Source: Afipia sp. (lineage in GTDB: Bacteria > Pseudomonadota > Alphaproteobacteria > Rhizobiales > Xanthobacteraceae). From it: DNA of 64,000 bases. Below are positions 1 through 64,000 of the stretch, piece by piece. The stretch lies in the NCBI GenBank assembly GCA_017308575.1, contig JAFKEQ010000003.1:682001-746000 (forward strand), in the 5' to 3' direction. Position numbers and translations under genes: made by a program. Numbering within the stretch: position 1 is the first letter of the stretch; every line of letters begins with the position of its first letter. Below the pieces are notes generated by a model that was not told the DNA's origin, ran no database searches, and saw only the letters and a program-made list of their open reading frames with translations.

Positions 1-227
1 CCCCAATGTTTCCCGTATGAATTGCCCGATGGATTCCGGCGCATAGATTTAGGCATACACGCCGGATTGTTCAGGCATGCCATATTTCGCCCATCGTGAT
101 GGCACATGCAAGCAGGCCTGAAACTGCCGCTTTCACCGTTAAATTCAGGCGGCTTCATCGATTTGCCCCCGTTGCGGCGCAATGCGGCGGCAATTATTCT
201 TTTGATTCTCGCTTTCAAGGAGACGTC

Positions 228-1094
228 ATGCGTCGTTTGCCTCGGGTGTCAGGTTCTGCAGCGCTCACTTTGTCGATGGCGCTGACGCTCGCGTGTCTGG
301 CGCCTGGCTCCGGCGCACGGGCGGCTCCGGGCGTGTCGTTTCTGGCGCATCAGGCAGTGTACGATCTCAGCCTGAAGTCGGCGCGCGGCAACGCCAGCGT
401 CAGCAACGCGCGGGGGCGCATTCTCTACAACTTCGCCGGCAGCGCCTGCGAGGGCTACACCACGGAATTCCGTCAGGTGTCGCAGTTGCAGACCGGCGAA
501 GACAAGACGACGATGAGCGATCTGCGCTCCACAAGCTGGGAAGACGCGGCAGGCAAGAGCTATCGCTTCAAGATCGAAACCCGCATGAACGAAGCGGAGC
601 CCACGGCGGTCGACGGTGTGGCGGAGCGCAGCGGAAACACCATCACGGTCAAACTGAAGAAGCCGGCGGCGAAGACTTTCACCATTCAGGATGCGGTATT
701 TCCCACCGAGCAGGTGAAGCGGATCATCGAGGCCGCGCGGGAAGGCAAGTCGCTGCTCGAACTCGTGGTCTATGACGGATCGGACAATGGTGAGAAGGTC
801 TACAACACGCTGACCGTAATCGGGCAACCGATTCCGGGCACCAAGGCATCCAAGGGGCCGGATGCCGCTTCCGACAACGCGGCGTTCAAATCCCAGACGC
901 GTTGGCCGGTCACCGTGAGCTATTACGACCGCGCGGCGAAGACCGACAGCGGTGAACAGACGCCGGTCTATGCGATGTCGTTTGAACTGTACGAGGATGG
1001 CGTCTCGCGCGCGCTGGTTCTGGACTACAACGATTTCGTCATCGCGGGCGCGATGGACAAGATCGACATTAAGGACACCAAGCCCTGCAAGTAA
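228..1094 (+). CDS. eipB: EipB-family (DUF1849) periplasmic envelope integrity protein
   Basis: Periplasmic protein of the DUF1849/EipB family, which in Brucella is a beta-spiral protein needed for cell envelope integrity. I start it at the ATG at 228, behind an AAGGAG ribosome site at 217-222, giving 288 aa; an upstream in-frame ATG at 96 would put a non-signal extension in front of a clear Sec signal peptide (residues 1-33, ending near GARAAP). Two cysteines, C74 and C287 (second last residue), match the conserved disulfide described for Brucella EipB. The gene converges on dinB with only 4 bases between the stop codons. Family assignment is from remembered sequence character; envelope role is inferred from the family. 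Confidence 0.85.
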   Translation: MRRLPRVSGSAALTLSMALTLACLAPGSGARAAPGVSFLAHQAVYDLSLKSARGNASVSNARGRILYNFAGSACEGYTTEFRQVSQLQTGEDKTTMSDLRSTSWEDAAGKSYRFKIETRMNEAEPTAVDGVAERSGNTITVKLKKPAAKTFTIQDAVFPTEQVKRIIEAAREGKSLLELVVYDGSDNGEKVYNTLTVIGQPIPGTKASKGPDAASDNAAFKSQTRWPVTVSYYDRAAKTDSGEQTPVYAMSFELYEDGVSRALVLDYNDFVIAGAMDKIDIKDTKPCK

Positions 1095-1098
1095 CGGC

Positions 1099-2385
1099 TC
1101 ACTCCGTCTTCGGCGGCCCTTCATAAGAGATGCCGCGCATGACGGCGGCATTGCCGAACTTCTTGCGCACGTCGTCCATCGCGCGTTCGGCATGGGCTGA
1201 ACGGCGGTCCAGCAGGTCCTGATCGTCGGCTTCGGCGCCGGGCTTGAGCGCGCTCACGCCGGCCCCGATCAGCCGGAATGCGGTGCCATCGATCTCGCGA
1301 TTGAGCATCTCGCGGACGGTGCCGAAAATCCGTGTCGCAAGCTGCGTCGGCACGGCGATGGATTGCGAGCGAGTGCGCTGGCGGAAATCAGCGGTCTTGA
1401 GCTTCAATGTGATGGTCGAGCCTGACAGGTCGCTGCTCTTGAGCCGCGCCGATACGCGCTCGCACAGCCGCCACAGGATTTTCTCCAGCGCGGCGAAATC
1501 CCGGACGTCCGTCTCAAGAGTGGTCTCGTTGGAAATCGTCTTGGCGCCGCGGTCCGCTACCACCTTGCGATCGTCGATGCCCTGCGCCAGCCGCCAGAGC
1601 CGCCGGCCTTCGGCGCCGAACTGCTTCATCAGGTCGGTTTCATCGGCGCGCTGCAGATCCTTGATCAGCCGGTAACCGCGCTGGGACAGTTTCTCCTGCG
1701 AGGCAGGGCCGACGCCATAAATGAAGCCGACCGGCCTGTCGGCCAGCATCGTGCGGGCCTCGTCCTGATCGAGCACGACGAAGCCGCGCGGCTTGTCGAG
1801 GTCCGAGGCGATCTTGGCAAGAAACTTGTTCGCGGACAGGCCGACGGACACGGTGATCCCGATGTCGCGTTCGACCATCGCCGCGAACCGGGCCAGCGCC
1901 TTGGCGGGGATCATGCCGTGCACCAGCGTCGTGCCGCTGAGATCGAGGAACGCTTCGTCGATGGACAGCGGCTCGACCAGCGGTGTCAGCGCCATCATGG
2001 CATGACGGACTTCGCGGCTGACTCGGACATATTTTGCCATGTCGGGCCGCACCACGACAGCGGAGGGGCAGAGATCGAGCGCCTTGAACATCGGCATGGC
2101 GGAGCGCACGCCATAGGTCCGCGCGATGTAGCAGGCCGCCGACACCACGCCGCGCTTGCCGCCCCCAATGATCACCGGTTTGTCGGCGATATCCGGATTG
2201 TCCCGCTTTTCGACGGTGGCATAGAAGGCGTCGCAATCGATGTGAGCGAGGCTGAGCGATGCGAGCGATCGATGCCGCACGAGGCGTGGCGAGCCGCACG
2301 CCGCACAGCGCTTCACCGCGGGCCTGCTATCCGCCAGGCAATCGCGGCAAAACCCGTCCAGGTGGATCGGCGAACGGTCGCTCAA
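1099..2385 (-). CDS. dinB: DNA polymerase IV (Y-family translesion polymerase)
   Basis: Y-family error-prone polymerase that copies past damaged template bases. Catalytic acidic residues are visible: D50 and D52 in AHIDCDAFYATVE, and D143-E144 in SIDEAFLDL. The thumb (HhH region, VGPASQEKLSQRGY) and little-finger domains follow, and the 428 aa length is normal for the alphaproteobacterial form. Residues 13-30 carry a CRDC...CAAC zinc-ribbon-like extension ahead of the palm, seen in alphaproteobacterial DinB but absent from E. coli DinB. The downstream-reading start lies 6 bases after the DUF3572 gene stop, so the two are probably co-transcribed. No LexA box was searched for systematically. 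Confidence 0.92.
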   Translation of the reverse strand: MSDRSPIHLDGFCRDCLADSRPAVKRCAACGSPRLVRHRSLASLSLAHIDCDAFYATVEKRDNPDIADKPVIIGGGKRGVVSAACYIARTYGVRSAMPMFKALDLCPSAVVVRPDMAKYVRVSREVRHAMMALTPLVEPLSIDEAFLDLSGTTLVHGMIPAKALARFAAMVERDIGITVSVGLSANKFLAKIASDLDKPRGFVVLDQDEARTMLADRPVGFIYGVGPASQEKLSQRGYRLIKDLQRADETDLMKQFGAEGRRLWRLAQGIDDRKVVADRGAKTISNETTLETDVRDFAALEKILWRLCERVSARLKSSDLSGSTITLKLKTADFRQRTRSQSIAVPTQLATRIFGTVREMLNREIDGTAFRLIGAGVSALKPGAEADDQDLLDRRSAHAERAMDDVRKKFGNAAVMRGISYEGPPKTE

Positions 2386-2391
2386 CGGACG

Positions 2392-2676
2392 TTACTCCCA
2401 GCGCGGGTCCAGGATTTCGCGTGCATTCATGACGGCTTCAGGCGTGAGTTGTGTGGAGTCAGCAAAGGCTTTCACAGTTGCGTCATCGCGAACGATGAAA
2501 TCGAGCACCCCGGCGAGAAATTTGGGGTCCGTGGCGGCCGTGCGCAGGGTCTGTGGACCGATACCGCTCTCGGTCAGGAACAACCCTAGCCGCTCGGGGT
2601 CCGACGCCAGGAATGAAAGCGCCTGAATCGCAACGAATTCAGCCACTTCCTGAGGGTTGGTAGGGCCTTTTGTCAT
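2392..2676 (-). CDS. DUF3572 family protein
   Basis: A 94-aa soluble alphaproteobacterial protein matching the DUF3572 family (EFVAIQALSFLASDPERLGLF near the N-terminus, ILDPRWE at the C-terminus). It is mostly predicted helical and lacks membrane segments or metal motifs. It sits immediately upstream of dinB on the same strand (6-base gap) and divergent from divK. The family has no known function that I can state; the neighbourhood with dinB is common in this group but does not by itself show a role in repair. Confidence 0.75.
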   Translation of the reverse strand: MTKGPTNPQEVAEFVAIQALSFLASDPERLGLFLTESGIGPQTLRTAATDPKFLAGVLDFIVRDDATVKAFADSTQLTPEAVMNAREILDPRWE

Positions 2677-2801
2677 TGATCGTGTTTGCCTTTCCGTAAC
2701 TTATCGTCTCTATTTTCACGCATCATGCCCGAGTCATCACGGCGTGGCGACTTCAATGGTTTCAGCACGTCCGGGCATTGTTTGGGAATTGGAGGGGCAG
2801 G

Positions 2802-3167
2802 GTGGCCAAAACCGTCCTGATCGTGGAAGACAACGAGCTCAACATGAAGCTCTTCCGCGATCTGTTGGAGGCCCATGGATATCAGACCGTCGGTACGCGC
2901 AATGGGGTTGAGGCACTCGATCTCGCGCGTACATACCGGCCCGATCTCATCCTCATGGACATTCAGCTTCCCGAAGTTTCCGGCCTCGATGTTACGCGCT
3001 GGATCAAGGCGGATGCCGAACTGCGGACGATTCCCGTCGTCGCGGTCACCGCATTCGCCATGAAAGGCGATGAAGAGCGCATCCGGGAAGGTGGATGCGA
3101 AGCGTATTTGTCCAAGCCGATCTCGGTTGGGAAGTTTATTGAGACGGTTCGACGGTTTGTCGGCTAG
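2802..3167 (+). CDS. divK: Single-domain response regulator DivK
   Basis: Stand-alone receiver domain (121 aa) that in Caulobacter and Rhizobiales signals through DivJ/PleC and DivL to set CtrA activity. Receiver residues: acidic pair E9-D10 in VEDN, phosphoacceptor D53 ([13 protein letters not shown]), and K in LSKPISV. I use the GTG at 2802 rather than the in-frame ATG at 2778 because GGAGGGG at 2791-2797 is correctly placed for it and the protein then begins [10 protein letters not shown] as in other DivK. pleD follows 18 bases downstream, the standard divK-pleD operon. Confidence 0.92.
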
Positions 3168-3185
3168 GAAAGTTTGGAGACTTCG

Positions 3186-4565
3186 ATGTCCGCGCGCGTT
3201 CTGGTCGTTGACGATGTTCTCGCCAACGTAAAATTGCTTGAGGCGCGCCTGTCGGCGGAATACTTCGACGTGGTGACGGCGAACTGCGGAACGCAGGCGC
3301 TGGAAATCTGCGAGCGGGCCGAATGCGATATCGTCCTGCTTGACGTCATGATGCCGGACATCGACGGTTTTGAAGTCTGCCGCCGCCTGAAATCGAATCC
3401 CAAGACCCATTTCATTCCAGTCATTATGGTGACGGCGCTCGACAGCCCGTCCGACCGTGTGCGCGGCCTCGACGCCGGCGCCGACGATTTCCTCACCAAG
3501 CCGGTGTCGGACGTGGTGATGATCGCCCGCGTGCGGTCGCTGACGCGGCTGAAGATGATGACCGATGAATTGCGCATGCGCGCAATCACGTCGCTGGAGA
3601 TCGGCGTCAATGCGCCCGAGCGCACCGCTGTGGCGGACGACGGGAAGGGCGGCCGCATCCTTCTTGTGGACGACCGGCCGTCATCCTATGAGCGGCTGGC
3701 TCCGGTGCTGGCCACCGAACACCATGTCGATGTTGAGCCAAATCCGGCGGAGGCCGTGTTTCATGCCGCCGAGGGCGATTACGATCTGTTGATCGTCTCG
3801 CTGGGCCTGGAGAATTTCGATGGGCTGCGGCTGTGCAGCCAGGCCCGCTCGCTGGAGCGGACCCGTAGCGTACCGATCCTCGCTATCGCAGATGCTGAGA
3901 ACAATAACAGCGCGCGGTTGCTGCGCGGGCTGGAAATCGGCGTGAACGATTATCTGCTGCGCCCGGTGGACAAGAACGAACTGCTGGCGCGTGCGCGCAC
4001 CCAGATCCGCAAGCGCCGCTATACCGATCATCTGCGCGACAATGTGCAGAACTCGATTGAAATGGCGATCACCGATCCGCTGACGGGATTGCACAACCGC
4101 CGCTATATGGAAAGCCATCTCGCGACGCTGGCCGAGCAGGCGTCGCTGCGCGCCAAGCCGCTGGCGCTGATGCTGCTGGACATCGACTACTTCAAGTCCA
4201 TCAACGACACCTATGGTCACGACGCCGGCGACGACGTGCTGCGCGAATTTGCGATGCGCATTCGCAAGTCCATTCGCGGCATCGACCTCGCGTGCCGCTA
4301 CGGCGGCGAGGAATTCGTTGTCGTGATGCCGGAGACCGATCTGCACGTGGCAGGCATGGTGGCCGAGCGTCTTCGCCGGTCCATCGCCGGCGAACCATTC
4401 GCCGTCGAGAAAGGCGCCAAGCGCATCGATGTCACGATCTCGATCGGAATCTCGACCCTTGAGACAAAGGGCGAGGCCATCGGCGATGTGCTCAAGCGGG
4501 CCGACCAGGCGCTGTATCGCGCCAAGAACGACGGCCGCAACCGGGTTGTGGCCGCCGCCGCGTAA
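3186..4565 (+). CDS. pleD: Response regulator/diguanylate cyclase PleD
   Basis: Makes cyclic di-GMP at the cell pole during the swarmer-to-stalked type transition. Order: receiver 1 (phosphoacceptor D53 in LLDVMMPDIDGF), adaptor receiver 2 (about residues 155-270, with degenerate phosphorylation site), and a GGDEF domain (about 295-455) with active-site GGEEF. The product-inhibition I-site RGID lies exactly five residues before GGEEF, so feedback inhibition is likely intact. I choose ATG 3186 (MSARVLVVDD); an ATG at 3174 adds METS. It forms an operon with divK. Confidence 0.93.
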   Translation: MSARVLVVDDVLANVKLLEARLSAEYFDVVTANCGTQALEICERAECDIVLLDVMMPDIDGFEVCRRLKSNPKTHFIPVIMVTALDSPSDRVRGLDAGADDFLTKPVSDVVMIARVRSLTRLKMMTDELRMRAITSLEIGVNAPERTAVADDGKGGRILLVDDRPSSYERLAPVLATEHHVDVEPNPAEAVFHAAEGDYDLLIVSLGLENFDGLRLCSQARSLERTRSVPILAIADAENNNSARLLRGLEIGVNDYLLRPVDKNELLARARTQIRKRRYTDHLRDNVQNSIEMAITDPLTGLHNRRYMESHLATLAEQASLRAKPLALMLLDIDYFKSINDTYGHDAGDDVLREFAMRIRKSIRGIDLACRYGGEEFVVVMPETDLHVAGMVAERLRRSIAGEPFAVEKGAKRIDVTISIGISTLETKGEAIGDVLKRADQALYRAKNDGRNRVVAAAA

Positions 4566-4566
4566 G

Positions 4567-5289
4567 CTAACTTGCCTTCTTGGAGTCTTCTTCCGACTCC
4601 ATGTAAATGCCCGACATCGGATCGACCCAGCACAGGTGATCGTGGACCTGCTTGACGCCGCTGGTGTTCTCGGCGGACACCACCATGGCTTGCCGCACGC
4701 GATCGTCGGTGATGACACCGCACAGATCGACCACCCCGTCACGCACGAAGACTTCGACGCCGATCGGGGTCCATTGATTTCGTTCGATCTCCGCGAGGAT
4801 GCGCTTGCGGATATGCTCGTCATCCGCGGTGGGATCGGGGACTTCGCGCGCAAGGCCCGCGACGGCGCGCACGAAATTCTGCCGGCTGATGATGCCCGTC
4901 AGCTTTCCGCCATTCGTGACGGGGACGCGCTTGATCCGGTATTTTTCCATCAGCGAAACCACGTCCGGCAGCGGCGTGTCTTCCGTCACGGTCCGAACGT
5001 CGGCGGTCATGATTTCGCGGACACGGCGGCCCGCAGTCTGAACGTATTCCGCCGCCTGCCGTCCGGGGCCGAGGATGAATTCGAGCCAGCGCGGCCGCTT
5101 GCGTTGCGTGCCCGTTTCAGTCCGCCGCAGCAGGTCGCGCTCGGTAACCATGCCGACCAGTTGGCCTTTCAGATCGACGACAGGAAGGCCGCTGATGCGA
5201 TTGTCCAGCATCAGCCTTGCCGCATCCACGATCGATGCGTCGGGCGCGATGGTGATGACTTTACGGGTCATGATGTGATGCGCTCTCAT
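4567..5289 (-). CDS. CBS-pair and BON domain protein
   Basis: 240-aa soluble protein with two CBS motifs (from MRAHHIMTRKVITIAPDAS and from REIMTADVRTVTEDTPLPD) followed by a BON domain (about residues 150-220, containing GVEVFVRDGVVDLCG). CBS pairs usually bind adenosyl ligands and gate partner activity; BON domains often contact membranes or lipids. The start is set at 5289, after a GAGGCG ribosome site, since the longer reading adds 41 residues with no similarity to CBS proteins. It stops one base from pleD (convergent) and is divergent from a universal stress protein gene, a pairing typical of stress loci. Confidence 0.85.
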   Translation of the reverse strand: MRAHHIMTRKVITIAPDASIVDAARLMLDNRISGLPVVDLKGQLVGMVTERDLLRRTETGTQRKRPRWLEFILGPGRQAAEYVQTAGRRVREIMTADVRTVTEDTPLPDVVSLMEKYRIKRVPVTNGGKLTGIISRQNFVRAVAGLAREVPDPTADDEHIRKRILAEIERNQWTPIGVEVFVRDGVVDLCGVITDDRVRQAMVVSAENTSGVKQVHDHLCWVDPMSGIYMESEEDSKKAS

Positions 5290-5457
5290 CGGGTCGCCTC
5301 GCTCTTGGGGTTGAATGATGCCGGTCTCACTTTCCCCTGTCTGGCGACGGGTGACGTTGATGCACGTCAATCCGCCGGGAAAGCGGTTGCCTCGTCCCTT
5401 GAGCCAGATCAAGGTCGTTCCTGTTGATTTCGCTAGGGTCAGTCGAGGGAGATCATC

Positions 5458-6336
5458 ATGGCCATCAGGGATTTCTTGCTTCCGCTTGTCAGCTATCCGA
5501 AGCCGATCACTTCAGCGGCGATTGAAGCCGTACTCACACTCGGCGAAAGTCTGTCTCACTCCGAGAAACCAACCGGAGACGGTCCAGCGACGAAGACCAG
5601 AATTTCTGCGCTGGTGTATGAAATCGAGGTCCAGCCCGGGCTGTATTTCGAGGGCGCTCAGGTCGGCGAATTCCTTGAGGGTGAGGCCCGCAAGAGCGCC
5701 ACCAATGCCCAGCAACTCGTTCGGACGTTCGAAGACGCCGCGGCCCGTCATTCCGTGCTGCACCGTTGCCGCCTCGAACGCAGGACGTCTTACGAGATGA
5801 GCCGGCAGGTACTGGAAGCGGCGCGGCTGCATCACGTGACGGTTCAGCCGCTGCGCAAGGACGCGGAAGACCAGCTCGATATGACGGAGGAACTGGTCTT
5901 CGACTCCGGCAGGCCCGTGCTGGTGTTTCCGGAAACGCCGGTTCGCAAGCTGGCGGCGGCATTCCGGAATGTCGCGATCGCGTGGGATGGCAGCCGTCCG
6001 GCCACGCGCGCGGTTGCGGATGCCATTCCGTTCCTGCGGCATGCAGCGAGTGTACGTGTCTTTACCGCGACCGACGACAAGCCGATGGCGGCGGGGCAGG
6101 GACAGCAGTTCATCGACCATCTCGCCAGTCTCGGAATCGAAGCGATCCATGAAGATGTGAAGAAGACCGATCAGCATTCCATCGGCAGCTTCATGGAATC
6201 GTATGTCGCCTCGCGCGACATCGATCTTTTGGTGATGGGCGCCTATGGTCATTCGCGGCTGCGCGAATTCGTTCTCGGCGGCGCCACGCGCTCGATCCTG
6301 ACCAATCCGCCATGCTGGGTACTGCTATCTCACTGA
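5458..6336 (+). CDS. Universal stress protein, tandem UspA domains
   Basis: 292-aa protein made of two UspA-like halves. The first (1-150) is degenerate; the second (about 155-292) keeps the ATP-binding signature GAYGHSRLREFVLGGATRS, i.e. G-x2-G-x9-G-[ST]. Proteins of this type are cytoplasmic and are induced by starvation or low oxygen. GAGGGA at about 5447 supports the ATG at 5458. A strong hairpin terminator lies 50 bases after the stop. It is divergent from the CBS-BON gene, with a 168-base shared control region. Confidence 0.88.
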   Translation: MAIRDFLLPLVSYPKPITSAAIEAVLTLGESLSHSEKPTGDGPATKTRISALVYEIEVQPGLYFEGAQVGEFLEGEARKSATNAQQLVRTFEDAAARHSVLHRCRLERRTSYEMSRQVLEAARLHHVTVQPLRKDAEDQLDMTEELVFDSGRPVLVFPETPVRKLAAAFRNVAIAWDGSRPATRAVADAIPFLRHAASVRVFTATDDKPMAAGQGQQFIDHLASLGIEAIHEDVKKTDQHSIGSFMESYVASRDIDLLVMGAYGHSRLREFVLGGATRSILTNPPCWVLLSH

Positions 6337-6385
6337 GAGGATGTCGGGCGGTGGCCAGAACAGGTCCGGTCATGACCCAAACGCA

Positions 6386-6415
6386 AAAACGCCGCCCGGA
6401 ATTGGGCGGCGTTTT
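6386..6415. terminator. Bidirectional intrinsic terminator
   Basis: A perfect 12-bp stem, AAAACGCCGCCC (6386-6397) with GGGCGGCGTTTT (6404-6415), around a 6-base loop. It has a T run on both strands and lies between the converging Usp and class II aldolase genes, so it can serve both. Confidence 0.92.
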
Positions 6416-6444
6416 GAGTCCGTGTCAGTGTAGAGGCTGACGGA

Positions 6445-7224
6445 TCAATTCTTATAACTGGGGTCGATCCTGTCAAGCTTGCGCAGCAACGGCGGCCAGA
6501 CCAGCATGGTGGAGCGCTTGTCTGAGCGATCCGCGTTGCTGACGAGTTGCTCGTTCTTCTCGATCACCAGCTTCTCCACCGGATAGGCGGTGGGTCCCAG
6601 CATGCGGGTGCGGACCTGCATCGTGCAGGCGCGCTCCAGATGATACATGCGCTCGAACGCCGAGGCGACCGAACGGCCGACGGTCAGCGTGCCGTGATTG
6701 CGCAGCAGCAGGTGGTTCTTGGTGCCGAGGTCGCGCTGGATGCGCGGGCGTTCGTCATGGTCGAGCGCGATACCTTCATAGTCGTGATAGGCGAGGTCGC
6801 CGGTGACGAGTTGCGCCGTCTGGTTCAGCGGCAGCAGGCCTTCCATGCAGCTTGCCACCGCCGTGCCGTCTGCGGTGTGGAGGTGCAGTACGCAGCCGGC
6901 ATCCTCACGCACCTCGTGAATGGCGGAATGAATGGTGAAGCCCGCCGGATTGATGCTGTATTCGCTCTCGGTGAGCTGGTTGCCGTCGAGGTCGACCTTG
7001 ACCAGGCTCGACGCGGTGATTTCGTCGAACATCAGTCCGTAGGGATTGATCAGGAAGTGATGCTCGCCGCCGGGCACGCGCGCGGAGATGTGCGTATCGA
7101 CGAGATCGTCCCAGCCGTAAAGCGCCACCAGGCGATAGCAGGCGGCGAGATTGACGCGCTGCTCCCATTCTCAGGGAACCATGGTGGACTGAACTTCCTT
7201 GAGGCGTGCTTCGGCCGGCGACAT
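6445..7224 (-). pseudogene. Class II aldolase/adducin family protein, interrupted by in-frame TGA
   Basis: Read as one unit from ATG 7224, this is a 258-residue class II aldolase/adducin protein of the family's usual length. The zinc and catalytic histidine regions are present (LHLHTADGTAV and LLRNHGTLTVG). Codon 18 is TGA (7171-7173): MSPAEARLKEVQSTMVP, stop, then EWEQRVNLAACYRLV continues in the same frame, and the rest of the gene is open. The only internal start is a GTG at 7128, which would drop the first conserved helix and still leave 227 aa. It may be a recent nonsense mutation, a sequencing error, or a gene using the internal start. I saw no sign of a selenocysteine insertion element, and one would not be expected here. 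Confidence 0.75.
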
Positions 7225-7334
7225 GCGTTTGCTCCCAGAATTTTGTTGTCTGGAGCGAGCCTAGTCCCGCGCCGGACATGCCGCAACCTGCGGTCCTCGC
7301 AAGGGCGCCATGTGGCCGGCAAGGCCGCGGCAGG

Positions 7335-8984
7335 TCAGGGGGCCGGAATAGCGAGCAGGCTGGCGATGCTCTTGCCACGGATATCGTAGACGCGCGCGAA
7401 CACCACATCGTCGCGCTTGATCTCCACCACCACCGGGGCGTTGAGGCCCTTGCAATAGAATTCGCCGAGCGTCATGGCGAAATCGGCGGCATGGCTGTCC
7501 CATCCGATGGCGAAGCCCGGGCCGAGCGCCACCTGCGCCGGACGCTGCGGGCCGCATACGGCGACACGCCATTTGCGATTGGGCGGCGCGTGCTCCTGCT
7601 TTTCTTCCAGATCCTGCCGCAAGCCTTCGGACGCCTGCTTCAGGGCCAGGCCCCAATAGTCGAGCATGTAGCGGTCGTCGGCCCCGCGGACCGTTCCGGC
7701 GATGTGGTTGAAATGCGTGTACTGATAGGGATGCAGCCGGATCATTTCATTGAACGGCAACATCAGGCCGAACAGGAACAGCGCGGCGAACACGGCCTGC
7801 GCGGCGCGGCTGTGCTGTTTCAGCCATCCGATGATCGCGGCGAAAGCAACGCCCGCGATGATCGCCATTGGCGGTACGACGAAGATGAAATGCCGGATGC
7901 CGTTATACAGCGCCGGCCGCTTCACCATGGCGATGGCGAGCGGAAGCATCGCGGCCAGCGTCAGCATCAGCAGGACGGTCTTGCGCCTGGTGTCGACATT
8001 CGCGCGCAGCAGCGCAACGGCGGTGCCTGCGATGCCCGCGCCGAGCAGGACCAGCATCACTTCGGGCAGTTGCAGCGCGAACAGCGTAGGAAGATACGAC
8101 CACGGCATGTCCGGCACCGAGACGATCGCGCCGTCGAACAGCTCTTTCCACGGCTTCTCGAAGAAATGCGAGAAGTAGGTCAGGGCGCGAAACGGATTGG
8201 CGACGTCGATGATCGCCCACGGCCAGATCAGGCCCATCACGAGATAGCCGAGCAGCAGGCCGGGCAGCAGCACGTAGGCGACATGCGCGAAACGGTGCGC
8301 CGCTTCGCGCACGCCGTGCTGGCGAATGTCGGCGATCCAGATCGGCAGGAAGCCGATTGCGGCATAGAGCAGTGCGAGGCCGCCGAGAATACGCGAGCCG
8401 ACCGACAGGCCTGCGCCAAGGCCGACGATCAAAATCGTATGCGGGGAAGGAGAGGGATATTCCTGCGCCAGCCGGACAAGGCCGAGCATCAGGATGACCA
8501 TCGCGACGGCGAAGGGCGCATCCTTCGGGTTCATGAACATGTGCCCGTAAAAGGTCGGGCACAGCGCCAGCAGGGCGAGGGCCGCAAGCCCGGCGACCGG
8601 TCCGCCGACGCGGCGCGCCAGCCGCCATGTCACGCCGAGGCCGATCAGGCCGACGATCGCGCCCAGCAGCCGCCGTGTCTCGAACAGTTCGAGCGGGACG
8701 ATCTTGTGCAACAGCGCCGCGGCCATGTCGAAGCCGCCGCCGTACATGTAGAGGTTGGCGAATGAGAGGGCGCTGGTGTCGGTGAATCCGCTGCCGTACA
8801 TCTTGAGCAGCAGGTCGGCATATTCGGCGTGGGTGTAGTCGTCCCAGCCCAGGCCGTAATCGCGGAAGGTGAACCCAGCGACGACCGTGACAACCGCCAG
8901 CAGGGCGAGCGCAAGGTCGTCGCACGTCTGCTCGAGCGAACGCCCGGCCGGCGTTTCGAGGGCCGATGTTGTGATGGATGACAT
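7335..8984 (-). CDS. Membrane glycosyltransferase, PMT/ArnT-like (GT39/GT83 type)
   Basis: 549-aa integral membrane protein with about 10-12 hydrophobic helices, an early acidic loop (FRDYGLGWDDYTHAEYADLL, residues about 37-56) matching the Asp-containing first periplasmic loop of dolichyl-phosphate-mannose/ArnT-type transferases, and a C-terminal soluble region of about 100 residues. Such enzymes move a sugar from a polyprenyl-phosphate donor to a protein or lipid on the outer face of the membrane; the acceptor is unknown here. The start at 8984 is chosen to begin at MSSITTSALE. An upstream in-frame start at 9110 adds 42 residues, and neither has a convincing ribosome site. Confidence 0.72.
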   Translation of the reverse strand: MSSITTSALETPAGRSLEQTCDDLALALLAVVTVVAGFTFRDYGLGWDDYTHAEYADLLLKMYGSGFTDTSALSFANLYMYGGGFDMAAALLHKIVPLELFETRRLLGAIVGLIGLGVTWRLARRVGGPVAGLAALALLALCPTFYGHMFMNPKDAPFAVAMVILMLGLVRLAQEYPSPSPHTILIVGLGAGLSVGSRILGGLALLYAAIGFLPIWIADIRQHGVREAAHRFAHVAYVLLPGLLLGYLVMGLIWPWAIIDVANPFRALTYFSHFFEKPWKELFDGAIVSVPDMPWSYLPTLFALQLPEVMLVLLGAGIAGTAVALLRANVDTRRKTVLLMLTLAAMLPLAIAMVKRPALYNGIRHFIFVVPPMAIIAGVAFAAIIGWLKQHSRAAQAVFAALFLFGLMLPFNEMIRLHPYQYTHFNHIAGTVRGADDRYMLDYWGLALKQASEGLRQDLEEKQEHAPPNRKWRVAVCGPQRPAQVALGPGFAIGWDSHAADFAMTLGEFYCKGLNAPVVVEIKRDDVVFARVYDIRGKSIASLLAIPAP

Positions 8985-9297
8985 CTTGGTCAGTGAATCC
9001 AGCGTCCCGGGCCCGCGCTCATTTTGCAGGCTTTCCCAAGGAACCTTGTATCCCGGTTTGGTATCCAAGTAATTGCCAATTGTGGCGCAATTTCCCCGAT
9101 TGCATTGCAATATAAGGGCATCCCGCGGAACGATCCGCCTTCGCCCGGGTCAATCAGCAGCCCGTTCGTCCGGTTCAGCTTCATGCCGGGGAGCCGTGAA
9201 GATGTCCGCTCTCGAATGGTTACAATTGGTAATGGGGCCGTTATGAACGTAACATGAAGTCTCGCGCGAATCTGCGGACGCGCATTTGGAGCCTGCG

Positions 9298-10224
9298 ATG
9301 ATTGCCATGCTGATCGGCGGAACGGTCGTGCTGTGTATCGGCCTGCTGACGGTTGTTTTTGGAATTCCGATCAAGGAGTTCAGCTTCGGCAATACGATGA
9401 TTATGACCGGAGCGATCGTGTCCTGCACCGGACTGATCCTGATCGGGCTGTATTTCATCGGCAGGGAATTGAAAAATCTGACGCGCAGGCTGGAGGCCGG
9501 CGTGCCGCTGCCGGCTCCGGTCGTGCCCGCGCGCGAGGTCCCTGTGGTTGCTCCTCCCGCGCCGCAGCCGCCCCGCGAAGACCGGCTGTTCGTTCGCGAT
9601 GAACTTCCGGAACGAAGCGAGCCTGTCACTCGCCGCGATCGCGATCAGGACCGCGCGGCTCCTGAAACGGCTCCGGAAGTGGCCGACACCTGGCCTGATC
9701 ATCCGGTCTCCCGAGCCCGCAATCCCATGCCGGCTGAATCCGTCGATGCGCCGGCCGAGCCGCCTGCGGAGCGTCCGGCTCCGGTACGGCGTAACATTAT
9801 GTTCGCGTCGCATCGGCGCGACAGCAAGGATCGCGAACCTTCGCCGCGCCCGGAGGCCACGCCGGACGAGGGGGACCGTCCTTCTCTCGCGGATAGTTTT
9901 CGCCAGACGACGGCTTCGGCCGCCGATCCTTTCGAGAGCGCATGGCCTCAGCCGACCCGGTCGCGGCCTGACTCATCGGCGCCGCCGCGCGGCGACCGCT
10001 TTGCACCTGCCGAGGAAGGCGAGACCGCCGAGCCTGCCCGCGAGCGATTCCAGCCGCCGCGCCGCTCCGACGCATCGTCGGTCACGATCGTGAAATCCGG
10101 CGTGGTCGATTCGATGGCCTATTCGCTGTATTCAGACGGTTCGATCGAGGCTCAGATGCCTGAAGGCATGGTGAGATTTGCCTCGATCGACGAATTGCGC
10201 GCCCATCTGGACGAGCGCAACTGA
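9298..10224 (+). CDS. Conserved hypothetical protein, two N-terminal TM helices and long disordered region
   Basis: 308 aa. Two hydrophobic helices (about 2-24 and 33-55) are followed by about 190 residues rich in Pro, Arg, Glu and Asp with no recognisable fold. A compact C-terminal block (VTIVKSGVVDSMAYSLYSDG... to residue 308) looks like the conserved functional part. GGAG at 9288-9291 places the start at ATG 9298. I know similar proteins only as hypotheticals of Bradyrhizobium-type genomes. The C-terminal domain is probably cytoplasmic; its role is unknown. Confidence 0.65.
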   Translation: MIAMLIGGTVVLCIGLLTVVFGIPIKEFSFGNTMIMTGAIVSCTGLILIGLYFIGRELKNLTRRLEAGVPLPAPVVPAREVPVVAPPAPQPPREDRLFVRDELPERSEPVTRRDRDQDRAAPETAPEVADTWPDHPVSRARNPMPAESVDAPAEPPAERPAPVRRNIMFASHRRDSKDREPSPRPEATPDEGDRPSLADSFRQTTASAADPFESAWPQPTRSRPDSSAPPRGDRFAPAEEGETAEPARERFQPPRRSDASSVTIVKSGVVDSMAYSLYSDGSIEAQMPEGMVRFASIDELRAHLDERN

Positions 10225-10296
10225 TCCAGCGGTAACGGACTGCACACGGCCCCGCGGCGGGCTCAGTTTATCTTGTCGACCGACGGAACTTCTTTC

Positions 10297-10310
10297 ATAC
10301 TTGCAAGTAT
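10297..10310. promoter_or_regulatory. 14-bp perfect palindrome upstream of mucR
   Basis: ATACTTGCAAGTAT is a perfect palindrome 92 bases before the mucR start. Two more inverted repeats follow it: CGCCAAA/TTTGGCG (10317-10323 and 10331-10337) and TCTGC/GCAGA (10342-10346 and 10351-10355). This is the right place for an operator of an autoregulated gene, but binding is inference. Confidence 0.4.
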
Positions 10311-10401
10311 AGATGGCGCCAAAACCTGCGTTTGGCGGATGTCTGCTTTGGCAGATCGGTTTTTGACTGTAATCCCCTTCGCCCTTTGAAAGATGATTGC
10401 G

Positions 10402-10815
10402 ATGAGCGAGAGCACCCCCAAGGGATTCGTTGATCTGACCGCATCGATCGTGTCGGCCTATGTGAGCAACAATGCGACCACGGCATCGGAGATTCCGGCG
10501 CTGATCAGCCAGATTCATGCGGCGCTGGTGCGGGTGTCCGGCGGCAGTCCGGAAACGCCTGCCGAGCCGGCCAAGCCCGCCGTTTCGGTCAAGAAGTCGA
10601 TGACGTCGGACTATCTCGTCTGTCTGGAAGACGGAAAGCGATTCAAGTCGCTGAAGCGACATCTACGCACGCAATACAATATGAGCCCGGAGCAATATCG
10701 CGAGAAGTGGGGCCTTCCGGCCGACTATCCGATGGTTGCGCCGAACTACGCCGTCGCCCGTTCGCAGCTCGCCAAGAAAATGGGCCTCGGACAGCAGCGT
10801 CGCCGCAGGAAATAG
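10402..10815 (+). CDS. mucR: MucR/Ros-family transcriptional regulator with incomplete zinc site
   Basis: 137-aa member of the Ros/MucR family, global regulators of exopolysaccharide, motility and cell cycle genes in Rhizobiales. An N-terminal helical oligomerisation region (1-50) and linker lead into the zinc-finger-like DNA-binding domain (70-125) with [19 protein letters not shown], the family hallmark. Against the Ros CCHH site, the ligand positions here are C74, D77, H87 and Q91/Y92: the second Cys is Asp and the last His is missing. Some MucR homologues are known to fold with fewer or no zinc ligands, so it may still bind DNA. ATG 10402 is taken; 10393 adds three residues. The upstream region is rich in inverted repeats. 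Confidence 0.88.
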
Positions 10816-10928
10816 CGGCTGCGGGCCTGCTGACTTTGGAAAATAATCTCGTTGTTTCAGCGGCTTGATCGTCGTGTCACAGGACCTGAAAAATGTACGG
10901 GGATCGCGATCCCCGTAGTTGGCATCTG

Positions 10929-10957
10929 CTCTAGGATATGGGTATATATTCCTAGAG
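10929..10957. promoter_or_regulatory. Inverted repeat overlapping the leader of the DnaA-IV gene
   Basis: CTCTAGGA (10929-10936) and TCCTAGAG (10950-10957) form a perfect 8-bp inverted repeat around an AT-rich 13-base spacer. The right arm lies directly against the ribosome site (GAGAGG), 8 bases before the ATG at 10966. It could be an operator or a -10 region embedded in an operator. Confidence 0.45.
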
Positions 10958-10965
10958 AGGTCCTG

Positions 10966-11340
10966 ATGCTTGAAACCAGATTGCCCGTCGTATGTGTACC
11001 GCCGCCCGATCCTGAGACAATCGATGCGCGCCCGCAAGATGTTTGCCGCCTGGTCACGGCCTGCGTCGCATTCGACTTCGGTCTCGACGCCGACATTCTC
11101 CGGACAACGCTGCGCGGCTCCCGGCGCATTGCCCATGCGCGCCAGATCGCGATGTATCTCGCTCATGTCGGTTTTGGCCTGAGCTTCGAGACCGTCGGGC
11201 AGGCGTTCGGGCGTGACCGCACCACGGCGGCCCATGCCTGCCGTGCGATAGAGGATTGCCGCGATGACATCTGGTTCGACTGCCGGGTCGCGACGCTTGA
11301 ACGTGTTTGCGCGGCAGCCCTCGGGAGGGCCGCCCAATGA
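10966..11340 (+). CDS. Orphan DnaA domain IV-like DNA-binding protein
   Basis: 124-aa protein consisting essentially of the C-terminal helix-turn-helix of DnaA. SRRIAHARQIAMYLAHVGFG (about 50-70) and the signature-like FGRDRTTAAHACRAIED (about 78-95) correspond to DnaA domain IV, which binds DnaA boxes; there is no AAA+ part. It could compete with or modulate DnaA, or regulate genes with DnaA-box-like sites; both are inference. I start at ATG 10966, behind GAGAGG, not at the 38-residue longer reading. Its stop overlaps the DUF6456 start by 4 bases (ATGA), indicating translational coupling. Confidence 0.8.
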   Translation: MLETRLPVVCVPPPDPETIDARPQDVCRLVTACVAFDFGLDADILRTTLRGSRRIAHARQIAMYLAHVGFGLSFETVGQAFGRDRTTAAHACRAIEDCRDDIWFDCRVATLERVCAAALGRAAQ

Positions 11341-11972
11341 AACCCCGCAAAACGCGTCGTATCAAATCGACATCGTCTGCCGTGAGCGCGTCATCGGCAA
11401 CGCCTGCCGTCAATGAGGAGATCGGCGCGTTTCGCGCGCGGCATCTCGATCTGTCGACGCGGGATTTGATGACGGAAAGCGGCATTGCGCAGGTCCTCGT
11501 CAACGACAGCGAGAGTCCGCTCGCATGGCTGGCGCGGCGCAAGGGCCGCGACGGCCGCACCATGATCGGGCCGGATCAATTCATCGCCGGAGAGCGGCTG
11601 CGCGCCGATTTTACCCGTGCGCATCTGACGCCGCGGGTGACGTCGAGCTGGTCTGGCATCGGCCGAACGCGCGGATCGGGCGGAAGCGGCAGTGATATGA
11701 CGGATCTGATCGTTGCGTCACGCCAGCGCGTGCGGCTTGCATTGGAGGCCTGCGGCCCGGAATTTTCCGGATTGTTGCTGGATGTGTGCTGCTTCCTGCG
11801 CGGCCTTGAGGATGTCGAGCGCGCGCGGGGCTGGCCGCCGCGTTCGGCCAAGGTGGTGCTGCAACTCGCACTCGACCGGCTGGCGCGGCATTATGGCTTG
11901 CGGACAGAAGGCCATGACGGACCTGCTGCGATCCGAACCTGGCTCGCCGACGATGCGGCGTTCACGCCGTAA
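11337..11972 (+). CDS. DUF6456 domain protein
   Basis: 211-aa basic soluble protein. The first about 40 residues are low-complexity (Ser/Thr/Arg-rich). The central ESPLAWLARRKGRDGRTMIGP with following QFIAGERLRADF is the DUF6456 core, and the C-terminal half (about 120-211) is helical, ending in a winged-helix-like stretch with LEDVERARGWPPRSAKVVLQ. DUF6456 proteins are restricted to alphaproteobacteria and look like DNA-binding proteins. Translational coupling to the DnaA-IV gene suggests a shared process, perhaps replication or cell cycle control, but this is not shown. Confidence 0.75.
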   Translation: MKPRKTRRIKSTSSAVSASSATPAVNEEIGAFRARHLDLSTRDLMTESGIAQVLVNDSESPLAWLARRKGRDGRTMIGPDQFIAGERLRADFTRAHLTPRVTSSWSGIGRTRGSGGSGSDMTDLIVASRQRVRLALEACGPEFSGLLLDVCCFLRGLEDVERARGWPPRSAKVVLQLALDRLARHYGLRTEGHDGPAAIRTWLADDAAFTP

Positions 11973-11975
11973 GAA

Positions 11976-12401
11976 TCAGGAGGCCGAGGCCAATGTTTCG
12001 CGGGCATCGTTCCTGATCCGCTCCACCATCGCGCGCAGGCCGTTGGAGCGCTGCGGGGTCAGGTGCTCGCGAAACCCGAGCTCGTCGAAAATGGCGATGG
12101 GATCGGTGTCCAGAATATTCCGGGCCGTCCGGCCGGACTGGATGGTCAGCAGGATCGCGATCAGCCCGCGCACGATATGGGCGTCGCTGTCGCCCTTGAA
12201 ATTCAGCACGGGTTCGCTGCCGCTGCGGTCGATCTCGCGCGAGAGCCAGACCTGGCTGGCGCAGCCCTGAACCTTGTTCGCGGCGGAGTGTTCCGCGTCA
12301 GTCATCGCGGGCAGCGTGCGGCCAAGTTCGATGACATAGCGGTAGCGGTCATCCCACTCGTCCAGCAGTTCGAAATTGTCCCGGATATCGTCGATCGTCA
12401 T
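11976..12401 (-). CDS. sufE: SufE family Fe-S cluster assembly sulfur acceptor
   Basis: 141-aa SufE-like protein that takes persulfide sulfur from the cysteine desulfurase SufS and passes it to the SufBCD scaffold. The acceptor cysteine is C47 in KVQGCASQVWL, the expected position, and the alpha/beta fold motifs (DIRDNFELLDEWDDRYRYVI at the N-terminus) are intact. Start at MTIDD (12401); a longer reading adds MRTA. It converges on DUF6456 with a 3-base gap. No other suf genes lie in this window, so it acts with a suf operon elsewhere. Confidence 0.9.
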   Translation of the reverse strand: MTIDDIRDNFELLDEWDDRYRYVIELGRTLPAMTDAEHSAANKVQGCASQVWLSREIDRSGSEPVLNFKGDSDAHIVRGLIAILLTIQSGRTARNILDTDPIAIFDELGFREHLTPQRSNGLRAMVERIRNDARETLASAS

Positions 12402-12474
12402 GGCTGTCCGCAAACTCGTATCAGGTGTTCGACACGAGCCATATATGAGTTCGCGAGGCGTCGATAGCCATACA

Positions 12475-12498
12475 TTTCGGGCCTTGAGAGGCCCGAAA
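12475..12498. terminator. Hairpin between DUF5330 and sufE
   Basis: A perfect 9-bp stem, TTTCGGGCC (12475-12483) with GGCCCGAAA (12490-12498), loop TTGAGA. It lies 18 bases past the DUF5330 stop on the minus strand. The U run expected after the stem is short, so it may be a weak or Rho-assisted terminator. Confidence 0.5.
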
Positions 12499-12515
12499 AA
12501 TGCTGTTCCGAAAAC

Positions 12516-12977
12516 CTATTGAACCGGCAGCGGTGCCGTCGGCGCCTGCCACTCGATATCCATGTCCTCCTGCGTGAGGGTCTGGTGGGTGGTTGCCAGG
12601 CTTTGCGGATCGGTTGGATAGGCATCATAAGGCGTGCCGATCGAGCCGGTATGGTCGGGTGCCTTCTTGGCGGATTTTTCGATGGCTTCAGGCGTCTTGG
12701 TTTCGTTCTTCTCGGCCTTGTCGGTGATGAATTGATAGACCTTCTTCGCGCCGGATTGCGCGCGCGCACCGATCACTGTGGCGGCCTGTCCGCCCACGGT
12801 GCACGCTGCCGGCTGGCGGGTGCAGAACTGGCTCATGTCGGACATCGCGGCGGTCGCAGCCGAAATCGCGTCGGCAGCGCCGATCTGCGGACTCTTGTCT
12901 GAGTCCGGCGTCTTGTCGGTCGGCAGCAGCACGAGCACCAGCCCGAGCCAGAACGCCATGCGAAGCAGGAAGAACAT
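12516..12977 (-). CDS. DUF5330 family protein
   Basis: 153-aa protein with an N-terminal hydrophobic helix (MFFLLRMAFWLGLVLVLLP) acting as signal anchor, then a helical stretch with two cysteines (FCTRQPAACTVGGQAATVIG) characteristic of DUF5330. The last 60 residues are Lys/Glu/Thr- and Pro-rich and look disordered. Expected to be exported to the periplasm and tethered to the inner membrane. GGGGTG in front of ATG 12977 supports this start over a reading 29 residues longer. Function unknown. Confidence 0.75.
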   Translation of the reverse strand: MFFLLRMAFWLGLVLVLLPTDKTPDSDKSPQIGAADAISAATAAMSDMSQFCTRQPAACTVGGQAATVIGARAQSGAKKVYQFITDKAEKNETKTPEAIEKSAKKAPDHTGSIGTPYDAYPTDPQSLATTHQTLTQEDMDIEWQAPTAPLPVQ

Positions 12978-13423
12978 CTCACACCCCGTTAGTCCATTCA
13001 CCGGAACGGCTTCATCCCGCCGAAGCGCTCCGTCTGTTTGCGATTTGAATCTCGCAAGCATCACGTCTTCTACCAGCCGTGATTAAATCTCCGGTTTGAG
13101 CGGTGTTTAAAATTTGACTGGTTTGATTTGGCGTAAATTTTCGATTGATCGGCAGATCATTGTTGTGCATGCCGCGCGCCGCCCGGCTTTCCGGCATGCA
13201 CAATTCCGAAACCATAACGGATCGTTACGGAAAGGTTGCGTTCACCATTCTGGGTGAATGAAACCGCGGAATGCAGGCAAAACCGCGCATCCGGTGGTGC
13301 GATCGGCGTCCGTGGCTGATGCCTTAGCGTTCGCTTAAGTTCGCTCTGACACGATCCGCCAAACGAAAAACGGGGGCGCGGGGCAGTCGATGCGACGACC
13401 GCCGGCCGAGTGGTGAGTACAAC
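12978..13423. other. Intergenic region with AT-rich block and 12-bp inverted repeat
   Basis: This 446-base gap separates divergent DUF5330 and the sensor kinase. It holds an AT-rich stretch (about 13083-13150) and a perfect 12-bp inverted repeat, TTGTGCATGCCG (13163-13174) with CGGCATGCACAA (13192-13203), around a 17-base loop. There is also an imperfect palindrome, CCATAACGGATCGTTACGG (about 13211-13229), and TTCACC/GGTGAA near 13241-13258. I see no credible coding sequence. It may carry the promoters of both flanking genes. Confidence 0.6.
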
Positions 13424-15244
13424 GTGAGACTGTCTGTCATCATACGCGATCATCTGGATTCGCTGCTGCATCCGTCCGCGCGGCACGATCCGATGACAAG
13501 CGCGCGTCACCGTGCCTTCATCGGTCCGCGGCTGCTGGGCGGCCTGGCCGCACTCGCCACTTTGCCGATCTATCTTGCGCTGCGCGGAGCGCCGCAGGAA
13601 ATCGAGGTGATGGTCTTTGCGTGGCTGATCGCGCCGATCCTTCTTTCTTATTATCTTTCGCGCACCGGCAACTATGAGCGCGCGCACATTCTCTCGTCGA
13701 CCGCGCTCGCGGCCGTAGTGACGGCTGTATGTGCTTACACAGGCGGCATCTCGTCGTTCGCGGCGATCTGGCTGGTGGCCGTGCCGCTCGATGCCGCATT
13801 GTCCACCTCGCGCCGTGCCGTGGCGGTTGCTGTTGTTCTGGCGCTAGGCTGCGCGCTCGGCCTTGTGATGATCGAAGCGTTCGGCCTGCTGCCAGTGACA
13901 CGCATTCCTGCCCAGTATGGTTCGCTGTTCGAGGCGCTCGGCATTGCGACAGCGACAATGTACGCCTCCGCGCTTGCATTCAGCGCGGAAGCCCTGTCCC
14001 GGACCAGCCGAAAGCTGCTGGTGGTGGAGGAGGCGCGTTATCGGCTGCTGGCGCATAACATCAGCGACGTGATCTCGCGGCATAGCCGCAACGGCGCGAT
14101 CCAGTTCATTTCGCCTGCGGCTGAAGGTCTGCTGGGAACGCCCGCGGCGCTCCTGCTGGAACATGGCCTGTTCGACCGCGTCCACGTCGCGGACCGGCCA
14201 GCTTATCTTACCGCGCTGTCGGAAGCGGCCCGCAGCGGCGAAGAGCGCAGTGTCGAGTTCCGTATCCGGCGCGACGTGATCCGTGGACACGACCAGCGCG
14301 GATCGTCCGAATTCATCTGGATCGAGATGCGATGCCGATCCATCGAAACTTCAGCATCGGATTCCTCCGGCACCGAGGTCGTGGCGGTGATGCGTGATGT
14401 GACCGAGCGCAAGACCCAGGAGCGGGCGCTTGAGCTTGCGCATATGGAAGCCGAACGTGCAGGCGCGTCCAAGTCGCGTTTCCTCGCTACCATGAGTCAT
14501 GAACTCCGCACGCCGTTGAATGCCATCATCGGCTTCTCGGAAATGATTGTGCACGAGAAGGACATGATGATCGATGCGGCGCGGCGTCAGGAATACGCCA
14601 AGCTGATCAACGAATCCGGGCTGCACCTGTTGTCGGTGGTGAATGGCATCCTCGACATGTCGAAGATGGAGAGCGGCAATTTCGAGATTTCGCCGGAACC
14701 GTTCATGCCCCGCGAATCGCTGGTGAGCTGTTGCAATCTCATGGTGCTGAAGGCGCGCGAGAACGGCATCGAGGTCGTGACGCGTGCTCCGCAGGATCTG
14801 CCGCAGATCACGGGCGATCCGCGCGCGTTCAAGCAGATGATCCTCAATCTCCTGTCCAATGCGATCAAGTTCTCGGAGCAGGGCGGCAAGGTGGTCGTCG
14901 CCGCGTCTGTCGAAGGGCCGCGTCTCGTGGTGCGCGTCACCGACAGCGGCATCGGCATCGGCGCGGAAGACCTGAAGCGCATCGGCGATCCATTTTTCCA
15001 GGCCGGCAAGACCTATCAGCGCCGCCACGAGGGCACCGGCCTCGGCCTGTCCATCGTCAAGAGTCTGGTGGCCATGCATGGCGGCGAAATGCTAGTCGAG
15101 AGCCGGATCGGCGAGGGCACGACGGTGACCGTCGCGCTGCCGATGGTGTTCACGCCTCCGCTGAAGGATGCATCCGACAATGTTGCGCCGCTCGTGCGTT
15201 CGCGCGGCGAATCCCAAGATTATCAGGTGAAGAAAATTGCCTAA
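13424..15244 (+). CDS. Membrane PAS sensor histidine kinase, DivJ/PleC-like
   Basis: 606-aa hybrid-free sensor kinase. Six hydrophobic segments (about 33-55, 62-80, 88-107, 110-125, 132-152, 168-188) form the membrane sensor. A PAS domain (about 205-330, ending VVAVMRDVTERK) follows, then HisKA with phosphoacceptor H359 in FLATMSHELRTPLNAIIGFS, and HATPase_c (about 470-585, with N box LLSNAIKFSEQ and G boxes DSGIGIG and GTGLGLSIVKS). The H-box is of the PleC/DivJ/PdhS type that acts on DivK. DivJ is my best guess from the multi-pass N-terminus. Start is GTG 13424. Confidence 0.85.
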   Translation: MRLSVIIRDHLDSLLHPSARHDPMTSARHRAFIGPRLLGGLAALATLPIYLALRGAPQEIEVMVFAWLIAPILLSYYLSRTGNYERAHILSSTALAAVVTAVCAYTGGISSFAAIWLVAVPLDAALSTSRRAVAVAVVLALGCALGLVMIEAFGLLPVTRIPAQYGSLFEALGIATATMYASALAFSAEALSRTSRKLLVVEEARYRLLAHNISDVISRHSRNGAIQFISPAAEGLLGTPAALLLEHGLFDRVHVADRPAYLTALSEAARSGEERSVEFRIRRDVIRGHDQRGSSEFIWIEMRCRSIETSASDSSGTEVVAVMRDVTERKTQERALELAHMEAERAGASKSRFLATMSHELRTPLNAIIGFSEMIVHEKDMMIDAARRQEYAKLINESGLHLLSVVNGILDMSKMESGNFEISPEPFMPRESLVSCCNLMVLKARENGIEVVTRAPQDLPQITGDPRAFKQMILNLLSNAIKFSEQGGKVVVAASVEGPRLVVRVTDSGIGIGAEDLKRIGDPFFQAGKTYQRRHEGTGLGLSIVKSLVAMHGGEMLVESRIGEGTTVTVALPMVFTPPLKDASDNVAPLVRSRGESQDYQVKKIA

Positions 15245-15869
15245 GCAGATCGACATGGACGATGAAAAGCCCCGCCGCCGCAAGCGTGCCGCCGCCGCCG
15301 CTGCGGTCGAAGCAGAGCCGGAACGCGGTCTGATCATGCGCGTGCTGCTCCACAGCCCGAAGGACACGCTGGCGGCCACGGCGGCGCTGGCGGCCGTCGT
15401 CGCCATCGTGACCAATGCGATGTTCCTGCAGGCCGGCCGGCATCCCTATCCGATGTTCGGTACGGCCTCCGTTTCCGTTTCCCAGATGCCGGCGACAACT
15501 TCCGTGCCGGTTCCGGCGCCGCTGCCGCGCGTCCGCCCGGCGGAGGCCGAGGCCCGTGTTATCGAAAAGCCTGTTGAAGCGCCTGTCGCTCCGAAACCGA
15601 GCGCTGCGCCGCTGCGTCCACCCGCCGCCATCGTGGCCAAGAGCGATCCGGTCGGTGACCTGATCGTGTCCACCCGGCGCATTGCTGCCGTTCAGCGCGC
15701 GCTCACGGAATATGGCTATGGCCAGCTCAAGACCACCGGCGTGATCGGAACCGATACTCAGGCGGCGATTCAGAAGTTCGAGCGCGACCGCAGGTTGCCG
15801 GTCACCGGCCAGCTCTCCGACCGGCTGATCCACGACCTGAGTGTCCTGACTGGCCGCCCGATCGAGTAA
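15237..15869 (+). CDS. Membrane-anchored peptidoglycan-binding domain protein
   Basis: A short basic cytoplasmic N-terminus (KPRRRKRAAAAAA), one TM helix (about residues 42-65), a Pro/Ala/Val-rich periplasmic linker (70-140), and a C-terminal PG_binding_1 domain (about 150-205, AVQRALTEYGYGQLKTTGVI...). It probably tethers the inner membrane to the cell wall near the kinase it is co-transcribed with. A TTG at 15237, overlapping the kinase gene by 8 bases and preceded by AGGTGA, gives 210 aa; ATG 15255 gives 204 aa but lacks a ribosome site, so I favour TTG. Confidence 0.75.
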   Translation: MPKQIDMDDEKPRRRKRAAAAAAVEAEPERGLIMRVLLHSPKDTLAATAALAAVVAIVTNAMFLQAGRHPYPMFGTASVSVSQMPATTSVPVPAPLPRVRPAEAEARVIEKPVEAPVAPKPSAAPLRPPAAIVAKSDPVGDLIVSTRRIAAVQRALTEYGYGQLKTTGVIGTDTQAAIQKFERDRRLPVTGQLSDRLIHDLSVLTGRPIE

Positions 15870-15875
15870 ACCGGC

Positions 15876-16034
15876 TTAGTCGCGCGGCCCATACCACCAG
15901 TGAATGCTCCGGCTCGGGCGATGTCCTTCCTTGTGCGGAGGGAGCGTCAGCCCGCGCCAGAATCCTCTCAGCAAGAAGAGGCAGAGCGCGCCGCTGAGGA
16001 CATAGAGCAGGCATTGGACGATAGCTGCGAACAT
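15876..16034 (-). CDS. Small single-pass membrane protein (52 aa)
   Basis: A 52-residue reading frame with one N-terminal hydrophobic helix (FAAIVQCLLYVLSGALCLFL) followed by a basic tail ending in HWWYGPRD. The frame fills an otherwise empty gap between the PG-binding gene and DUF1491, opposite in strand. The aromatic conserved-looking C-terminus argues for a real gene, but no strong ribosome site precedes the ATG at 16034. Function unknown. Confidence 0.5.
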   Translation of the reverse strand: MFAAIVQCLLYVLSGALCLFLLRGFWRGLTLPPHKEGHRPSRSIHWWYGPRD

Positions 16035-16095
16035 TGAGGCGCTCGATTATGATAACACCTCTTTGTCTCCTTATCCGTGCGACCGGTTCAGCCTG

Positions 16096-16443
16096 ATGTC
16101 CCGCCTGAAATCATCCATATGGGTTGCCGGTTATCTGCGGCGTTGCCAAAGCGCGGGCGTGTTCGGCGCTGTCCGCCGTCGCGGCGCGGAGGAGGCGGGG
16201 GCCGTCTTCGTCAAGGTCGCGCTGATGGACGGCAAGGCCATGCTGTTCGTGCCCGCGCCGCAGACCGTCTATGACGAAAGCCGCCCGGTCGAGCGCGTAT
16301 TCACGCAGTCGCCGCCGCAGGCGGTGGACGAGCCGGTCATCGAGGCGCGGCTGGCGAAGGAAATCAGCTTCGATCCCGATGTCTGGATCGTCGAGATCGA
16401 GGACAGAGAGGGCCGCCACTTCCTCGATCTGGCCAAATCCTGA
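16096..16443 (+). CDS. DUF1491 family protein
   Basis: 115-aa soluble protein of the DUF1491 family, typical of Rhizobiales. Family features: SRLKSSIWVAGYLRRCQSAG at the N-terminus, AVFVKVALMDGKAMLFVPAP in the middle, and DPDVWIVEIEDREGR near the C-terminus. I start at ATG 16096 rather than 16063 because the family begins at MSRLKS. In relatives it commonly sits near the PG-binding protein and DUF2336 as here. No biochemical function is known to me. Confidence 0.82.
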   Translation: MSRLKSSIWVAGYLRRCQSAGVFGAVRRRGAEEAGAVFVKVALMDGKAMLFVPAPQTVYDESRPVERVFTQSPPQAVDEPVIEARLAKEISFDPDVWIVEIEDREGRHFLDLAKS

Positions 16444-16467
16444 AGATCGTAAAAGTCTGCGTGTTGA

Positions 16468-17457
16468 TTATCCGCGTGACGTATTGCGCGGAACGGCCTG
16501 CGTATCTGACGGAGTGGCTGGACGTGGCTGTGCCGCAGCAGGTCGGGCGCGGTGACGTTCGTCATCATAGAGCGCGGGGCGGTACTTCGCGCGGGTCGTG
16601 GCCATCGCGTTGCCGCGCCACGCGGCCAGCATGATCAGCGCGGTGCGCGGTTCGATGGTCTCGTAGAGCCGCGCCAGCCGGTAGACCTTCGTCACCGACT
16701 CGCCAAGCGCAGGATTCAGGAACAGCAGCACGCGCTGATAGGATTCGCCCGGCATGTCGAGCGCCTTGAGCGCGCAGGCCAGCGGCTCGCCGCCAGGTTC
16801 GTTGACGATCTGCTCCGCGACGCGCGACGTCAAAATCAGCGCATCCGCCAGCTCTGCGATGAAGGCTGCTGAATCCGCCGTTACGGCGATTTGTTCCAAA
16901 GCCGCGATCGCGCGGGTAGCGCGACGTGGATCGACGGGCGTGGAGGGTTTGAGCGGCGCGTCCAGCAGGCCGCGCAGGATCTGCGCGCGATGGCTGCTGT
17001 CGGCCGCCAGAAACATATCAATGAGCTTCGCTGCATCGTCCGGCTGCATGGACATGACTGGCGCGGGCGGCGCGATCCCGGGCGCGAGGGTCGGCTCCGG
17101 GTCTGAAACGATCTCGATGTCCGAGGCGGGGTCCAGTTCGAGAGCGGGCTCGGGGCGGCGATAGGAGGACGCCGGCGGACGCTGGCGGCTGAGTTGCAGT
17201 TTCCACGCGATCTCGCGCGGCGTGTCGGGATAGATCGCGAGCCGCGAACGCACCGCCGCGAGCGTCGCGTCATCGACTTCATCGATCAGGCGCGAAGCCA
17301 GTTCGGTGAACTGACGTTCCTCGTCGCGGCTATGGTTGCGGGTCTGGACGTAGAGGTCGGTCAGGACGCGCAGCAAGGTGGGACGAATATCGACGCCCTC
17401 GCGCCGGGAGAGTGTCATCAGTCCGTCGAAACCGTGAAACATCGGAAGTGTGGTCAT
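16468..17457 (-). CDS. DUF2336 domain protein
   Basis: 329-aa soluble protein. The N-terminal part (LMTLSRREGVDIRPTLLRVL and DEERQFTELASRLIDEVDD) and the helical HEAT-like repeats through residue about 300 match DUF2336, an alphaproteobacterial family of helical-repeat proteins. A Pro/Glu-rich linker (about 110-150) splits the helical regions. An exact CtrA consensus site lies 47 bases upstream of the start, so expression is probably cell-cycle controlled. The function of the family is not established. Confidence 0.8.
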   Translation of the reverse strand: MTTLPMFHGFDGLMTLSRREGVDIRPTLLRVLTDLYVQTRNHSRDEERQFTELASRLIDEVDDATLAAVRSRLAIYPDTPREIAWKLQLSRQRPPASSYRRPEPALELDPASDIEIVSDPEPTLAPGIAPPAPVMSMQPDDAAKLIDMFLAADSSHRAQILRGLLDAPLKPSTPVDPRRATRAIAALEQIAVTADSAAFIAELADALILTSRVAEQIVNEPGGEPLACALKALDMPGESYQRVLLFLNPALGESVTKVYRLARLYETIEPRTALIMLAAWRGNAMATTRAKYRPALYDDERHRARPAAAQPRPATPSDTQAVPRNTSRG

Positions 17458-17503
17458 GCCGGGCGCGCAGGTTGAATTCTGGCCTGACGTTAGCGCGGGC
17501 TCT

Positions 17504-17519
17504 TTAATAAGCCGTTAAC
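17504..17519. promoter_or_regulatory. CtrA binding box TTAA-N7-TTAAC
   Basis: TTAATAAGCCGTTAAC is an exact match to the CtrA consensus TTAA-N7-TTAAC. It lies 47 bases upstream of the DUF2336 start and 82 bases upstream of the small + strand gene at 17601, so it may serve either or both. Confidence 0.6.
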
Positions 17520-17600
17520 CATGATTGTCCTTAATCCGTCCCAGAGGAGCACTGGGCCGTCAGCGCATGAAGCGTGATTCGGCGGCCAGGAGAGAGCGAA

Positions 17601-17807
17601 ATGGGCATTGTGGTTGAGTTTCCGGCGGATCTCGCGGCGCGCCGCGTCGCTCCGGATGTGAACGCGGCCTCCCGCGGAAGAACGGCGACGATCGTAATTC
17701 TTCCGGCTATCCGGATCGAACGCTACACGGAAGAATCCAGTGGCGGGGCGGGGCCGGAAAAGGGGACTGCGTCGGGTCGCCGCCGCAAGCGACGGGCGCG
17801 TTCCTGA
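17601..17807 (+). CDS. Small conserved hypothetical protein (68 aa)
   Basis: 68-aa soluble protein beginning MGIVVEFPADLAARR, with a central ATIVILPAIRIERY strand-like segment and a very basic C-terminus (GRRRKRRARS). GGAGAGAG at 17589-17596 supports ATG 17601. I recall similar small proteins in Bradyrhizobium-type genomes without known function. The basic tail could bind nucleic acid. Divergent from DUF2336 and sharing its CtrA-box region. A hairpin TCCGGCG/CGCCGGA (17815-17833) follows the stop. Confidence 0.65.
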   Translation: MGIVVEFPADLAARRVAPDVNAASRGRTATIVILPAIRIERYTEESSGGAGPEKGTASGRRRKRRARS

Positions 17808-17857
17808 AAATCCATCCGGCGTTTTGCGCCGGACTGCAACGCTGACACCGGATCGCG

Positions 17858-18586
17858 ATGTGTAATCCGCTTTATCTTTTGCCGTTTGTCGCAAGCCTCG
17901 CCTGTCCGAGCGACGACTTCGGCCGCACCCGCGCATCGTTCTATCACGAAGACATGCATAGCTGGGTCGGCCGCGAGGCCAATGAGAGCCTCGGCAAACG
18001 GGCGTCGGACTTCCAGCTCACCGATGAAGAGCGAAACCTGCGTGACATCGCCTATTATTTCATCGAGCCGCCGCATTCGCATCCGGCCTGGAAAGCGGTG
18101 TTCGGCGACTACGAGAGAATTCCCGCGCCCTGGCGAAGGAAGGTGGTGTTCGATCATACGCTGTACGGGCGGCGGATGATCGACGAGCCGCACCGCTCGC
18201 AGACCTCGGCCTATACCGGCCTGATCGAGGACGTCCGCAACGACGGCACCATGCTCGATCAGTTCATTCCCGTCGCGATGCGGATCAATGATCTCGACAT
18301 CAAGCGCAACAAGGCGCTCGGCATCGTCACGGAGATTTCCCAGCGCGAGTACGGCGACGCGCAGGCGCGCATGTGCGAGAACGTGCTCGTGGTTCAATGG
18401 GTGCAGCAGGCCGTTCACCAGCGCGTCGCGTCCTATCGCTGGGCGCTCGAGCGTCTCGTGATTCAGGCTCCGGACATGATGGCAGCCGACGCGGACCGGC
18501 TGATCGCGCAGCTCTCGCATCGCGCCTCCGAGGCATGGACCGGCGCGCCGCCGGTTGTCTGCCGCGCGCTGCGCGTCGGCGGTTAA
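17858..18586 (+). CDS. Conserved hypothetical protein, possibly exported
   Basis: 242 aa. The first 17 residues (MCNPLYLLPFVASLACP) resemble a short signal or lipoprotein peptide but fit the lipobox poorly. The rest is soluble, with a run of helices rich in Arg, Asp and Tyr (NLRDIAYYFIEPPHSHPAWK, YGRRMIDEPHRSQTSAYTGL). No catalytic motif was recognised. In order and size it resembles hypotheticals of the same group of bacteria. If exported, it is likely a periplasmic or outer-membrane-associated protein. Confidence 0.6.
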   Translation: MCNPLYLLPFVASLACPSDDFGRTRASFYHEDMHSWVGREANESLGKRASDFQLTDEERNLRDIAYYFIEPPHSHPAWKAVFGDYERIPAPWRRKVVFDHTLYGRRMIDEPHRSQTSAYTGLIEDVRNDGTMLDQFIPVAMRINDLDIKRNKALGIVTEISQREYGDAQARMCENVLVVQWVQQAVHQRVASYRWALERLVIQAPDMMAADADRLIAQLSHRASEAWTGAPPVVCRALRVGG

Positions 18587-18703
18587 ATCAAGATTCTCTG
18601 CGACGTTCCGACACGCGGCTGAAGGTCACGTTGTCTCGGTGCATGCCCGGTTGTTTTCTACGGGTGTGGCGCAATCGGCGTATCTCAAATGAAGGGGAAG
18701 GAC

Positions 18704-19048
18704 ATGATGAGTTCCCCACTCGTGCAGAGGCTCCTTGCGGCGCGTTCTTCCGGAGCATTGCTGGTGCTGAGCCTTGCTCTGGCCGCACCGGCGCTGTTCC
18801 TGGTTTACGCGCTTGAGCCGCATCTGGTGCTGCCCGCGCTGAGTATGTTGTTTTTTGCAGCAGCCGCGCTGGCCGCATTCACGGCTCTGTCGGTCAGGAC
18901 CCGGAAAAACACGGAGAAGGTGAATCTCTGGGATGTCGCCGGAGGCCTTGTCATCACCGGTTGTGCCGCCTCGGTGATGGGTGAACCCGAACAGGCGGCG
19001 CAACTGTTCGAGCATCTGTTTGAAGCGCGCAACGAAAGGAGAGATTGA
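18704..19048 (+). CDS. Small inner-membrane protein, 3 TM segments
   Basis: 114 aa with hydrophobic helices at about 17-35, 40-60 and a shorter amphipathic one near 80-95. AAGGGGAAGGAC (18691-18702) fits ATG 18704, although an ATG at 18689 is in frame. The C-terminus (GEPEQAAQLFEHLFEARNER) is acidic and cytoplasmic or periplasmic. No family recognised. Confidence 0.6.
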   Translation: MMSSPLVQRLLAARSSGALLVLSLALAAPALFLVYALEPHLVLPALSMLFFAAAALAAFTALSVRTRKNTEKVNLWDVAGGLVITGCAASVMGEPEQAAQLFEHLFEARNERRD

Positions 19049-19283
19049 GACTTAAGCCTAAACCAGAAAACCAGGCCGGGCCCCTCTGGCAGCCGCGAGG
19101 CTGTGATGTCGGACTGGACGTCAATTCGAGTGGCCCTTCGATTTTCGGCGCACCGTGCGCATCTCAGGTACTTCGGCCCTGAAAGCTTCGGCTTTGGTGG
19201 GTTGCCGTACCGATACGTGTCGTGACGTGTCCGCACCGCCTGCAACCGGAGGCCGCTCTTCCACATCAAGGGAAGCCCGGCTC
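19049..19283 (+). other. 235-base leader of terC
   Basis: No open frame of note. It contains a short hairpin with a UUCG tetraloop, AAAGC-TTCG-GCTTT (19182-19195), and other GC-rich potential stems. TerC genes often have a manganese riboswitch, but I did not find the yybP-ykoY signature here. Confidence 0.35.
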
Positions 19284-19907
19284 ATGTTTGATCTCATTAC
19301 TCCAGAAGCTCTGACTGCACTCGCTCAGGTCATCCTGATCGATCTCGTTCTCGCTGGCGACAACGCCATTGTCATCGGCCTTGCCGCTGCGGGCCTGCCG
19401 AAAGAGCAGCGTAACAAGGCGATCCTGATCGGCGTCGGCGCGGCGACATTGCTGCGCATCGTGTTCGCGGCTCTTACAACACAGCTCCTTGCAATCGTCG
19501 GCCTGCTGCTCGCAGGCGGCATCCTGCTATTGTGGGTCTGCTGGAAGATGTGGCGGGAGCTGAGCGCGCCTGCCCATGAAGAGCAGGCCGCACTCGCCCA
19601 AAACCGCGGCGCGGATGCTGTCCCGACCAAAACGCTTGCTCAGGCAACCTGGCAGATCGTTATCGCGGACGTGTCGATGTCCCTCGATAACGTTCTCGCA
19701 GTCGCCGGTGCCGCGCGCGAGCACCCGATGGTGCTGATCTTCGGTCTTGCTCTGTCGATTGCGCTGATGGGTCTGGCCGCCTCGTTCATTGCGAAGCTGC
19801 TGCAGAAGCACCGCTGGATCGCCTATGTCGGCCTCGCGGTCATTCTCTACGTGGCGGGCGAGATGATCTATCGCGGCGCGCTGGAGGTCTGGCCGCATCT
19901 AAGATGA
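19284..19907 (+). CDS. TerC family integral membrane protein (YjbE type)
   Basis: 207-aa TerC-family membrane protein with about seven helices. Both signature acidic motifs are present: LIDLVLAGDNAIVIGLA (helix 1-2) and IVIADVSMSLDNVLAVAGAA (helix 4-5). TerC proteins are linked to metal ion export, particularly manganese, and to tellurite resistance. The start at ATG 19284 is the natural N-terminus (MFDLITPEALTALAQ); the longer reading would add 43 hydrophilic residues. Converges on the DUF1254 gene. Confidence 0.85.
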   Translation: MFDLITPEALTALAQVILIDLVLAGDNAIVIGLAAAGLPKEQRNKAILIGVGAATLLRIVFAALTTQLLAIVGLLLAGGILLLWVCWKMWRELSAPAHEEQAALAQNRGADAVPTKTLAQATWQIVIADVSMSLDNVLAVAGAAREHPMVLIFGLALSIALMGLAASFIAKLLQKHRWIAYVGLAVILYVAGEMIYRGALEVWPHLR

Positions 19908-19925
19908 TGCGGTGGGCTTCCTCCG

Positions 19926-20489
19926 TCAGCGTGCGGCGGCCTGCGCGGGCTGGATTCCGCAGGTCGCCGCGGCAAGCGAAGCCTCGGCCTGTCGCATCAG
20001 GCCGGGCTCCGCCGCCAGCGCCTTGAGCACGATGAGACCCGTCGTCGTCGGTGAATCGATAATCAGCCGGTCGGCGGCGGTGACGTCTTCTTCTTCCGGC
20101 AGGTCCGCATGTTGATCTGAGGTCATCAGGTCGAGTTCGATCACGCGGCGGCCCGCCGAGCGATCGTTGATCGCGTAGTAGGCCGTGTCGTTGCGGGTAT
20201 AGAACGACACCGACGTATAGGCCTGGCTGACCGGCACCTTGAGCTTGAGCGGCCCCTTGGAGAGGTCGTAGCGGCAGACGGCGCTCGCGAAGGCCGGGTC
20301 CATATACGGCATCGGCGCCGAGCCCGGCCCGGCCGCGGGCAGAGGCGTCACCGCGTTCAGCTTGGTGAGCGGCGCAAGCCGCGAATACGCATCGAGCGTC
20401 GCCACGCGCGGCAGCACCAGCACGCTGACGAGATGAACCACGCCGCCGAGCAGCACGCCGCCGATGATCGCGAACAGCCAGCGAATCAT
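19926..20489 (-). CDS. DUF1254-type membrane-anchored protein
   Basis: 187 aa. One N-terminal TM helix (about 5-27) anchors a periplasmic domain with beta-rich character (LKLKVPVSQAYTSVSFYTRN, YYAINDRSAGRRVIELDLM) typical of short DUF1254 proteins. Its start overlaps the upstream DUF1214 gene stop by 4 bases, and this DUF1214-DUF1254 pairing is common in alphaproteobacteria. Function unknown; likely acts together with its partner in the periplasm. Confidence 0.75.
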   Translation of the reverse strand: MIRWLFAIIGGVLLGGVVHLVSVLVLPRVATLDAYSRLAPLTKLNAVTPLPAAGPGSAPMPYMDPAFASAVCRYDLSKGPLKLKVPVSQAYTSVSFYTRNDTAYYAINDRSAGRRVIELDLMTSDQHADLPEEEDVTAADRLIIDSPTTTGLIVLKALAAEPGLMRQAEASLAAATCGIQPAQAAAR

Positions 20490-21064
20490 GGGCAGCTCAC
20501 CGTTGTGATGGCGGGCATCGGCGCATCTTTCTGCGTGCGCGTGGCGACGCCGACGGGCGTATCGTACAACCGCAGCACCAGCATGTAGCGGTCGAGCCCG
20601 CCGGTGGGGAGCCAGTTTCCGGCTCGCGCGCGCGACGTGATCCGCACCTCGAAGCTGCCGTCCGATCCGCGCACGATTTCCTGGCTGGTGAAGCCGTAGC
20701 GCTGCAGCGAGTTGGCGACGAGCTGACCTTTGTTATCGTAAATCGTCAGCGTCCAGAAACGCGCGGCGGGCGTCACGCCCTTCACAGCCACGTCGCATTG
20801 CCCGTTCAGCAGCTTTCCTGAATCGTCCTTGGCGGCGCTGAAAGTCACGCCGTCGCCGGTGCCGACCGGCAGTTCGCCGCTGCGTGCGACCGAGGCGCGG
20901 GAGTAGGGGTCGATATCGCTCGTTCCGGTCTTCGGGCGCGCTGTCCACGCGCCGATAGTGATGGTGCCGACATTGACGCCGCGCGTGGCCGTCATCCACG
21001 TCGCACCGAGGCCGACAGCGGTTGCGATGATCAGTGTAATGAGGATGAGAAAAATCAGCCGCAC
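20486..21064 (-). CDS. DUF1214-type membrane-anchored protein
   Basis: 192 aa. An N-terminal TM helix (3-24) precedes a periplasmic DUF1214 domain, with the family sequence ARFWTLTIYDNKGQLVANSL around residues 105-125 and SRARAGNWLPTGGLDRYML near 150. First gene of a two-gene operon, coupled to the DUF1254 gene. It follows the PBP1A gene on the same strand with a 24-base gap, so the three may be co-transcribed and share an envelope role. Function not established. Confidence 0.78.
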   Translation of the reverse strand: MRLIFLILITLIIATAVGLGATWMTATRGVNVGTITIGAWTARPKTGTSDIDPYSRASVARSGELPVGTGDGVTFSAAKDDSGKLLNGQCDVAVKGVTPAARFWTLTIYDNKGQLVANSLQRYGFTSQEIVRGSDGSFEVRITSRARAGNWLPTGGLDRYMLVLRLYDTPVGVATRTQKDAPMPAITTVSCP

Positions 21065-21088
21065 GGGAAAAGCGCACTCATGACGCGG

Positions 21089-23359
21089 TCAATTCTTGCG
21101 CGGCGGCGTCGATGCCGCCGATGGATCTGAACTAACCGACGCGAAGCTGTCCGGAAAGGCGACGGTGGACGGCGAGGCCGGTTTGCTTCCGTCGTTCGAC
21201 GACGTCTTGCCGGGAACGGTGATGGTCTTGGCCGCGTCGTCGAACAGCTTCTCGACGCGAACGAGAATGCTCGCGCCGCGCCGGGTCAGGATCGGCGGCG
21301 GGCCGGGATTGATCTCGGGCGCTTTCGCATTCGCCGCGGCAAGCGCATCCGATGGCAGCTTTTTTCCGGCGCCGACGCCAGGGAGGTCACGAATTTCGAC
21401 GCCCTGATGCGCGACTTCCATGATGTCGTGCCACGTCTGAGCGGGAAGCGAGCCGCCCGTCATGCGGTTGGTCGAGGAATAGTCGTCGTTGCCGTACCAG
21501 ACCGCCATGGTGAAGTTGCCGGTGTAGCCGACGAACCACGCGTCGCGGAATGCGTTGGTGGTGCCGGTCTTGCCGGCGGCCGGGATGCCGTCGAGGCGCG
21601 CGCGGCGCGCGGTACCTTCATCGACCACGTGGCTCATCATTTCGGCCATCTCGGCTGCGACGTTGGCAGGAATGGCCTGCACGGGTTTCTTTCCGTCACG
21701 GTCCCAGCGCCAGACCAGATCGCCTGCGCCGCTGCGCACTTCAAGCACCGCATGCGGCTTCACCGCGCGGCCTCTGTTGGGGAAGGTGGCGTAGGCCACC
21801 GCGTGTTCGACAACGCTGACTTCCGTCGAGCCGATCGGCAGCGACGGCGTATCGATCAGCGGCGCGGTGATGCCCATCTTGCGCGCGGTTTCGACGATCT
21901 TGGCGCGGCCTGCCTTCGGGCCTGCCTTGCCGCCCATCGCAATCGAAAGCTTGACCGGAACGACGTTGATCGAGCGGGTGATCGCCTGCGTCAGCGTCAC
22001 CGCGCCGGAATAGGAGCGGCCATAGTTCTGCGGACACCAGTTGCCGATGCAGACCGGGCCATCCACCACGATGGATTTCGGCGTGAAGCCGTTCATCAGC
22101 GCGGTGGCATAAACATACGGTTTGAAGGATGAGCCCGGCTGGCGCATGGCGTCGACAGCGCGGTTGAACTGGCTGGCGCCGTAGTCGCGGCCGCCGACCA
22201 TGGCGCGCACGCCGCCGTCGAGATCGGCCAGCACGACAGCGGCTTGTGTCGCATGATAGTCGCGGCCGAACTGGCGTAATTGGTTCTCGACGGTGTCCTC
22301 GGCCGCACGCTGCACCTTCATGTCGATGGCGGTGCGGACCACGAAGACGCGCTCGGTGTAGGATTTCGGCAGCGTCTGGACGAGTTTGCGCATCTCGTCG
22401 AAAGCATAGTCGAGATAGTAGTTCGGCGAATTCTCGTCGCGGCGATCGACCACGCTCGCCGGATTGCGGCGGGCGCCGAACACCTGACCTTCGGTCATGA
22501 AGCCTGCGTCCACCAGATTGTCGAGCACGACGTTGGCGCGCGCGCGGGCAGCGGGCAGGTTGATATGCGGCGCGTATTTGGTCGGCGCCTTGAACAGGCC
22601 CGCGAGCATCGCGGCTTCGGCGAGGTTCACGTCGCGCGCGGACTTGTTGAAGTAGAAATGCGCTGCGCCATCGACGCCGAAGGTGCCGCCGCCCATATAG
22701 GCGCGGTCGAGATAGAGCTTCAGGATTTCGTTCTTGGTCAGGCGCGTTTCCAGCCAGATGGCGAGGAACGCTTCCTTCACCTTGCGCTCGATGGTGCGCT
22801 CGTTGTTGAGGAACAGGTTCTTGGCGAGCTGCTGGGTGATCGATGAGCCGCCCTGACGGACGCCGCCGGCCTGCGCGTTGGTGACAAGCGCGCGCGCCGT
22901 GCCCGCGACGTCGATGCCGAAGTGGTCGTAGAAGCGGCGGTCTTCAGTGGCCAGCGTCGCCTTGATCAGGTTGTCGGGAAAATCTTCCAGCGGAATCGAG
23001 TCGTTATGCTTGATGCCGCGGCTGCCGATCGGATTGCCGTAACGGTCGAGGAAGGTCACCGCGAGGTCGGATTTTTTCAGCCAGTCGTCATCGGAGGTTT
23101 CGCGGAAGGCCGGGACCGCCAGCGCCAGCATCAGCACCATGCCTGCGAGACCGATAGTGGCGGCTTCCGACAGGGGCTCGATAAAGACCCACCGTTTCCA
23201 GCGGCCGACATAGAACCGGTCCATGAAGGTCGAGTAGCGCTCGAACAATTCGCGCAGGCCGACAGCGGAATTGAACAGCGAGGAATCGATCCGCGCGTCG
23301 AGGTCCAGCAGGAAATGCCGGAACCGCTTTTTCCATTCGCTGGGTACGATCTGGCGCAC
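21089..23359 (-). CDS. Bifunctional penicillin-binding protein 1A family (transglycosylase/transpeptidase)
   Basis: 756-aa class A PBP that polymerises and cross-links peptidoglycan. A cytoplasmic N-terminus of about 80 residues and one TM helix lead into the GT51 transglycosylase (about 130-310; EDRRFYDHFGID with the catalytic Glu, GGSSITQQLAKNL). The transpeptidase follows, with SSFK in QPGSSFKP, SIN in RSINVVPVK and KTGTT in AGKTGTTNAFRDAWFVG. The C-terminal about 70 residues are Pro/Ser-rich. All catalytic motifs appear intact. Confidence 0.93.
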   Translation of the reverse strand: MRQIVPSEWKKRFRHFLLDLDARIDSSLFNSAVGLRELFERYSTFMDRFYVGRWKRWVFIEPLSEAATIGLAGMVLMLALAVPAFRETSDDDWLKKSDLAVTFLDRYGNPIGSRGIKHNDSIPLEDFPDNLIKATLATEDRRFYDHFGIDVAGTARALVTNAQAGGVRQGGSSITQQLAKNLFLNNERTIERKVKEAFLAIWLETRLTKNEILKLYLDRAYMGGGTFGVDGAAHFYFNKSARDVNLAEAAMLAGLFKAPTKYAPHINLPAARARANVVLDNLVDAGFMTEGQVFGARRNPASVVDRRDENSPNYYLDYAFDEMRKLVQTLPKSYTERVFVVRTAIDMKVQRAAEDTVENQLRQFGRDYHATQAAVVLADLDGGVRAMVGGRDYGASQFNRAVDAMRQPGSSFKPYVYATALMNGFTPKSIVVDGPVCIGNWCPQNYGRSYSGAVTLTQAITRSINVVPVKLSIAMGGKAGPKAGRAKIVETARKMGITAPLIDTPSLPIGSTEVSVVEHAVAYATFPNRGRAVKPHAVLEVRSGAGDLVWRWDRDGKKPVQAIPANVAAEMAEMMSHVVDEGTARRARLDGIPAAGKTGTTNAFRDAWFVGYTGNFTMAVWYGNDDYSSTNRMTGGSLPAQTWHDIMEVAHQGVEIRDLPGVGAGKKLPSDALAAANAKAPEINPGPPPILTRRGASILVRVEKLFDDAAKTITVPGKTSSNDGSKPASPSTVAFPDSFASVSSDPSAASTPPRKN

Positions 23360-23673
23360 CGGAACCCTGATCCAAATAGCCTGACGACCGAGTCGCCGAT
23401 TGAAAAGCGCTGGTTAGACGATGCTCGACAATTTACGGCATCCCCAAGGCGGCATGGCCAATTTCGGCCCCGGAGAATCCGCCATCTTCTAGCCGACCGG
23501 GAACCATAAACCAATGGCTGCGCTGGTTTTTCGGTGGCAAGGGTGAATGCTGCCCACGCTTTTCCGCCACCGGAACATCAGCCGCGGTGTTGCCGCTTGC
23601 GCTGGTGCCATCAAGGCTCATAAAGCTTGGGTGATGAGGCAGATATGCCTCCCGATTCCGGCAGGTTCAAGCG
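23360..23673. other. Intergenic region between PBP1A and YcgN genes
   Basis: 314 bases between divergent genes with no credible frame. A loose inverted repeat CGGTGGC/GCCACCG (23532-23538 and 23566-23572) is present. It should contain both promoters, but I cannot place them with confidence. Confidence 0.4.
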
Positions 23674-24189
23674 ATGCCAGCTCCGCCCCGGCGGTCTTCC
23701 GCCCAGAGCGAATTGTTCTGGAAAACCAAGACGTTGGAGGAGATGTCCGCCAGCGAATGGGAAAGCCTGTGCGACGGCTGCGCCCGCTGCTGCTTGGAAA
23801 AGCTGGAAGACGAGGATACGGGGAAGATCTACTTCACCCATATCGCGTGCACCCTGCTCGATGCCGGGCTGTGCGCCTGCAAGGACTATCCGAACCGGTC
23901 GGACAAGGTGCCGGACTGCGTGCGGCTGACGCCGGAGAATGTGCGGACCCTGAACTGGCTGCCCGCGAGTTGCGGCTACAAGCTGGTGGCGGAGGGGCGT
24001 GACCTCTACTGGTGGCACCCGCTGATTTCCGGAGATCCCAACACGGTCCATGAGGCCGGCGTTTCGGTGCGGGGCAGGGTGTGGGGCAGTGAGGACGACG
24101 TCGATGACGCCGATCTCGAGGACCACATCGTGCGTTGGCCGGGGACTCTTCCGAAGCGTGCGAGACTGAAGAAGCGACCGGCGCGTTAA
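23674..24189 (+). CDS. YcgN family (UPF0260) cysteine-cluster protein
   Basis: 171-aa soluble protein of UPF0260/YcgN. The family Cys pattern is intact: [20 protein letters not shown], then [20 protein letters not shown] and SCGYKL, suggesting a metal or Fe-S centre. ATG 23674 begins the conserved block [20 protein letters not shown] after 18 residues. Function unknown; the cluster is inferred from Cys spacing. Confidence 0.88.
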
Positions 24190-24383
24190 CGGCGCATCGC
24201 GATAACGCTCACGTGATGTTCAGTCGGCGCGGTCCACCCATGCGCCTGCGGTGCTTATGAGGCCGCATCAAATGGGATAGATTCCCTGTTATTCCGGATA
24301 TGCCGAGTCAGGCCGTCTGCGGCCGGATCATTTTCCAGAAAACTCTTTTCCCCTTTCGCGTCCCAAATATCCATCAAGGACTC

Positions 24384-25970
24384 ATGAGCGAGACACATCG
24401 ACAGCGTGGCGACGCGACCGACGAAGCGCAGGCCATGGACGCACCCGACGACATCGCCAACCTCGCCACTGAAGTCATCGATCTCGTCGATGCACCGTCC
24501 ATCGCGCCGACGCCTCCGCTGACCAAAACCGAAGTGCGGACCATCCTGCTGAGCCTGATGCTCACGATGTTCCTCACCGCGCTCGACCAGACCATTGTCG
24601 CGACCGCGCTGCCGACCATCGGCCGCCAGTTCAACGACGTCACCAATCTGTCGTGGGTCATCACCGCCTATCTGCTGTCGTCCACCGCGGTTGCGCCCGT
24701 CTATGGCACGCTGAGCGATATCTACGGCCGCCGCGCGATGATCATCGTGTCGATGGCACTGTTTCTCATCGGCTCGGTGCTGTGCGCGATCTCGCCGAAC
24801 ATCCTGACGTTGATCCTTGCGCGCGCGCTGCAGGGCATCGGCGGCGGCGGCATCCTGCCGCTGGTGCAGACAGTGATCTCCGACGTGGTGACGCCGCGCG
24901 AGCGCGGCCAGTATCAAGCCTATTTCTCTTCGGTGTGGGTCACGGCGGGAATCTGCGGACCGGTGCTCGGCGGCCTGTTCGCCGAACATCTGCATTGGTC
25001 GGTGATCTTCTGGATCAACCTTCCGCTCGGCGCGTTGTCGCTCGCGCTGTTGCTGCCGCGCATGGGAAAAATTCCGGTCTTCCATCGCAAGCGCAAGGTC
25101 GACTGGCTCGGCGGCATTCTGCTGATGGCCTCCGCCGTGATCGTGATGCTGGTGCTGACATGGGGCGGCAATCGCTTCGCGTGGGCATCGCCTGAAATCG
25201 TCGCGATGATCGGCTCCGCGCTCGCGCTCGGCGTCGCCTTCGTCTGGCACGCGCGCCGCGCCAGCGAACCGTTCCTGCCGATCCCGCTGCTGTCCGGATC
25301 GGTGGTGCCGTATGCGATGGCGGCGGGCGGCTGCGCCATCGGCGCGATGATCGGCCTCACGGTTCACATGCCGCTCTATTACGAAGTGGTGTACGGCCTC
25401 ACCGCGAGCGAAGCCGGGCTCGCGCTGATTCCGCTCGTTGCCGTGTCGGTGCTCGGCGCATGGATCGCGGGCCGAACCATGATGTTCACCAAGCACTACA
25501 AGCGCGCGGCGATTGGCGGCGTGGCGGTCTCGACCTGCAGCGCGCTTGCGCTGGCGCTGCTGACGCCGATGCCGCTGTGGCAGATGCTCGCGGTCCTCTC
25601 GCTATTGGCTGTCGGCCTCGGCACGGTGTTTCCCGTGAGCGTGGTGTCGATCCAGAATGCGGTGCCGCGTGCGCAGGTCGGCACGGCGACTGGCGCGATG
25701 AACTTCTTCCGCTCGCTGATGGCGTCGTTCACGGTGGCGGCGTTCACCGCGATTCTGCTGATGGTGCTTGGCCGCCATCTCTCCATCGGCGCGGAGCATC
25801 ACATCGACGCGCAGCACGGCATCGCCGCCGGCGACATGATCGCGGCCTTCCGTTATGTGTTCGGCGCGGCTGCGGTCCTGCTCGGCTCGGCCGCGATGCT
25901 GATGCTGTTGATGGAAGAGCGTCCGCTGGCGGGGCCGCCGCAGGCTGCCGCCTCGGAAATGGCCGAATAA
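24384..25970 (+). CDS. MFS drug exporter, EmrB/QacA (DHA2) family
   Basis: 528-aa 14-TM major facilitator with a hydrophilic N-terminal tail (about 50 residues). Family motifs: LDQTIVATALPTIGRQF (helix 1, motif D1), GTLSDIYGRRAMI (motif A) and GPVLGGLFAEHLHW (motif C, drug/H+ antiporter). Probably exports drugs or other hydrophobic compounds using the proton gradient; substrate unknown. ATG 24384 (MSETHRQ) chosen. No adjacent EmrA-like adaptor or regulator was seen. Confidence 0.88.
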   Translation: MSETHRQRGDATDEAQAMDAPDDIANLATEVIDLVDAPSIAPTPPLTKTEVRTILLSLMLTMFLTALDQTIVATALPTIGRQFNDVTNLSWVITAYLLSSTAVAPVYGTLSDIYGRRAMIIVSMALFLIGSVLCAISPNILTLILARALQGIGGGGILPLVQTVISDVVTPRERGQYQAYFSSVWVTAGICGPVLGGLFAEHLHWSVIFWINLPLGALSLALLLPRMGKIPVFHRKRKVDWLGGILLMASAVIVMLVLTWGGNRFAWASPEIVAMIGSALALGVAFVWHARRASEPFLPIPLLSGSVVPYAMAAGGCAIGAMIGLTVHMPLYYEVVYGLTASEAGLALIPLVAVSVLGAWIAGRTMMFTKHYKRAAIGGVAVSTCSALALALLTPMPLWQMLAVLSLLAVGLGTVFPVSVVSIQNAVPRAQVGTATGAMNFFRSLMASFTVAAFTAILLMVLGRHLSIGAEHHIDAQHGIAAGDMIAAFRYVFGAAAVLLGSAAMLMLLMEERPLAGPPQAAASEMAE

Positions 25971-26093
25971 TCCCAAAAGGCCAAACGGTGACAAACTTCG
26001 CCGCATAAGGCGGGATTGTGATCGCACGGTCCGGTCACATTGGCGGTTGCATACGCCGCCGCAGGATGCTGTCCTCCCGCAACGGAGGAGATC

Positions 26094-26372
26094 GTGCTGC
26101 AGGCGGGATGGTTGATCGTGCATCTGATCGCCGGTGTGCTAGCCATGCCGGAAGCGGCTGTCCAGCCGTCGGGCATCAGCTGCACCTATCAGGCCTGCAT
26201 GCTGAAGTGCTGCAAGCTGAATGGTCCGATCTGCAACAGCTATTGCGAGGCGAAGGTGGCGCAGCGGGTAGCCGCGCGGATATGTCCGCCGGTGAAAGCC
26301 TCTGACCGCGACTCGAATTCCCGGATATTGAAACCGGACTCACCGAGTCCATACCAGGCCGCCGGATATTAG
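26094..26372 (+). CDS. Small secreted cysteine-rich protein
   Basis: 92-aa protein with a signal peptide (LQAGWLIVHLIAGVLAMPEA) and, in the mature part, seven cysteines within about 55 residues (ISC, QAC, KCC, PIC, SYC, RIC). GGAGGAG directly before the GTG at 26094 decides this start; a longer in-frame reading begins at 26040. The Cys density suggests a disulfide-stabilised periplasmic or secreted mini-protein or a metal-binding one. No family recognised. The next gene starts 7 bases later. Confidence 0.6.
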   Translation: MLQAGWLIVHLIAGVLAMPEAAVQPSGISCTYQACMLKCCKLNGPICNSYCEAKVAQRVAARICPPVKASDRDSNSRILKPDSPSPYQAAGY

Positions 26373-26379
26373 TTCGCCG

Positions 26380-26922
26380 ATGACCGCTTCCAGTTCGACT
26401 GCATTCCAGATCCACTGGTCACTTGTCCCTCTCGAAGACGCCGGTGCGCTGGCTTCGCCGGGCTGCCGCGTGCTGGCGATCTGGCCTGCGCCCGTGAACC
26501 ACGATGCCTGTTTCACGGAGGCCGGGTTCACGCTGTTCGGAGACAATAACGAAGCGTGGGATCAGGCTGCGGAAGAGATCCTGCGGCGGGTCATTGAAAA
26601 CCTGTCCCGGTTCGGCGCGGCGAAGCAAATCGGCAAGCCGCTCCGGGACAATCCGCCGTGGTATCTGCGGCTGTTTCGCACCGGGCATGAGTTGCCGTTA
26701 CAGCAACAGGCCTTGTGGCCGATGCACTGGGACTCGCTGCCGGCGTTTCATGCCCGGTTCGGCGAGAGTGGTGCGGCGCTGCGGACCGGCAACGGGCACT
26801 TCCTGCTGTGGGTCAGCCTGCCGGAAGCCGGGCTGGGTGCATCGGAGTTCGTCCGGGACATCGCAGGGCCGTGGCCGGTTGTTGAAACGAAGCTGCGTTG
26901 GGCCGCCTTGCTCCCGGGTTGA
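26380..26922 (+). CDS. Conserved hypothetical protein
   Basis: 180-aa soluble protein with no signal peptide or TM helix. Trp- and Leu-rich, with segments such as FTLFGDNNEAWDQAAEEILR and ALWPMHWDSLPAFHARFG. No motif recognised. It follows the Cys-rich secreted gene closely and may share its transcript. Confidence 0.55.
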   Translation: MTASSSTAFQIHWSLVPLEDAGALASPGCRVLAIWPAPVNHDACFTEAGFTLFGDNNEAWDQAAEEILRRVIENLSRFGAAKQIGKPLRDNPPWYLRLFRTGHELPLQQQALWPMHWDSLPAFHARFGESGAALRTGNGHFLLWVSLPEAGLGASEFVRDIAGPWPVVETKLRWAALLPG

Positions 26923-26968
26923 AGCGTGATGGGCGCGGCTTCACACCGCCGAGTTCAGGGAATTCGCG

Positions 26969-27127
26969 TCAATTCACTGCCTGCTTCAGGCGGCACTGGA
27001 AATAGGCCTTCGATCCGGGCTCGGTCCCTTGCGCTTTACAGGTGGCATCATGCCGTTCGTTGATCATGCGCGAGGTGCATCCGCCCGTTGAGGCGATCAG
27101 CAATACCGCAACCAACAGGCGTGTCAT
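26969..27127 (-). CDS. Small lipoprotein (52 aa)
   Basis: 52-aa protein beginning MTRLLVAVLLIASTGGC, a lipoprotein signal with acylated C17, followed by a short mature part with two more cysteines (DATCKAQGTEPGSKAYFQCR). The pattern C-x-(S/A)-x-G-x-x-PGS-x-x-Y-x-x-C-R is common in small alphaproteobacterial lipoproteins. Its start overlaps the YcxB gene stop by 4 bases, so it is translationally coupled. The longer reading to 27292 is rejected. Confidence 0.7.
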   Translation of the reverse strand: MTRLLVAVLLIASTGGCTSRMINERHDATCKAQGTEPGSKAYFQCRLKQAVN

Positions 27128-27657
27128 GACAAAGACTCCAGACGTGATACATGCGCGGTGACGATGCGCCGGGCTTCGCCCCACGCCATCTGACTGTCGA
27201 AAAATGTTGGACGCAGCACCACGATTGTCGCGTCTCGCGTTTTCAGGACGATCAGATCGGGGTCCATACGGGCCGTTACAAAATGCGCCCACGTCATGCG
27301 GGTTTCGGCAGTGTCGGTGCGCAACTGCAATCCGCCTTCGTCAATCGCAAAGGTCTGCGATGTCTGCAGAGCGGCCTGCTGCGCGGGTGACAGCTTCGCG
27401 GACAATTTCCATGCGCCGGCGCTGACGAGCAGGATAGCGCCGCATACCGCGCCCCATGCCGTGTATTCGGACAACACAGGCAGAACCTGCTCCAGCAGTC
27501 TGGACAGCAGCGTGGCGGCGCCAAGCCCGATCACTGCGCCCAGACAAGCCATCGCAAATGCGCCTTTCCATAAGGCGAGAGGCGGGGCCGGTGAGAACGC
27601 GGTGTGGGACAGCGCGAAATCCTGTTCGGTGTAGTGGATCGTTCCCGACACCATCAA
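27124..27657 (-). CDS. YcxB-like membrane protein
   Basis: 177 aa. Two TM helices (about 30-52 and 66-86) are followed by a C-terminal YcxB-like domain (about 105-170, SQTFAIDEGGLQLRTDTAET and the downstream VVLRPTFF). These small membrane proteins are widespread and uncharacterised. Coupled to the lipoprotein downstream. Confidence 0.7.
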   Translation of the reverse strand: MMVSGTIHYTEQDFALSHTAFSPAPPLALWKGAFAMACLGAVIGLGAATLLSRLLEQVLPVLSEYTAWGAVCGAILLVSAGAWKLSAKLSPAQQAALQTSQTFAIDEGGLQLRTDTAETRMTWAHFVTARMDPDLIVLKTRDATIVVLRPTFFDSQMAWGEARRIVTAHVSRLESLS

Positions 27658-27711
27658 GCGTTTGCCTTCATCACATCAAACAAAAAATAAAACGTGCGCG
27701 CGAGGAGCGCG

Positions 27712-28161
27712 TCATTCCCAAAGTCCGGCGCGCGCAGCCCGGGCGCGGGCCTCAATCTCCTGATAATCGCCAAGCGCTTTGGCGAGACCTTCCTTGACCA
27801 GCAGCGCGCCGATGTCGAGACCGGCGATGCGGCAGAGTTCAAAGCCCGGCGCTTTCGGCTGGCAGATCACTTCATCCTCCTGCACGGCAGCGCGAAGCTG
27901 GTCGCGCACACGCTTGCCGCACGGCCAGGAGCGTCCGGCGGTGGTGGTGCAGACCTGCTCTGCAGACGGGGCCTCGATCCCCCAAAGCCGGACCGTGCGC
28001 CCGGCCACGACAAGGGTGGCTCCGTCGATCACCTGAACATCCGCGGCAGCAGCCGGGCTCACGACAAGAAGCTGGCCGGACACAAGCAGACCGGCGAACA
28101 GTGCGCCAAGCGGCGCTGAATGATATCGGATCACGACAGGACGCCCTCGACGAATCCCCAA
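27712..28161 (-). CDS. Thermonuclease (SNase-like) family protein
   Basis: 149-aa exported protein: signal region to about residue 38, then an OB-fold SNase-like domain beginning VQVIDGATLVVAGRTVRLWGIEAP. The family's Asp/Arg region (DGATL, RLWGIEAPS) is visible, but the catalytic Arg/Glu are hard to confirm in this short version. Four cysteines suggest disulfides. Predicted periplasmic; nuclease activity is family inference only. Confidence 0.75.
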   Translation of the reverse strand: MGIRRGRPVVIRYHSAPLGALFAGLLVSGQLLVVSPAAAADVQVIDGATLVVAGRTVRLWGIEAPSAEQVCTTTAGRSWPCGKRVRDQLRAAVQEDEVICQPKAPGFELCRIAGLDIGALLVKEGLAKALGDYQEIEARARAARAGLWE

Positions 28162-28241
28162 TCGGGATTCCAGCGCAGACTAAAACTATTTTCGCGTCCG
28201 GGACGACGCTAATTTTTTAACCGCCTGTTCTCTTGCCGCGA

Positions 28242-29360
28242 TCAGGCGTGCTTGAGCAACCGCTCATACGTCTCTTGCGTGGCGCGGACCATCGCGGGAA
28301 TTCCGAGGTGGCGTCTCACCCAGTCCTGACCGGCGGCCCCGAGACGCCGCCGCAAGGGCTCATCATCCGCCAGCAGGGCCAGCGCCTTGGCCACCTCCTG
28401 CGGCTGATCCGTCCCGAGGCACCACGCGGTCTGATCGTGGCGGGTATGCTGCCGGGGCCGGCTGTCCCGGCTGACCGTGAGAACCGGCGTCCCCATCGCC
28501 ATCGCCTCGTATATCACCGAGCCGCCCGCGAGCGTGACCAGCAGGTCGAGGTTCGCCAGTTGTCCGGGCATCTGCGCGGCCGGGATACCGCCCGGGAATC
28601 TGACAAGGCCGCGCAGCCGCAACCTGTCGAGATCGGATTCGATCTCTCGCTGGTAGTCCAGGTCGGTTGCGCCGATGATCGTCATGTCGAGCCGCTGCAC
28701 AATCTCCTGCGGCAACAGGGCGACGGCTTCCAGCAGTTCGCGGACGCGCTTTTCCCGGGAAATGCGCCCGACCATGCCGATGCGGACGATCCCGTCGGCA
28801 CGCGCAGGGCGCGGGTATTTTTCGGCGGAGAACAGATCGAAGTCGACCGCATCGTCGATCAGTGTGATGCGTTCGGCAGGAATACCCGCGGCGATCAGGT
28901 CGTCGACATAACGCCGCCCGATGGCGATGATCGCATCGGCCCGAATGAGCCGATGCTTGACGATATCGCGCCGGTCGAGCGGCCCGCGAATATGCACGAC
29001 TGACGGAATTCCAAGCCGCTCGGCGATGAAATAGGCATATTCGGCCTTCCACACATCCTGTGCGTGGACGATCCGGCAACCGTTCTCGCGCGCAAGCTTC
29101 ACCAGACGTCTGGCGTCCAGATGCCGCGACACCAGATAGGGGAAGGAGCGCCACGGCGACATCGGCCGGAAGACGCATCCCACATTGGTGCGGATCAACT
29201 CGTCTTTCAGCGGGCCCGGTTCATCCACCGCGACGATCAGTGGAAAACGCTGCCGGTCGATGTGATTGGTGAAATAGAGCAGTTGGCGCGCCAGTCCGTA
29301 GATCGGACCGCATCGGCTCAGGTGCAGAACCGGATACGCATTTTCACCATGCATGGACAC
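28242..29360 (-). CDS. Glycosyltransferase family 4
   Basis: 372-aa GT-B fold enzyme. The N-terminal Rossmann half contains HLSRCGPIYGLARQLLYF and IVHAQDVWKAEY; the C-terminal donor-binding half has IGMVGRISREKRVRELLEA and the EX7E-type GGSVIYEAMAMGTPVLTVS. It transfers a sugar from a nucleotide sugar, probably for a surface polysaccharide. No other polysaccharide genes are adjacent on this strand, so the product is unknown. Confidence 0.85.
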   Translation of the reverse strand: MSMHGENAYPVLHLSRCGPIYGLARQLLYFTNHIDRQRFPLIVAVDEPGPLKDELIRTNVGCVFRPMSPWRSFPYLVSRHLDARRLVKLARENGCRIVHAQDVWKAEYAYFIAERLGIPSVVHIRGPLDRRDIVKHRLIRADAIIAIGRRYVDDLIAAGIPAERITLIDDAVDFDLFSAEKYPRPARADGIVRIGMVGRISREKRVRELLEAVALLPQEIVQRLDMTIIGATDLDYQREIESDLDRLRLRGLVRFPGGIPAAQMPGQLANLDLLVTLAGGSVIYEAMAMGTPVLTVSRDSRPRQHTRHDQTAWCLGTDQPQEVAKALALLADDEPLRRRLGAAGQDWVRRHLGIPAMVRATQETYERLLKHA

Positions 29361-29760
29361 TTACAAAATTCCGGGCATTCGCAGATCGGCGGCATTGGCA
29401 AATTGATGGTGGTCAGGCGAAAAATTCGTTTTCGATGCCGTCGCCATGGCAGGTTCGAGGTCTAGCCTGCTCATCAGGACCGGATCAAGTTGCGAAGGCG
29501 TGATGCGTCGCGCGGTGTGCATAACATTGCGGATGCATGGCCGTCCGCCGGACAGGAAAATTTTGGCCGATAGGGAGAATGGTGCCCCGGGCTTGCGCAG
29601 AAAATAGGAAATTAGTCCTTGACAGCGATACGCTCCCGCAGTAGGGTCCGGCCATGCTCCAGAATTGCGTTTCGGCGGCGTCGCGGCCGCGACATCTTTT
29701 CCGGGGAACATCGCAAAAACGCATGCGTTGATCGCTTAGGGAAACTGAAGCGAGGTCATC
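29361..29760 (+). other. Intergenic region with sigma-70-like promoter
   Basis: 400 bases with no convincing gene. A promoter is visible: TTGACA (29619-29624), 17-base spacer, TAGGGT (29642-29647). It points toward the small gene at 29761 and, beyond it, the GTA cluster. Confidence 0.5.
29619..29647 (+). promoter_or_regulatory. Putative sigma-70 promoter
   Basis: Perfect -35 TTGACA, 17-base spacing, and -10 TAGGGT. It would give a 5' leader of about 105-110 bases before the ATG at 29761. Confidence 0.5.
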
Positions 29761-29925
29761 ATGGCGAAAGTCGAGCATGTGCAGGGCGAGCGGCGCGTGG
29801 TGGAAACCCCGACCGAGGCGCGGCAGGCCGAACCGGGGCCGTCGATTCTGGCGCTATTGACCATCAGCACCATCGCGGCGGCCTTCGTCCTTGCGATTGT
29901 CTGGTTCGTGTTCTTCAGGACGTAG
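29761..29925 (+). CDS. Small single-pass membrane protein (54 aa)
   Basis: 54 aa: a charged N-terminus of about 28 residues, one TM helix (ILALLTISTIAAAFVLAIVW) and a short C-terminal FFRT. GAGGTC precedes ATG 29761, and a good promoter lies upstream. Unknown family. It lies just before the GTA cluster and the first repeat copy; whether it belongs to the GTA is not known. Confidence 0.65.
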   Translation: MAKVEHVQGERRVVETPTEARQAEPGPSILALLTISTIAAAFVLAIVWFVFFRT

Positions 29926-29937
29926 CTGAAGGTGATC

Positions 29938-30062
29938 GTGTCCCGGGCGCGATGCAGTGCGAAGCGCTGCTTCGCAGAACCGGGACCGCAACAAATTAAT
30001 ACCTCTGTCACGGCCCCGGCTCTGCGGAGCGGCATAAGAATGCCGCACCGCGTCCGGGGCAC
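29938..30062. repeat. Palindromic element, family A copy 1
   Basis: About 125 bp made of two hairpin halves. The left half has outer stem GTCCCGG/CCGGGAC around an inner AGCGC/GCGCT-type stem; the right half has GCCCCGG/CCGGGGC around a GCGG/CCGC stem. Forward orientation, between the small TM gene and g1. Confidence 0.85.
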
Positions 30063-30097
30063 ATTTTTTCCGAACCACTGTTTAGGACTCGCGGACA

Positions 30098-30766
30098 ATG
30101 GCCAAAAAACCTTCGTCCACGCCGGTGAAAAAGCGGGCAGGGGCGAAGGGAGCGAAGAAGACCGTCAGGAAAACCGGCTCCGGGAAAATTTCATCCAAGA
30201 CAAATGCGCCGAAGACAGTCGCGCCGAAAAAGCCCGCCGGGAAGACATCTGAATCCGAAAAACGCCCGCGGGCGAAAGTCCTTAAGGAGCCTCCGAGCCA
30301 TCTCGTTGTCGACGACAGCGATCATGCCGCTGTCGCACTGGTCTCCGCCGCCGCGCAATCGGCCGGACCCCATCGCATCCGCAACCGGCGCTCGGCGGTC
30401 GACCGCCTAAATGATCCTCCGCCCGGGCAGGAGCCCGCGGTGTCGCTGGTGCAGCGGGTGGGCGACGCCATCGAGCGCGAACTGGAAAAGATCGAACGCC
30501 TGATCGGCGACAGCCACATTCCGCCGCTTGCCCGCGCGGACGCCGAAAGCCGTGCGCGCGTGCTGGCGTCGCTGGCGCGCACCCTGAAGGAAGTGATGCG
30601 GCTGCGCGAGCAGGAGCGCGGTGCCGATGAGGACAAAGCGAAAGCCGCCGATGACGACGCCGCTCCCCGCGATCTCGACGAATTCCGCCGCGAACTTTCG
30701 CGACGCCTGGAAGGCATGGTCGGTGCCGCAGCGCCGCTTCCTGCTGGAAAGCATGAGCCGGGCTGA
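30098..30766 (+). CDS. GTA g1-like protein, putative small terminase with Lys-rich tail
   Basis: 222 aa. Residues 1-65 are a Lys/Ala/Pro/Thr-rich, histone H1-like disordered tail. Residues about 110-215 are helical (SLVQRVGDAIERELEKIERL..., ARVLASLARTLKEVMRLREQ, DLDEFRRELSRRLEGMVG). It occupies the g1 position ahead of the large terminase; RcGTA g1 is reported to be the small terminase. The helical core fits that role, but similarity to g1 was judged by position and composition only. Its 3' end overlaps the terminase gene. Confidence 0.6.
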   Translation: MAKKPSSTPVKKRAGAKGAKKTVRKTGSGKISSKTNAPKTVAPKKPAGKTSESEKRPRAKVLKEPPSHLVVDDSDHAAVALVSAAAQSAGPHRIRNRRSAVDRLNDPPPGQEPAVSLVQRVGDAIERELEKIERLIGDSHIPPLARADAESRARVLASLARTLKEVMRLREQERGADEDKAKAADDDAAPRDLDEFRRELSRRLEGMVGAAAPLPAGKHEPG

Positions 30767-32021
30767 ACTCGAACTGCTGGCCGCGCGATGGGATGTGTTC
30801 GCGCACGATCATCAGGTGCCGCCTGCGTTCGCGCCGAACGGCCAGCCGTGGCTGACATGGCTGCTGATCGGTGGACGCGGCGCGGGCAAGACGCGCGCGG
30901 GCGCGGAATGGGTGAGGGCGCAGGCGCTGGGCCTGCCGCCGCTGGCGGATGGGCCGGTGACGAATATCGCGCTGGTTGGCGAAACAGAACACGATGTGCG
31001 CGAGGTCATGGTGGAGGGCGTTTCGGGGCTGCTTGCGATTCATCCTCGTAGCGAGCGGCCTGCATGGCTTCCCTCGCGCAAGCGGCTGGAATGGAACAAT
31101 GGCGCGGTGGCTTATGCCTTCTCCGCGGAAGATCCGGAGAGTCTGCGCGGGCCGCAATTCGGCTGCGCGTGGTCTGACGAGATGGCGAAGTGGCGCTATG
31201 CGCAGGCGACGTTCGACATGCTGCAGTTCGGCCTGCGGCTCGGTAGCCAGCCACGCCAGCTCATTACAACGACACCGCGCCCGACCGCGCTGATCAAGCG
31301 GCTGATGCTGGAGCCGACCAGCGTGGTGACGCGCGCGGGCACGCAGGCCAATGCGTATCATCTTGCGCCGACATTCCTGAAAGGCGTGCTGGCGCGATAT
31401 AAAGACACGCGGCTCGGCCGTCAGGAACTGGACGGCGAGATCATCGAGGATCGGCCCGACGCGCTGTGGTCGCGCGCGCTGATCGAGTCGTGCCGCGTGC
31501 GGGATCTGCCGCCGCTGGCGCGTATCGTGGTTGCGGTCGATCCACCCGCCTCAAGCGGCAAGCGCGCCGATGCCTGCGGCATCGTGGCGGCGGGCATCAC
31601 GGACGATGGCGCGATTTACGTGATCGCGGACGAGACGGTATCGAATGCCACGCCCACGGTATGGGCTTCAAAGGCCATCGCGTTGTGGCGAAGGCTTGAA
31701 GCGGATGCGCTGGTGGCGGAAGTCAATCAGGGCGGCGAGATGGTGCGCACGGTGATCAACGAGGTGGACGCAAGCGTGCCGGTGGTTTCGGTGCGCGCGC
31801 ATCGCGGAAAGTATCTGCGCGCCGAGCCCGTCGCGACATTGTACGCGCAGGGGCGGGTGAAACATGTGGAGATGTTTTCCGCGCTGGAAGACGAGATGTG
31901 CGACTTCGGTCCCGGCGGCCTGTCGTCCGGCCGCTCGCCGGACCGGCTCGACGCGCTGGTGTGGGCCATCGCATCGCTGACGTTCACATCGCGGGCGCAG
32001 CCGCGGGTGCGGGGGCTGTGA
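30651..32021 (+). CDS. GTA large terminase / DNA packaging ATPase (g2)
   Basis: 456-aa packaging motor. Walker A GGRGAGKT at residues 74-81, Walker B-like CAWSDEMAKW, and a C-terminal RNase H-like nuclease with acidic residues (VVAVDPPASSGKRADACG; SPDRLDALVWAIASL). Start uncertain: ATG 30651 overlaps g1 by 116 bases in a different frame; ATG 30753 (MSRAELELLA) would overlap by only 14 and is also plausible. In a GTA this enzyme cuts and packages host DNA headfully. First of the conserved structural genes. Confidence 0.9.
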   Translation: MTTPLPAISTNSAANFRDAWKAWSVPQRRFLLESMSRAELELLAARWDVFAHDHQVPPAFAPNGQPWLTWLLIGGRGAGKTRAGAEWVRAQALGLPPLADGPVTNIALVGETEHDVREVMVEGVSGLLAIHPRSERPAWLPSRKRLEWNNGAVAYAFSAEDPESLRGPQFGCAWSDEMAKWRYAQATFDMLQFGLRLGSQPRQLITTTPRPTALIKRLMLEPTSVVTRAGTQANAYHLAPTFLKGVLARYKDTRLGRQELDGEIIEDRPDALWSRALIESCRVRDLPPLARIVVAVDPPASSGKRADACGIVAAGITDDGAIYVIADETVSNATPTVWASKAIALWRRLEADALVAEVNQGGEMVRTVINEVDASVPVVSVRAHRGKYLRAEPVATLYAQGRVKHVEMFSALEDEMCDFGPGGLSSGRSPDRLDALVWAIASLTFTSRAQPRVRGL

Positions 32022-32037
32022 GGAGATGGATTTGCAT

Positions 32038-32161
32038 GTGTCCCGGGCGCGATGCAACGCGCAGCGTTGCTTCGCAGAACCGGGACCGTAACGAACACCG
32101 CTTGTGTAGCGGTCCCGGCTCTGCGGAGCGGCATTTCATGCCGCACCGCGTCCGGGACACG
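32038..32161. repeat. Palindromic element, family A copy 2
   Basis: 124-bp double-hairpin element, forward orientation, starting 17 bases after the terminase stop. Its right end is 10 bases from the GIY-YIG gene stop. Nearly identical in core to copies 1, 3 and 4. Confidence 0.88.
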
Positions 32162-32171
32162 CATTCGGAGT

Positions 32172-32462
32172 TCATAAGATGTTATCTGACAGATCGCGCC
32201 AGTCCGGATTGTTCTTCTCGATCAACTCGAATTTCCATGATCTGCGCCATCGTTTAAGCGAGTGCTCGCGTGATCTGGCTTCAAGGATCGAATTGTAGGT
32301 TTCGACATGCACCAGACTTGTCACACCGTAAGTTGAAGTGAAGCCTGGAATGAGTTTTGCGCGATGCTCTGTAAGCCTGCGCGACAGGTCGTTCGTGATA
32401 CCAACGTAAAGCACGCCGCGCGGTGTATTCGCGAGAATGTAGACAAAGAATCTCCGATCCAT
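32172..32462 (-). CDS. GIY-YIG family endonuclease (UPF0213 type)
   Basis: 96-aa single-domain GIY-YIG protein. FFVYILANTPRGVLYVGITN gives the YI/YVG motif pair, followed by DLSRRLTEHR (catalytic Arg region), EARSREHSLKRW with the conserved Glu, and a C-terminal NPDWRDL. Start at MDRRFF (32462); the longer reading runs into repeat sequence. It is antisense to the GTA operon and lies exactly between family A copies 2 and 3 (10 and 5 bases away). DNA cleavage activity is family inference; a role with the repeats is speculation. Confidence 0.88.
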   Translation of the reverse strand: MDRRFFVYILANTPRGVLYVGITNDLSRRLTEHRAKLIPGFTSTYGVTSLVHVETYNSILEARSREHSLKRWRRSWKFELIEKNNPDWRDLSDNIL

Positions 32463-32467
32463 CGGAT

Positions 32468-32591
32468 GTGTCCCGGGCGCGACGCAGCGTATAACGCTGC
32501 TTCGCAGAACCGGGACCGTCAAGGGTCGTGTTTGTAACGGCCCCGGCTCTGCGGAGCGGCATGAAGGATGCCGCGCCGCGTCCGGGGCACA
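32468..32591. repeat. Palindromic element, family A copy 3
   Basis: 124-bp double-hairpin element in the same orientation as copy 2. Its left end is 5 bases from the GIY-YIG start codon and its right end is 17 bases from the portal start. Confidence 0.88.
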
Positions 32592-32608
32592 CAAGCCAGA
32601 AAGCCCAC

Positions 32609-33781
32609 ATGCTCAATTTCAAAACTCTCTTCCGTGCGCCCGAATCCAAGGCCTCGCGCACCGCGCAGGTGCTGGCGTTCGAGAGCTGCGGGCGGGCGCG
32701 GTGGACGCCGCGCGATTATGCGGCGCTGGCGCGCGAGGGTTATCTCGCCAACGCCATCGTGCATCGCGCGGTGCGGCTGATCGCGGAGAACGCGGCGGCA
32801 TGCAGCTTCCTGATCTACGAGGGCGCGCAGGAGCGGGAGGCGCATCCGCTGTCGCGGCTGCTGACGCGGCCCAACGCGCGGCAGGACGGCGCGACATTCT
32901 TCGAGGCGCTATACGCGCACATGCTGCTGGCGGGAAACGCCTATGTCGAGGCGGTCGCGCTCGGTGACGAGGTGCGCGAGCTTTACGCGCTGCGGCCGGA
33001 CCGCATGAAGGTGGTGCCGGGTTCTGACGGATGGCCGGAGGCCTATGACTACAGCGTCGCGGGGCGCGGCGTGCGGTTCGATCAGCTTGCGTTGCCCGTG
33101 CCGCCGATCCTGCATCTGACCTTCTTTCATCCGCTCGACGATCACTACGGCCTCGCGCCGGTGGAAGCGGCGGCGGTGGCGGTGGATACGCACAACAGCG
33201 CGGCGAAGTGGAACAAGGCGCTGCTCGACAATGCGGCGCGGCCGTCCGGCGCGCTGGTCTATTCGGGACCGGAAGGTGCGGTGCTGTCCGACCAGCAGTT
33301 CGACCGGCTGAAACGCGAACTCACCGACACCTATCAGGGCGCGGTGAATGCGGGGCGGCCTCTCTTGCTCGAAGGTGGGCTCGAGTGGAAGGCGATGTCG
33401 CTGACGCCGAAGGACATGGACTTTCTCGACGCGAAGAATTCCGCCGCGCGCGAAATCGCGCTGGCGTTCGGCGTGCCGCCGATGCTGCTTGGCATTCCCG
33501 GCGACAACACCTATGCGAATTTCCAGGAAGCCACCCGCGCACTGTGGCGGCAGACCATCCTGCCGCTGGCGGCGCGCGTCGGCGCGTCGTTCGCGCACTG
33601 GCTGTCGCCGCAGTTCGGCGAGAGCCTACGCCTTGTGGTGGACGCCGATCGCATCGATGCGCTGGCGGGCGACCGCGCCGCGCTGTGGGACCGCATCGCG
33701 GGCGCGCCCTTCCTGACGCTGAACGAAAAACGCGAAGCCATCGGCTACGCGCCCGTGGAGGGCGGGGATCGGCTGGAGTGA
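32609..33781 (+). CDS. GTA/HK97-family portal protein (g3)
   Basis: 390-aa portal subunit forming the dodecameric DNA gate at the capsid vertex. Family features: WTPRDYAALAREGYLANAIV near the N-terminus, HPLSRLLTRPNARQDG, ILHLTFFHPLDDHYGLAPVE in the crown/clip, and PGDNTYANFQEATRALWRQT near residue 300. ATG 32609 begins MLNFKTLF; upstream sequence in frame is repeat. Second core gene of the GTA after the GIY-YIG insertion. Confidence 0.93.
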   Translation: MLNFKTLFRAPESKASRTAQVLAFESCGRARWTPRDYAALAREGYLANAIVHRAVRLIAENAAACSFLIYEGAQEREAHPLSRLLTRPNARQDGATFFEALYAHMLLAGNAYVEAVALGDEVRELYALRPDRMKVVPGSDGWPEAYDYSVAGRGVRFDQLALPVPPILHLTFFHPLDDHYGLAPVEAAAVAVDTHNSAAKWNKALLDNAARPSGALVYSGPEGAVLSDQQFDRLKRELTDTYQGAVNAGRPLLLEGGLEWKAMSLTPKDMDFLDAKNSAAREIALAFGVPPMLLGIPGDNTYANFQEATRALWRQTILPLAARVGASFAHWLSPQFGESLRLVVDADRIDALAGDRAALWDRIAGAPFLTLNEKREAIGYAPVEGGDRLE

Positions 33782-33790
33782 GTTTCAAGG

Positions 33791-33886
33791 CCGTCATCCT
33801 GAGGTGCGAGCGCTTGCGAGCCTCGAAGGATGACAGGCCGTCGCCCTTCGAGGCCGCGCAAGAGGCGCGGCGCCTCAGGGTGACGG
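33791..33886. repeat. Palindromic element, family C
   Basis: About 96 bp with imperfect terminal inverted repeats CCGTCATCCTGAGG and CCTCAGGGTGACGG. It lies between portal and the next small gene. Single copy in this window. Confidence 0.8.
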
Positions 33887-33899
33887 AAAGAAGAGAGCC

Positions 33900-34106
33900 A
33901 TGTCCGACTTGATCCGCATTTTCAGCGAGCGTGGCGATCTCGCGCACCTCGCGCTGTTTCTCTGGGCGGTGGCGGCCAGTGCTGCATTCCTGATCACGCT
34001 GCGCGAACTGGCGGCCGCGACGCGGCGGTTCGACGAGTTCGTCCGCCAGCTCTCGCGCTTCAACCGCAAGGCCAAGGGCCAGCGGCATTTCAACCAAGAG
34101 GATTGA
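33900..34106 (+). CDS. GTA-associated small membrane protein (g3.5 position)
   Basis: 68 aa with one TM helix (LALFLWAVAASAAFLITL) and a basic C-terminal tail. GAAGAGAG precedes ATG 33900. It sits between portal and prohead protease, where RcGTA has the small gene g3.5; homology is not shown. Possibly an accessory of assembly or a membrane-associated factor. Confidence 0.65.
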   Translation: MSDLIRIFSERGDLAHLALFLWAVAASAAFLITLRELAAATRRFDEFVRQLSRFNRKAKGQRHFNQED

Positions 34107-34109
34107 TTG

Positions 34110-34298
34110 ATGGATACGCTGCACACGGTGCTGCGGGCAATTGCGCCCGAGAAGAAATCGTCGCCGGATCATCTGACGGTGTTCCGCGAATTCCTGGCGC
34201 ATCTCGACCGCATTCAGCACAAGGCGCCGGTGAGATCCGCTTCCGCGAAGCCACCGCGCAAGCCGTCGCGACGGAAGATGCCGAAGCGCGGGAAGTAG
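34110..34298 (+). CDS. Small basic GTA-associated protein (62 aa)
   Basis: 62-aa protein, helical first half (TLHTVLRAIAPEKKSSPDHL) and very basic end (KPPRKPSRRKMPKRGK). ATG 34110 is 3 bases after the previous stop, suggesting coupling. Unknown family; the basic tail could bind DNA. Confidence 0.55.
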   Translation: MDTLHTVLRAIAPEKKSSPDHLTVFREFLAHLDRIQHKAPVRSASAKPPRKPSRRKMPKRGK

Positions 34299-34321
34299 GC
34301 GCGTTCGCGATTATTTTCGGC

Positions 34322-34444
34322 GTCGTCCCGGCGCAGGCCGGGACCCAGACACCCTGCGTTATCGATACTGCGATGGATGGTCCTGTCCTTCCGTCGTCAA
34401 CATGATGTCCGGTGGTTATGGGTCCCGGCCTGCGCCGGGACGAC
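34322..34444. repeat. Palindromic element, family D with perfect 25-bp terminal inverted repeats
   Basis: 123 bp. The ends, 34322-34346 and 34420-34444, are exact reverse complements over 25 bases, starting GTCGTCCCGGCGCAGG. The interior (73 bp) is non-palindromic, MITE-like in form. Confidence 0.9.
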
Positions 34445-34529
34445 CTCGAATGTAAATTTCGCCTCGCGCGAAACAACAGCACCGACATTCAATGCCTTTT
34501 CACCCCCGCAACCTTCGCGAGGAATGCCC

Positions 34530-35036
34530 ATGCATGCGCCGCTGTCAGCGACCACACGCGTTTCGCTCGCCGGCGACGGCACCGTGGAAGGCTATGCCAG
34601 CCTGTTCGGCGAGATCGACCAGGCGCGCGACATGGTGATGCCCGGCGCGTTCACGCAGACGCTGCAGAGCAGGGGCTTGCGCCGCATTCCGATGCTGTTC
34701 CAGCACGACCCGTCGGAGCTTGTCGGCATCTGGCTCGATCTGCATGAGGACTTCCGCGGGTTGTGGGCGCGTGGGCGCCTGATCCCGGATGTGGCGCGGG
34801 GCCGCGAACTGCTGGCGCTGGTGCGCGAGGGCGCCATCGACGGACTCTCCATCGGCTATCGCACCGTGCGCGCGAAGATCGATCCGAAGACGCGCGTTCG
34901 CAAGCTCTACCAGGTCGATCTCTGGGAAGTCTCCATCGTCACCTTTCCCTTGCTCAACGGCGCACGGGTGAGGGCGGTGAAGGGCGCGCGTCCCCGCGGC
35001 ACTCGCATCAAATCGTCTTTCGTCCATCACGCATGA
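34530..35036 (+). CDS. GTA prohead protease (g4), HK97 family
   Basis: 168-aa capsid maturation protease. FEGYASLF-like start (VEGYASLFGEIDQARDMVMP), the catalytic His in FQHDPSELVGIW, and the Ser in DGLSIGYRT, which together are the HK97 protease signature. GAGGA 6 bases before ATG 34530 supports that start over ATG 34524. It processes the capsid protein made next. Confidence 0.92.
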   Translation: MHAPLSATTRVSLAGDGTVEGYASLFGEIDQARDMVMPGAFTQTLQSRGLRRIPMLFQHDPSELVGIWLDLHEDFRGLWARGRLIPDVARGRELLALVREGAIDGLSIGYRTVRAKIDPKTRVRKLYQVDLWEVSIVTFPLLNGARVRAVKGARPRGTRIKSSFVHHA

Positions 35037-35064
35037 CTTCAATCCATCACACAGGAGCTTTGAC

Positions 35065-36336
35065 ATGACTATCGACATTCAGGACCACGCGCCGGAGCAC
35101 AAGTCCGGCATTTCTTCCGCCGCGCGCGGCGAGCATGACGCCATCATGGCGATGTTCGAGGAGTTCAAGGCCGCGAACGACCAGCGTCTCGATGCGGTTG
35201 GCCGCCGCGCCGACGTGCTGCTCGACCAGAAGGTCGATCGCATCAACGATGCGCTGGACGCACAGATGAAGCGCATCGACGATCTCGCGCTGAAGTCCGC
35301 GCGACCTTTGCTTGAAGGAGGCCGGCTGGAAGGCACGCGCGCGCATCTCTCCGATGCGTCGGCGCGCGAGCACAAGAGCGCCTTCGACGCCTATGTGCGC
35401 CAGGGCGAGAGCGCGGGCCTGCGCGCGATGGAGACCAAGGCGATGTCTGCCGGCTCCAATGCCGACGGCGGTTACCTCGTGCCGGCCGAACTTGAACACG
35501 AGATCGGCGCGCGGCTGAAGGCGATCTCGCCGATCCGCTCCATCGCGTCGGTGCGGGAGATTTCCGGCGGCGTCTACAAGAAGCCGTTCATGACCGCGGG
35601 TCCCGCCGCCGGCTGGGTCGGCGAGACGGATTCGCGCACACAGACCACGTCGCCGACGCTCGATGCGTTGAGCTTCCCGGCGATGGAGCTTTACGCCATG
35701 CCGGCGGCGACCGCGACGCTGCTCGACGACTCGGCGGTGAACATCGACGAGTGGATCGCCTCCGAGGTCGAACTGACCTTCGCGCTGCAGGAGGGCACGG
35801 CCTTCGTTACCGGCGACGGCAGCAACAAGCCGAAGGGTTTCCTCAGCTACGACACCGTGGCGAACGGCTCCTGGGTGTGGGGCAAGCTCGGCCATGTCGC
35901 CACCGGCGCCTCGGCGGCCTTTCCGGAGGACGATCCGTCCGACGTGCTGGTCGATCTGATCTACGCGCTAAAGGCGGGCTACCGGCAGAACGGCAGCTTC
36001 GTGATGAACCGCAAGACGCAGGCCGCGATCCGCAAGTTCAAGGACACCGGCGGCGCATATCTGTGGCAGCCGCCGGCGCAGGCCGGCGGCCGCGCCTCGC
36101 TGATGACGTTCCCGCTGGTGGAGGCGGAGGACATGCCGGACATCGCGGCGAACTCGCTCTCCATCGCGTTCGGCGATTTCAAGCGCGGCTACCTGATCGT
36201 GGACCGGCTCGGCGTGCGCGTGCTGCGCGATCCGTATTCCGCCAAGCCCTATGTGTTGTTCTACACCACCAAGCGCGTCGGCGGCGGCGTGCAGGACTTC
36301 GACGCCATCAAGGTGCTGAAGTTCGCGGCGAGCTGA
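35065..36336 (+). CDS. GTA major capsid protein (g5), HK97 fold
   Basis: 423 aa. N-terminal coiled-coil scaffolding part (about 20-115, to be cleaved by g4) then HK97 fold: SAGSNADGGYLVPAELEHEI near 130, SPIRSIASVREISGG, and a C-terminus with SLSIAFGDFKRGYLIVDRLG and FYTTKRVGGGVQDFDAIKVL. AGGAG precedes the ATG. It builds the small capsid that carries host DNA. Confidence 0.95.
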   Translation: MTIDIQDHAPEHKSGISSAARGEHDAIMAMFEEFKAANDQRLDAVGRRADVLLDQKVDRINDALDAQMKRIDDLALKSARPLLEGGRLEGTRAHLSDASAREHKSAFDAYVRQGESAGLRAMETKAMSAGSNADGGYLVPAELEHEIGARLKAISPIRSIASVREISGGVYKKPFMTAGPAAGWVGETDSRTQTTSPTLDALSFPAMELYAMPAATATLLDDSAVNIDEWIASEVELTFALQEGTAFVTGDGSNKPKGFLSYDTVANGSWVWGKLGHVATGASAAFPEDDPSDVLVDLIYALKAGYRQNGSFVMNRKTQAAIRKFKDTGGAYLWQPPAQAGGRASLMTFPLVEAEDMPDIAANSLSIAFGDFKRGYLIVDRLGVRVLRDPYSAKPYVLFYTTKRVGGGVQDFDAIKVLKFAAS

Positions 36337-36341
36337 ACACT

Positions 36342-36463
36342 TGTCCCGGGCGCGAAGCAGCGCAATGCGCTGCTTCGCAGAACCGGGACCGCCACGGAGA
36401 CTCGTGTCCGTAACGGCCCCGGCTCTGCGGAGCGCATTTCACGCCGCGCCGCGTCCGGGGCGC
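36342..36463. repeat. Palindromic element, family A copy 4
   Basis: 122-bp double-hairpin element, forward orientation, starting 5 bases after the capsid stop. Confidence 0.88.
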
Positions 36464-36540
36464 GGATGCGCCCCTGAAGTTTCGTTTTCAGACGCGACGG
36501 GCCTCTTTTCTCGACCGATTTCTTTCAGGAAACGCTTCGC

Positions 36541-36880
36541 ATGTCCGCACGCGATGATGCTTACGCACGCCATCAGCAAGCGCGGTGGATGCGGTCGGAC
36601 GCGCACCGATGGATCAGGCCGGACAGGATATGACGACCACCATATCGTCGAACAAACATGGGCCGAATATTTCGGGTTTTCGAGAAGCCAGATTGATGAT
36701 CCGTCAAATCTGGTTAGTATTCCGCGATTGAAGCATTACCAGATCACGGGGTGGTATGGGGCGCCCAACCCGGACTATGGCTGGTTGTCTCCCAGGGAGT
36801 ATTTGTCGGATAAAAGTTGGGATGAACGCATGAAGGTCGGACGCGATGCACTGATATTGTTCGGGGCCCTCAAGCCATGA
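36541..36880 (+). pseudogene. Remnant of polymorphic-toxin-like HHIVEQ nuclease gene
   Basis: The start is intact: AGGAAA then ATG 36541, encoding HQQARWMRSDAHRWIRPD in a 30-residue frame that ends at TGA 36631-36633. The following sequence continues in another frame, GYDDHHIVEQTWAEYFGFS... to the stop at 36880, with the end SPREYLSDKSWDERMKVGR and ALILFGALKP. From memory, rhizobial proteins with the same N- and C-terminal blocks have a long middle region joining them. Here the middle appears deleted and the frame shifted at about 36617-36632. The C-terminal block looks like an HNH-superfamily toxin nuclease (HHIVEQ). Base composition is lower GC than its neighbours. Its stop overlaps the DUF2019 start by 4 bases. 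Confidence 0.7.
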
Positions 36881-37248
36881 AGAAAGTTGATCTTTCGAAA
36901 ATGAGCGACGGCGATCTGGTTCAACTTTTTGCCGAAAATACGCGCGAGCAGGACAAGGCGCTTCTTGTCGGTCAGAGCGCGAAATACAATCGGCTTTTCG
37001 TGCGCATGAAAGAGATCCATGACGAGTTGAAGGCTCGCCCCGGGGACCAGCGTCGGCTACTTGTCCAGCTCTTCAAATTTCCCAATATGCATGTGCGTCT
37101 CCAGGCCGCCAAACTCACATTGGCAGTTGCTCCGCTGGAGGCTCGAAATCAACTTCAGGCAATCGTTGATTCAAAGTGGTTTCCACAGGCTGGAGACGCT
37201 GGAATGTGCCTGCATAATCTCGATACTGGGTTTTACAAACCGACCTAA
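36877..37248 (+). CDS. DUF2019 domain protein, likely immunity protein
   Basis: 123 aa, fully helical, with DUF2019 hallmarks: MSDGDLVQLFAE at the start, ARPGDQRRLLVQLFKFPNMH and AAKLTLAVAPLEARNQLQAI in the middle, and PQAGDAGMCLHNLDTGFYKP at the end. DUF2019 proteins commonly sit after toxin-like nuclease genes, and are presumed immunity proteins. The ATGA overlap with the toxin remnant fits that role. The toxin looks dead but this gene is intact. Function is inference from context. Confidence 0.8.
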   Translation: MKKVDLSKMSDGDLVQLFAENTREQDKALLVGQSAKYNRLFVRMKEIHDELKARPGDQRRLLVQLFKFPNMHVRLQAAKLTLAVAPLEARNQLQAIVDSKWFPQAGDAGMCLHNLDTGFYKPT

Positions 37249-37384
37249 AATAGTGCGGCTCGGTTCGAGAATGATTGATCGTAAGGACTGATCACACGAT
37301 GGTTCCGCAAGGATTTACCGATCTAACAAGCCGCTTCTATCAGGGAGGTCTTCGCGGGGCCGTGAACTGCAAAGAGGGAGTCGC

Positions 37385-37615
37385 ATGAAACGTCATGTCA
37401 GGATCGCCGCCGGTCTGCTGGCGGTCGGGATCGGTGCCTGTGGCACTACATCCGCCTTTGCCCGCGGCGCTGCGCCGAGCGTGATGAGCTCGCCCGGCTA
37501 TCAGCGCGCGCTGGAGGACTCCCGCAAACGATATAAGGACTCGTATTCGCAGCCCTATACGAAGCCGCCGGCGGTCTATCCGCATAAGAAGTGGCGCAAG
37601 CGCGGCAAGCGCTGA
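37385..37615 (+). CDS. Small exported protein, possible lipoprotein
   Basis: 76 aa with a signal peptide (RIAAGLLAVGIGACGTTSAFA) that could be cleaved at AFA-R or lipidated at the Cys in IGAC. The mature part is Tyr/Pro/Lys-rich with a basic end (KKWRKRGKR). GAGGGAG precedes ATG 37385. Inside the GTA gap between g5 and g6. No family recognised. Confidence 0.65.
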   Translation: MKRHVRIAAGLLAVGIGACGTTSAFARGAAPSVMSSPGYQRALEDSRKRYKDSYSQPYTKPPAVYPHKKWRKRGKR

Positions 37616-37621
37616 CGCAGT

Positions 37622-37891
37622 TTACCGGCCCGCACCCACACCGACATCGACGCCGCCGCCGATACGGAGGCAGGTGTCCGAGCCCGGTGCGCGGACGAAG
37701 CCCGCGCCGAATTCCGAACACGACGACGGCTGGCGCGGGCGAACGGCCTGAACAGGCTTCTGCGCCGCAGTGCTCTGCGACTTGAGGCGGCGGGATTTAT
37801 CCGTTGCCGGTTGCGCGAAAGCGCTGGTCCAGGCCGCCACGGAAATAACAATAGCGATGACGATGCGCGTCGCGATGCGGGCATGTGTCAT
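37622..37891 (-). CDS. Small exported protein with porin-like motif
   Basis: 89-aa protein: signal peptide (IVIAIVISVAAWTSAFA) then a short linker and SSCSEFGAGFVRAPGSDTCL followed by RIGGGVDVGVGAGR. That C-terminal block resembles the first strands of alphaproteobacterial porins (C-x-x-x-GAGF-x-x-PG-[ST]-DTC-[IL]-[RK]-IGG). The length rules out a barrel, so it is either a truncated porin gene or a stand-alone mini-protein. ATG 37891 chosen. It ends 6 bases from the gene on the other strand. Confidence 0.6.
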   Translation of the reverse strand: MTHARIATRIVIAIVISVAAWTSAFAQPATDKSRRLKSQSTAAQKPVQAVRPRQPSSCSEFGAGFVRAPGSDTCLRIGGGVDVGVGAGR

Positions 37892-37914
37892 GTCATGACT
37901 CCTGCGCTTGCGGT

Positions 37915-38682
37915 TCACAGCGGAGCGCCCCAGCTGCGTGCCGTCTTCAGGATCCAGTCTCTATATAATGTGAGCGGGGTCACGCCGGTGAGGCCGCCGC
38001 AGCCCGCGGCATTGTTCGCCGCCGTGGACCAGCTCACCACGCCGACAACGACGCTGACGCCATTGCGATCCTCAAAGGCCGGCGCGCCGGAATCGCCGGT
38101 GCAGGCCCCCATGCCCGCGCTGCGGTTCTGGGTCTGCGGGTCCATCAGGCGAATCTGCAGCGTGCCGGGCTGGCCCGTCACCATCAGCGGCGCGGCGCGC
38201 ACGGTGCCGACACCGGCGTCGCTGCCCGCCACGGTGGAGCCGATGCCCGCGACAGTCAGGCGCGAGGCGGGCGTCAGCGGCACGCTCGGTGTGCCGAGCG
38301 GCGCGAAAGTTTTTCCCGCCAGCGGCGCGGGCAGGCGCAGCAGCGAGACATCCGCCGTGGCGCGATGCGCGGAAATGGATTGCGTATTGTATTGCGGATG
38401 GGTGGCGACGCGCTGCGGCGTGACGAGCTGCGGCGGCTTCGTGGAATAGTCGATGACGCGATTGGCGGAGCCCGGCGCGATGCAGTGCGCGGCGGTCAGT
38501 ACGATGGTCGGCGTGATCAGTGTGCCGGTGCAGACGCCGCCGCCCGCGGCGACCACGGTGACGATGGCGCGCGCGATGGTCTCGCTCGGCGCGGTGCGGC
38601 TGCCGGTGACGGCATGCGACGGCTGCGCGAGCGCGAGGATCAAGGTTGCAGTGGCGATGGAACAGCGAAGCGAACGGATCAT
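37915..38682 (-). CDS. Secreted trypsin-like serine protease (S1)
   Basis: 255-aa exported S1 protease. Signal peptide to about residue 24 (QPSHA-V), catalytic H66 (VLTAAHC), D111 (TADVSLLRL) and S198 (GACTGDSGAPAF), with cysteines placed for the usual disulfides. Predicted to act outside the cytoplasm; substrate unknown. It is antisense to the GTA and lies with the porin-like mini-protein in the 2.5-kb accessory gap between g5 and g6. Confidence 0.9.
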   Translation of the reverse strand: MIRSLRCSIATATLILALAQPSHAVTGSRTAPSETIARAIVTVVAAGGGVCTGTLITPTIVLTAAHCIAPGSANRVIDYSTKPPQLVTPQRVATHPQYNTQSISAHRATADVSLLRLPAPLAGKTFAPLGTPSVPLTPASRLTVAGIGSTVAGSDAGVGTVRAAPLMVTGQPGTLQIRLMDPQTQNRSAGMGACTGDSGAPAFEDRNGVSVVVGVVSWSTAANNAAGCGGLTGVTPLTLYRDWILKTARSWGAPL

Positions 38683-38738
38683 CGCTCACGATGAGCCTTG
38701 ATGTGCGCGTTTTGTCAACCGCGTGATCATGCAATTTG

Positions 38739-38847
38739 CCGTCATTGCGAGGAGCCATTCGCGCGTTCTTCGACGCGCTATGGCGACGAAGCAATCCATC
38801 TTTGAAGAAACCGCAGGTGGATTGCTTCGCTTCGCTCGCAATGACGG
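38739..38847. repeat. Palindromic element, family B copy 1
   Basis: 109 bp bounded by CCGTCATTGCGAGGAGC and GCTCGCAATGACGG, with an inner GCGACGAAGCAATCCAT / GGATTGCTTCGCTTCGC pair. Same family as copy 2 at 40604. Confidence 0.88.
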
Positions 38848-38871
38848 TTGTTTGAACTACAGGAAACAACC

Positions 38872-39441
38872 ATGCCCGCATTTCTTCTCACTCCGCCCGC
38901 GCTTGAGCCGCTGTCGCTTCTTGAGGCGAAAAATTTTCTGCGCGTGGAACATGACGCCGACGACGTGCTGATCGCGTCGCTGGTGTCGGCCGCGCGCAAT
39001 CATGTCGAGGCCATGGCGCGCAGCGCGCTGATCGCACAGACCTGGCGGCTGGTGCTCGACCGCTGGCCCGATGACGGACGCATTGCGCCGCGCATCGGGC
39101 CGCTGCGGGCGCTGTCCGCCGCGCGTGTGTTCGATGCGGTGGGCGAGGGACGCGAGCTTGATCCGGATATGTTCGTGGTGGATCGCGCTGCAAACGTGAT
39201 CGCCGCGCCGGGCTGGTCGCTGCCCGTGCCGGGGCGCAGCGTTGCGGGAATCGAACTCGATATCGAGGCCGGTTTCGGTGAGGCCGCGTCCGATGTTCCG
39301 CCGCGGCTGTTGCAGGCGCTGCGCATGCTGGTGGCGCACTGGTATGAAAATCGCGGCCTGATCGCCATCGGCCAGACCGTGGCGATGATGCCCGCCACCG
39401 TCAACGCGCTGATCGCTTCGCATCGGGTGCTCTCGCTATGA
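38872..39441 (+). CDS. GTA head-tail connector / adaptor (g6)
   Basis: 189 aa. PPALEPLSLLEAKNFLRVEH and DDVLIASLVSAARNHVEAMA are the gp6/phiE125 gp8-like N-terminal helices; the C-terminus (ALRMLVAHWYENRG) closes the helical adaptor that docks on the portal. ATG 38872 follows AGGAAAC. Coupled to g7 by an ATGA overlap. Confidence 0.88.
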   Translation: MPAFLLTPPALEPLSLLEAKNFLRVEHDADDVLIASLVSAARNHVEAMARSALIAQTWRLVLDRWPDDGRIAPRIGPLRALSAARVFDAVGEGRELDPDMFVVDRAANVIAAPGWSLPVPGRSVAGIELDIEAGFGEAASDVPPRLLQALRMLVAHWYENRGLIAIGQTVAMMPATVNALIASHRVLSL

Positions 39442-39758
39442 TTGATCCGGGACAACTCAAGACGCGCCTTGTGGTGCAGCAGCCGGTGGAGACGCCGGAC
39501 GGCCAGGGCGGCGTGACGCGCACATGGACCACGTTCGCGACCGTGTGGGCGCAGGTGACGCCACTTGCGGCGCGCCGCGAGATGCAGGCCGATGCGGACG
39601 GTGCGACGCAAGCCTATCGCATCGTCCTGCGCAGCAATCTCTCGCTGACGTTGCAGCATCGCTTCAGCGACGGCGCGCGGGTCTACCGCATTGTTGCGAT
39701 CCGCGACCGCGATGACCGGCGCTTTATCGAGATCGATGCGGAAGTCCGCGTCTCTTAA
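39438..39758 (+). CDS. GTA head closure protein / stopper (g7)
   Basis: 106-aa beta-rich head closure protein: PGQLKTRLVVQQPVETPDGQ at the start and VYRIVAIRDRDDRRFIEIDA at the end, matching phage SPP1 gp16-like stoppers. Seals the filled head beneath the adaptor. Overlaps g6 by 4 bases. Confidence 0.88.
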   Translation: MIDPGQLKTRLVVQQPVETPDGQGGVTRTWTTFATVWAQVTPLAARREMQADADGATQAYRIVLRSNLSLTLQHRFSDGARVYRIVAIRDRDDRRFIEIDAEVRVS

Positions 39759-39773
39759 CTTCGGGACAGCATC

Positions 39774-40184
39774 ATGACTTCATCCAGCGTGGCGCTGCGC
39801 GCCGCGATCCATGGCGCGTTGCGCAGTGACAGCGCGCTCTCCGCCGCGCTCGGCGGCGCGCATGTCTATGACGAGCCGCCGAAGAACGCGGCGTTTCCCT
39901 ATGTCACGCTCGGCGAGGCGCGGCTGATCGATGCGTCGTCAGATGACGGACCAACGCAGGAACATCAATTGACGCTGCATGCCTGGTCGCGCGAAGGCGG
40001 CCATCGCGAGGCCCATGTCATCGCCGGCGCGCTGCTGCAGGCGCTCGACGATACGCCGCTGTCGCCCGACGGGCACCGCCTGGTGAATTTGCGATTCACG
40101 ATCGCCGACATCCGCCGCGAATCCGACGGGCGCACCTATCACGCGCTGGTGCGCTTCCGCGCCGTCACCGAACCTTGGTCTTAA
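39774..40184 (+). CDS. GTA tail terminator, DUF3168 (g8)
   Basis: 136-aa DUF3168 protein: ALRAAIHGALRSDSALSAAL, HVYDEPPKNAAFPYVTLGEA and EHQLTLHAWSREGGHREAH are the typical blocks. Forms the ring ending the tail tube at the head interface. 15 bases after g7. Confidence 0.88.
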   Translation: MTSSSVALRAAIHGALRSDSALSAALGGAHVYDEPPKNAAFPYVTLGEARLIDASSDDGPTQEHQLTLHAWSREGGHREAHVIAGALLQALDDTPLSPDGHRLVNLRFTIADIRRESDGRTYHALVRFRAVTEPWS

Positions 40185-40195
40185 GGAGAAACATC

Positions 40196-40603
40196 ATGGC
40201 CGCCCAGAAAGGCAAGGACCTGCTCTTGAAGATGAGCGACGGCGCAAGTTTCGTCACCGTCGCCGGATTGCGCAGCCGCCGGATCGCATTCAACGCCGAA
40301 ACGGTGGACGTCACCCATGCGGAGTCCGTCGACCGCTGGCGTGAATTGCTGGCGGGTGCGGGCGTCAAGCGCGCGGCGGTGTCGGGCAGGGGGCTATTCA
40401 AGGATTCATCATCGGATGCGATGGTGCGTCAGGCGTTCTTCGACGGCGCGTTGACATCCTGTCAGGTCGTGGTGCCGGACTTCGGCACCATCGAGGGCCT
40501 GTTCCAGATTTCAAGCCTTGAATTCGCCGGCGAGCACAACGGCGAAGTGACCTTCGACCTGTCGCTGGAATCGGCCGGCGCGCTGACGTTTACGGCGACC
40601 TAG
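40196..40603 (+). CDS. GTA major tail tube protein (g9), TP901-1 family
   Basis: 135 aa, tail tube subunit: AAQKGKDLLLKMSDGASFVT, ETVDVTHAESVDRWRELLAG and the C-terminal EHNGEVTFDLSLESAGALTF. AAGGAG precedes ATG 40196. It polymerises around the tape measure. Confidence 0.9.
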   Translation: MAAQKGKDLLLKMSDGASFVTVAGLRSRRIAFNAETVDVTHAESVDRWRELLAGAGVKRAAVSGRGLFKDSSSDAMVRQAFFDGALTSCQVVVPDFGTIEGLFQISSLEFAGEHNGEVTFDLSLESAGALTFTAT

Positions 40604-40687
40604 CGTCATTGCGAGGAGCACTTGCGACGAAGCAATCCATTCTTCGCAAGCCAAGGATGGATTGCTTCGCTTCGCTCGCAATGACGG
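40604..40687. repeat. Palindromic element, family B copy 2
   Basis: 84 bp, starting right after the g9 stop, bounded by CGTCATTGCGAGGAGC and GCTCGCAATGACGG. It lacks the extra middle segment of copy 1. Confidence 0.88.
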
Positions 40688-40703
40688 GAACGGAGGAAAC
40701 CTC

Positions 40704-41021
40704 ATGCCCAACATCTATCGCGGAGAGATCGCCGCCGATCTCGGTGGCAGGCGCCGCACGCTGGTGCTGACGCTCGGCGCGCTGGCCGAACTGGAAGCTG
40801 CCTTCGGTGCGGGCGACCTGATGGCGCTGGCGGAGCGCTTCGGCTCGGGCCGGCTGTCGGCGCGCGATCTGGTGCGCATCATCGCGGCAGGCCTGCGCGG
40901 CGCGGGCGAGGCAATCACAGACGATGAGGTTGCCGCGCTCACCGCCGATGGCGGCGCGACGGCTTATGTGCGCATCGCTGCCGACCTGATCGCGGCGACT
41001 TTCGATGGCGAGATGCGATGA
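40704..41021 (+). CDS. GTA tail assembly chaperone (g10)
   Basis: 105-aa GTA_gp10-type protein: MPNIYRGEIAADLGGRRRTL, LGALAELEAAFGAGDLMALA and LSARDLVRIIAAGLRGAGEA. Tail assembly chaperones keep the tape measure soluble before tube assembly. ATG 40704 after GGAGG. Its stop overlaps the next gene by 4 bases. Confidence 0.88.
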   Translation: MPNIYRGEIAADLGGRRRTLVLTLGALAELEAAFGAGDLMALAERFGSGRLSARDLVRIIAAGLRGAGEAITDDEVAALTADGGATAYVRIAADLIAATFDGEMR

Positions 41022-41209
41022 ATCCGTTCCCCTGGAGCGACGCCATCGGATTCGGCCTCGGCGTGCTGCGACTGCCGCCGGAACAGTTCTGGCGGATGAC
41101 GCCGCGTGAGCTGGCTTATGCGGTGCGTGCTGTTCGCGGGCCGTCGGGTGAACCGATGGATCGCGCGGCTCTCGGCCGGCTCATGAGCCTGTTTCCGGAT
41201 AAAGCTTAA
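41018..41209 (+). CDS. GTA phage tail assembly chaperone (g10.1)
   Basis: 63 aa beginning MNPFPWSDAIGFGLGVLRLP, with FWRMTPRELAYAVRA: the small tail chaperone found next to g10 in alphaproteobacterial GTAs. Coupled to g10 (ATGA overlap). In many tailed phages the equivalent is made by frameshifting; here it is a separate start. Confidence 0.85.
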   Translation: MNPFPWSDAIGFGLGVLRLPPEQFWRMTPRELAYAVRAVRGPSGEPMDRAALGRLMSLFPDKA

Positions 41210-41220
41210 GGGAGAATCCC

Positions 41221-41805
41221 ATGACGGACTCATCCGGCGACGATCTGTCGCTGACGCTGAACACACTCGGATTGCGGACGCGCGATCTTGCGCTCGGCGC
41301 CGGCGCGTTTTCGCGGGCGATGACCAGCGCGTTCTCTGCGTCGGTGGTCGGCGGCAAGCAGTTCGACGATGTGCTCAAATCGCTGACGCTGCGGCTGTCG
41401 GACCTTGCGGTGCGGATGGCGTTCAAGCCGCTGGAGAGCAGCCTTTCCAGCGGACTGAGCAGCTTATTGTCAGGCCTTACAGGAGCCACCGCCGCGTCAT
41501 CCACTGTTAAACTTGCGGCCGCATCCGGCGCGGTGAAGCCGTTCGCCAGCGGCGGCGTCATCGGCACGCCGACCTATTTTCCGATGATGCAGGGCGGCAT
41601 CGGCCTTGCGGGCGAGGCCGGACCGGAAGCGATCATGCCATTGGCACGCGGATCCGACGGCAAGCTCGGTGTCGCCGGGCGCGGCGGCGGCAACAGCGTG
41701 ACCATCCAGATCGCGACGCCGGACCTCGACAGCTTCCGCCGTTCGGAAAGTTACATCACCGGCCAGATCGCCCGCGCCGTCTCGCGCGGACAGCGGAGTT
41801 TGTAG
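41221..41805 (+). CDS. GTA tail tape measure protein (g11)
   Basis: 194 aa, a very short tape measure. N-terminal helical part (FSRAMTSAFSASVVGGKQFD, LKSLTLRLSDLAVRMAFKPL) and a C-terminal block KPFASGGVIGTPTYFPM followed by GLAGEAGPEAIMPLARG, typical of GTA and lambda-type tape measure C-termini. The short length predicts a short tail, as expected for GTA particles rather than a siphophage. Confidence 0.88.
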   Translation: MTDSSGDDLSLTLNTLGLRTRDLALGAGAFSRAMTSAFSASVVGGKQFDDVLKSLTLRLSDLAVRMAFKPLESSLSSGLSSLLSGLTGATAASSTVKLAAASGAVKPFASGGVIGTPTYFPMMQGGIGLAGEAGPEAIMPLARGSDGKLGVAGRGGGNSVTIQIATPDLDSFRRSESYITGQIARAVSRGQRSL

Positions 41806-41816
41806 AGACGCTTTCT

Positions 41817-41938
41817 TGCCCCGGACGCGGGGCGGCATGAAATGCCGCGCCGCTGAGCCGGGGCCGTTCGAGGTACAGAGCGCGTAACGGTCCCGGTTCT
41901 GCGAAGCAATGCTGCGCATCGCATCGCGCCCGGGACGC
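41817..41938. repeat. Palindromic element, family A copy 5 (reverse)
   Basis: 122 bp, reverse orientation relative to copies 1-4, filling the gap between g11 and g12. Confidence 0.87.
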
Positions 41939-41962
41939 AGATTCTCAATGACCGAGGCAACC

Positions 41963-42604
41963 ATGCCCGTATTCCATGAGATCCTGTTCCCGCTCGACAT
42001 CGCGCTGAAGAGCGCGGGCGGGCCGGAGCGGCGGACCGACATCGTCACCTTCGGATCGGGACGCGAGGAGCGCAATGCGCGCTGGGCGCATTCGCGCCGC
42101 CGCTTCGATGCGGGTTATGGCGTCAAGACGCTGGATGCGTTGCAGGAGGTGGTCGCGTTCTTCGAGGAGCGGCGCGGGCAACTCTATGGTTTTCGCTGGC
42201 GCGACCGGCTCGATCATTCCTCCGCATCGCCTGGCGCGAGCGTGACACCGCTCGATCAGGCGCTCGGCGCGGGCGACGGCACGCGCGCCGCGTTTCAATT
42301 GCTCAAGACCTATGGCAGCACTTACGCGCCTTATACGCGCGCCATCGCCAAGCCGGTGCCGGGAAGCGTGCGTGTCGCGGTCGCGGGACACGAAGTCGAA
42401 TCCGGCAGCGCGTTCACCTGCGACGCCACCACAGGCATCGTCACCTTTTTGCCGGAGCATATTCCCGCCGGGGGCAAGGCGGTTACTGCCGGGTTCCTGT
42501 TCGACGTGCCCGTGCGGTTCGACACCGATTATCTCGAGGTTGATCTGTCCGCCTTCGCGGCGGGCGCGATTCCGAAAATTCCGCTGGTGGAGATCCGGCC
42601 GTGA
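41963..42604 (+). CDS. GTA distal tail protein, DUF2460 (g12)
   Basis: 213-aa DUF2460 protein: FHEILFPLDIALKSAGGPER, FGSGREERNARWAHSRRRFD and FFEERRGQLYGFRWRDRLDH are the family blocks. GAGGC before ATG 41963 favours it over ATG 41948. Joins the tail tube to the baseplate hub. GTGA overlap with g13. Confidence 0.9.
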   Translation: MPVFHEILFPLDIALKSAGGPERRTDIVTFGSGREERNARWAHSRRRFDAGYGVKTLDALQEVVAFFEERRGQLYGFRWRDRLDHSSASPGASVTPLDQALGAGDGTRAAFQLLKTYGSTYAPYTRAIAKPVPGSVRVAVAGHEVESGSAFTCDATTGIVTFLPEHIPAGGKAVTAGFLFDVPVRFDTDYLEVDLSAFAAGAIPKIPLVEIRP

Positions 42605-43491
42605 GAGACATTCCATCCGCGCTACAGACCAAACTGGATTCCGGCGTCACCACGCTGTGTCATTGCTGGAAGCTGACGCGGCGCGATGGCGTGGTGCAGG
42701 GCTTCACCGATCATGACGACGATCTCATCATCGATGGCTTGACGTACAAGGCGGGCACCGGTTTCACGTCGTCGGAAGCGACCAGCCGCTTCGACCTGTC
42801 GGTGGACGGCACGGAAATCGTGGGCGCGCTGTCGGACGATGCGTTGCTCGAAAGCGATCTTGCGGCGGGGCGCTACGATGCAGCCGCTGTGGAGACCTGG
42901 CTGGTGGACTGGAGCGATGTATCGCTAAAGGTGCTGACCGCGCGTTCGACGCTCGGTGAGGTGAAGCGCGAAGGGCAGGCGTTCAGCGCCGAACTGCGCG
43001 GGCTGGCGGACACGCTGGCGCAGGAGAGCGGGCGGCTGTTCACCGCGCGATGTAGCGCCGATCTCGGCGATGCGCGATGCCGGTTTGATCTGGTTGCGGC
43101 TGAACTCGAAGGCGATGGCGGCGTGGAGTCGATCGAAGCCACCTCGGCGCTTGTCGCAACCGGACTCGATGGGCTTGCCGAAGGCATCTTCACCGGCGGC
43201 AAGCTCACCTGGACCTCCGGCGCGAACAGCGGCCTGTCGGTCGAGATCAAGGAGCATCGCGTTGCGTCCGGCCACGCGCGGCTGTCGTTGTGGCAGGCCA
43301 TGCCGGAAGCAATCGCAACTGGCGATACATTCACGATCAGCGCGGGATGCGACAAGCGTTTCGTCACCTGCCGCGACCGTTTTCATAACGTCGTCAATTT
43401 CCGTGGTTTCCCGCACATTCCGGGCAACGATTTCGTCATCGCCTCGGCGGAAGCCGGCGCGGGCAACGACGGCGGATCAATGGCGGGGTGA
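42601..43491 (+). CDS. GTA baseplate hub protein, DUF2163 (g13)
   Basis: 296-aa DUF2163/BR0599-type hub: GFTDHDDDLIIDGLTYKAGT at the start and RDRFHNVVNFRGFPHIPGND at the end. Four cysteines, C-x8-C (ARCSADLGDARC) and C-x6-C (GCDKRFVTC), are spaced to hold an Fe-S cluster as in lambda gpL-like hubs; that is inference. Start is GTG 42601, overlapping g12 by 4 bases. Sometimes misannotated as a dehydrogenase. Confidence 0.88.
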   Translation: MRDIPSALQTKLDSGVTTLCHCWKLTRRDGVVQGFTDHDDDLIIDGLTYKAGTGFTSSEATSRFDLSVDGTEIVGALSDDALLESDLAAGRYDAAAVETWLVDWSDVSLKVLTARSTLGEVKREGQAFSAELRGLADTLAQESGRLFTARCSADLGDARCRFDLVAAELEGDGGVESIEATSALVATGLDGLAEGIFTGGKLTWTSGANSGLSVEIKEHRVASGHARLSLWQAMPEAIATGDTFTISAGCDKRFVTCRDRFHNVVNFRGFPHIPGNDFVIASAEAGAGNDGGSMAG

Positions 43492-43507
43492 GAGATGAAA
43501 CATTTCC

Positions 43508-43598
43508 ATTGTCATCACCGGGCTTGTCCCGGTGATCCCGATGGATTGAGCATAGTGCTTTCGTGATCGGGATGGCCGGGACAAGCCCGGCCATGACG
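43508..43598. repeat. Palindromic element, family E
   Basis: 91 bp with imperfect terminal inverted repeats (left TCACCGGGCTTGTCCCGGTGAT, pairing with ATGGCCGGGACAAGCCCGGCCAT on the right by its stem), between g13 and g14. Single copy here. Confidence 0.8.
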
Positions 43599-43622
43599 GC
43601 AGAACAGTTCCGGGCCTTATTA

Positions 43623-44066
43623 ATGACTCCCTCTCTCACCCGCGTCGCCATCGTCACCGAGGCGCGCGAATGGATCGGCACGCGCTATCGCCATCAGGCA
43701 TCGGTGAAAGGCGTCGGCTGCGATTGCCTCGGCCTCGTGCGCGGCGTCTGGCGCACCTGCGTCGGCGCGGAGCCGGAACTGCCGCCGCCTTACGCGCCGG
43801 ACTGGGCGGAAGCCTCCGGCATCGAGACGCTGGCGCAGGCCGCCACGCGCCATCTGGTGCCGGTGGAGCGCGACGATCTTCGCGGCGGCGATGTGCTGCT
43901 GTTTCGCTGGCGCGCCGGATATGTCGCCAAGCACGCCGCGATTGCGACCGGCGAGGGCACGATGATCCACGCGCACGATGGCGCGGCGGTGTGCGAGGTC
44001 GCGCTGTCGCCATGGTGGCAGCGGCGGCTGGCCTTCGTGTTCCGGTTTCCGGGGGTGTTGGACTGA
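43623..44066 (+). CDS. GTA NlpC/P60 cell wall peptidase (g14)
   Basis: 147-aa NlpC/P60 peptidase: catalytic Cys C35 in GCDCLGLVRG and His H104 in KHAAIATGEG. Probably cuts recipient peptidoglycan during DNA entry as proposed for RcGTA. Start at ATG 43623; sequence upstream in frame is repeat. Confidence 0.9.
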   Translation: MTPSLTRVAIVTEAREWIGTRYRHQASVKGVGCDCLGLVRGVWRTCVGAEPELPPPYAPDWAEASGIETLAQAATRHLVPVERDDLRGGDVLLFRWRAGYVAKHAAIATGEGTMIHAHDGAAVCEVALSPWWQRRLAFVFRFPGVLD

Positions 44067-44080
44067 TCAGGCATTCCTCC

Positions 44081-44150
44081 GCTCATTCCCGCGCAAGCGG
44101 GAATCCAGTGTGTTTTCCGTCTGGGTCTCCGCTTTCGCGGGGACGAGCGG
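44081..44150. repeat. Palindromic element, family F
   Basis: 70 bp, degenerate: GCTCATTCCCGCGCAAGCGG pairs loosely with CCGCTTTCGCGGGGACGAGC. Right after g14. Confidence 0.65.
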
Positions 44151-44171
44151 AAATAGCAACGAGCGGCCTCT

Positions 44172-44294
44172 TGTCCCGGACGCGGTGCGGCACGCAGTGC
44201 CGCTCCGCAGAGCCGGGACCGTTACGGGCGCTTTATCCTCTTGCGGTCCCGGATCAGCAGCGCACCGCTGTCGCGCTGCGCAGCATCCGGGACA
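44172..44294. repeat. Palindromic element, family A copy 6 (reverse, diverged)
   Basis: 123 bp, reverse orientation, more diverged on its right half than the other copies, ending 24 bases before the g15 start. Confidence 0.8.
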
Positions 44295-44317
44295 CCAGCA
44301 TCTATTACGGACTTCTC

Positions 44318-47300
44318 ATGGCAGCCCTTGTTCTTTCCATTGCCGGCGGCGCGGCGGGCGCGGTGTTCGGTCCCGCGGGTGCGATTGCGGGGCGCATCGC
44401 GGGCGCGCTCGCGGGAAATTTCATCGACCGCGCGCTGCTAACGCCGGACCGCAGCGTCCAGGGGCCGCGCCTTGCCGATCTCGACGTCATGGCCTCCACC
44501 GAAGGCGCGCCGATCCCGCGCGTCTACGGGCGCGCACGCCTGTCGGGTCAGGTGATCTGGGCCACACGGCTTGAGGAAGTGGTGTCCACCCGCACCGAGA
44601 GCGCCAGCGGCGGCAAGGGCGGCGTCGGCGGCGGCAGCGTCACCACAACCACATACTCTTATTATGCCAACTTCGCGGTGGCGCTGTGCGAAGGCGAGAT
44701 CGGCCATGTCGGCCGCATCTGGGCCGACGGCAAGCCGCTCGACACGTCGACGCTTAACATCCGCATTCATCGCGGCAGCGACGACCAGCCCGCAGACGAT
44801 CTGATCGTTGCGAAGGAGGGCGCGGACAATGCGCCAGCCTATCGCGGACTGGCCTACGCGGTGTTCGAGCGTCTTCCGCTGGCGGATTTCGGCAATCGCA
44901 TTCCGCAACTGTCGTTCGAGATCGTGCGGCCGGTGGGCCGGCTGGAACGGATGATGCGCGCGGTGACGCTGATCCCCGGCGCGACCGAATTCGGCTACGA
45001 GACATCGCCCGTGGTGCGCGTGCTTGGACCCGGCCAGTCCGCACCGGAAAACCGTCACGTCACCAACGCGGCCTCGGACGTCATCGCCTCGCTCGACGAT
45101 CTGCAGGCGACCTGTCCCAATCTCGAACGCGTCGCGATTGTCGTCGCGTGGTTCGGCAGCGATCTGAGCGCGGGCAATTGCCTAGTGCGGCCGGGCGTGG
45201 ACAACGCCATCAAGGTCACCTCCGGCGGCACATGGTCTGTCGCGGGCGTGAGCAGGCCGGGCGCTTATGTCGTGTCTTCTGTCGATGGGCGTCCGTCCTA
45301 CGGCGGCACGCCGTCGGACAGCAGCCTGCGCCATCTGATCACCGAGTTGAAAGCACGCGGACTGAAAGTCACGCTCTATCCGTTTTTGATGATGGACATT
45401 CCGCCCGGCAACACGCTGCCCGATCCGTGGAGCGGCGCGGCGTCGCAGCCAGCATTTCCCTGGCGCGGGCGGATCACCTGCGATCCCGCGCCCGGCGTTG
45501 CGGGCTCGCCCGACGGCACGGCGACGGCGGCGACGCAGATCGCGTCCTTCTTTTCCGGTGGCGGCACAAGCGGCTGGAATTATCGCCGCATGATTTTGCA
45601 TTACGCCAATCTCGCCAAGACGAGCGGCGGCGTCGACGCGTTCCTGATCGGATCGGAACTGAAAGCATTGACTCGCGTTCGCTCGTCATCGGGCGCGTAT
45701 CCGGCAGTGACTGCGCTGACGACCCTGGCCTCGGATGTAAAGGCCATCGTCGGCGCGGACACTGTCGTGACCTATGCGGCAGACTGGACGGAATACGGCT
45801 CGCACGTGATCGGCGACGAGGTGCGTTTCCCGCTCGATCCGCTGTGGGCGTCACCGGCCGTCGATGCGGTGGGTATCGATTACTACGCGCCGCTGTCGGA
45901 CTGGCGCGACGATGCGGGACATCAGGATGCATCGATCGCATCGTCTATTTACGATCGCGACTATCTCGCCGGAAATCTGAACGGCGGCGAAGCTTATGAC
46001 TGGTATTACGCCGACGATGGCGGGCGTACCGCGCAGGAGCGGCTGCCGATCACCGACGGTCTCGGCAAGCCGTGGATCTATCGCGCCAAGGATTTATGGA
46101 ACTGGTGGGCGAATGCGCATGTCGAGCGCGTCGATGGTGCGGAACTGGAGAGCGCGACCGCGTGGACCGCACGCAGCAAGCCGATCTGGCTGACGGAGCT
46201 TGGCTGTCCGGCGGTCGATAAAGGCGCGAACCAGCCGAGCGTGTTTCCCGATTCGAAATCCGCCGAGGGCAGCGTTCCTTACTTTTCCAACGGCCAGCGC
46301 GACGACCTGATCCAGCGCCGTTACATCGAAACGGTCATCACCGCTTTCGATTCCGAATTCGGCGGCGCTTTGAATCCCGTCTCGCCTGTCTATGGCGGCC
46401 GCATGATCGACGTGTCCGGCCTGCATCTGTGGACCTGGGAGGCGCGGCCCTATCCGGTGTTTCCCGCCGCGGTGGATGTGTGGAGCGACGGGCCGAACTG
46501 GCAGACGGGACACTGGCTGACGGGGCGACTGGGCGCAGCGCCGCTCGATGCGCTGGTCGGCGCGATCCTCGATGACGCGGATGTCGATGGCGCACGCACG
46601 GAAAACCTGCGCGAAAGCTGCGACGGCTATGTCATCGACAGGCCGATGTCGCCGCGCGCGGCGATCGATCCGCTGGCGATGGCCTATGGTTTCGATGCGA
46701 CGGTGGCAGGCGGCGAACTGACGTTCGTGCAGCGCGGCGCAGCGCCCGTTGCGGAGATGTCCGAAGACGATCTGGTCGATCCCGAGAAGGGCGCGCTGGC
46801 GCGGCTGGTCCGCGGACAAGAGACGGAATTACCGCGCGAAGTCAGTTTCGGATTCACCGATGGTGCTGCGGATTATCGTCGTTCCGCCGTCACCTCGCGG
46901 CGGCTGGTCGGCGGGTCGAACCGCGCGCTGCACTCGGACTTCGCGGTGGTGACGGACGACGCGGCAGCCACACGCCGCGCCGACATCTGGCTTCAGGACC
47001 TATGGGCGGGGCGCGAGAGCGCGGAGTTCGCGCTCGGCATGAAGGCGCTGACGCTGACGCCGGGCGATGTGATCGGCGTGACCATTAACGCGCGCCGCCG
47101 TCTGTTCGAAGTCGGCGAACTGGTCGACACCACCTCGCGGCAGCTGAAGGCGCGCAGCATCGACCCGGAAGTGTTTTCGGTGCCGCTGTTCGCGCCGCGC
47201 GTGAAGCCGCCGGCGATTCCGCCCGCGCTCGGACCGGTACAGGCATTGGTGCTCGATCTGCCGAGTCTCGACGCAACGGAGCCGCCGGTGCTGACGCGCC

Positions 47301-48163
47301 TTGCGGTGTTCGCCGATCCGTGGCCGGGCTCGGTGGCGGTGTGGCGCTCGACCGACGGGCTGAGTTTCACGCGCATGGCCAGCGTGCTTGCGCCGTCGAT
47401 CATCGGCGAGACGCTCGATCCGCTGCCTGCGGGCCCGACAAGTCGGTGGGATCGTGCAAACGAGGTGCGCGTGCAGCTTTATGGCGGCGCGCTGGCCTCC
47501 GCAGGCGATGCGCGCGTGCTGGACGGCGCGAGCGCCGCCGCCGTGCTCAACGCCGACGGCGAATGGGAAGTGCTGCAGTTCGCGAATGCCGAACTGATTG
47601 GCGACAAAATCTACCGGCTGTCGCGGTTGCTGCGCGGGCAGGCCGGAAGCGAATACGCCATCGCCGCGCCGCTTGCGGTAGGTGCGCCGTTCGTATTGCT
47701 GGACGATCATCTCGTCACGCTCGCCAGCGGCCTCGGCGCGCTGGATCGCGCCATCGATCTGCGCATTGTCGCCACGGGCCGCAGCCATGACGATCCGTCC
47801 GCACTGGCGCTGACGGTGACGCCGAAAGCCACGGCCTTGATGCCGTTGTCGCCGGTCCATGTCAGTGCAAGGCGCGGCGGCGACGGAATTCATGTCTCGT
47901 GGATTCGCCGGACCCGGCGCGATGGCGACAACTGGGGCGTCGAAGTGCCGCTCGGCGAAGACGTCGAGGGCTATACGCTGGAGATTCTGTCCGGCGCATC
48001 GGTGGTCCGAAGCATCGTCTGCACCACGTCTTCCGCAATCTATGCCAATGCCGACGAACTCGCGGACTTCGGCGCGCCGCAGTCAAGTCTGCACGGCCGT
48101 GTCGTGCAGATGTCGAGCACCGTAGGGCGGGGCCGTCCCGCCGAATTCACTCTCACGCTCTGA
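44318..48163 (+). CDS. GTA baseplate megatron / TIM-barrel protein (g15)
   Basis: 1281-aa tail-tip protein. N-terminus with glycine-rich hydrophobic segments (AGGAAGAVFGPAGAIAGRIA) and the GTA baseplate block RLADLDVMASTEGAPIPRVY; a GTA TIM-barrel glycosidase-like domain (about 330-640, with FLIGSELKALTRVRSS and DAVGIDYYAPLSDWRDD); a phage-tail_3-like domain; and a C-terminal fibronectin-like region. ATG 44318 chosen because the in-frame sequence upstream is g14 in another frame and repeat. Penetration tip and receptor complex of the particle. Confidence 0.92.
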   Translation: MAALVLSIAGGAAGAVFGPAGAIAGRIAGALAGNFIDRALLTPDRSVQGPRLADLDVMASTEGAPIPRVYGRARLSGQVIWATRLEEVVSTRTESASGGKGGVGGGSVTTTTYSYYANFAVALCEGEIGHVGRIWADGKPLDTSTLNIRIHRGSDDQPADDLIVAKEGADNAPAYRGLAYAVFERLPLADFGNRIPQLSFEIVRPVGRLERMMRAVTLIPGATEFGYETSPVVRVLGPGQSAPENRHVTNAASDVIASLDDLQATCPNLERVAIVVAWFGSDLSAGNCLVRPGVDNAIKVTSGGTWSVAGVSRPGAYVVSSVDGRPSYGGTPSDSSLRHLITELKARGLKVTLYPFLMMDIPPGNTLPDPWSGAASQPAFPWRGRITCDPAPGVAGSPDGTATAATQIASFFSGGGTSGWNYRRMILHYANLAKTSGGVDAFLIGSELKALTRVRSSSGAYPAVTALTTLASDVKAIVGADTVVTYAADWTEYGSHVIGDEVRFPLDPLWASPAVDAVGIDYYAPLSDWRDDAGHQDASIASSIYDRDYLAGNLNGGEAYDWYYADDGGRTAQERLPITDGLGKPWIYRAKDLWNWWANAHVERVDGAELESATAWTARSKPIWLTELGCPAVDKGANQPSVFPDSKSAEGSVPYFSNGQRDDLIQRRYIETVITAFDSEFGGALNPVSPVYGGRMIDVSGLHLWTWEARPYPVFPAAVDVWSDGPNWQTGHWLTGRLGAAPLDALVGAILDDADVDGARTENLRESCDGYVIDRPMSPRAAIDPLAMAYGFDATVAGGELTFVQRGAAPVAEMSEDDLVDPEKGALARLVRGQETELPREVSFGFTDGAADYRRSAVTSRRLVGGSNRALHSDFAVVTDDAAATRRADIWLQDLWAGRESAEFALGMKALTLTPGDVIGVTINARRRLFEVGELVDTTSRQLKARSIDPEVFSVPLFAPRVKPPAIPPALGPVQALVLDLPSLDATEPPVLTRLAVFADPWPGSVAVWRSTDGLSFTRMASVLAPSIIGETLDPLPAGPTSRWDRANEVRVQLYGGALASAGDARVLDGASAAAVLNADGEWEVLQFANAELIGDKIYRLSRLLRGQAGSEYAIAAPLAVGAPFVLLDDHLVTLASGLGALDRAIDLRIVATGRSHDDPSALALTVTPKATALMPLSPVHVSARRGGDGIHVSWIRRTRRDGDNWGVEVPLGEDVEGYTLEILSGASVVRSIVCTTSSAIYANADELADFGAPQSSLHGRVVQMSSTVGRGRPAEFTLTL

Positions 48164-48169
48164 GCGATC

Positions 48170-49963
48170 ATGACAGACACAATCCATCTCGGGATGCCTT
48201 TCATCGAAGGCAGCCAGGCGCAGAAGCATGTCACGCATAATGAAGCATTGCGGATATTGGACGCCGTCATCCAGATCGGCGTGCATGATATTGACCGGAC
48301 CGCGCCGCCTTCGACCCCGGTTGAAGGCGACCGGCATATCGTGGCGGGCGGCGCGACGGATGCGTGGGCGGAGCAGGCGAACGCTGTCGCCGTTTATGAG
48401 GATGGCGCGTGGCGCTTTCTGAGCCCGAAGCTCGGCTGGTGTGCATGGTCCGAGGCCGACGCGGCGCTGCTGGTTTACGACGGCTCGGCCTGGACCGATG
48501 TCGCGAGTGGCGGCGGCGAAGGCGGTTCGGGAAGCCTTGCACGCCTCGGCATCAATGACACTGCGAGCGATCCGAACCTGCTGACGGTGAAATCCAACGA
48601 CGTGCTGTTGAACGCCATCGACACCGGCGACGGCGGAACGGGCGATATGCGCCTGCAGATTTCCAAGGAAGCGGCCGGCGCGACGGCATCGGTAGTGTTC
48701 TCCGAAGCGTTTTCCGGCCGCGCCGAATTCGGCCTGGTGGGTTCGAATGCGTTCAAACTGAAAGTTTCGGACGACGGCACGACTTTTGTCGAAGCGCTGG
48801 TGATCGATCAGACATCGGGCAGCATCGCGCTGCCCCGTGGGCTTGCGCTCACCGGGGTGATTGCGCCGTCGCAGATCACGTCGAACCAGAACGATTACAA
48901 TCCGGCGGGAATCGTCTCGGCTTCGGTGCTGAACCTGTCGTCCGACGCGCTGCGGAGCGTCACCGGTCTTGCAGGCGGCAGCGAAGGGACGGTTATCGCC
49001 GTCGTCAACACCGGCGGTCAGATCATCAAGCTGCTGAACGAAAGCGCGTCGTCGACGGCCGCAAATCGTTTCGCCATCGGCAGCGATCTTTCCATCGCCG
49101 GAAAGCAGGCCGCGCTGTTGCGTTATGACGGCACCGCTTCGCGCTGGTATGCGCTGGTGCGGCCTGGCGGCCGCGAGGTGCTGACCGCGAACCGGACCTA
49201 CTATGTCCGCACGGACGGCAACGACGCCAACGATGGATTGTCGAACGCCTCCGGCGGCGCGTTTGCGACGATACAGCGGGCTTACGACATCATCACCACG
49301 CTCGATCTCGGCGGCTTTACCGTCACGATCCAGATCGCGGATGGCACATATACCGCCGGGCTGAATCAGACGGTCTCGCCGGTCGGTGGAAATGTCTCGA
49401 TCGTGGGAAATGTCGCCACGCCGGCGAACGTGATTATTTCGACCTCATCGGCGCCGGCTCTCGGATTCATCTCGCCCGTCAACGCCACCTTGTCCGGGCT
49501 GACTCTGCAGACGTCAGGAAGCACCAACAACCGTTGCATCAGCGCGGCCGGCGCGGGAGTCAATATCTTCATCGGTCCTTCGATGGTGTTCGGAAGCTGC
49601 AGCGGCTCCCATATTTTCTCCAACAGAAACGCGCTTGTGTCGCTCGACAACGATTACGCAATATCCGGAAGCGGCACCCGGCACTATGTCGCGGGACAGG
49701 GCGGAATCATCAGCGGGTCTGGAAAAACGGTCACATTGAGCGGCACGCCCGCGTTCTCGACCGCATTCGCTGACGCCTCCTTGTCCGGCATCATTCAGGC
49801 GCCGAACATGACTTATTCAGGGTCTGCCACCGGGTCACGTTATTCCGCCGCGTCAGGGGGCGTCATCAATACCGGCTCCGGCGGCAACACATCCTATTTC
49901 CCCGGCAATGCCGCGGGGGCGGGAACAAACGCGGGATCATCACCTTACGGCCTGTATTTCTGA
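48170..49963 (+). CDS. DUF2793 fibre/spike-like protein with beta-helix region
   Basis: 597 aa. N-terminal DUF2793 (1-105; LGMPFIEGSQAQKHVTHNEA ... WCAWSEADAALLVYDGSAW), then beta-rich and Gly/Ser/Thr-rich regions and a right-handed beta-helix-like C-terminal half (TYYVRTDGNDANDGLSNASG, repeated short Gly/Ala/Ser strands). DUF2793 proteins follow g15 in several GTAs and prophages and look like host-binding spikes. Receptor binding is inferred. Its 3' end overlaps the acyltransferase by 24 bases on the opposite strand. Confidence 0.82.
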   Translation: MTDTIHLGMPFIEGSQAQKHVTHNEALRILDAVIQIGVHDIDRTAPPSTPVEGDRHIVAGGATDAWAEQANAVAVYEDGAWRFLSPKLGWCAWSEADAALLVYDGSAWTDVASGGGEGGSGSLARLGINDTASDPNLLTVKSNDVLLNAIDTGDGGTGDMRLQISKEAAGATASVVFSEAFSGRAEFGLVGSNAFKLKVSDDGTTFVEALVIDQTSGSIALPRGLALTGVIAPSQITSNQNDYNPAGIVSASVLNLSSDALRSVTGLAGGSEGTVIAVVNTGGQIIKLLNESASSTAANRFAIGSDLSIAGKQAALLRYDGTASRWYALVRPGGREVLTANRTYYVRTDGNDANDGLSNASGGAFATIQRAYDIITTLDLGGFTVTIQIADGTYTAGLNQTVSPVGGNVSIVGNVATPANVIISTSSAPALGFISPVNATLSGLTLQTSGSTNNRCISAAGAGVNIFIGPSMVFGSCSGSHIFSNRNALVSLDNDYAISGSGTRHYVAGQGGIISGSGKTVTLSGTPAFSTAFADASLSGIIQAPNMTYSGSATGSRYSAASGGVINTGSGGNTSYFPGNAAGAGTNAGSSPYGLYF

Positions 49964-50989
49964 TGCAATTTGCTGCTGGTTGGAATTCTTAGTTGTCGGA
50001 ACGGTTTGTCTGATCAATTTCTGAAATGGCCTCTCGATAAGCCGATAGGTGATCGTCGAAACAATCGCGGTCCCGATTATCGTAAGAACAAGAACTGCAA
50101 ACGGTTGCGAGCCGAACCCAGCGGCTTTTACGGCATCTATTACGGGGCGATGCAGCAGGTACATCGAATAGGAGGCAGTTCCGAGATAAACAGCGGTGCG
50201 ATTTGCCAGCATCGCCGTCGCCAAAGGGGCCATTGTTGCTGTCGCAAGCAACCATACGACTGCGATTTGCGGAATGGGGTCGGACCACATCCCAAAGAAC
50301 GGTCCGTAGTTAAATGAGCGGTCGATACCGATCAGGCCAGACACTCTCGGGAAAGCAAGCGCGTACAACGCAATGCCAACCACGAAAGCGAAAGACCATG
50401 CGCGCGGTGAGATCGGGACACGCCGCAAATCGTAACGACTGAGCAAGACGCCAAAGAGGAATACCGGAAGGCACCTGACAACGGCAAACTGTTGAACTGC
50501 ATTCAGGTGCAGGATGTACGACAGCGCAATATAGGCCGCGCAAACCGCGACGAACGCCGCCGCGCTCTTGTCTCTGATCGCCCAAAGAACGACAAAGAAG
50601 GCGTAAAACTGCATCTCTGCAGGAATAGTCCAAAGCAATCGCCCGGCGCGCGCGAAGAACAAATGCTCTACAATGTTTGAGGTATTCACCGCATACAGGA
50701 CGCCTGCGGGCAGGACAAAAGAGGCGATTACAACGACGTAGTAGAGCGGCACCACCCGTCCAATTCGGTGCCTAGCGTATGTTCCGACCGTTTGAAAATT
50801 GAATGGCTGATCCAGGTAGATCGATCCGAGCAAATATCCGCTCAGCGCGAAGAAAAGCATAACGCCAAGCTGTCCACCGCCCCCTCCCAGTAGTCCACCC
50901 CATAGCTTCGTATCGCTGGTGACATGCGCGACGACAACGGTCAGCGCTGCCAAGCCTCGCAGGCCATCTAATTCCGGTTTTCTCTGCAT
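49940..50989 (-). CDS. Acyltransferase family 3 (OafA/NodX type)
   Basis: 349-aa membrane acyltransferase with about ten helices. The signature ELDGLRGLAALTVVVAHVTS (with the catalytic-type His) and FFALSGYLLG are clear. It O-acylates a surface glycan. ATG 50989 (MQRKPELDG) chosen; the longer reading adds 29 residues. Base composition is visibly lower in GC than the surrounding genes in places (24, 36 and 37 G+C in three 60-base lines counted by hand), suggesting transfer. Antisense, between fibre and lysis cassette. Confidence 0.88.
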   Translation of the reverse strand: MQRKPELDGLRGLAALTVVVAHVTSDTKLWGGLLGGGGGQLGVMLFFALSGYLLGSIYLDQPFNFQTVGTYARHRIGRVVPLYYVVVIASFVLPAGVLYAVNTSNIVEHLFFARAGRLLWTIPAEMQFYAFFVVLWAIRDKSAAAFVAVCAAYIALSYILHLNAVQQFAVVRCLPVFLFGVLLSRYDLRRVPISPRAWSFAFVVGIALYALAFPRVSGLIGIDRSFNYGPFFGMWSDPIPQIAVVWLLATATMAPLATAMLANRTAVYLGTASYSMYLLHRPVIDAVKAAGFGSQPFAVLVLTIIGTAIVSTITYRLIERPFQKLIRQTVPTTKNSNQQQIASEIQAVR

Positions 50990-51087
50990 TCGCCCCAAGC
51001 CGCTCCGCCATTCGCGTTGCCAGCCTATCACATAAAATTCCGACCACCACCGCCCCCTCGCTGGCCGCATATCCATGGAGTACTGAC

Positions 51088-51219
51088 ATGCTCAACGCCG
51101 CATTCGTGGCGCGCGTGATTGCGCCTGCTGAATGGATGGTCAAGCAGATCGCGGCGCGGCCAAAAACGGCGCTGGTCGTATGGATTCTGTCGCTCGCGCT
51201 TGTCGCGTGGGTGTTCTGA
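51088..51219 (+). CDS. Small single-pass membrane protein (43 aa)
   Basis: 43 aa: LNAAFVARVIAPAEWMVKQI, then a TM helix (TALVVWILSLALVAWVF). GGAG at 51076-51079 is well placed for ATG 51088, and the stop is 1 base before the endolysin gene. It looks like a small holin-like or lysis accessory protein of the cassette; function is inferred from position. Confidence 0.65.
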   Translation: MLNAAFVARVIAPAEWMVKQIAARPKTALVVWILSLALVAWVF

Positions 51220-51220
51220 C

Positions 51221-52021
51221 ATGGCGGCGGAGTCCTATGAGCAATCGCTCACACGTCTGCTGCGGAATGAGGGCGGGTATACCGATCATCCCGCCGATCC
51301 CGGCGGCCCGACCAACTTCGGCATCACGCTCAGTGATGCGCGGCGCTACTGGAAGGGCAACGCCACCGCCGCCGACATGCGCGGCATGCCGCAAAGCATC
51401 GCGCGCAGGATTTACCGCGAGCATTACTGGAACGCGTTGTGCTGCGACGAACTTCCGTCCGGCGTCGATTATGCCGTGTTCGACTATGGCGTGAATTCGG
51501 GCGTCGGCCGCGCCGGCAAGGTGCTCCGGCGTCTGCTCAAGCTGTCGGATCGCAGCAGCACCGTCAGTAACGAGGTGATCGCGGCCGCGAACGCATCTGC
51601 GCCGGGCGATCTTGTCATGGCCATTTGTGCCGAGCGGCTCGCATTTCTCAGGTCGCTGAAAACCTTCTCCGTGTTCGGGCGCGGATGGACCGCGCGCGTC
51701 GATGGCGTGCGCGTCGCGGCGCTGGCGATGGCGCAACGCCGCGCGCCTGCGCCGACGCCAGATAAGCGTAGTGACGCGTCATCCGCGAAGGCCATCGTGC
51801 CTGCGACCGTTCCGGCGGGCACGGCGTCCGCCGGTGCGGTGATCGCTGCCGGAGCGGCGAGCGCCGCGGCAACATCGCGTTGGGAGATCGCGGTGCTGGT
51901 GGCCATCGCCGCCGCGCTCGCGGCCGTCGCGGTTTTTTTGATCTGGCGCTGGCGCCGCCGCGCGCATCAGGAAGCGGCTGTCACGTCGCTCGCGGAAGGA
52001 GCATCCCATGGACTGGGCTAA
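51221..52021 (+). CDS. GH108 endolysin with C-terminal TM helix
   Basis: 266-aa glycoside hydrolase family 108 muramidase. Catalytic Glu E17 in RNEGGYTDHPADPGGPTNFG; the second half has the PG_binding_3 type SVFGRGWTARVDGVR. A Pro/Ala/Thr linker and one TM helix (IAVLVAIAAALAAVAVFLIW) near residues 228-250 follow. RcGTA release uses a GH108 endolysin, consistent with this one serving the GTA. Overlaps the holin gene by 14 bases. Confidence 0.9.
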   Translation: MAAESYEQSLTRLLRNEGGYTDHPADPGGPTNFGITLSDARRYWKGNATAADMRGMPQSIARRIYREHYWNALCCDELPSGVDYAVFDYGVNSGVGRAGKVLRRLLKLSDRSSTVSNEVIAAANASAPGDLVMAICAERLAFLRSLKTFSVFGRGWTARVDGVRVAALAMAQRRAPAPTPDKRSDASSAKAIVPATVPAGTASAGAVIAAGAASAAATSRWEIAVLVAIAAALAAVAVFLIWRWRRRAHQEAAVTSLAEGASHGLG

Positions 52022-52604
52022 TGTGGCCAAACAGGTGATCGGTCTCGGCGCGCCGATCCTCGGCACCGCACTCGGCGGTCCGCTCGGTGGCGCAGCGGCG
52101 CGTGTGCTGGCCGAGGCGCTCGGTGCGGATGCCACGCCCGAGGCTGTCGGCAAGGCGCTGGAAACATCAAGTGCTGATCGAATCGCGCAGGCGGAAAATA
52201 CATGGGCCGAGGCGATCCGCGCCGAAGCGGAGGCCGTGCGCGGATCGGTCGCCGAGACGCAGGCCACCATCCGTGCGGAGATTGGTAGCGAGAGTTTTCT
52301 GCTCAGGTTGTGGAGGCCGTTTTACGCACTGGAGCTCATGGCGGAATGCGGCAGCCTCTGGGCCGTCCTGATCTATGGATTCTGGATCGGCGACATGAAG
52401 ACGATCAACGCCCTGATCGGCGCGACGGGCCTGCTGGTCAGCTATTGGGGCTTCCGGTTCGGCGTGCTCGGCGTCTATGTCAGCGGGCGAACCCGTGAAA
52501 AGGTCTGCGTCGCCACCGGACAGGACACTCCTGGTGTTCTGGATACCTTGGTTAAAGCGCTGACCGGGAAGGGGGCCAAACCGGTAACCGTGACGAAAAA
52601 GTAA
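52008..52604 (+). CDS. GTA/phage 3TM holin
   Basis: 198-aa GTA_holin_3TM-type protein: Gly/Ala-rich N-terminus, a charged coiled-coil part (LETSSADRIAQAENTWAEAI), and C-terminal TM helices (LLRLWRPFYALELM..., SLWAVLIYGFWIG, LIGATGLLVSYWGFRFG). Forms membrane holes that let the endolysin reach the wall. Ends the GTA-lysis block. Confidence 0.88.
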   Translation: MDWANVAKQVIGLGAPILGTALGGPLGGAAARVLAEALGADATPEAVGKALETSSADRIAQAENTWAEAIRAEAEAVRGSVAETQATIRAEIGSESFLLRLWRPFYALELMAECGSLWAVLIYGFWIGDMKTINALIGATGLLVSYWGFRFGVLGVYVSGRTREKVCVATGQDTPGVLDTLVKALTGKGAKPVTVTKK

Positions 52605-52623
52605 TTTTGGAGGTTCCCTAAGT

Positions 52624-52686
52624 TGAACTTCGTTCATCGGGCATTCAGCGCGGAACCATTCATGTTAGGCTATCGCAAGGCTAACA
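52624..52686. promoter_or_regulatory. Two inverted repeats upstream of the FeuP-like gene
   Basis: TGAAC-TTC-GTTCA (52624-52636) and TGTTAG-N12-CTAACA (52663-52686). The second ends 12 bases before the TTG start at 52699. Likely operators or autoregulatory sites; not tested. Confidence 0.45.
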
Positions 52687-52698
52687 CTGGAGACGACG

Positions 52699-53400
52699 TT
52701 GCGCCTTCTTGTTGTTGAAGACGACCCGGACTTGAACCGCCAGCTCACCACCGCTCTGTCGGATGCTGGTTATGTCGTGGACCGCGCGTTCGATGGCGAG
52801 GAGGGGCATTTCCTTGGCGACAGCGAGCCTTACGATGCTGTCGTGCTCGACATCGGCCTGCCCAAGATGGACGGCATCTCGGTGCTGGAAGCCTGGCGGC
52901 GCAACAAGCGCACCATGCCGGTGCTGATCCTCACCGCGCGCGATCGCTGGAGCGACAAGGTGCAGGGCTTCGATGCCGGTGCCGACGACTATGTCGCCAA
53001 GCCTTTCCACCTCGAAGAGGTGCTGGCGCGCATCCGCGCGCTGCTGCGCCGAAGCGCGGGCCACGCGCAATCCGAACTGACCTGCGGGCCGGTGATGCTG
53101 GACACGCGCACCAACCGCGTCAGCGTCAATGGCAATCCCATCAAGATGACGTCGCACGAATACCGGCTGCTGGCCTACCTGATGCATCACGCCGGGCGGG
53201 TGGTGTCGCGCACCGAGCTGGTCGAGCATCTGTACGATCAGGATTTCGACCGCGACTCCAATACGATTGAGGTGTTCGTCGGGCGCATCCGCAAGAAACT
53301 CGAGGTCGATATCATCCAGACCGTGCGCGGTCTCGGCTATCTGCTGGCTCCGCCGCCTGTCACGGATGTGCCATCGCCGACGGCGACGAGCGCGCGCTGA
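52699..53400 (+). CDS. OmpR-family response regulator, FeuP/PhoP-like
   Basis: 233 aa: receiver domain with D51 phosphoacceptor (VVLDIGLPKMDGISV) and a C-terminal winged-helix DNA-binding domain (TSHEYRLLAYLMHHAGRVVS, NTIEVFVGRIRKKL). TTG 52699 is used, with GGAGACGAC upstream. Followed by its sensor kinase. Sequence character is near FeuP, which controls cyclic glucan export in Sinorhizobium; the specific target here is unknown. Confidence 0.85.
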   Translation: MRLLVVEDDPDLNRQLTTALSDAGYVVDRAFDGEEGHFLGDSEPYDAVVLDIGLPKMDGISVLEAWRRNKRTMPVLILTARDRWSDKVQGFDAGADDYVAKPFHLEEVLARIRALLRRSAGHAQSELTCGPVMLDTRTNRVSVNGNPIKMTSHEYRLLAYLMHHAGRVVSRTELVEHLYDQDFDRDSNTIEVFVGRIRKKLEVDIIQTVRGLGYLLAPPPVTDVPSPTATSAR

Positions 53401-53569
53401 GAACCGGACGCTGCACCGCCCGTCACAACCTGACGCGGCGGTGTTCCCGGCACGATCTTCGCTGTACAATCCGGCCTGATCCGGCGCTCGCCGGATTCGC
53501 GCACATGGATGAATGGCGGCCGCGCGGCGTATCCGGACCACGGCTTGCAGAGATGCACGAGGAGAAGTT

Positions 53570-54973
53570 TTGAAGCTTCGCAGCAATTCCCTCGCGACGC
53601 GCCTTTTCTTGTCCGCGACGGCGTGGGTGGTGGCGATCCTGCTCATCACCGGCATCGTGCTGTCGTCGGTCTACAAGCGGTCGGTCGAGCGCGCGTTCGA
53701 TCGCCGCCTCAACTTCTATCTGCGCACGCTGATCGCCGAAGCGGCGCAGCCGGAAGATCCGAACGACAAGGGCGACAAGTCTTCGGATCGCTCGGTGCAG
53801 TCGCTGGGCGAGCCGTTGTTCGATCTGCCGCTGTCCGGCTGGTACTGGCGCATGGCGCGGATCGATGGCGACAAACCGGAAGTGCGCGCCTCGCGCTCGT
53901 TGTGGGACGCCACCTTGCCGAAGCTCGAGGACATGGGCATCGAACTGGATCAGTCCGGCGTCCGCCTTGCCTATGTCAACGGTCCGGATGATCAGCGCCT
54001 GCGCATGGTGGAGCGTCCGGTCGATCTCGGCACCGAGGGAAAATATCTCGCCTCGGTTGCGGGCGATGCGTCCGAGATCGATGACGAGACCTGGGCGTTC
54101 AATACTTATTTGGCCGCGACCTTCGCCGCGCTCAGTATCGGGCTGTTGCTGACCACGATTTTTCAGGTCCGGTTCGGCCTCGCGCCGCTCAAGCGCATTT
54201 CGAGCGGGCTGGCGGCGATCCGTTCCGGCGATGCCGAGCGGCTGGAAGGCAATTTCCCGGAGGAAATCGCGCCGCTCGCGCGCGAAACCAACGCGCTGCT
54301 CGATGCCAACCGTGCCATTGTCGAGCGTTCGCGCACCCATGTCGGCAATCTGGCGCATGCGATCAAGACGCCGCTGTCCGTCATCGTCAACGAGGCGGGC
54401 ACCCACGGGAGCGATCCCTTCGCGCTGAAGATTCTTGAACAGGCGGACATCATGCGCGATCAGGTCGCGCATCATCTGGAGCGGGCGCGCATCGCCGCGC
54501 GGGCCCAGACCATCGGCACCGTCACGCTGGTCGGGCCGGTGATCGAAGCGCTGGGCCGGACCATGGAGAAGATCCACCGCGACCGCGACATTCTGATCGA
54601 TGTCGAGGCCGCCGCCGGCGCGAAATTCCGCGGCGAGCGGCAGGACCTTGAGGAGATGACCGGCAATCTGGTCGACAACGCCTGCAAATGGGCGGAGCAG
54701 AGAGTCTTCATCGAGGTTCTGCTGGAACTAACGCCCGGCGGCGCGCTCGATCCGACCCTGCGGATTATCGTGGACGACGATGGGCCGGGCCTGTCGCCCG
54801 AGCAGCGCAGCCAGGTCGCCATCCGCGGCCAGCGGCTGGACGAGACCAAGCCCGGTTCGGGTCTTGGCCTGTCGATCGTGACCGACCTTGCGGCGCTCTA
54901 TGGCGGCAGCCTCAGGCTGGGCGCGGCGCCCATCGGGGGCCTGCGGGCGGAACTGATCCTGCCGGGGGTGTGA
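53570..54973 (+). CDS. Sensor histidine kinase, FeuQ/PhoQ-like
   Basis: 467 aa. Two TM helices (about 12-33 and 178-200) flank a periplasmic sensor of about 140 residues; then HAMP, HisKA with the His in HVGNLAHAIKTPLSVIVNEA, and HATPase_c (GNLVDNACKWAEQRVFIEV, DDDGPGLSPEQR, GSGLGLSIVTDL). TTG 53570 follows GGAGAAG and is preferred to the longer reading. Partner of the upstream regulator. Its stop lies in the first copy of the 17-bp direct repeat. Confidence 0.86.
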   Translation: MKLRSNSLATRLFLSATAWVVAILLITGIVLSSVYKRSVERAFDRRLNFYLRTLIAEAAQPEDPNDKGDKSSDRSVQSLGEPLFDLPLSGWYWRMARIDGDKPEVRASRSLWDATLPKLEDMGIELDQSGVRLAYVNGPDDQRLRMVERPVDLGTEGKYLASVAGDASEIDDETWAFNTYLAATFAALSIGLLLTTIFQVRFGLAPLKRISSGLAAIRSGDAERLEGNFPEEIAPLARETNALLDANRAIVERSRTHVGNLAHAIKTPLSVIVNEAGTHGSDPFALKILEQADIMRDQVAHHLERARIAARAQTIGTVTLVGPVIEALGRTMEKIHRDRDILIDVEAAAGAKFRGERQDLEEMTGNLVDNACKWAEQRVFIEVLLELTPGGALDPTLRIIVDDDGPGLSPEQRSQVAIRGQRLDETKPGSGLGLSIVTDLAALYGGSLRLGAAPIGGLRAELILPGV

Positions 54974-54985
54974 GAAACGCCTATC
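54969..54985 (+). repeat. 17-bp direct repeat, left copy
   Basis: TGTGAGAAACGCCTATC, exactly repeated at 55603-55619. It includes the stop codon of the upstream kinase. The two copies bracket the toxin-antitoxin cassette. Confidence 0.9.
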
Positions 54986-55137
54986 CGCTCCAATATGTTA
55001 GGATCGGGCGATCCAAGCTCCGATGATTGATGCCTAACCAAAGCTTAATGCGTTGTCCGGCATGCTGGCAGGCGCACTTGTGTGAGCACGACAGGACTGC
55101 TTTGATGGCCGCCATTCCTTCCGGAGACAGATTGAAA

Positions 55138-55380
55138 ATGGGACATCTCATCGTCGTTCGAGCGACCTGGGATAGCGAGGCGGAGGTCTGGACTGCCGAA
55201 AGCACCGATCTGCCCGGTCTTGTGACTGAAGCCGCAAGCCTCGACGAACTGGATGCGAAGTTGCCCGATCTGATCCGCGACCTGCTCGATCGCGATGACA
55301 TGGAAGGCGGGTTCGACGTGCCGGTCGAAGTCATTGCGAGCTTCTCCAAAACGATCCGGATCGGCGCCAAGGCTGCATGA
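55138..55380 (+). CDS. DUF1902 antitoxin-like protein
   Basis: 80-aa DUF1902 protein: GHLIVVRATWDSEAEVWTAE, SLDELDAKLPDLIRDLLDR and VEVIASFSKTIRIG. The fold is HicB-like. It is the likely antitoxin of the HicA-type gene that overlaps it by 4 bases. ATG 55138 starts the domain; ATG 55105 is an alternative. Lies inside the direct-repeat-flanked cassette. Confidence 0.82.
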   Translation: MGHLIVVRATWDSEAEVWTAESTDLPGLVTEAASLDELDAKLPDLIRDLLDRDDMEGGFDVPVEVIASFSKTIRIGAKAA

Positions 55381-55571
55381 AGAGCTTCACTCCAGAGCTA
55401 AAGAAGCTTCTGGAGGCTGCGAACTGTTTTTTTGTCCGCCAAGGCCGGGGCGACCACGAAATCTGGGAAAGTCCGCTCACCGGTATTCGATTTACTGTCG
55501 ATAACAACATCAAGTCGCGGCATACCGCTAACGCGGTGCTGAAGCAGGCCGGACTTCCCAAGCATTTCTAA
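55377..55571 (+). CDS. hicA: HicA family mRNA interferase toxin
   Basis: 64-aa HicA toxin: helical first part (FTPELKKLLEAANCFFVR), catalytic His H27 in GRGDHEIWESP and C-terminal ...SRHTANAVLKQAGLPKHF. Expected to cleave mRNA unless bound by its antitoxin. Coupled (ATGA) to the antitoxin gene upstream, so the order is antitoxin-toxin, the reverse of the commonest hicAB layout. Confidence 0.86.
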   Translation: MKSFTPELKKLLEAANCFFVRQGRGDHEIWESPLTGIRFTVDNNIKSRHTANAVLKQAGLPKHF

Positions 55572-55602
55572 GCACGGTGGAAAAGGGACGGTGCTCTCAG
55601 CT

Positions 55603-55619
55603 TGTGAGAAACGCCTATC
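55603..55619 (+). repeat. 17-bp direct repeat, right copy
   Basis: Exact copy of 54969-54985. It lies 32 bases after the hicA stop and 80 bases before the next gene. Confidence 0.9.
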
Positions 55620-55698
55620 TCAACCCCAAATTAACGACGTTCCGGCTACAAACCCGGTGTGGACGCCTCTGCGGCGGCCAGGGTGAGTGTTTGGGCGT

Positions 55699-57144
55699 AT
55701 GAGCCAATCGTCGATCGAGCGGTTGAGGGAGTATCTGGGGCAACTGCCGCCGAAGGCGCAGGCCCTGCTGATGCGCGAGTTCGAACGGGCCATCGAGCGC
55801 GGCGAGGACGTCGCCGTGGCCAATTTCGTGCTGGAGCAATTACGCGGCATCGTCCGCGCGCCCAGCGAGGACATCACGGCCCGCACCGAAGACCCGATGC
55901 GGCATCTGTTCCGTCCGCTCGATCCGTTTCTGGTCGACAATCCTCCCAGCATCCGGCCCGGCCAGATCCGCCGCTCGTCCCTCGGTCCGGTCTGGCTCTG
56001 GCTCGGCCGCGAGGGCTGCCCGGACGCCATCAAGGCTTTCGAGGCGACCGTGGCGGGGGGAGCGCCGGACATTAAAAGCGCGGTCCGCGCCGCCCAGCTT
56101 GCCGCCGCGGACGCCATCGCCAACGTGACCGGTGCACTCACGGGCGGCGAGCGCCAGCGCACATTGGGCCGCCTCGGCGCCACCAGCGTAGTCGAGGACA
56201 TCGGCTCCATCGGCGCTGTCCTCGGCGCGACCGAACAGCTCGACAAGCTCAATCAGAAGCTGCCCGGCCATATCCGGAACTTCACCGAATCCCACATCCG
56301 CTCCGTCATGGATGCGCTCAACCTGCCGTCGTTGCAGACTCCGCATGTGCTGCCGTTCTCCGTCTCTCTGGTGATGAGCCGGCTTGCCTCGCCCTGGCAG
56401 ATCGTCCGCCTTGGAATCATGGTCGCGGGGTCGGACGACGAAATCCGGGTCGCGGGCACGCCCTTCGGCGTCACCGTGACCATGGCGATTCAGGAGCTGT
56501 CGCGCATCGCCTCGGACCTGCGCAGCGACATCAAGCGCGGCCAGTTCCAGGAAACCTCCAACCATCTCAAGTCGCTGCACGACGGCGTGCGCGGCTTGCG
56601 CACCGAACTCGACATCCGCTCGGATTCGGCGTGGGGCAAGCAGCTTGCGGCGATCCGTGCCGAGATTTCCAATTCCCTGCAATCCGAGATCGACAGCGTG
56701 CCCGGGCGCGTGCGGCGTCTGCTGCGGCAGGGGCCGGACAAGGATGTCACCTCCGCCAGCCGGATCGATTCGGTCGAGGTGGAGGAGACGGCGGCGTTGA
56801 TCGATTTCGTCGCGGTCTGCCGTACCTATGCCAGCGAGCTTGCAATCAACGAGGTCTCGCTGCGCGCTTACACGGAACTCCAGCACTACGTCGAAAAGGC
56901 CACCGAGACGCTGGTGGAATCGCTGCGCACGCCGGACCAGCGGGTGCGTGCATTCCGCCAGATGCAGATCAAGGCGGCGATCCGCTTTTGTGATGTGCTG
57001 TTCGGCCCCGACTACGCCTCGCTGATGAGCAAGGCCGCCGAGATGGCGCGGCCGGTCGAGCCGAAGGAGGCAGACGGCGCCAAAGCTGGGGCCAAACCCG
57101 CAGCCAAGCCCGCCACTGAGCGCAAGTCCTCGCGCGCAGGTTGA
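55699..57144 (+). CDS. Conserved hypothetical helical protein
   Basis: 481-aa soluble protein, predominantly helical (ERLREYLGQLPPKAQALLMR at the start, AAIRAEISNSLQSEIDSVPG in the middle, FCDVLFGPDYASLMSKAAEM near the end), ending in an Ala/Lys-rich tail. No catalytic motif or membrane helix seen. ATG 55699 (MSQSSIER) preferred to 55687. Similar proteins occur in this bacterial group without known function. Confidence 0.7.
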   Translation: MSQSSIERLREYLGQLPPKAQALLMREFERAIERGEDVAVANFVLEQLRGIVRAPSEDITARTEDPMRHLFRPLDPFLVDNPPSIRPGQIRRSSLGPVWLWLGREGCPDAIKAFEATVAGGAPDIKSAVRAAQLAAADAIANVTGALTGGERQRTLGRLGATSVVEDIGSIGAVLGATEQLDKLNQKLPGHIRNFTESHIRSVMDALNLPSLQTPHVLPFSVSLVMSRLASPWQIVRLGIMVAGSDDEIRVAGTPFGVTVTMAIQELSRIASDLRSDIKRGQFQETSNHLKSLHDGVRGLRTELDIRSDSAWGKQLAAIRAEISNSLQSEIDSVPGRVRRLLRQGPDKDVTSASRIDSVEVEETAALIDFVAVCRTYASELAINEVSLRAYTELQHYVEKATETLVESLRTPDQRVRAFRQMQIKAAIRFCDVLFGPDYASLMSKAAEMARPVEPKEADGAKAGAKPAAKPATERKSSRAG

Positions 57145-57339
57145 TCCAGCGCAACGTTGAGGCTGCCCCCGAGGGCTATAAAGCCCGCATGGCTTCCCGT
57201 GTCGAAAGGCCGCAAGCGGGCCTCGAATCCCATTGAATTCCTGCCGGAAATGTCAATTGCACACCCCCGCCAGCCGTGGTGTAACCCGGCACGGAAAAGC
57301 TGTTTACAACGCTTCTAGGTTGGCCGGGAACTTGGTGGA

Positions 57340-58440
57340 ATGACGCTCTGGTTCGTGTTCGCGCTGATGACTGCCGCGGCGGTGTTTGCCGTGCTGTGGC
57401 CGCTCGGGCGTGGCACGGGGTCCGCGCGCGAAGGCAGCGAGGCGGTGGTCTACAAGGATCAGCTCGCCGAGGTTCAGCGCGATGCCGACAGCGGCATGAT
57501 CGGCGCAGGCGAGGCGGAAGCCGCGCGCGTCGAGATCAGCCGCCGTCTTTTGGCCGCGTCCGATGCGGAGGCGGCAACGCCGCCGTCCGCGAGCCTGTCG
57601 TTCCGCCGCGCGGTCGCGGTGGTTGCGCTGGTCGCATTGCCGCTGGTGTCGGTCGTGGTCTATGCGAAATATGGATCGCCCTGGCTCGCTGACTTTCCGC
57701 TCGCGGAGCGCGCGCGCGCGCCGCTGGCGACAGCTTCGATGGACAAGCTGGTGGCGCAGGTCGAAAGCCATCTTGAGAAAAATCCGACTGACGGCCGGGG
57801 CTGGGATGTGCTCGCGCCGGTGCTTTTGAAAATCGGCCGTTTCGACGATGCGGTGCGCGCCTATCGCAACGCCATCACCTATAGCGGCGATACCGCCGCG
57901 CGCCGCGCCGATCTCGGCGAAGCAATCGCAGCGGCGGGCGGGGGCGTTGTCACGGCTGACGCGAAGGCGGAGTTCGACCACGCTGTCGCGCTCGATCCGA
58001 ATGACGCGAAGGCGCGCTATTTCATCGGTCTCGCCGCCGAGCAGGACGGGCGCAAGGATGATGCGGCGACGATCTGGCGCGCGATGCTGGAGACCGCGCC
58101 GGCGGATGCGCCGTGGCGGCCGCTGGTTCAGGACTCGCTGACGCGCATCGGTGTCGCCGCGCCGAAGCTGTCGGATGAAGATGTCGCCGCCGCCAAGAGC
58201 ATGAACGAAGGCGACCGCAACGCAATGATCCGCGGCATGGTGGATCGTCTTGCCACGCGGCTGAAGGACAACGGCAACGACGTCGACGGTTGGTTGCGGC
58301 TGGTGCGCGCCTATATGGTTCTCGGCGAGCGCGACAAGGCGCAAGCGGCGCGTGGCGATGCGCGGCAGGCGGTGGGCGGCGATGCGGCGCGGCTGCAGCA
58401 ATTGAACGACGGGCTCAAGAGCCTCGGACTGGACGGGTAA
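57340..58440 (+). CDS. ccmI: Cytochrome c maturation protein CcmI (CycH)
   Basis: 366 aa. Two TM helices (about 2-20 and 89-110) flank a cytoplasmic loop with a Leu/Glu zipper-like pattern (KDQLAEVQRDADSGMIGAGE), then a periplasmic TPR domain (DGRGWDVLAPVLLKIGRFDD and onward). CcmI holds apocytochrome c for haem attachment. First gene of the ccmIEFH (cycHJKL) operon. Confidence 0.9.
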   Translation: MTLWFVFALMTAAAVFAVLWPLGRGTGSAREGSEAVVYKDQLAEVQRDADSGMIGAGEAEAARVEISRRLLAASDAEAATPPSASLSFRRAVAVVALVALPLVSVVVYAKYGSPWLADFPLAERARAPLATASMDKLVAQVESHLEKNPTDGRGWDVLAPVLLKIGRFDDAVRAYRNAITYSGDTAARRADLGEAIAAAGGGVVTADAKAEFDHAVALDPNDAKARYFIGLAAEQDGRKDDAATIWRAMLETAPADAPWRPLVQDSLTRIGVAAPKLSDEDVAAAKSMNEGDRNAMIRGMVDRLATRLKDNGNDVDGWLRLVRAYMVLGERDKAQAARGDARQAVGGDAARLQQLNDGLKSLGLDG

Positions 58441-58507
58441 TGACGGGCATGACGCCGAAAAGTGTGAAGCGGTTTTCGGATAACGTCATGACCGAAAGGG
58501 AAAAAGC

Positions 58508-58978
58508 ATGACACGCAAACAGCGGCGGCTGACGTTGATCGGATGTGCGCTCATAGTGCTGGCGATCGCTGCCGGACTCGTGCTCAACGCGCTGCGCGAC
58601 TCCATTCTGTTCTTTTCGACGCCGAGCATGGCGGCCGAGAAACACATCCAGCCCGGCCAGCGTTTCCGGCTCGGCGGCATGGTGCGCGAGGGATCGCTGG
58701 TGCGCGGCGACCAGTTGAAAGTGAAGTTCGACGTCACCGACGGAAACGCAACGCTTCCGGTGACGTATCAGGGCATCCTGCCGGACCTGTTCCGCGAGGG
58801 GCAGGGCATCATCTCCGAAGGCGCGCTGGACGCCCATGGCGTGTTCAAGGCCGACACCGTGCTGGCCAAGCATGACGAGACCTACATGCCGAAGGCCGTC
58901 GCGGATGAGCTGAAGAAGACCGGCCACTGGAAGGACGACTACGGCCGCAAGGCCGATGCGCAGGGGACTGCGAAGTGA
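58508..58978 (+). CDS. ccmE: Haem chaperone CcmE (CycJ)
   Basis: 156-aa periplasmic OB-fold haem carrier. N-terminal TM anchor, then [20 protein letters not shown] and the haem-binding [10 protein letters not shown] with the covalent His H122 and Tyr Y126. Passes haem from the CcmABCD side to CcmF/H. Overlaps ccmF by 4 bases. Confidence 0.94.
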
Positions 58979-60966
58979 TCGCCGAGGCGGGACATTTCGC
59001 GCTCGTTCTGGCGCTGGCTCTGGCGCTGATCCAGTCGGTGGTGCCGGTGATCGGCGCGCGGCTGCGCGATCCGGCCCTGATGAATGTCGCCCGCTCGACG
59101 GCGCTGGTGCAATTCGTTTTTACGGCGTTCTCGTTCGCGGCGCTGACCTGGCTGCATGTCACGTCGGACTTTTCCGTCGTCAACGTTTACGAGAATTCCC
59201 ATTCGCTCAAGCCGATGCTCTACAAGATCACCGGCGTGTGGGGAAACCACGAAGGCTCGATGCTGCTGTGGGTGCTGATCCTCGCGCTGTTCGGCGCGAT
59301 GGTGGCGGCCTTCGGCAACAACCTGCCACGCTCATTGCGCGCGCATGTGCTGGCGGCGCAGGCGTGGGTCGGCACGGCGTTCTATCTTTTCATTCTTGCC
59401 ACCTCGAATCCGTTCCTGCGCATTGCCAATCCGCCGATCGAAGGTCGTGACCTCAATCCGATCCTGCAGGACATCGGTCTCGCGATCCATCCGCCGATGC
59501 TCTATCTCGGCTATGTCGGCTTCTCGATTTCATTCTCGTTCGCCGTCGCCGCGCTGATCGAAGGCCGCATCGATGCGGCATGGGCGCGCTGGGTGCGGCC
59601 GTGGACGCTGATGGCGTGGATATTCCTCACCCTCGGCATCGCGATGGGCTCGTACTGGGCCTATTACGAGCTGGGCTGGGGCGGCTGGTGGTTCTGGGAC
59701 CCGGTGGAAAACGCCTCGCTGATGCCGTGGCTTGCGGGCACCGCATTGCTGCACTCGGCAGTGGTGATGGAGAAGCGCGAAGCGCTGAAGGTCTGGACCA
59801 TTCTTCTGGCAATCCTGACATTCTCGCTGTCGCTTCTCGGCACCTTCCTCGTGCGCTCGGGCGTGCTGACCTCGGTCCATACCTTCGCCAGCGATCCCAC
59901 GCGCGGCGTGTTCATCCTGCTGATCCTGTGCCTGTTCATCGGCGGCAGCCTCAGCCTCTATGCATGGCGGGCCACGGCGCTGAAGCAGGGCGGGCTGTTC
60001 GCGCCGATCTCGCGCGAGGGCGCGCTGGTGCTGAACAACCTGCTGCTGACCACGGCCTGCGCCACAGTGTTCGTCGGCACGCTGTATCCGCTGGCGCTGG
60101 AAGTTCTCACCGGCGAGAAGATTTCCGTCGGCGCTCCGTTCTTCAATCTCACCTTCGCGCCGCTGTTCCTGCCGCTGCTGATCGCTGTTCCTTTCGGTAC
60201 GCAACTCGCATGGAAGCGCGGCGATTTGCTCGGCGCGGCCCAGCGCCTGACGGCCGCGGGCATCGTGTCGCTGGTGACGATTGCCGTGCTGTGGGCGCTC
60301 GTGCATGGCGGCGGCACCTTCGCGCCGCTGATGATCGGCGTCGCGGCCTTCGTCATTCTCGGCGCGCTAACCGATCTCATCGACCGCGCGCAACTGTTCC
60401 GCGCGCCGCTCGCGACCTCCTACAGCCGCGCACGGGGCCTGCCGCGCTCGATCTGGGGCGCGGCCTTCGCCCATGCCGGGCTCGGCATCGCGCTGATCGG
60501 CATCGTCTGCGAGACCACGTGGAATTCGGAGAACATCTCGACGATGCGCCCGAAGGATGTCGTCACTGTCGGCGGCTATCAGGTGCGGCTCGATGACGTG
60601 ACGCAGCAGCAGGGTCCGAACTACCGCGAGGCGGTGACGCACTTCACCGTGATGCTGGACGGCAAGACCATCGGCGCGATGGCACCCTCCAAACGCAGCT
60701 TCTCGACGCGCGGCATGTCCACCTCGGAGGCAGCGCTGCTAACCCGCGGCGTCAGCCAGCTTTACATTTCGCTGGGCGACAGCAGTGCCGATGGATCGGT
60801 CGCCGTGCGCATCTATCACAAGCCGATGGTGCTGTTGATCTGGCTCGGACCGGTGCTGATGGCGCTTGGCGGTTTTCTGTCGTTGACGGACCGGCGGTTG
60901 CGCGTCGGCGCGCCCAAGCCCGCGAAGGCCGCCAAGACCTCCGGCGCATTGCAGGCGGCGGAGTAG
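58975..60966 (+). CDS. ccmF: Haem lyase subunit CcmF (CycK)
   Basis: 663-aa membrane haem lyase with about 15 TM helices. The WWD signature [20 protein letters not shown] is intact, and [20 protein letters not shown] is the upstream conserved block. Start GTG 58975, coupled to ccmE. Confidence 0.95.
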
Positions 60967-60970
60967 GGCG

Positions 60971-61471
60971 ATGAGGCGCCTGCTTGCCGTATTATTCGCG
61001 ATGACTTTGGCGCTGATGCCGTCGGTGACGCACGCCGTGCAGCCCGACGAGATCATGGCCGATCCGGCACAGGAGGCGCGGGCGCGCAACCTGTCGCGCG
61101 AACTGCGCTGCATGGTCTGTCAGAATCAATCTATCGACGATTCCGATGCGCCGCTGGCGCGCGACCTGCGCCTGCTGGTGCGCGAGCGCATCGCTGCCGG
61201 TCTGACCGACCAGCAGGTGATGGATTTTCTTGTCGCGCGCTATGGCGAATTCGTGCTGCTCAAGCCGCGTGTCGAAGGGCAGACATTGATGCTGTGGCTG
61301 ATCCCGCCGCTGGTGCTGTTCGGCGGCGGAATCGCGCTCTGGCTCGGCAATCGCCGCCGCCGCGAGCGCGTCGCCGGCGGAGAGGTTACGGCGCTCACGC
61401 TGACCCCTGAGGAAGAAGCCCGGATCGAGAAGCTGATCGCCGCCGAGGAACCTCAGAAAAAGCCGGTCTGA
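60971..61471 (+). CDS. ccmH: Cytochrome c maturation thiol protein CcmH (CycL)
   Basis: 166-aa, signal peptide, then the reductant motif LRCMVCQNQSI (C47-x2-C50) and a C-terminal TM helix (LWLIPPLVLFGGGIALWLG). Keeps apocytochrome cysteines reduced for haem attachment. Last gene of the operon. Confidence 0.94.
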   Translation: MRRLLAVLFAMTLALMPSVTHAVQPDEIMADPAQEARARNLSRELRCMVCQNQSIDDSDAPLARDLRLLVRERIAAGLTDQQVMDFLVARYGEFVLLKPRVEGQTLMLWLIPPLVLFGGGIALWLGNRRRRERVAGGEVTALTLTPEEEARIEKLIAAEEPQKKPV

Positions 61472-61495
61472 CAGCGACTTACGTTGCATTCCATA

Positions 61496-61517
61496 GGCCG
61501 CTTCGAGCAGCCTTTTT
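61496..61517 (+). terminator. Putative terminator after ccmH
   Basis: GGCcGCT-TCG-AGCaGCC (stem with one C/A mismatch) followed by TTTTT, 25 bases after the ccmH stop. Modest stem strength. Confidence 0.5.
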
Positions 61518-61656
61518 ATTACAAAACATTAATTCCCCCGTCAGAGCGCCGTAAGGCCGCGTCCCCCATCTTCAAGAGCACAGGTGCACGTCTCCATTCG
61601 GAAGATTCGGCACCGCGAGATTTCCGTTCCTCGTTTCGTCCTCTTGGAGATTCTTC

Positions 61657-63240
61657 ATGACCGACCGCCCCACCGACTTTTCCAAACTCCCGTCCTATAC
61701 CGCGCCTCGCCGCTCCATCTTCTCCGCGCGCAAGTTCGCGCTGATGGCATCGGTGGTCGCCGGTCTTGGCGTCGCCGCCTACGGCCTCAGCCCCTCGAAC
61801 AACTTCGACCTGCTGACCACGACCGCGCACGCGCAGGTCAACAAGGAAGTTCGTCAGGTTCAGCAGCCGATCGGCTTCGCGGACATCGTCGAGCGCGTGA
61901 AGCCGTCGGTGATTTCGGTCCGCGTCAAGATCAACGAGAAGTCGAACGACAGCGCCGACAACGGCGACAATCCGTTCCCGCCGGGCTCGCCCATGGAGCG
62001 CTTCTTCCGCCGCTTCGGCGGTCCGGATGGATTCCCCGGCGGACGCGGCCGTGGCGGTCGCGGCGGCCAGATGGTGACCGGGCAGGGCTCCGGCTTCTTC
62101 ATCTCGGCTGACGGCTATGCCGTGACCAACAATCACGTCGTCGATAGCGCGGACAAGGTCGAGGTCACGACCGATGATGGCAAGACACACACCGCGAAGG
62201 TGATCGGCACCGATCCGCGCACCGATCTTGCGCTGATCAAGGTCGATGGCATCAGCAACTTCCCGTATGCGAAGCTCTCCGACGGTACGCCGCGCATCGG
62301 CGACTGGGTGCTGGCGGTCGGCAATCCGTTCGGCCTCGGCGGCACTGTGACCGCGGGTATCGTTTCGGCCCGTGGCCGCGACATCGGCAACGGCCCGTAT
62401 GACGACTTCCTGCAGATCGACGCGCCCGTGAACAAGGGCAACTCGGGCGGCCCGACCTTCAACACCGAAGGCGACGTTGTCGGCGTCAACACCGCGATCT
62501 ATTCGCCGTCGGGTGGCAGCGTCGGCATCGCCTTCGCGATTCCCGCATCCACGGTGAAGAGCGTGGTCCAGCAGCTCAAGGACAAGGGCACCGTCAGCCG
62601 CGGCTGGATCGGCGTCCAGATCCAGCAGGTGACGCCGGAAATCGCCGACAGCCTCGGCCTGAAGAAGACCGAAGGCGCGCTGGTCGCTGAGCCGCAGCCG
62701 GGTGGCCCGGCCGCGAAGGCCGGTGTTGAATCCGGCGACGTCATCACCCGCGTCAACGATCAGCCCGTGAAGGATGCGCGCGAACTCGCCCGCACCATCG
62801 GCGGCATGGCGCCCGGCCAGACCGTGAAGCTCGTCGTGCTTCACAAGGGCCAGGACAAGATCCTCAGCATGACGCTGGGCGAATTGCCGAACAGCAAGCA
62901 GGCGAAGGCCGACAATGATCGCGATGACGACAATGGCGGAGCGCGCGGCAGCGTGACGGTGCCGAATCTCGGCCTGTCGCTGGCTCCGGCCGCGAGCGTT
63001 GCGGGCGCGGGCAAGGAAGGCGTGGTGGTCACCAACGTCGATCCGAACAGCCCGTCGGCGGAGCGCGGCCTGAAGGAAGGCGATGTGATCTTCGAGGTCG
63101 GCGGCAAGCAGGTTGCGACGCCGGGTGAGGTGCGCGAAGCCATCAAGGCTGCGCGCGCCGACAACAAGAACAGTGTGCTGGTCCGCGTGAAGTCCGGCGA
63201 CTCGTCGCGCTTCGTCGCGATGCCAGTCGGCAAGGGCTAG
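61657..63240 (+). CDS. degP: Do family serine protease DegP/MucD-type
   Basis: 527-aa periplasmic protease-chaperone. N-terminal signal/anchor (20-60), trypsin-like domain with H160 (VTNNHVVD), D190 (PRTDLALIK) and S263 (KGNSGGPTF), and two PDZ domains (about 290-380 and 415-515). A Gly/Arg-rich LA-loop-like insert is at 120-140. Degrades or refolds misfolded envelope proteins. A perfect hairpin lies just after the stop. Confidence 0.94.
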   Translation: MTDRPTDFSKLPSYTAPRRSIFSARKFALMASVVAGLGVAAYGLSPSNNFDLLTTTAHAQVNKEVRQVQQPIGFADIVERVKPSVISVRVKINEKSNDSADNGDNPFPPGSPMERFFRRFGGPDGFPGGRGRGGRGGQMVTGQGSGFFISADGYAVTNNHVVDSADKVEVTTDDGKTHTAKVIGTDPRTDLALIKVDGISNFPYAKLSDGTPRIGDWVLAVGNPFGLGGTVTAGIVSARGRDIGNGPYDDFLQIDAPVNKGNSGGPTFNTEGDVVGVNTAIYSPSGGSVGIAFAIPASTVKSVVQQLKDKGTVSRGWIGVQIQQVTPEIADSLGLKKTEGALVAEPQPGGPAAKAGVESGDVITRVNDQPVKDARELARTIGGMAPGQTVKLVVLHKGQDKILSMTLGELPNSKQAKADNDRDDDNGGARGSVTVPNLGLSLAPAASVAGAGKEGVVVTNVDPNSPSAERGLKEGDVIFEVGGKQVATPGEVREAIKAARADNKNSVLVRVKSGDSSRFVAMPVGKG

Positions 63241-63302
63241 TCACGCTTACGAGATGGGGAGTTGTCGCCGGCTCGTTCGCCCCCGCCGACGGCTCCTTCC
63301 CG

Positions 63303-63326
63303 GGAGCGGGCCTCAAGGCCCGCTCC
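63303..63326 (+). terminator. Perfect 10-bp hairpin after degP
   Basis: GGAGCGGGCC-TCAA-GGCCCGCTCC, 63 bases past the degP stop, without a U run. Could stabilise mRNA 3' end or block read-through. Confidence 0.45.
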
Positions 63327-63444
63327 TTGAAACCAGGGCATGACGTCGCACGTATCTGAGGCGTGATGCTTGAATTGCTCTCGATGGGAAACGCCCCCCT
63401 CCGTCGAGTGCAGGCGCGATCGCGCTCCAGTCGGTCGTGCACGG

Positions 63445-63483
63445 CGGGCGGTGAGGTCTCCCCAGCTTCACCGCCCGTTTTTT
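63445..63483 (+). terminator. Intrinsic terminator between degP and the response regulator
   Basis: CGGGCGGTGAGG (63445-63456) pairs with CTTCACCGCCCG (63466-63477), one G-U, followed by TTTTTT. Confidence 0.85.
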
Positions 63484-63582
63484 CCCGGTGCAACCGCAAG
63501 GCGATTGGCCGCCTTGCATGAGGACGGTCATCGCGCCATGGTGTTGGAAAGCCCCGCTACTCAGAGCCAGACCGAATCACAC

Positions 63583-64000
63583 ATGCGACTGCTCATCGTT
63601 GAAGACGACCGCGAGTCGGCGGACTATCTCGTGAAAGCATTTCGCGAGGTGGGGCATGTGGCCGATCTTGCCAGCGACGGCGAGGAAGGTTTGGCGCTGG
63701 CGGAATCGGGCGAATACGACGTGCTGGTGATCGACCGCATGCTGCCGAAGCGCGACGGCCTGTCGATCATCGGCACGCTGCGCGCCAAGGGCAATCATAC
63801 CCCGGCGCTGATCCTCTCCGCGCTCGGTCAGGTGGACGATCGCATCAAGGGCCTGCGCGCGGGCGGCGACGACTATCTGCCGAAGCCTTATTCATTCGCG
63901 GAACTGCTGGCGCGCGTCGAAGTGCTGTCGCGCCGTCACGGCGGTCCCTCCGAGGAGACGACCTATCGTGTCGGCGATCTCGAACTTGACCGGCTGTCGC
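63583..64000 (+). CDS. OmpR-family response regulator (cut by window end)
   Basis: First 139 residues: receiver domain with D51 (VLVIDRMLPKRDGLS) and K in LPKPYSFAELLAR, then the start of a winged-helix domain (YRVGDLELDRLS). An in-frame ATG at 63538 would add 15 residues; GAGGAC precedes it at some distance, whereas 63583 lacks a ribosome site, so the true start is open. The sensor kinase is expected just beyond the window, as is usual downstream of degP in this group. Confidence 0.85.
   Translation, partial: MRLLIVEDDRESADYLVKAFREVGHVADLASDGEEGLALAESGEYDVLVIDRMLPKRDGLSIIGTLRAKGNHTPALILSALGQVDDRIKGLRAGGDDYLPKPYSFAELLARVEVLSRRHGGPSEETTYRVGDLELDRLS

Follow-up and report, generated by a model that had tools for sequence, protein, structure and literature searches.

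A small GIY-YIG nuclease gene and the hairpin repeats on either side of it appear to make up a minimal mobile unit. The explanation that we favour, with a probability of about two in three, is that a single-strand nuclease specific for its own REP hairpins forms this unit together with them, and that the approximately 40 elements of 123 bp dispersed through the genome are gene-less derivatives of it. Comparison of related loci demonstrates, at the level of sequence, that gene and hairpins belong together as a unit, that the hairpin family is specific to the nuclease lineage, that the edges of the unit lie at the hairpins and that copy number follows the matching nuclease. We infer that the nuclease may also cut or move its element, and as regards both nicking and spread this leans on the parallel with RAYT and on the reported behaviour of Neisseria Ssn. 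Few repeats are as common in bacterial genomes as REPs. Of their two superfamilies, GTAG is known to have RAYT as its enzyme, whereas none was found for CGTC in the 2013 survey of Di Nocera et al. (PMC3733652), according to which CGTC-tagged REPs 'apparently lack a dedicated transposase'. The present data point to one GIY-YIG family as the long-missing partner enzyme of the CGTC REPs, and the lineage-by-lineage matching of nuclease and repeat makes the question of the CGTC enzyme testable with small proteins and short oligonucleotides.

In the window (the whole stretch of 64,000 nucleotides that was analysed) the nuclease gene, which matches the Pfam GIY-YIG family, lies between two direct copies of the element, as had been proposed from the sequence (Table 1). 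These two copies are 123 bp each with a mutual identity of 79%, and copy 1 is 83% identical to each of them. The original prediction gave 10 and 5 bases between gene and elements; the shorter distance was correct and the longer measures 11. It also held that g2 and g3 were both left intact, and the Pfam matches confirm that terminase and portal are full length, as are the protease, capsid and head-tail proteins near the unit, which places the unit inside a gene-transfer-agent (GTA)-like or prophage-like head-gene cluster. Six of the roughly 40 type A elements of the genome lie in this cluster. Two findings go beyond that prediction: the 123-bp element is a pair of REP hairpins of a widespread class, and the g2-g3 junction is one among many places holding such units.

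Table 1. Coordinates of the nuclease gene, the type A elements and the adjoining head genes in the window.
Feature	Position	Strand	Remarks
Type A REPIN copy 1	29938..30062	+	without nuclease gene
Terminase large subunit (g2)	30621..32021	+	intact; Pfam Terminase_6N + Terminase_6C (PF03237/PF17289)
Type A REPIN copy 2	32038..32160	+	downstream of nuclease gene
REPIN copy 2 hairpins	32038-32088 and 32110-32160		inverted to each other, variable 21-nt spacer
GIY-YIG nuclease gene	32172..32462	-	single domain, 96 codons + stop, antisense to flanking phage-type genes
Type A REPIN copy 3	32468..32590	+	upstream of nuclease gene; start codon 5 nt away
Portal protein (g3)	32609..33781	+	intact; Pfam Phage_portal (PF04860)
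Type A REPIN copy 4	36342..36461	+	after capsid gene, without nuclease gene
Type A REPIN copy 5	41817..41936	-	
Type A REPIN copy 6	44172..44295	-	

Several further features of the window were observed. With the start codon so close to a REP pair (window 32463-32594), and with a reading frame that stays open across that pair, the leader of the nuclease gene must lie within the hairpin and self-regulation is possible. Gene-less type A elements bunch near the nuclease (window 29938-44295), with four others within 30 kb against 0.28 expected (P 2e-4), and in G020 (around C1:1555218-1577368) four gene-less type A elements are found within 50 kb of the nuclease; such bunching could mean either that the elements spread locally or that the GTA region is permissive for them. 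A REP pair of another family (GTCATCCTGAGGTGCGAGCGCTTGCGAGCCTCGAAGGATGAC...) at 33793-33887 is of the style seen around the second small GIY-YIG gene of the genome (L002), and one of a third family (GTCGTCCCGGCGCAGGCCGGGACCCA with an inverted partner) at 34311-34455 resembles the repeats around the GIY-YIG genes L051, L206 and L210. Cargo-like genes are found at 36341-38700, between the capsid gene (g5) and the head-tail connector genes; one of them, at about 36341-36880, is an ORF that carries a DDHHIVEQ HNH-like motif, and another (37915-38682, minus strand) codes for a trypsin-like secreted protease.

Relatives of the nuclease were gathered from whole genomes, from genomes of named species and from viral contigs, and the 400 nt upstream of each gene were compared with the 400 nt downstream. 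In a set of 78 loci picked by similarity to the window's nuclease subfamily, a repeat common to both flanks was present at 72, against none of 288 control positions taken from other parts of these loci; together with a BLAST count of some 40 element copies in the 3.9-Mb genome, this puts the gene-between-elements layout far beyond chance. The original prediction had set against itself the case in which homologues consistently lack flanking repeats, and the opposite was found: related genes elsewhere are nearly always flanked, each lineage by its own repeat family, and empty sites exist between g2 and g3 and at other insertion points. Within the window genome two GIY-YIG genes of other subfamilies (L001 and L003) have no shared flanking repeats, and L002 sits between copies of another palindrome. 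Protein identity predicted the similarity of the flanking repeats over 4,631 non-syntenic locus pairs (pairs without shared distant flanks, syntenic pairs being excluded), with a Mantel r of 0.71 and a permutation maximum of 0.19. The repeat was shared by 193 of 195 such pairs (99%) with protein identity of at least 75% and by about 1% of those below 55%. L046/L075, L047/L082 and L045/L072 are in each case two entries for one place. Judged by these pairings, every GIY-YIG lineage is matched with a REP family of its own. Repeats of the same style adjoin relatives in Planktothrix, Sinorhizobium, Novosphingobium and Neisseria gonorrhoeae, where the relative is 50% identical and is flanked by CGTC-type CGTCATTCCCGCG... 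repeats, and also in Spirosoma, where the two flanks match each other weakly. On a Planktothrix agardhii plasmid (L255) a related GIY-YIG gene with palindromic repeats was seen between an MmeI-type restriction gene and the DISARM gene drmA. A literature search returned nothing linking GIY-YIG proteins with REP or palindromic repeats, nor with Bradyrhizobium.

The homology that non-syntenic copies share extends about 130 nt upstream and about 75 nt downstream of the gene, and the outer edges of the REPs mark its limits. In the genus of the window genome, type B1 comprises six units at five places, each 372-375 bp from tag to tag. The gap between mraY and murD is 9-22 nt in 23 genomes and is occupied by the unit in two, with a REP pair of another family alone in two more; that between ruvC and ruvA is 15-20 nt in four of the 10 genomes compared, and the unit is present in one. 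At g2-g3, where locations and gap lengths are accurate within 1 nt, the gap is 14-71 nt in eight genomes and the window-type unit is present in four. Related units thus keep defined ends where they are inserted at unrelated sites, and some of these sites are empty in relatives, as is characteristic of composite or simple transposons; for the window's own unit the empty-site evidence is that at g2-g3. The mraY-murD and ruvC-ruvA units gave no clean junction, and no target-site duplication was found at them.

The g2-g3 junction has been occupied in several ways. In G013 it holds a second GIY-YIG lineage, 49% identical and with its own REPs, and in G007 (C140:27435-27650, in L166) a broken copy of this G013-type lineage with its own REPs, the intact type A unit of G007 being elsewhere on the same contig. 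Other genomes have REP pairs alone (of other families and without a nuclease) or other genes at this position, including one of roughly 200 codons in L156 (G024), L158 (G018), L169 (G005) and L170 (G022), which shows that the terminase-portal junction takes other cargo too. Eight type A relatives are located at g2-g3 and group together, with weak support, in the type A gene tree. This clustering suggests that vertical residence outweighs movement in the type A lineage, which has probably long been resident between the terminase and portal genes.

It could be argued that the nuclease mainly serves the host: it would be a single-strand nuclease with site specificity, would influence DNA uptake or recombination, and would have the REPs as its marks in the genome; the spread of the units would then be due to ordinary homologous recombination and horizontal transfer and not to movement of their own. 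The Ssn proteins of Neisseria meningitidis and their homologues are said, following a 2025 study, to be GIY-YIG proteins that act as site-specific single-strand nucleases. Ssn of Neisseria reportedly has as its target a repeat that occurs in hundreds of copies, which it cuts in single-stranded DNA, and it is reported to modulate natural transformation; the 50%-identical N. gonorrhoeae gene, with its CGTCATTCCCGCG... flanks, is presumably ssn. In Rhodobacter, moreover, gene-transfer-agent DNA enters recipients as single strands via competence proteins, which would suit a role of this kind for a gene lodged among GTA genes. Against this, the units are found at many unrelated places, homology ends at the REP edges and near-empty sites exist in relatives, and homologous recombination alone does not yield REP-edged units at unrelated sites. 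The nuclease gene also runs antisense to the GTA genes and so is not part of a GTA operon. A mainly host-serving role is considered unlikely.

The preferred reading, that of a mobile unit with gene-less derivatives, is further supported by the relation of copy number to the enzyme. Type A elements number 12-34 (median 25) in the five genomes with a type A nuclease and have a median of 0 in the other 24 of the 29 genomes of the genus, a difference with an exact permutation value of 1.7e-5, uncorrected for kinship. Type A counts are unrelated to how many other nucleases a genome has (rho -0.09), whereas type B REPs follow the non-A nucleases (rho 0.61, p 4e-4), both correlations being likewise uncorrected for kinship. 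G004 has 15 type A elements with no type A nuclease detected, and the window genome, which lacks a type B nuclease, has 33 type B REPs; this suggests that elements outlast or outspread their enzyme. The persistence of REP copies without a matching nuclease, as in G004, would also be expected if some other enzyme moved the REPs and the GIY-YIG gene had been picked up between them as a passenger. A RAYT-type Y1_Tnp gene (PF01797) is absent from the window genome (G000) and from all five type A genomes, as well as from 26 of the 29 genomes of the genus. One gene family, moreover, is nearly always the cargo, with lineage-specific matching and matching copy numbers, and the passenger explanation is held to be improbable.

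The type A element is made up of two hairpins, each about 51 nt long, inverted and separated by a variable spacer of about 20 nt, and is built like a REP pair (REPIN); lone single hairpins occur as well, for example at L023 890-942. Across 30 copies from the window genome pairing is kept in 97% of cells in both hairpins, and the compensated cells number 60 against 14 +- 4 in shuffles. This retention of pairing through compensating changes indicates that folding is important. Around the approximately 40 elements of the genome no target-site duplication could be seen. The CGTC superfamily has been defined by a terminal CGTC, TGTC or CCTC tag, an AT-starting stem of 8-9 bp, a loop of 4-5, a CCA tail and HH dimers (PMC3733652). 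The repeats that flank the nucleases across lineages read gtC[AT-stem-loop-stem-AT]CCA, for example GTCATTGCCGGGCTTGACCCGGCAATCCA, GTCGTCCCCGCGAAAGCGGGGACCCA and CGTCATTCCGGCGAAAGCCGGAATCCA, and can mostly be assigned to this class; the type A element of the window deviates from the pattern in its GTGTC tag, longer two-part stem and CCG tail. With a looser REP scanner the tags pointed away from the gene on both flanks at 37 of 122 loci, against none of 478 control positions. A strict-tag scanner gave weak orientation statistics because REP tags vary (both flanks outward in 18% against 0.8%, with a mixed second run). The predicted fold of the whole element is very stable, at -86 kcal/mol, and this and the compensating changes would also be consistent with structures acting at the level of RNA, as terminators or mRNA stabilisers, that insulate a small gene by chance. 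Such a role leaves unexplained both the lineage-specific pairing of protein and repeat and the sharp edges of the units at unrelated sites, an Rfam search of the element matched no family, and it is regarded as very improbable.

The nuclease matches PF01541 (GIY-YIG) with 52.7 bits against a cut-off of 22.6, and the residues Y8, Y19, G21, R29, E66 and N85 are invariant in 44 relatives, which places it within the GIY-YIG superfamily. Its dN/dS of about 0.1 indicates purifying selection; several relatives are interrupted by stops. An AlphaFold2 model (pLDDT 92.6) contains no domain besides the nuclease, the nearest solved folds being UPF0213 proteins and Slx1, a branched-DNA nuclease, and UPF0213 was the sole match in a sequence search of solved structures. 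An NCBIfam search returned one match, below threshold, to the group I intron endonuclease TIGR01453 (22.5 against a cut-off of 56). A PADLOC scan gave no match and so lends no support to a known defence system, and the lack of a match in a search of phage records implies that the nuclease is not a phage gene in general; a scan of viral contigs yielded three relatives, the closest of which sits at a terminase-portal site. The idea that the nuclease is a GTA component was considered and is weakened, as the gene invariably lies on the strand opposite to the GTA genes and its relatives sit elsewhere. Of the two forms originally predicted, a minimal composite unit or a homing system, the first is strongly supported, and the second, a free-standing homing endonuclease aimed at the GTA terminase-portal junction, is hardly credible in the usual sense despite the GIY-YIG domain, the eight type A relatives at g2-g3 and the G013 and G007 lineage there, since an intron, a targeting domain (NUMOD or other) and a single conserved target allele are all absent, the intron endonuclease model scores far below its cut-off, relatives occupy many other loci and REP families without a nuclease also occupy g2-g3.

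Under the favoured explanation, that of a REP-specific nuclease forming a mobile unit with its hairpins, the enzyme would recognise and nick its own REP when this is single-stranded and folded, a state that could arise on the template of the lagging strand or in DNA that enters the cell as single strands. Either the REP-gene-REP block or a gene-less REP pair might then be copied into a new site by host repair. As GIY-YIG hydrolysis leaves no covalent link between enzyme and DNA, joining would have to be left to the recombination or replication of the host, which sets the process apart from HUH (RAYT) transposition. In the lineage of the window both ends of the unit would have turned into complete REP pairs in direct orientation. 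It may tentatively be proposed, at slightly less than even odds, that CGTC-type REPs in general are non-autonomous partners of self-encoded mobile elements of about 375 bp, each a GIY-YIG gene between two REPs, that move through hydrolytic nicking of folded single strands and host repair. If this were true, transposition would proceed by a route separate from those of HUH, DDE and homing systems, and the elements would be the smallest autonomous mobile elements described; if the units are themselves responsible for their movement, a self-encoded mobile element could hardly be much smaller than 375 bp and a new mechanism would be needed. The matched nuclease-hairpin pairs also provide a ready-made set of candidate sequence-specific single-strand nucleases.

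The closest named family to the nuclease is probably Ssn, with which it would share a small single-domain GIY-YIG protein and many-copy repeats matched to the enzyme. Features that the present analysis may add to the picture of Ssn are the REP-gene-REP arrangement with outward tags, the sharp edges at unrelated sites, the near-empty sites, the dependence of copy number and the derived REPIN-gene-REPIN form in the GTA cluster. I-TevI-type free-standing GIY-YIG homing endonucleases have the catalytic domain in common with the nuclease, which differs from them in having no targeting domain, intron or single conserved target allele and in its many unrelated insertion places. The likeness to the CGTC-tagged REPs (PMC3733652) lies in the GTC tag, AT-starting stem and CCA tail of most nuclease-flanking REPs, in tail-to-tail pairing with the tags outward and in overlapping hosts that include Bradyrhizobium, Caulobacter and Neisseria; here, unlike in that survey, which reports no enzyme gene, a GIY-YIG gene is associated with the repeats. 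With the REP/RAYT (TnpA-REP) system there are in common inverted hairpin pairs, a REP-bracketed gene, dispersed gene-less REPINs and one enzyme per REP family. A RAYT-like organisation, that is a REP-bracketed enzyme gene with dispersed REPINs of its family that depend on it, is thus found here, although the enzyme is a GIY-YIG hydrolase and not a Y1 HUH transposase, and so falls outside the RAYT family.
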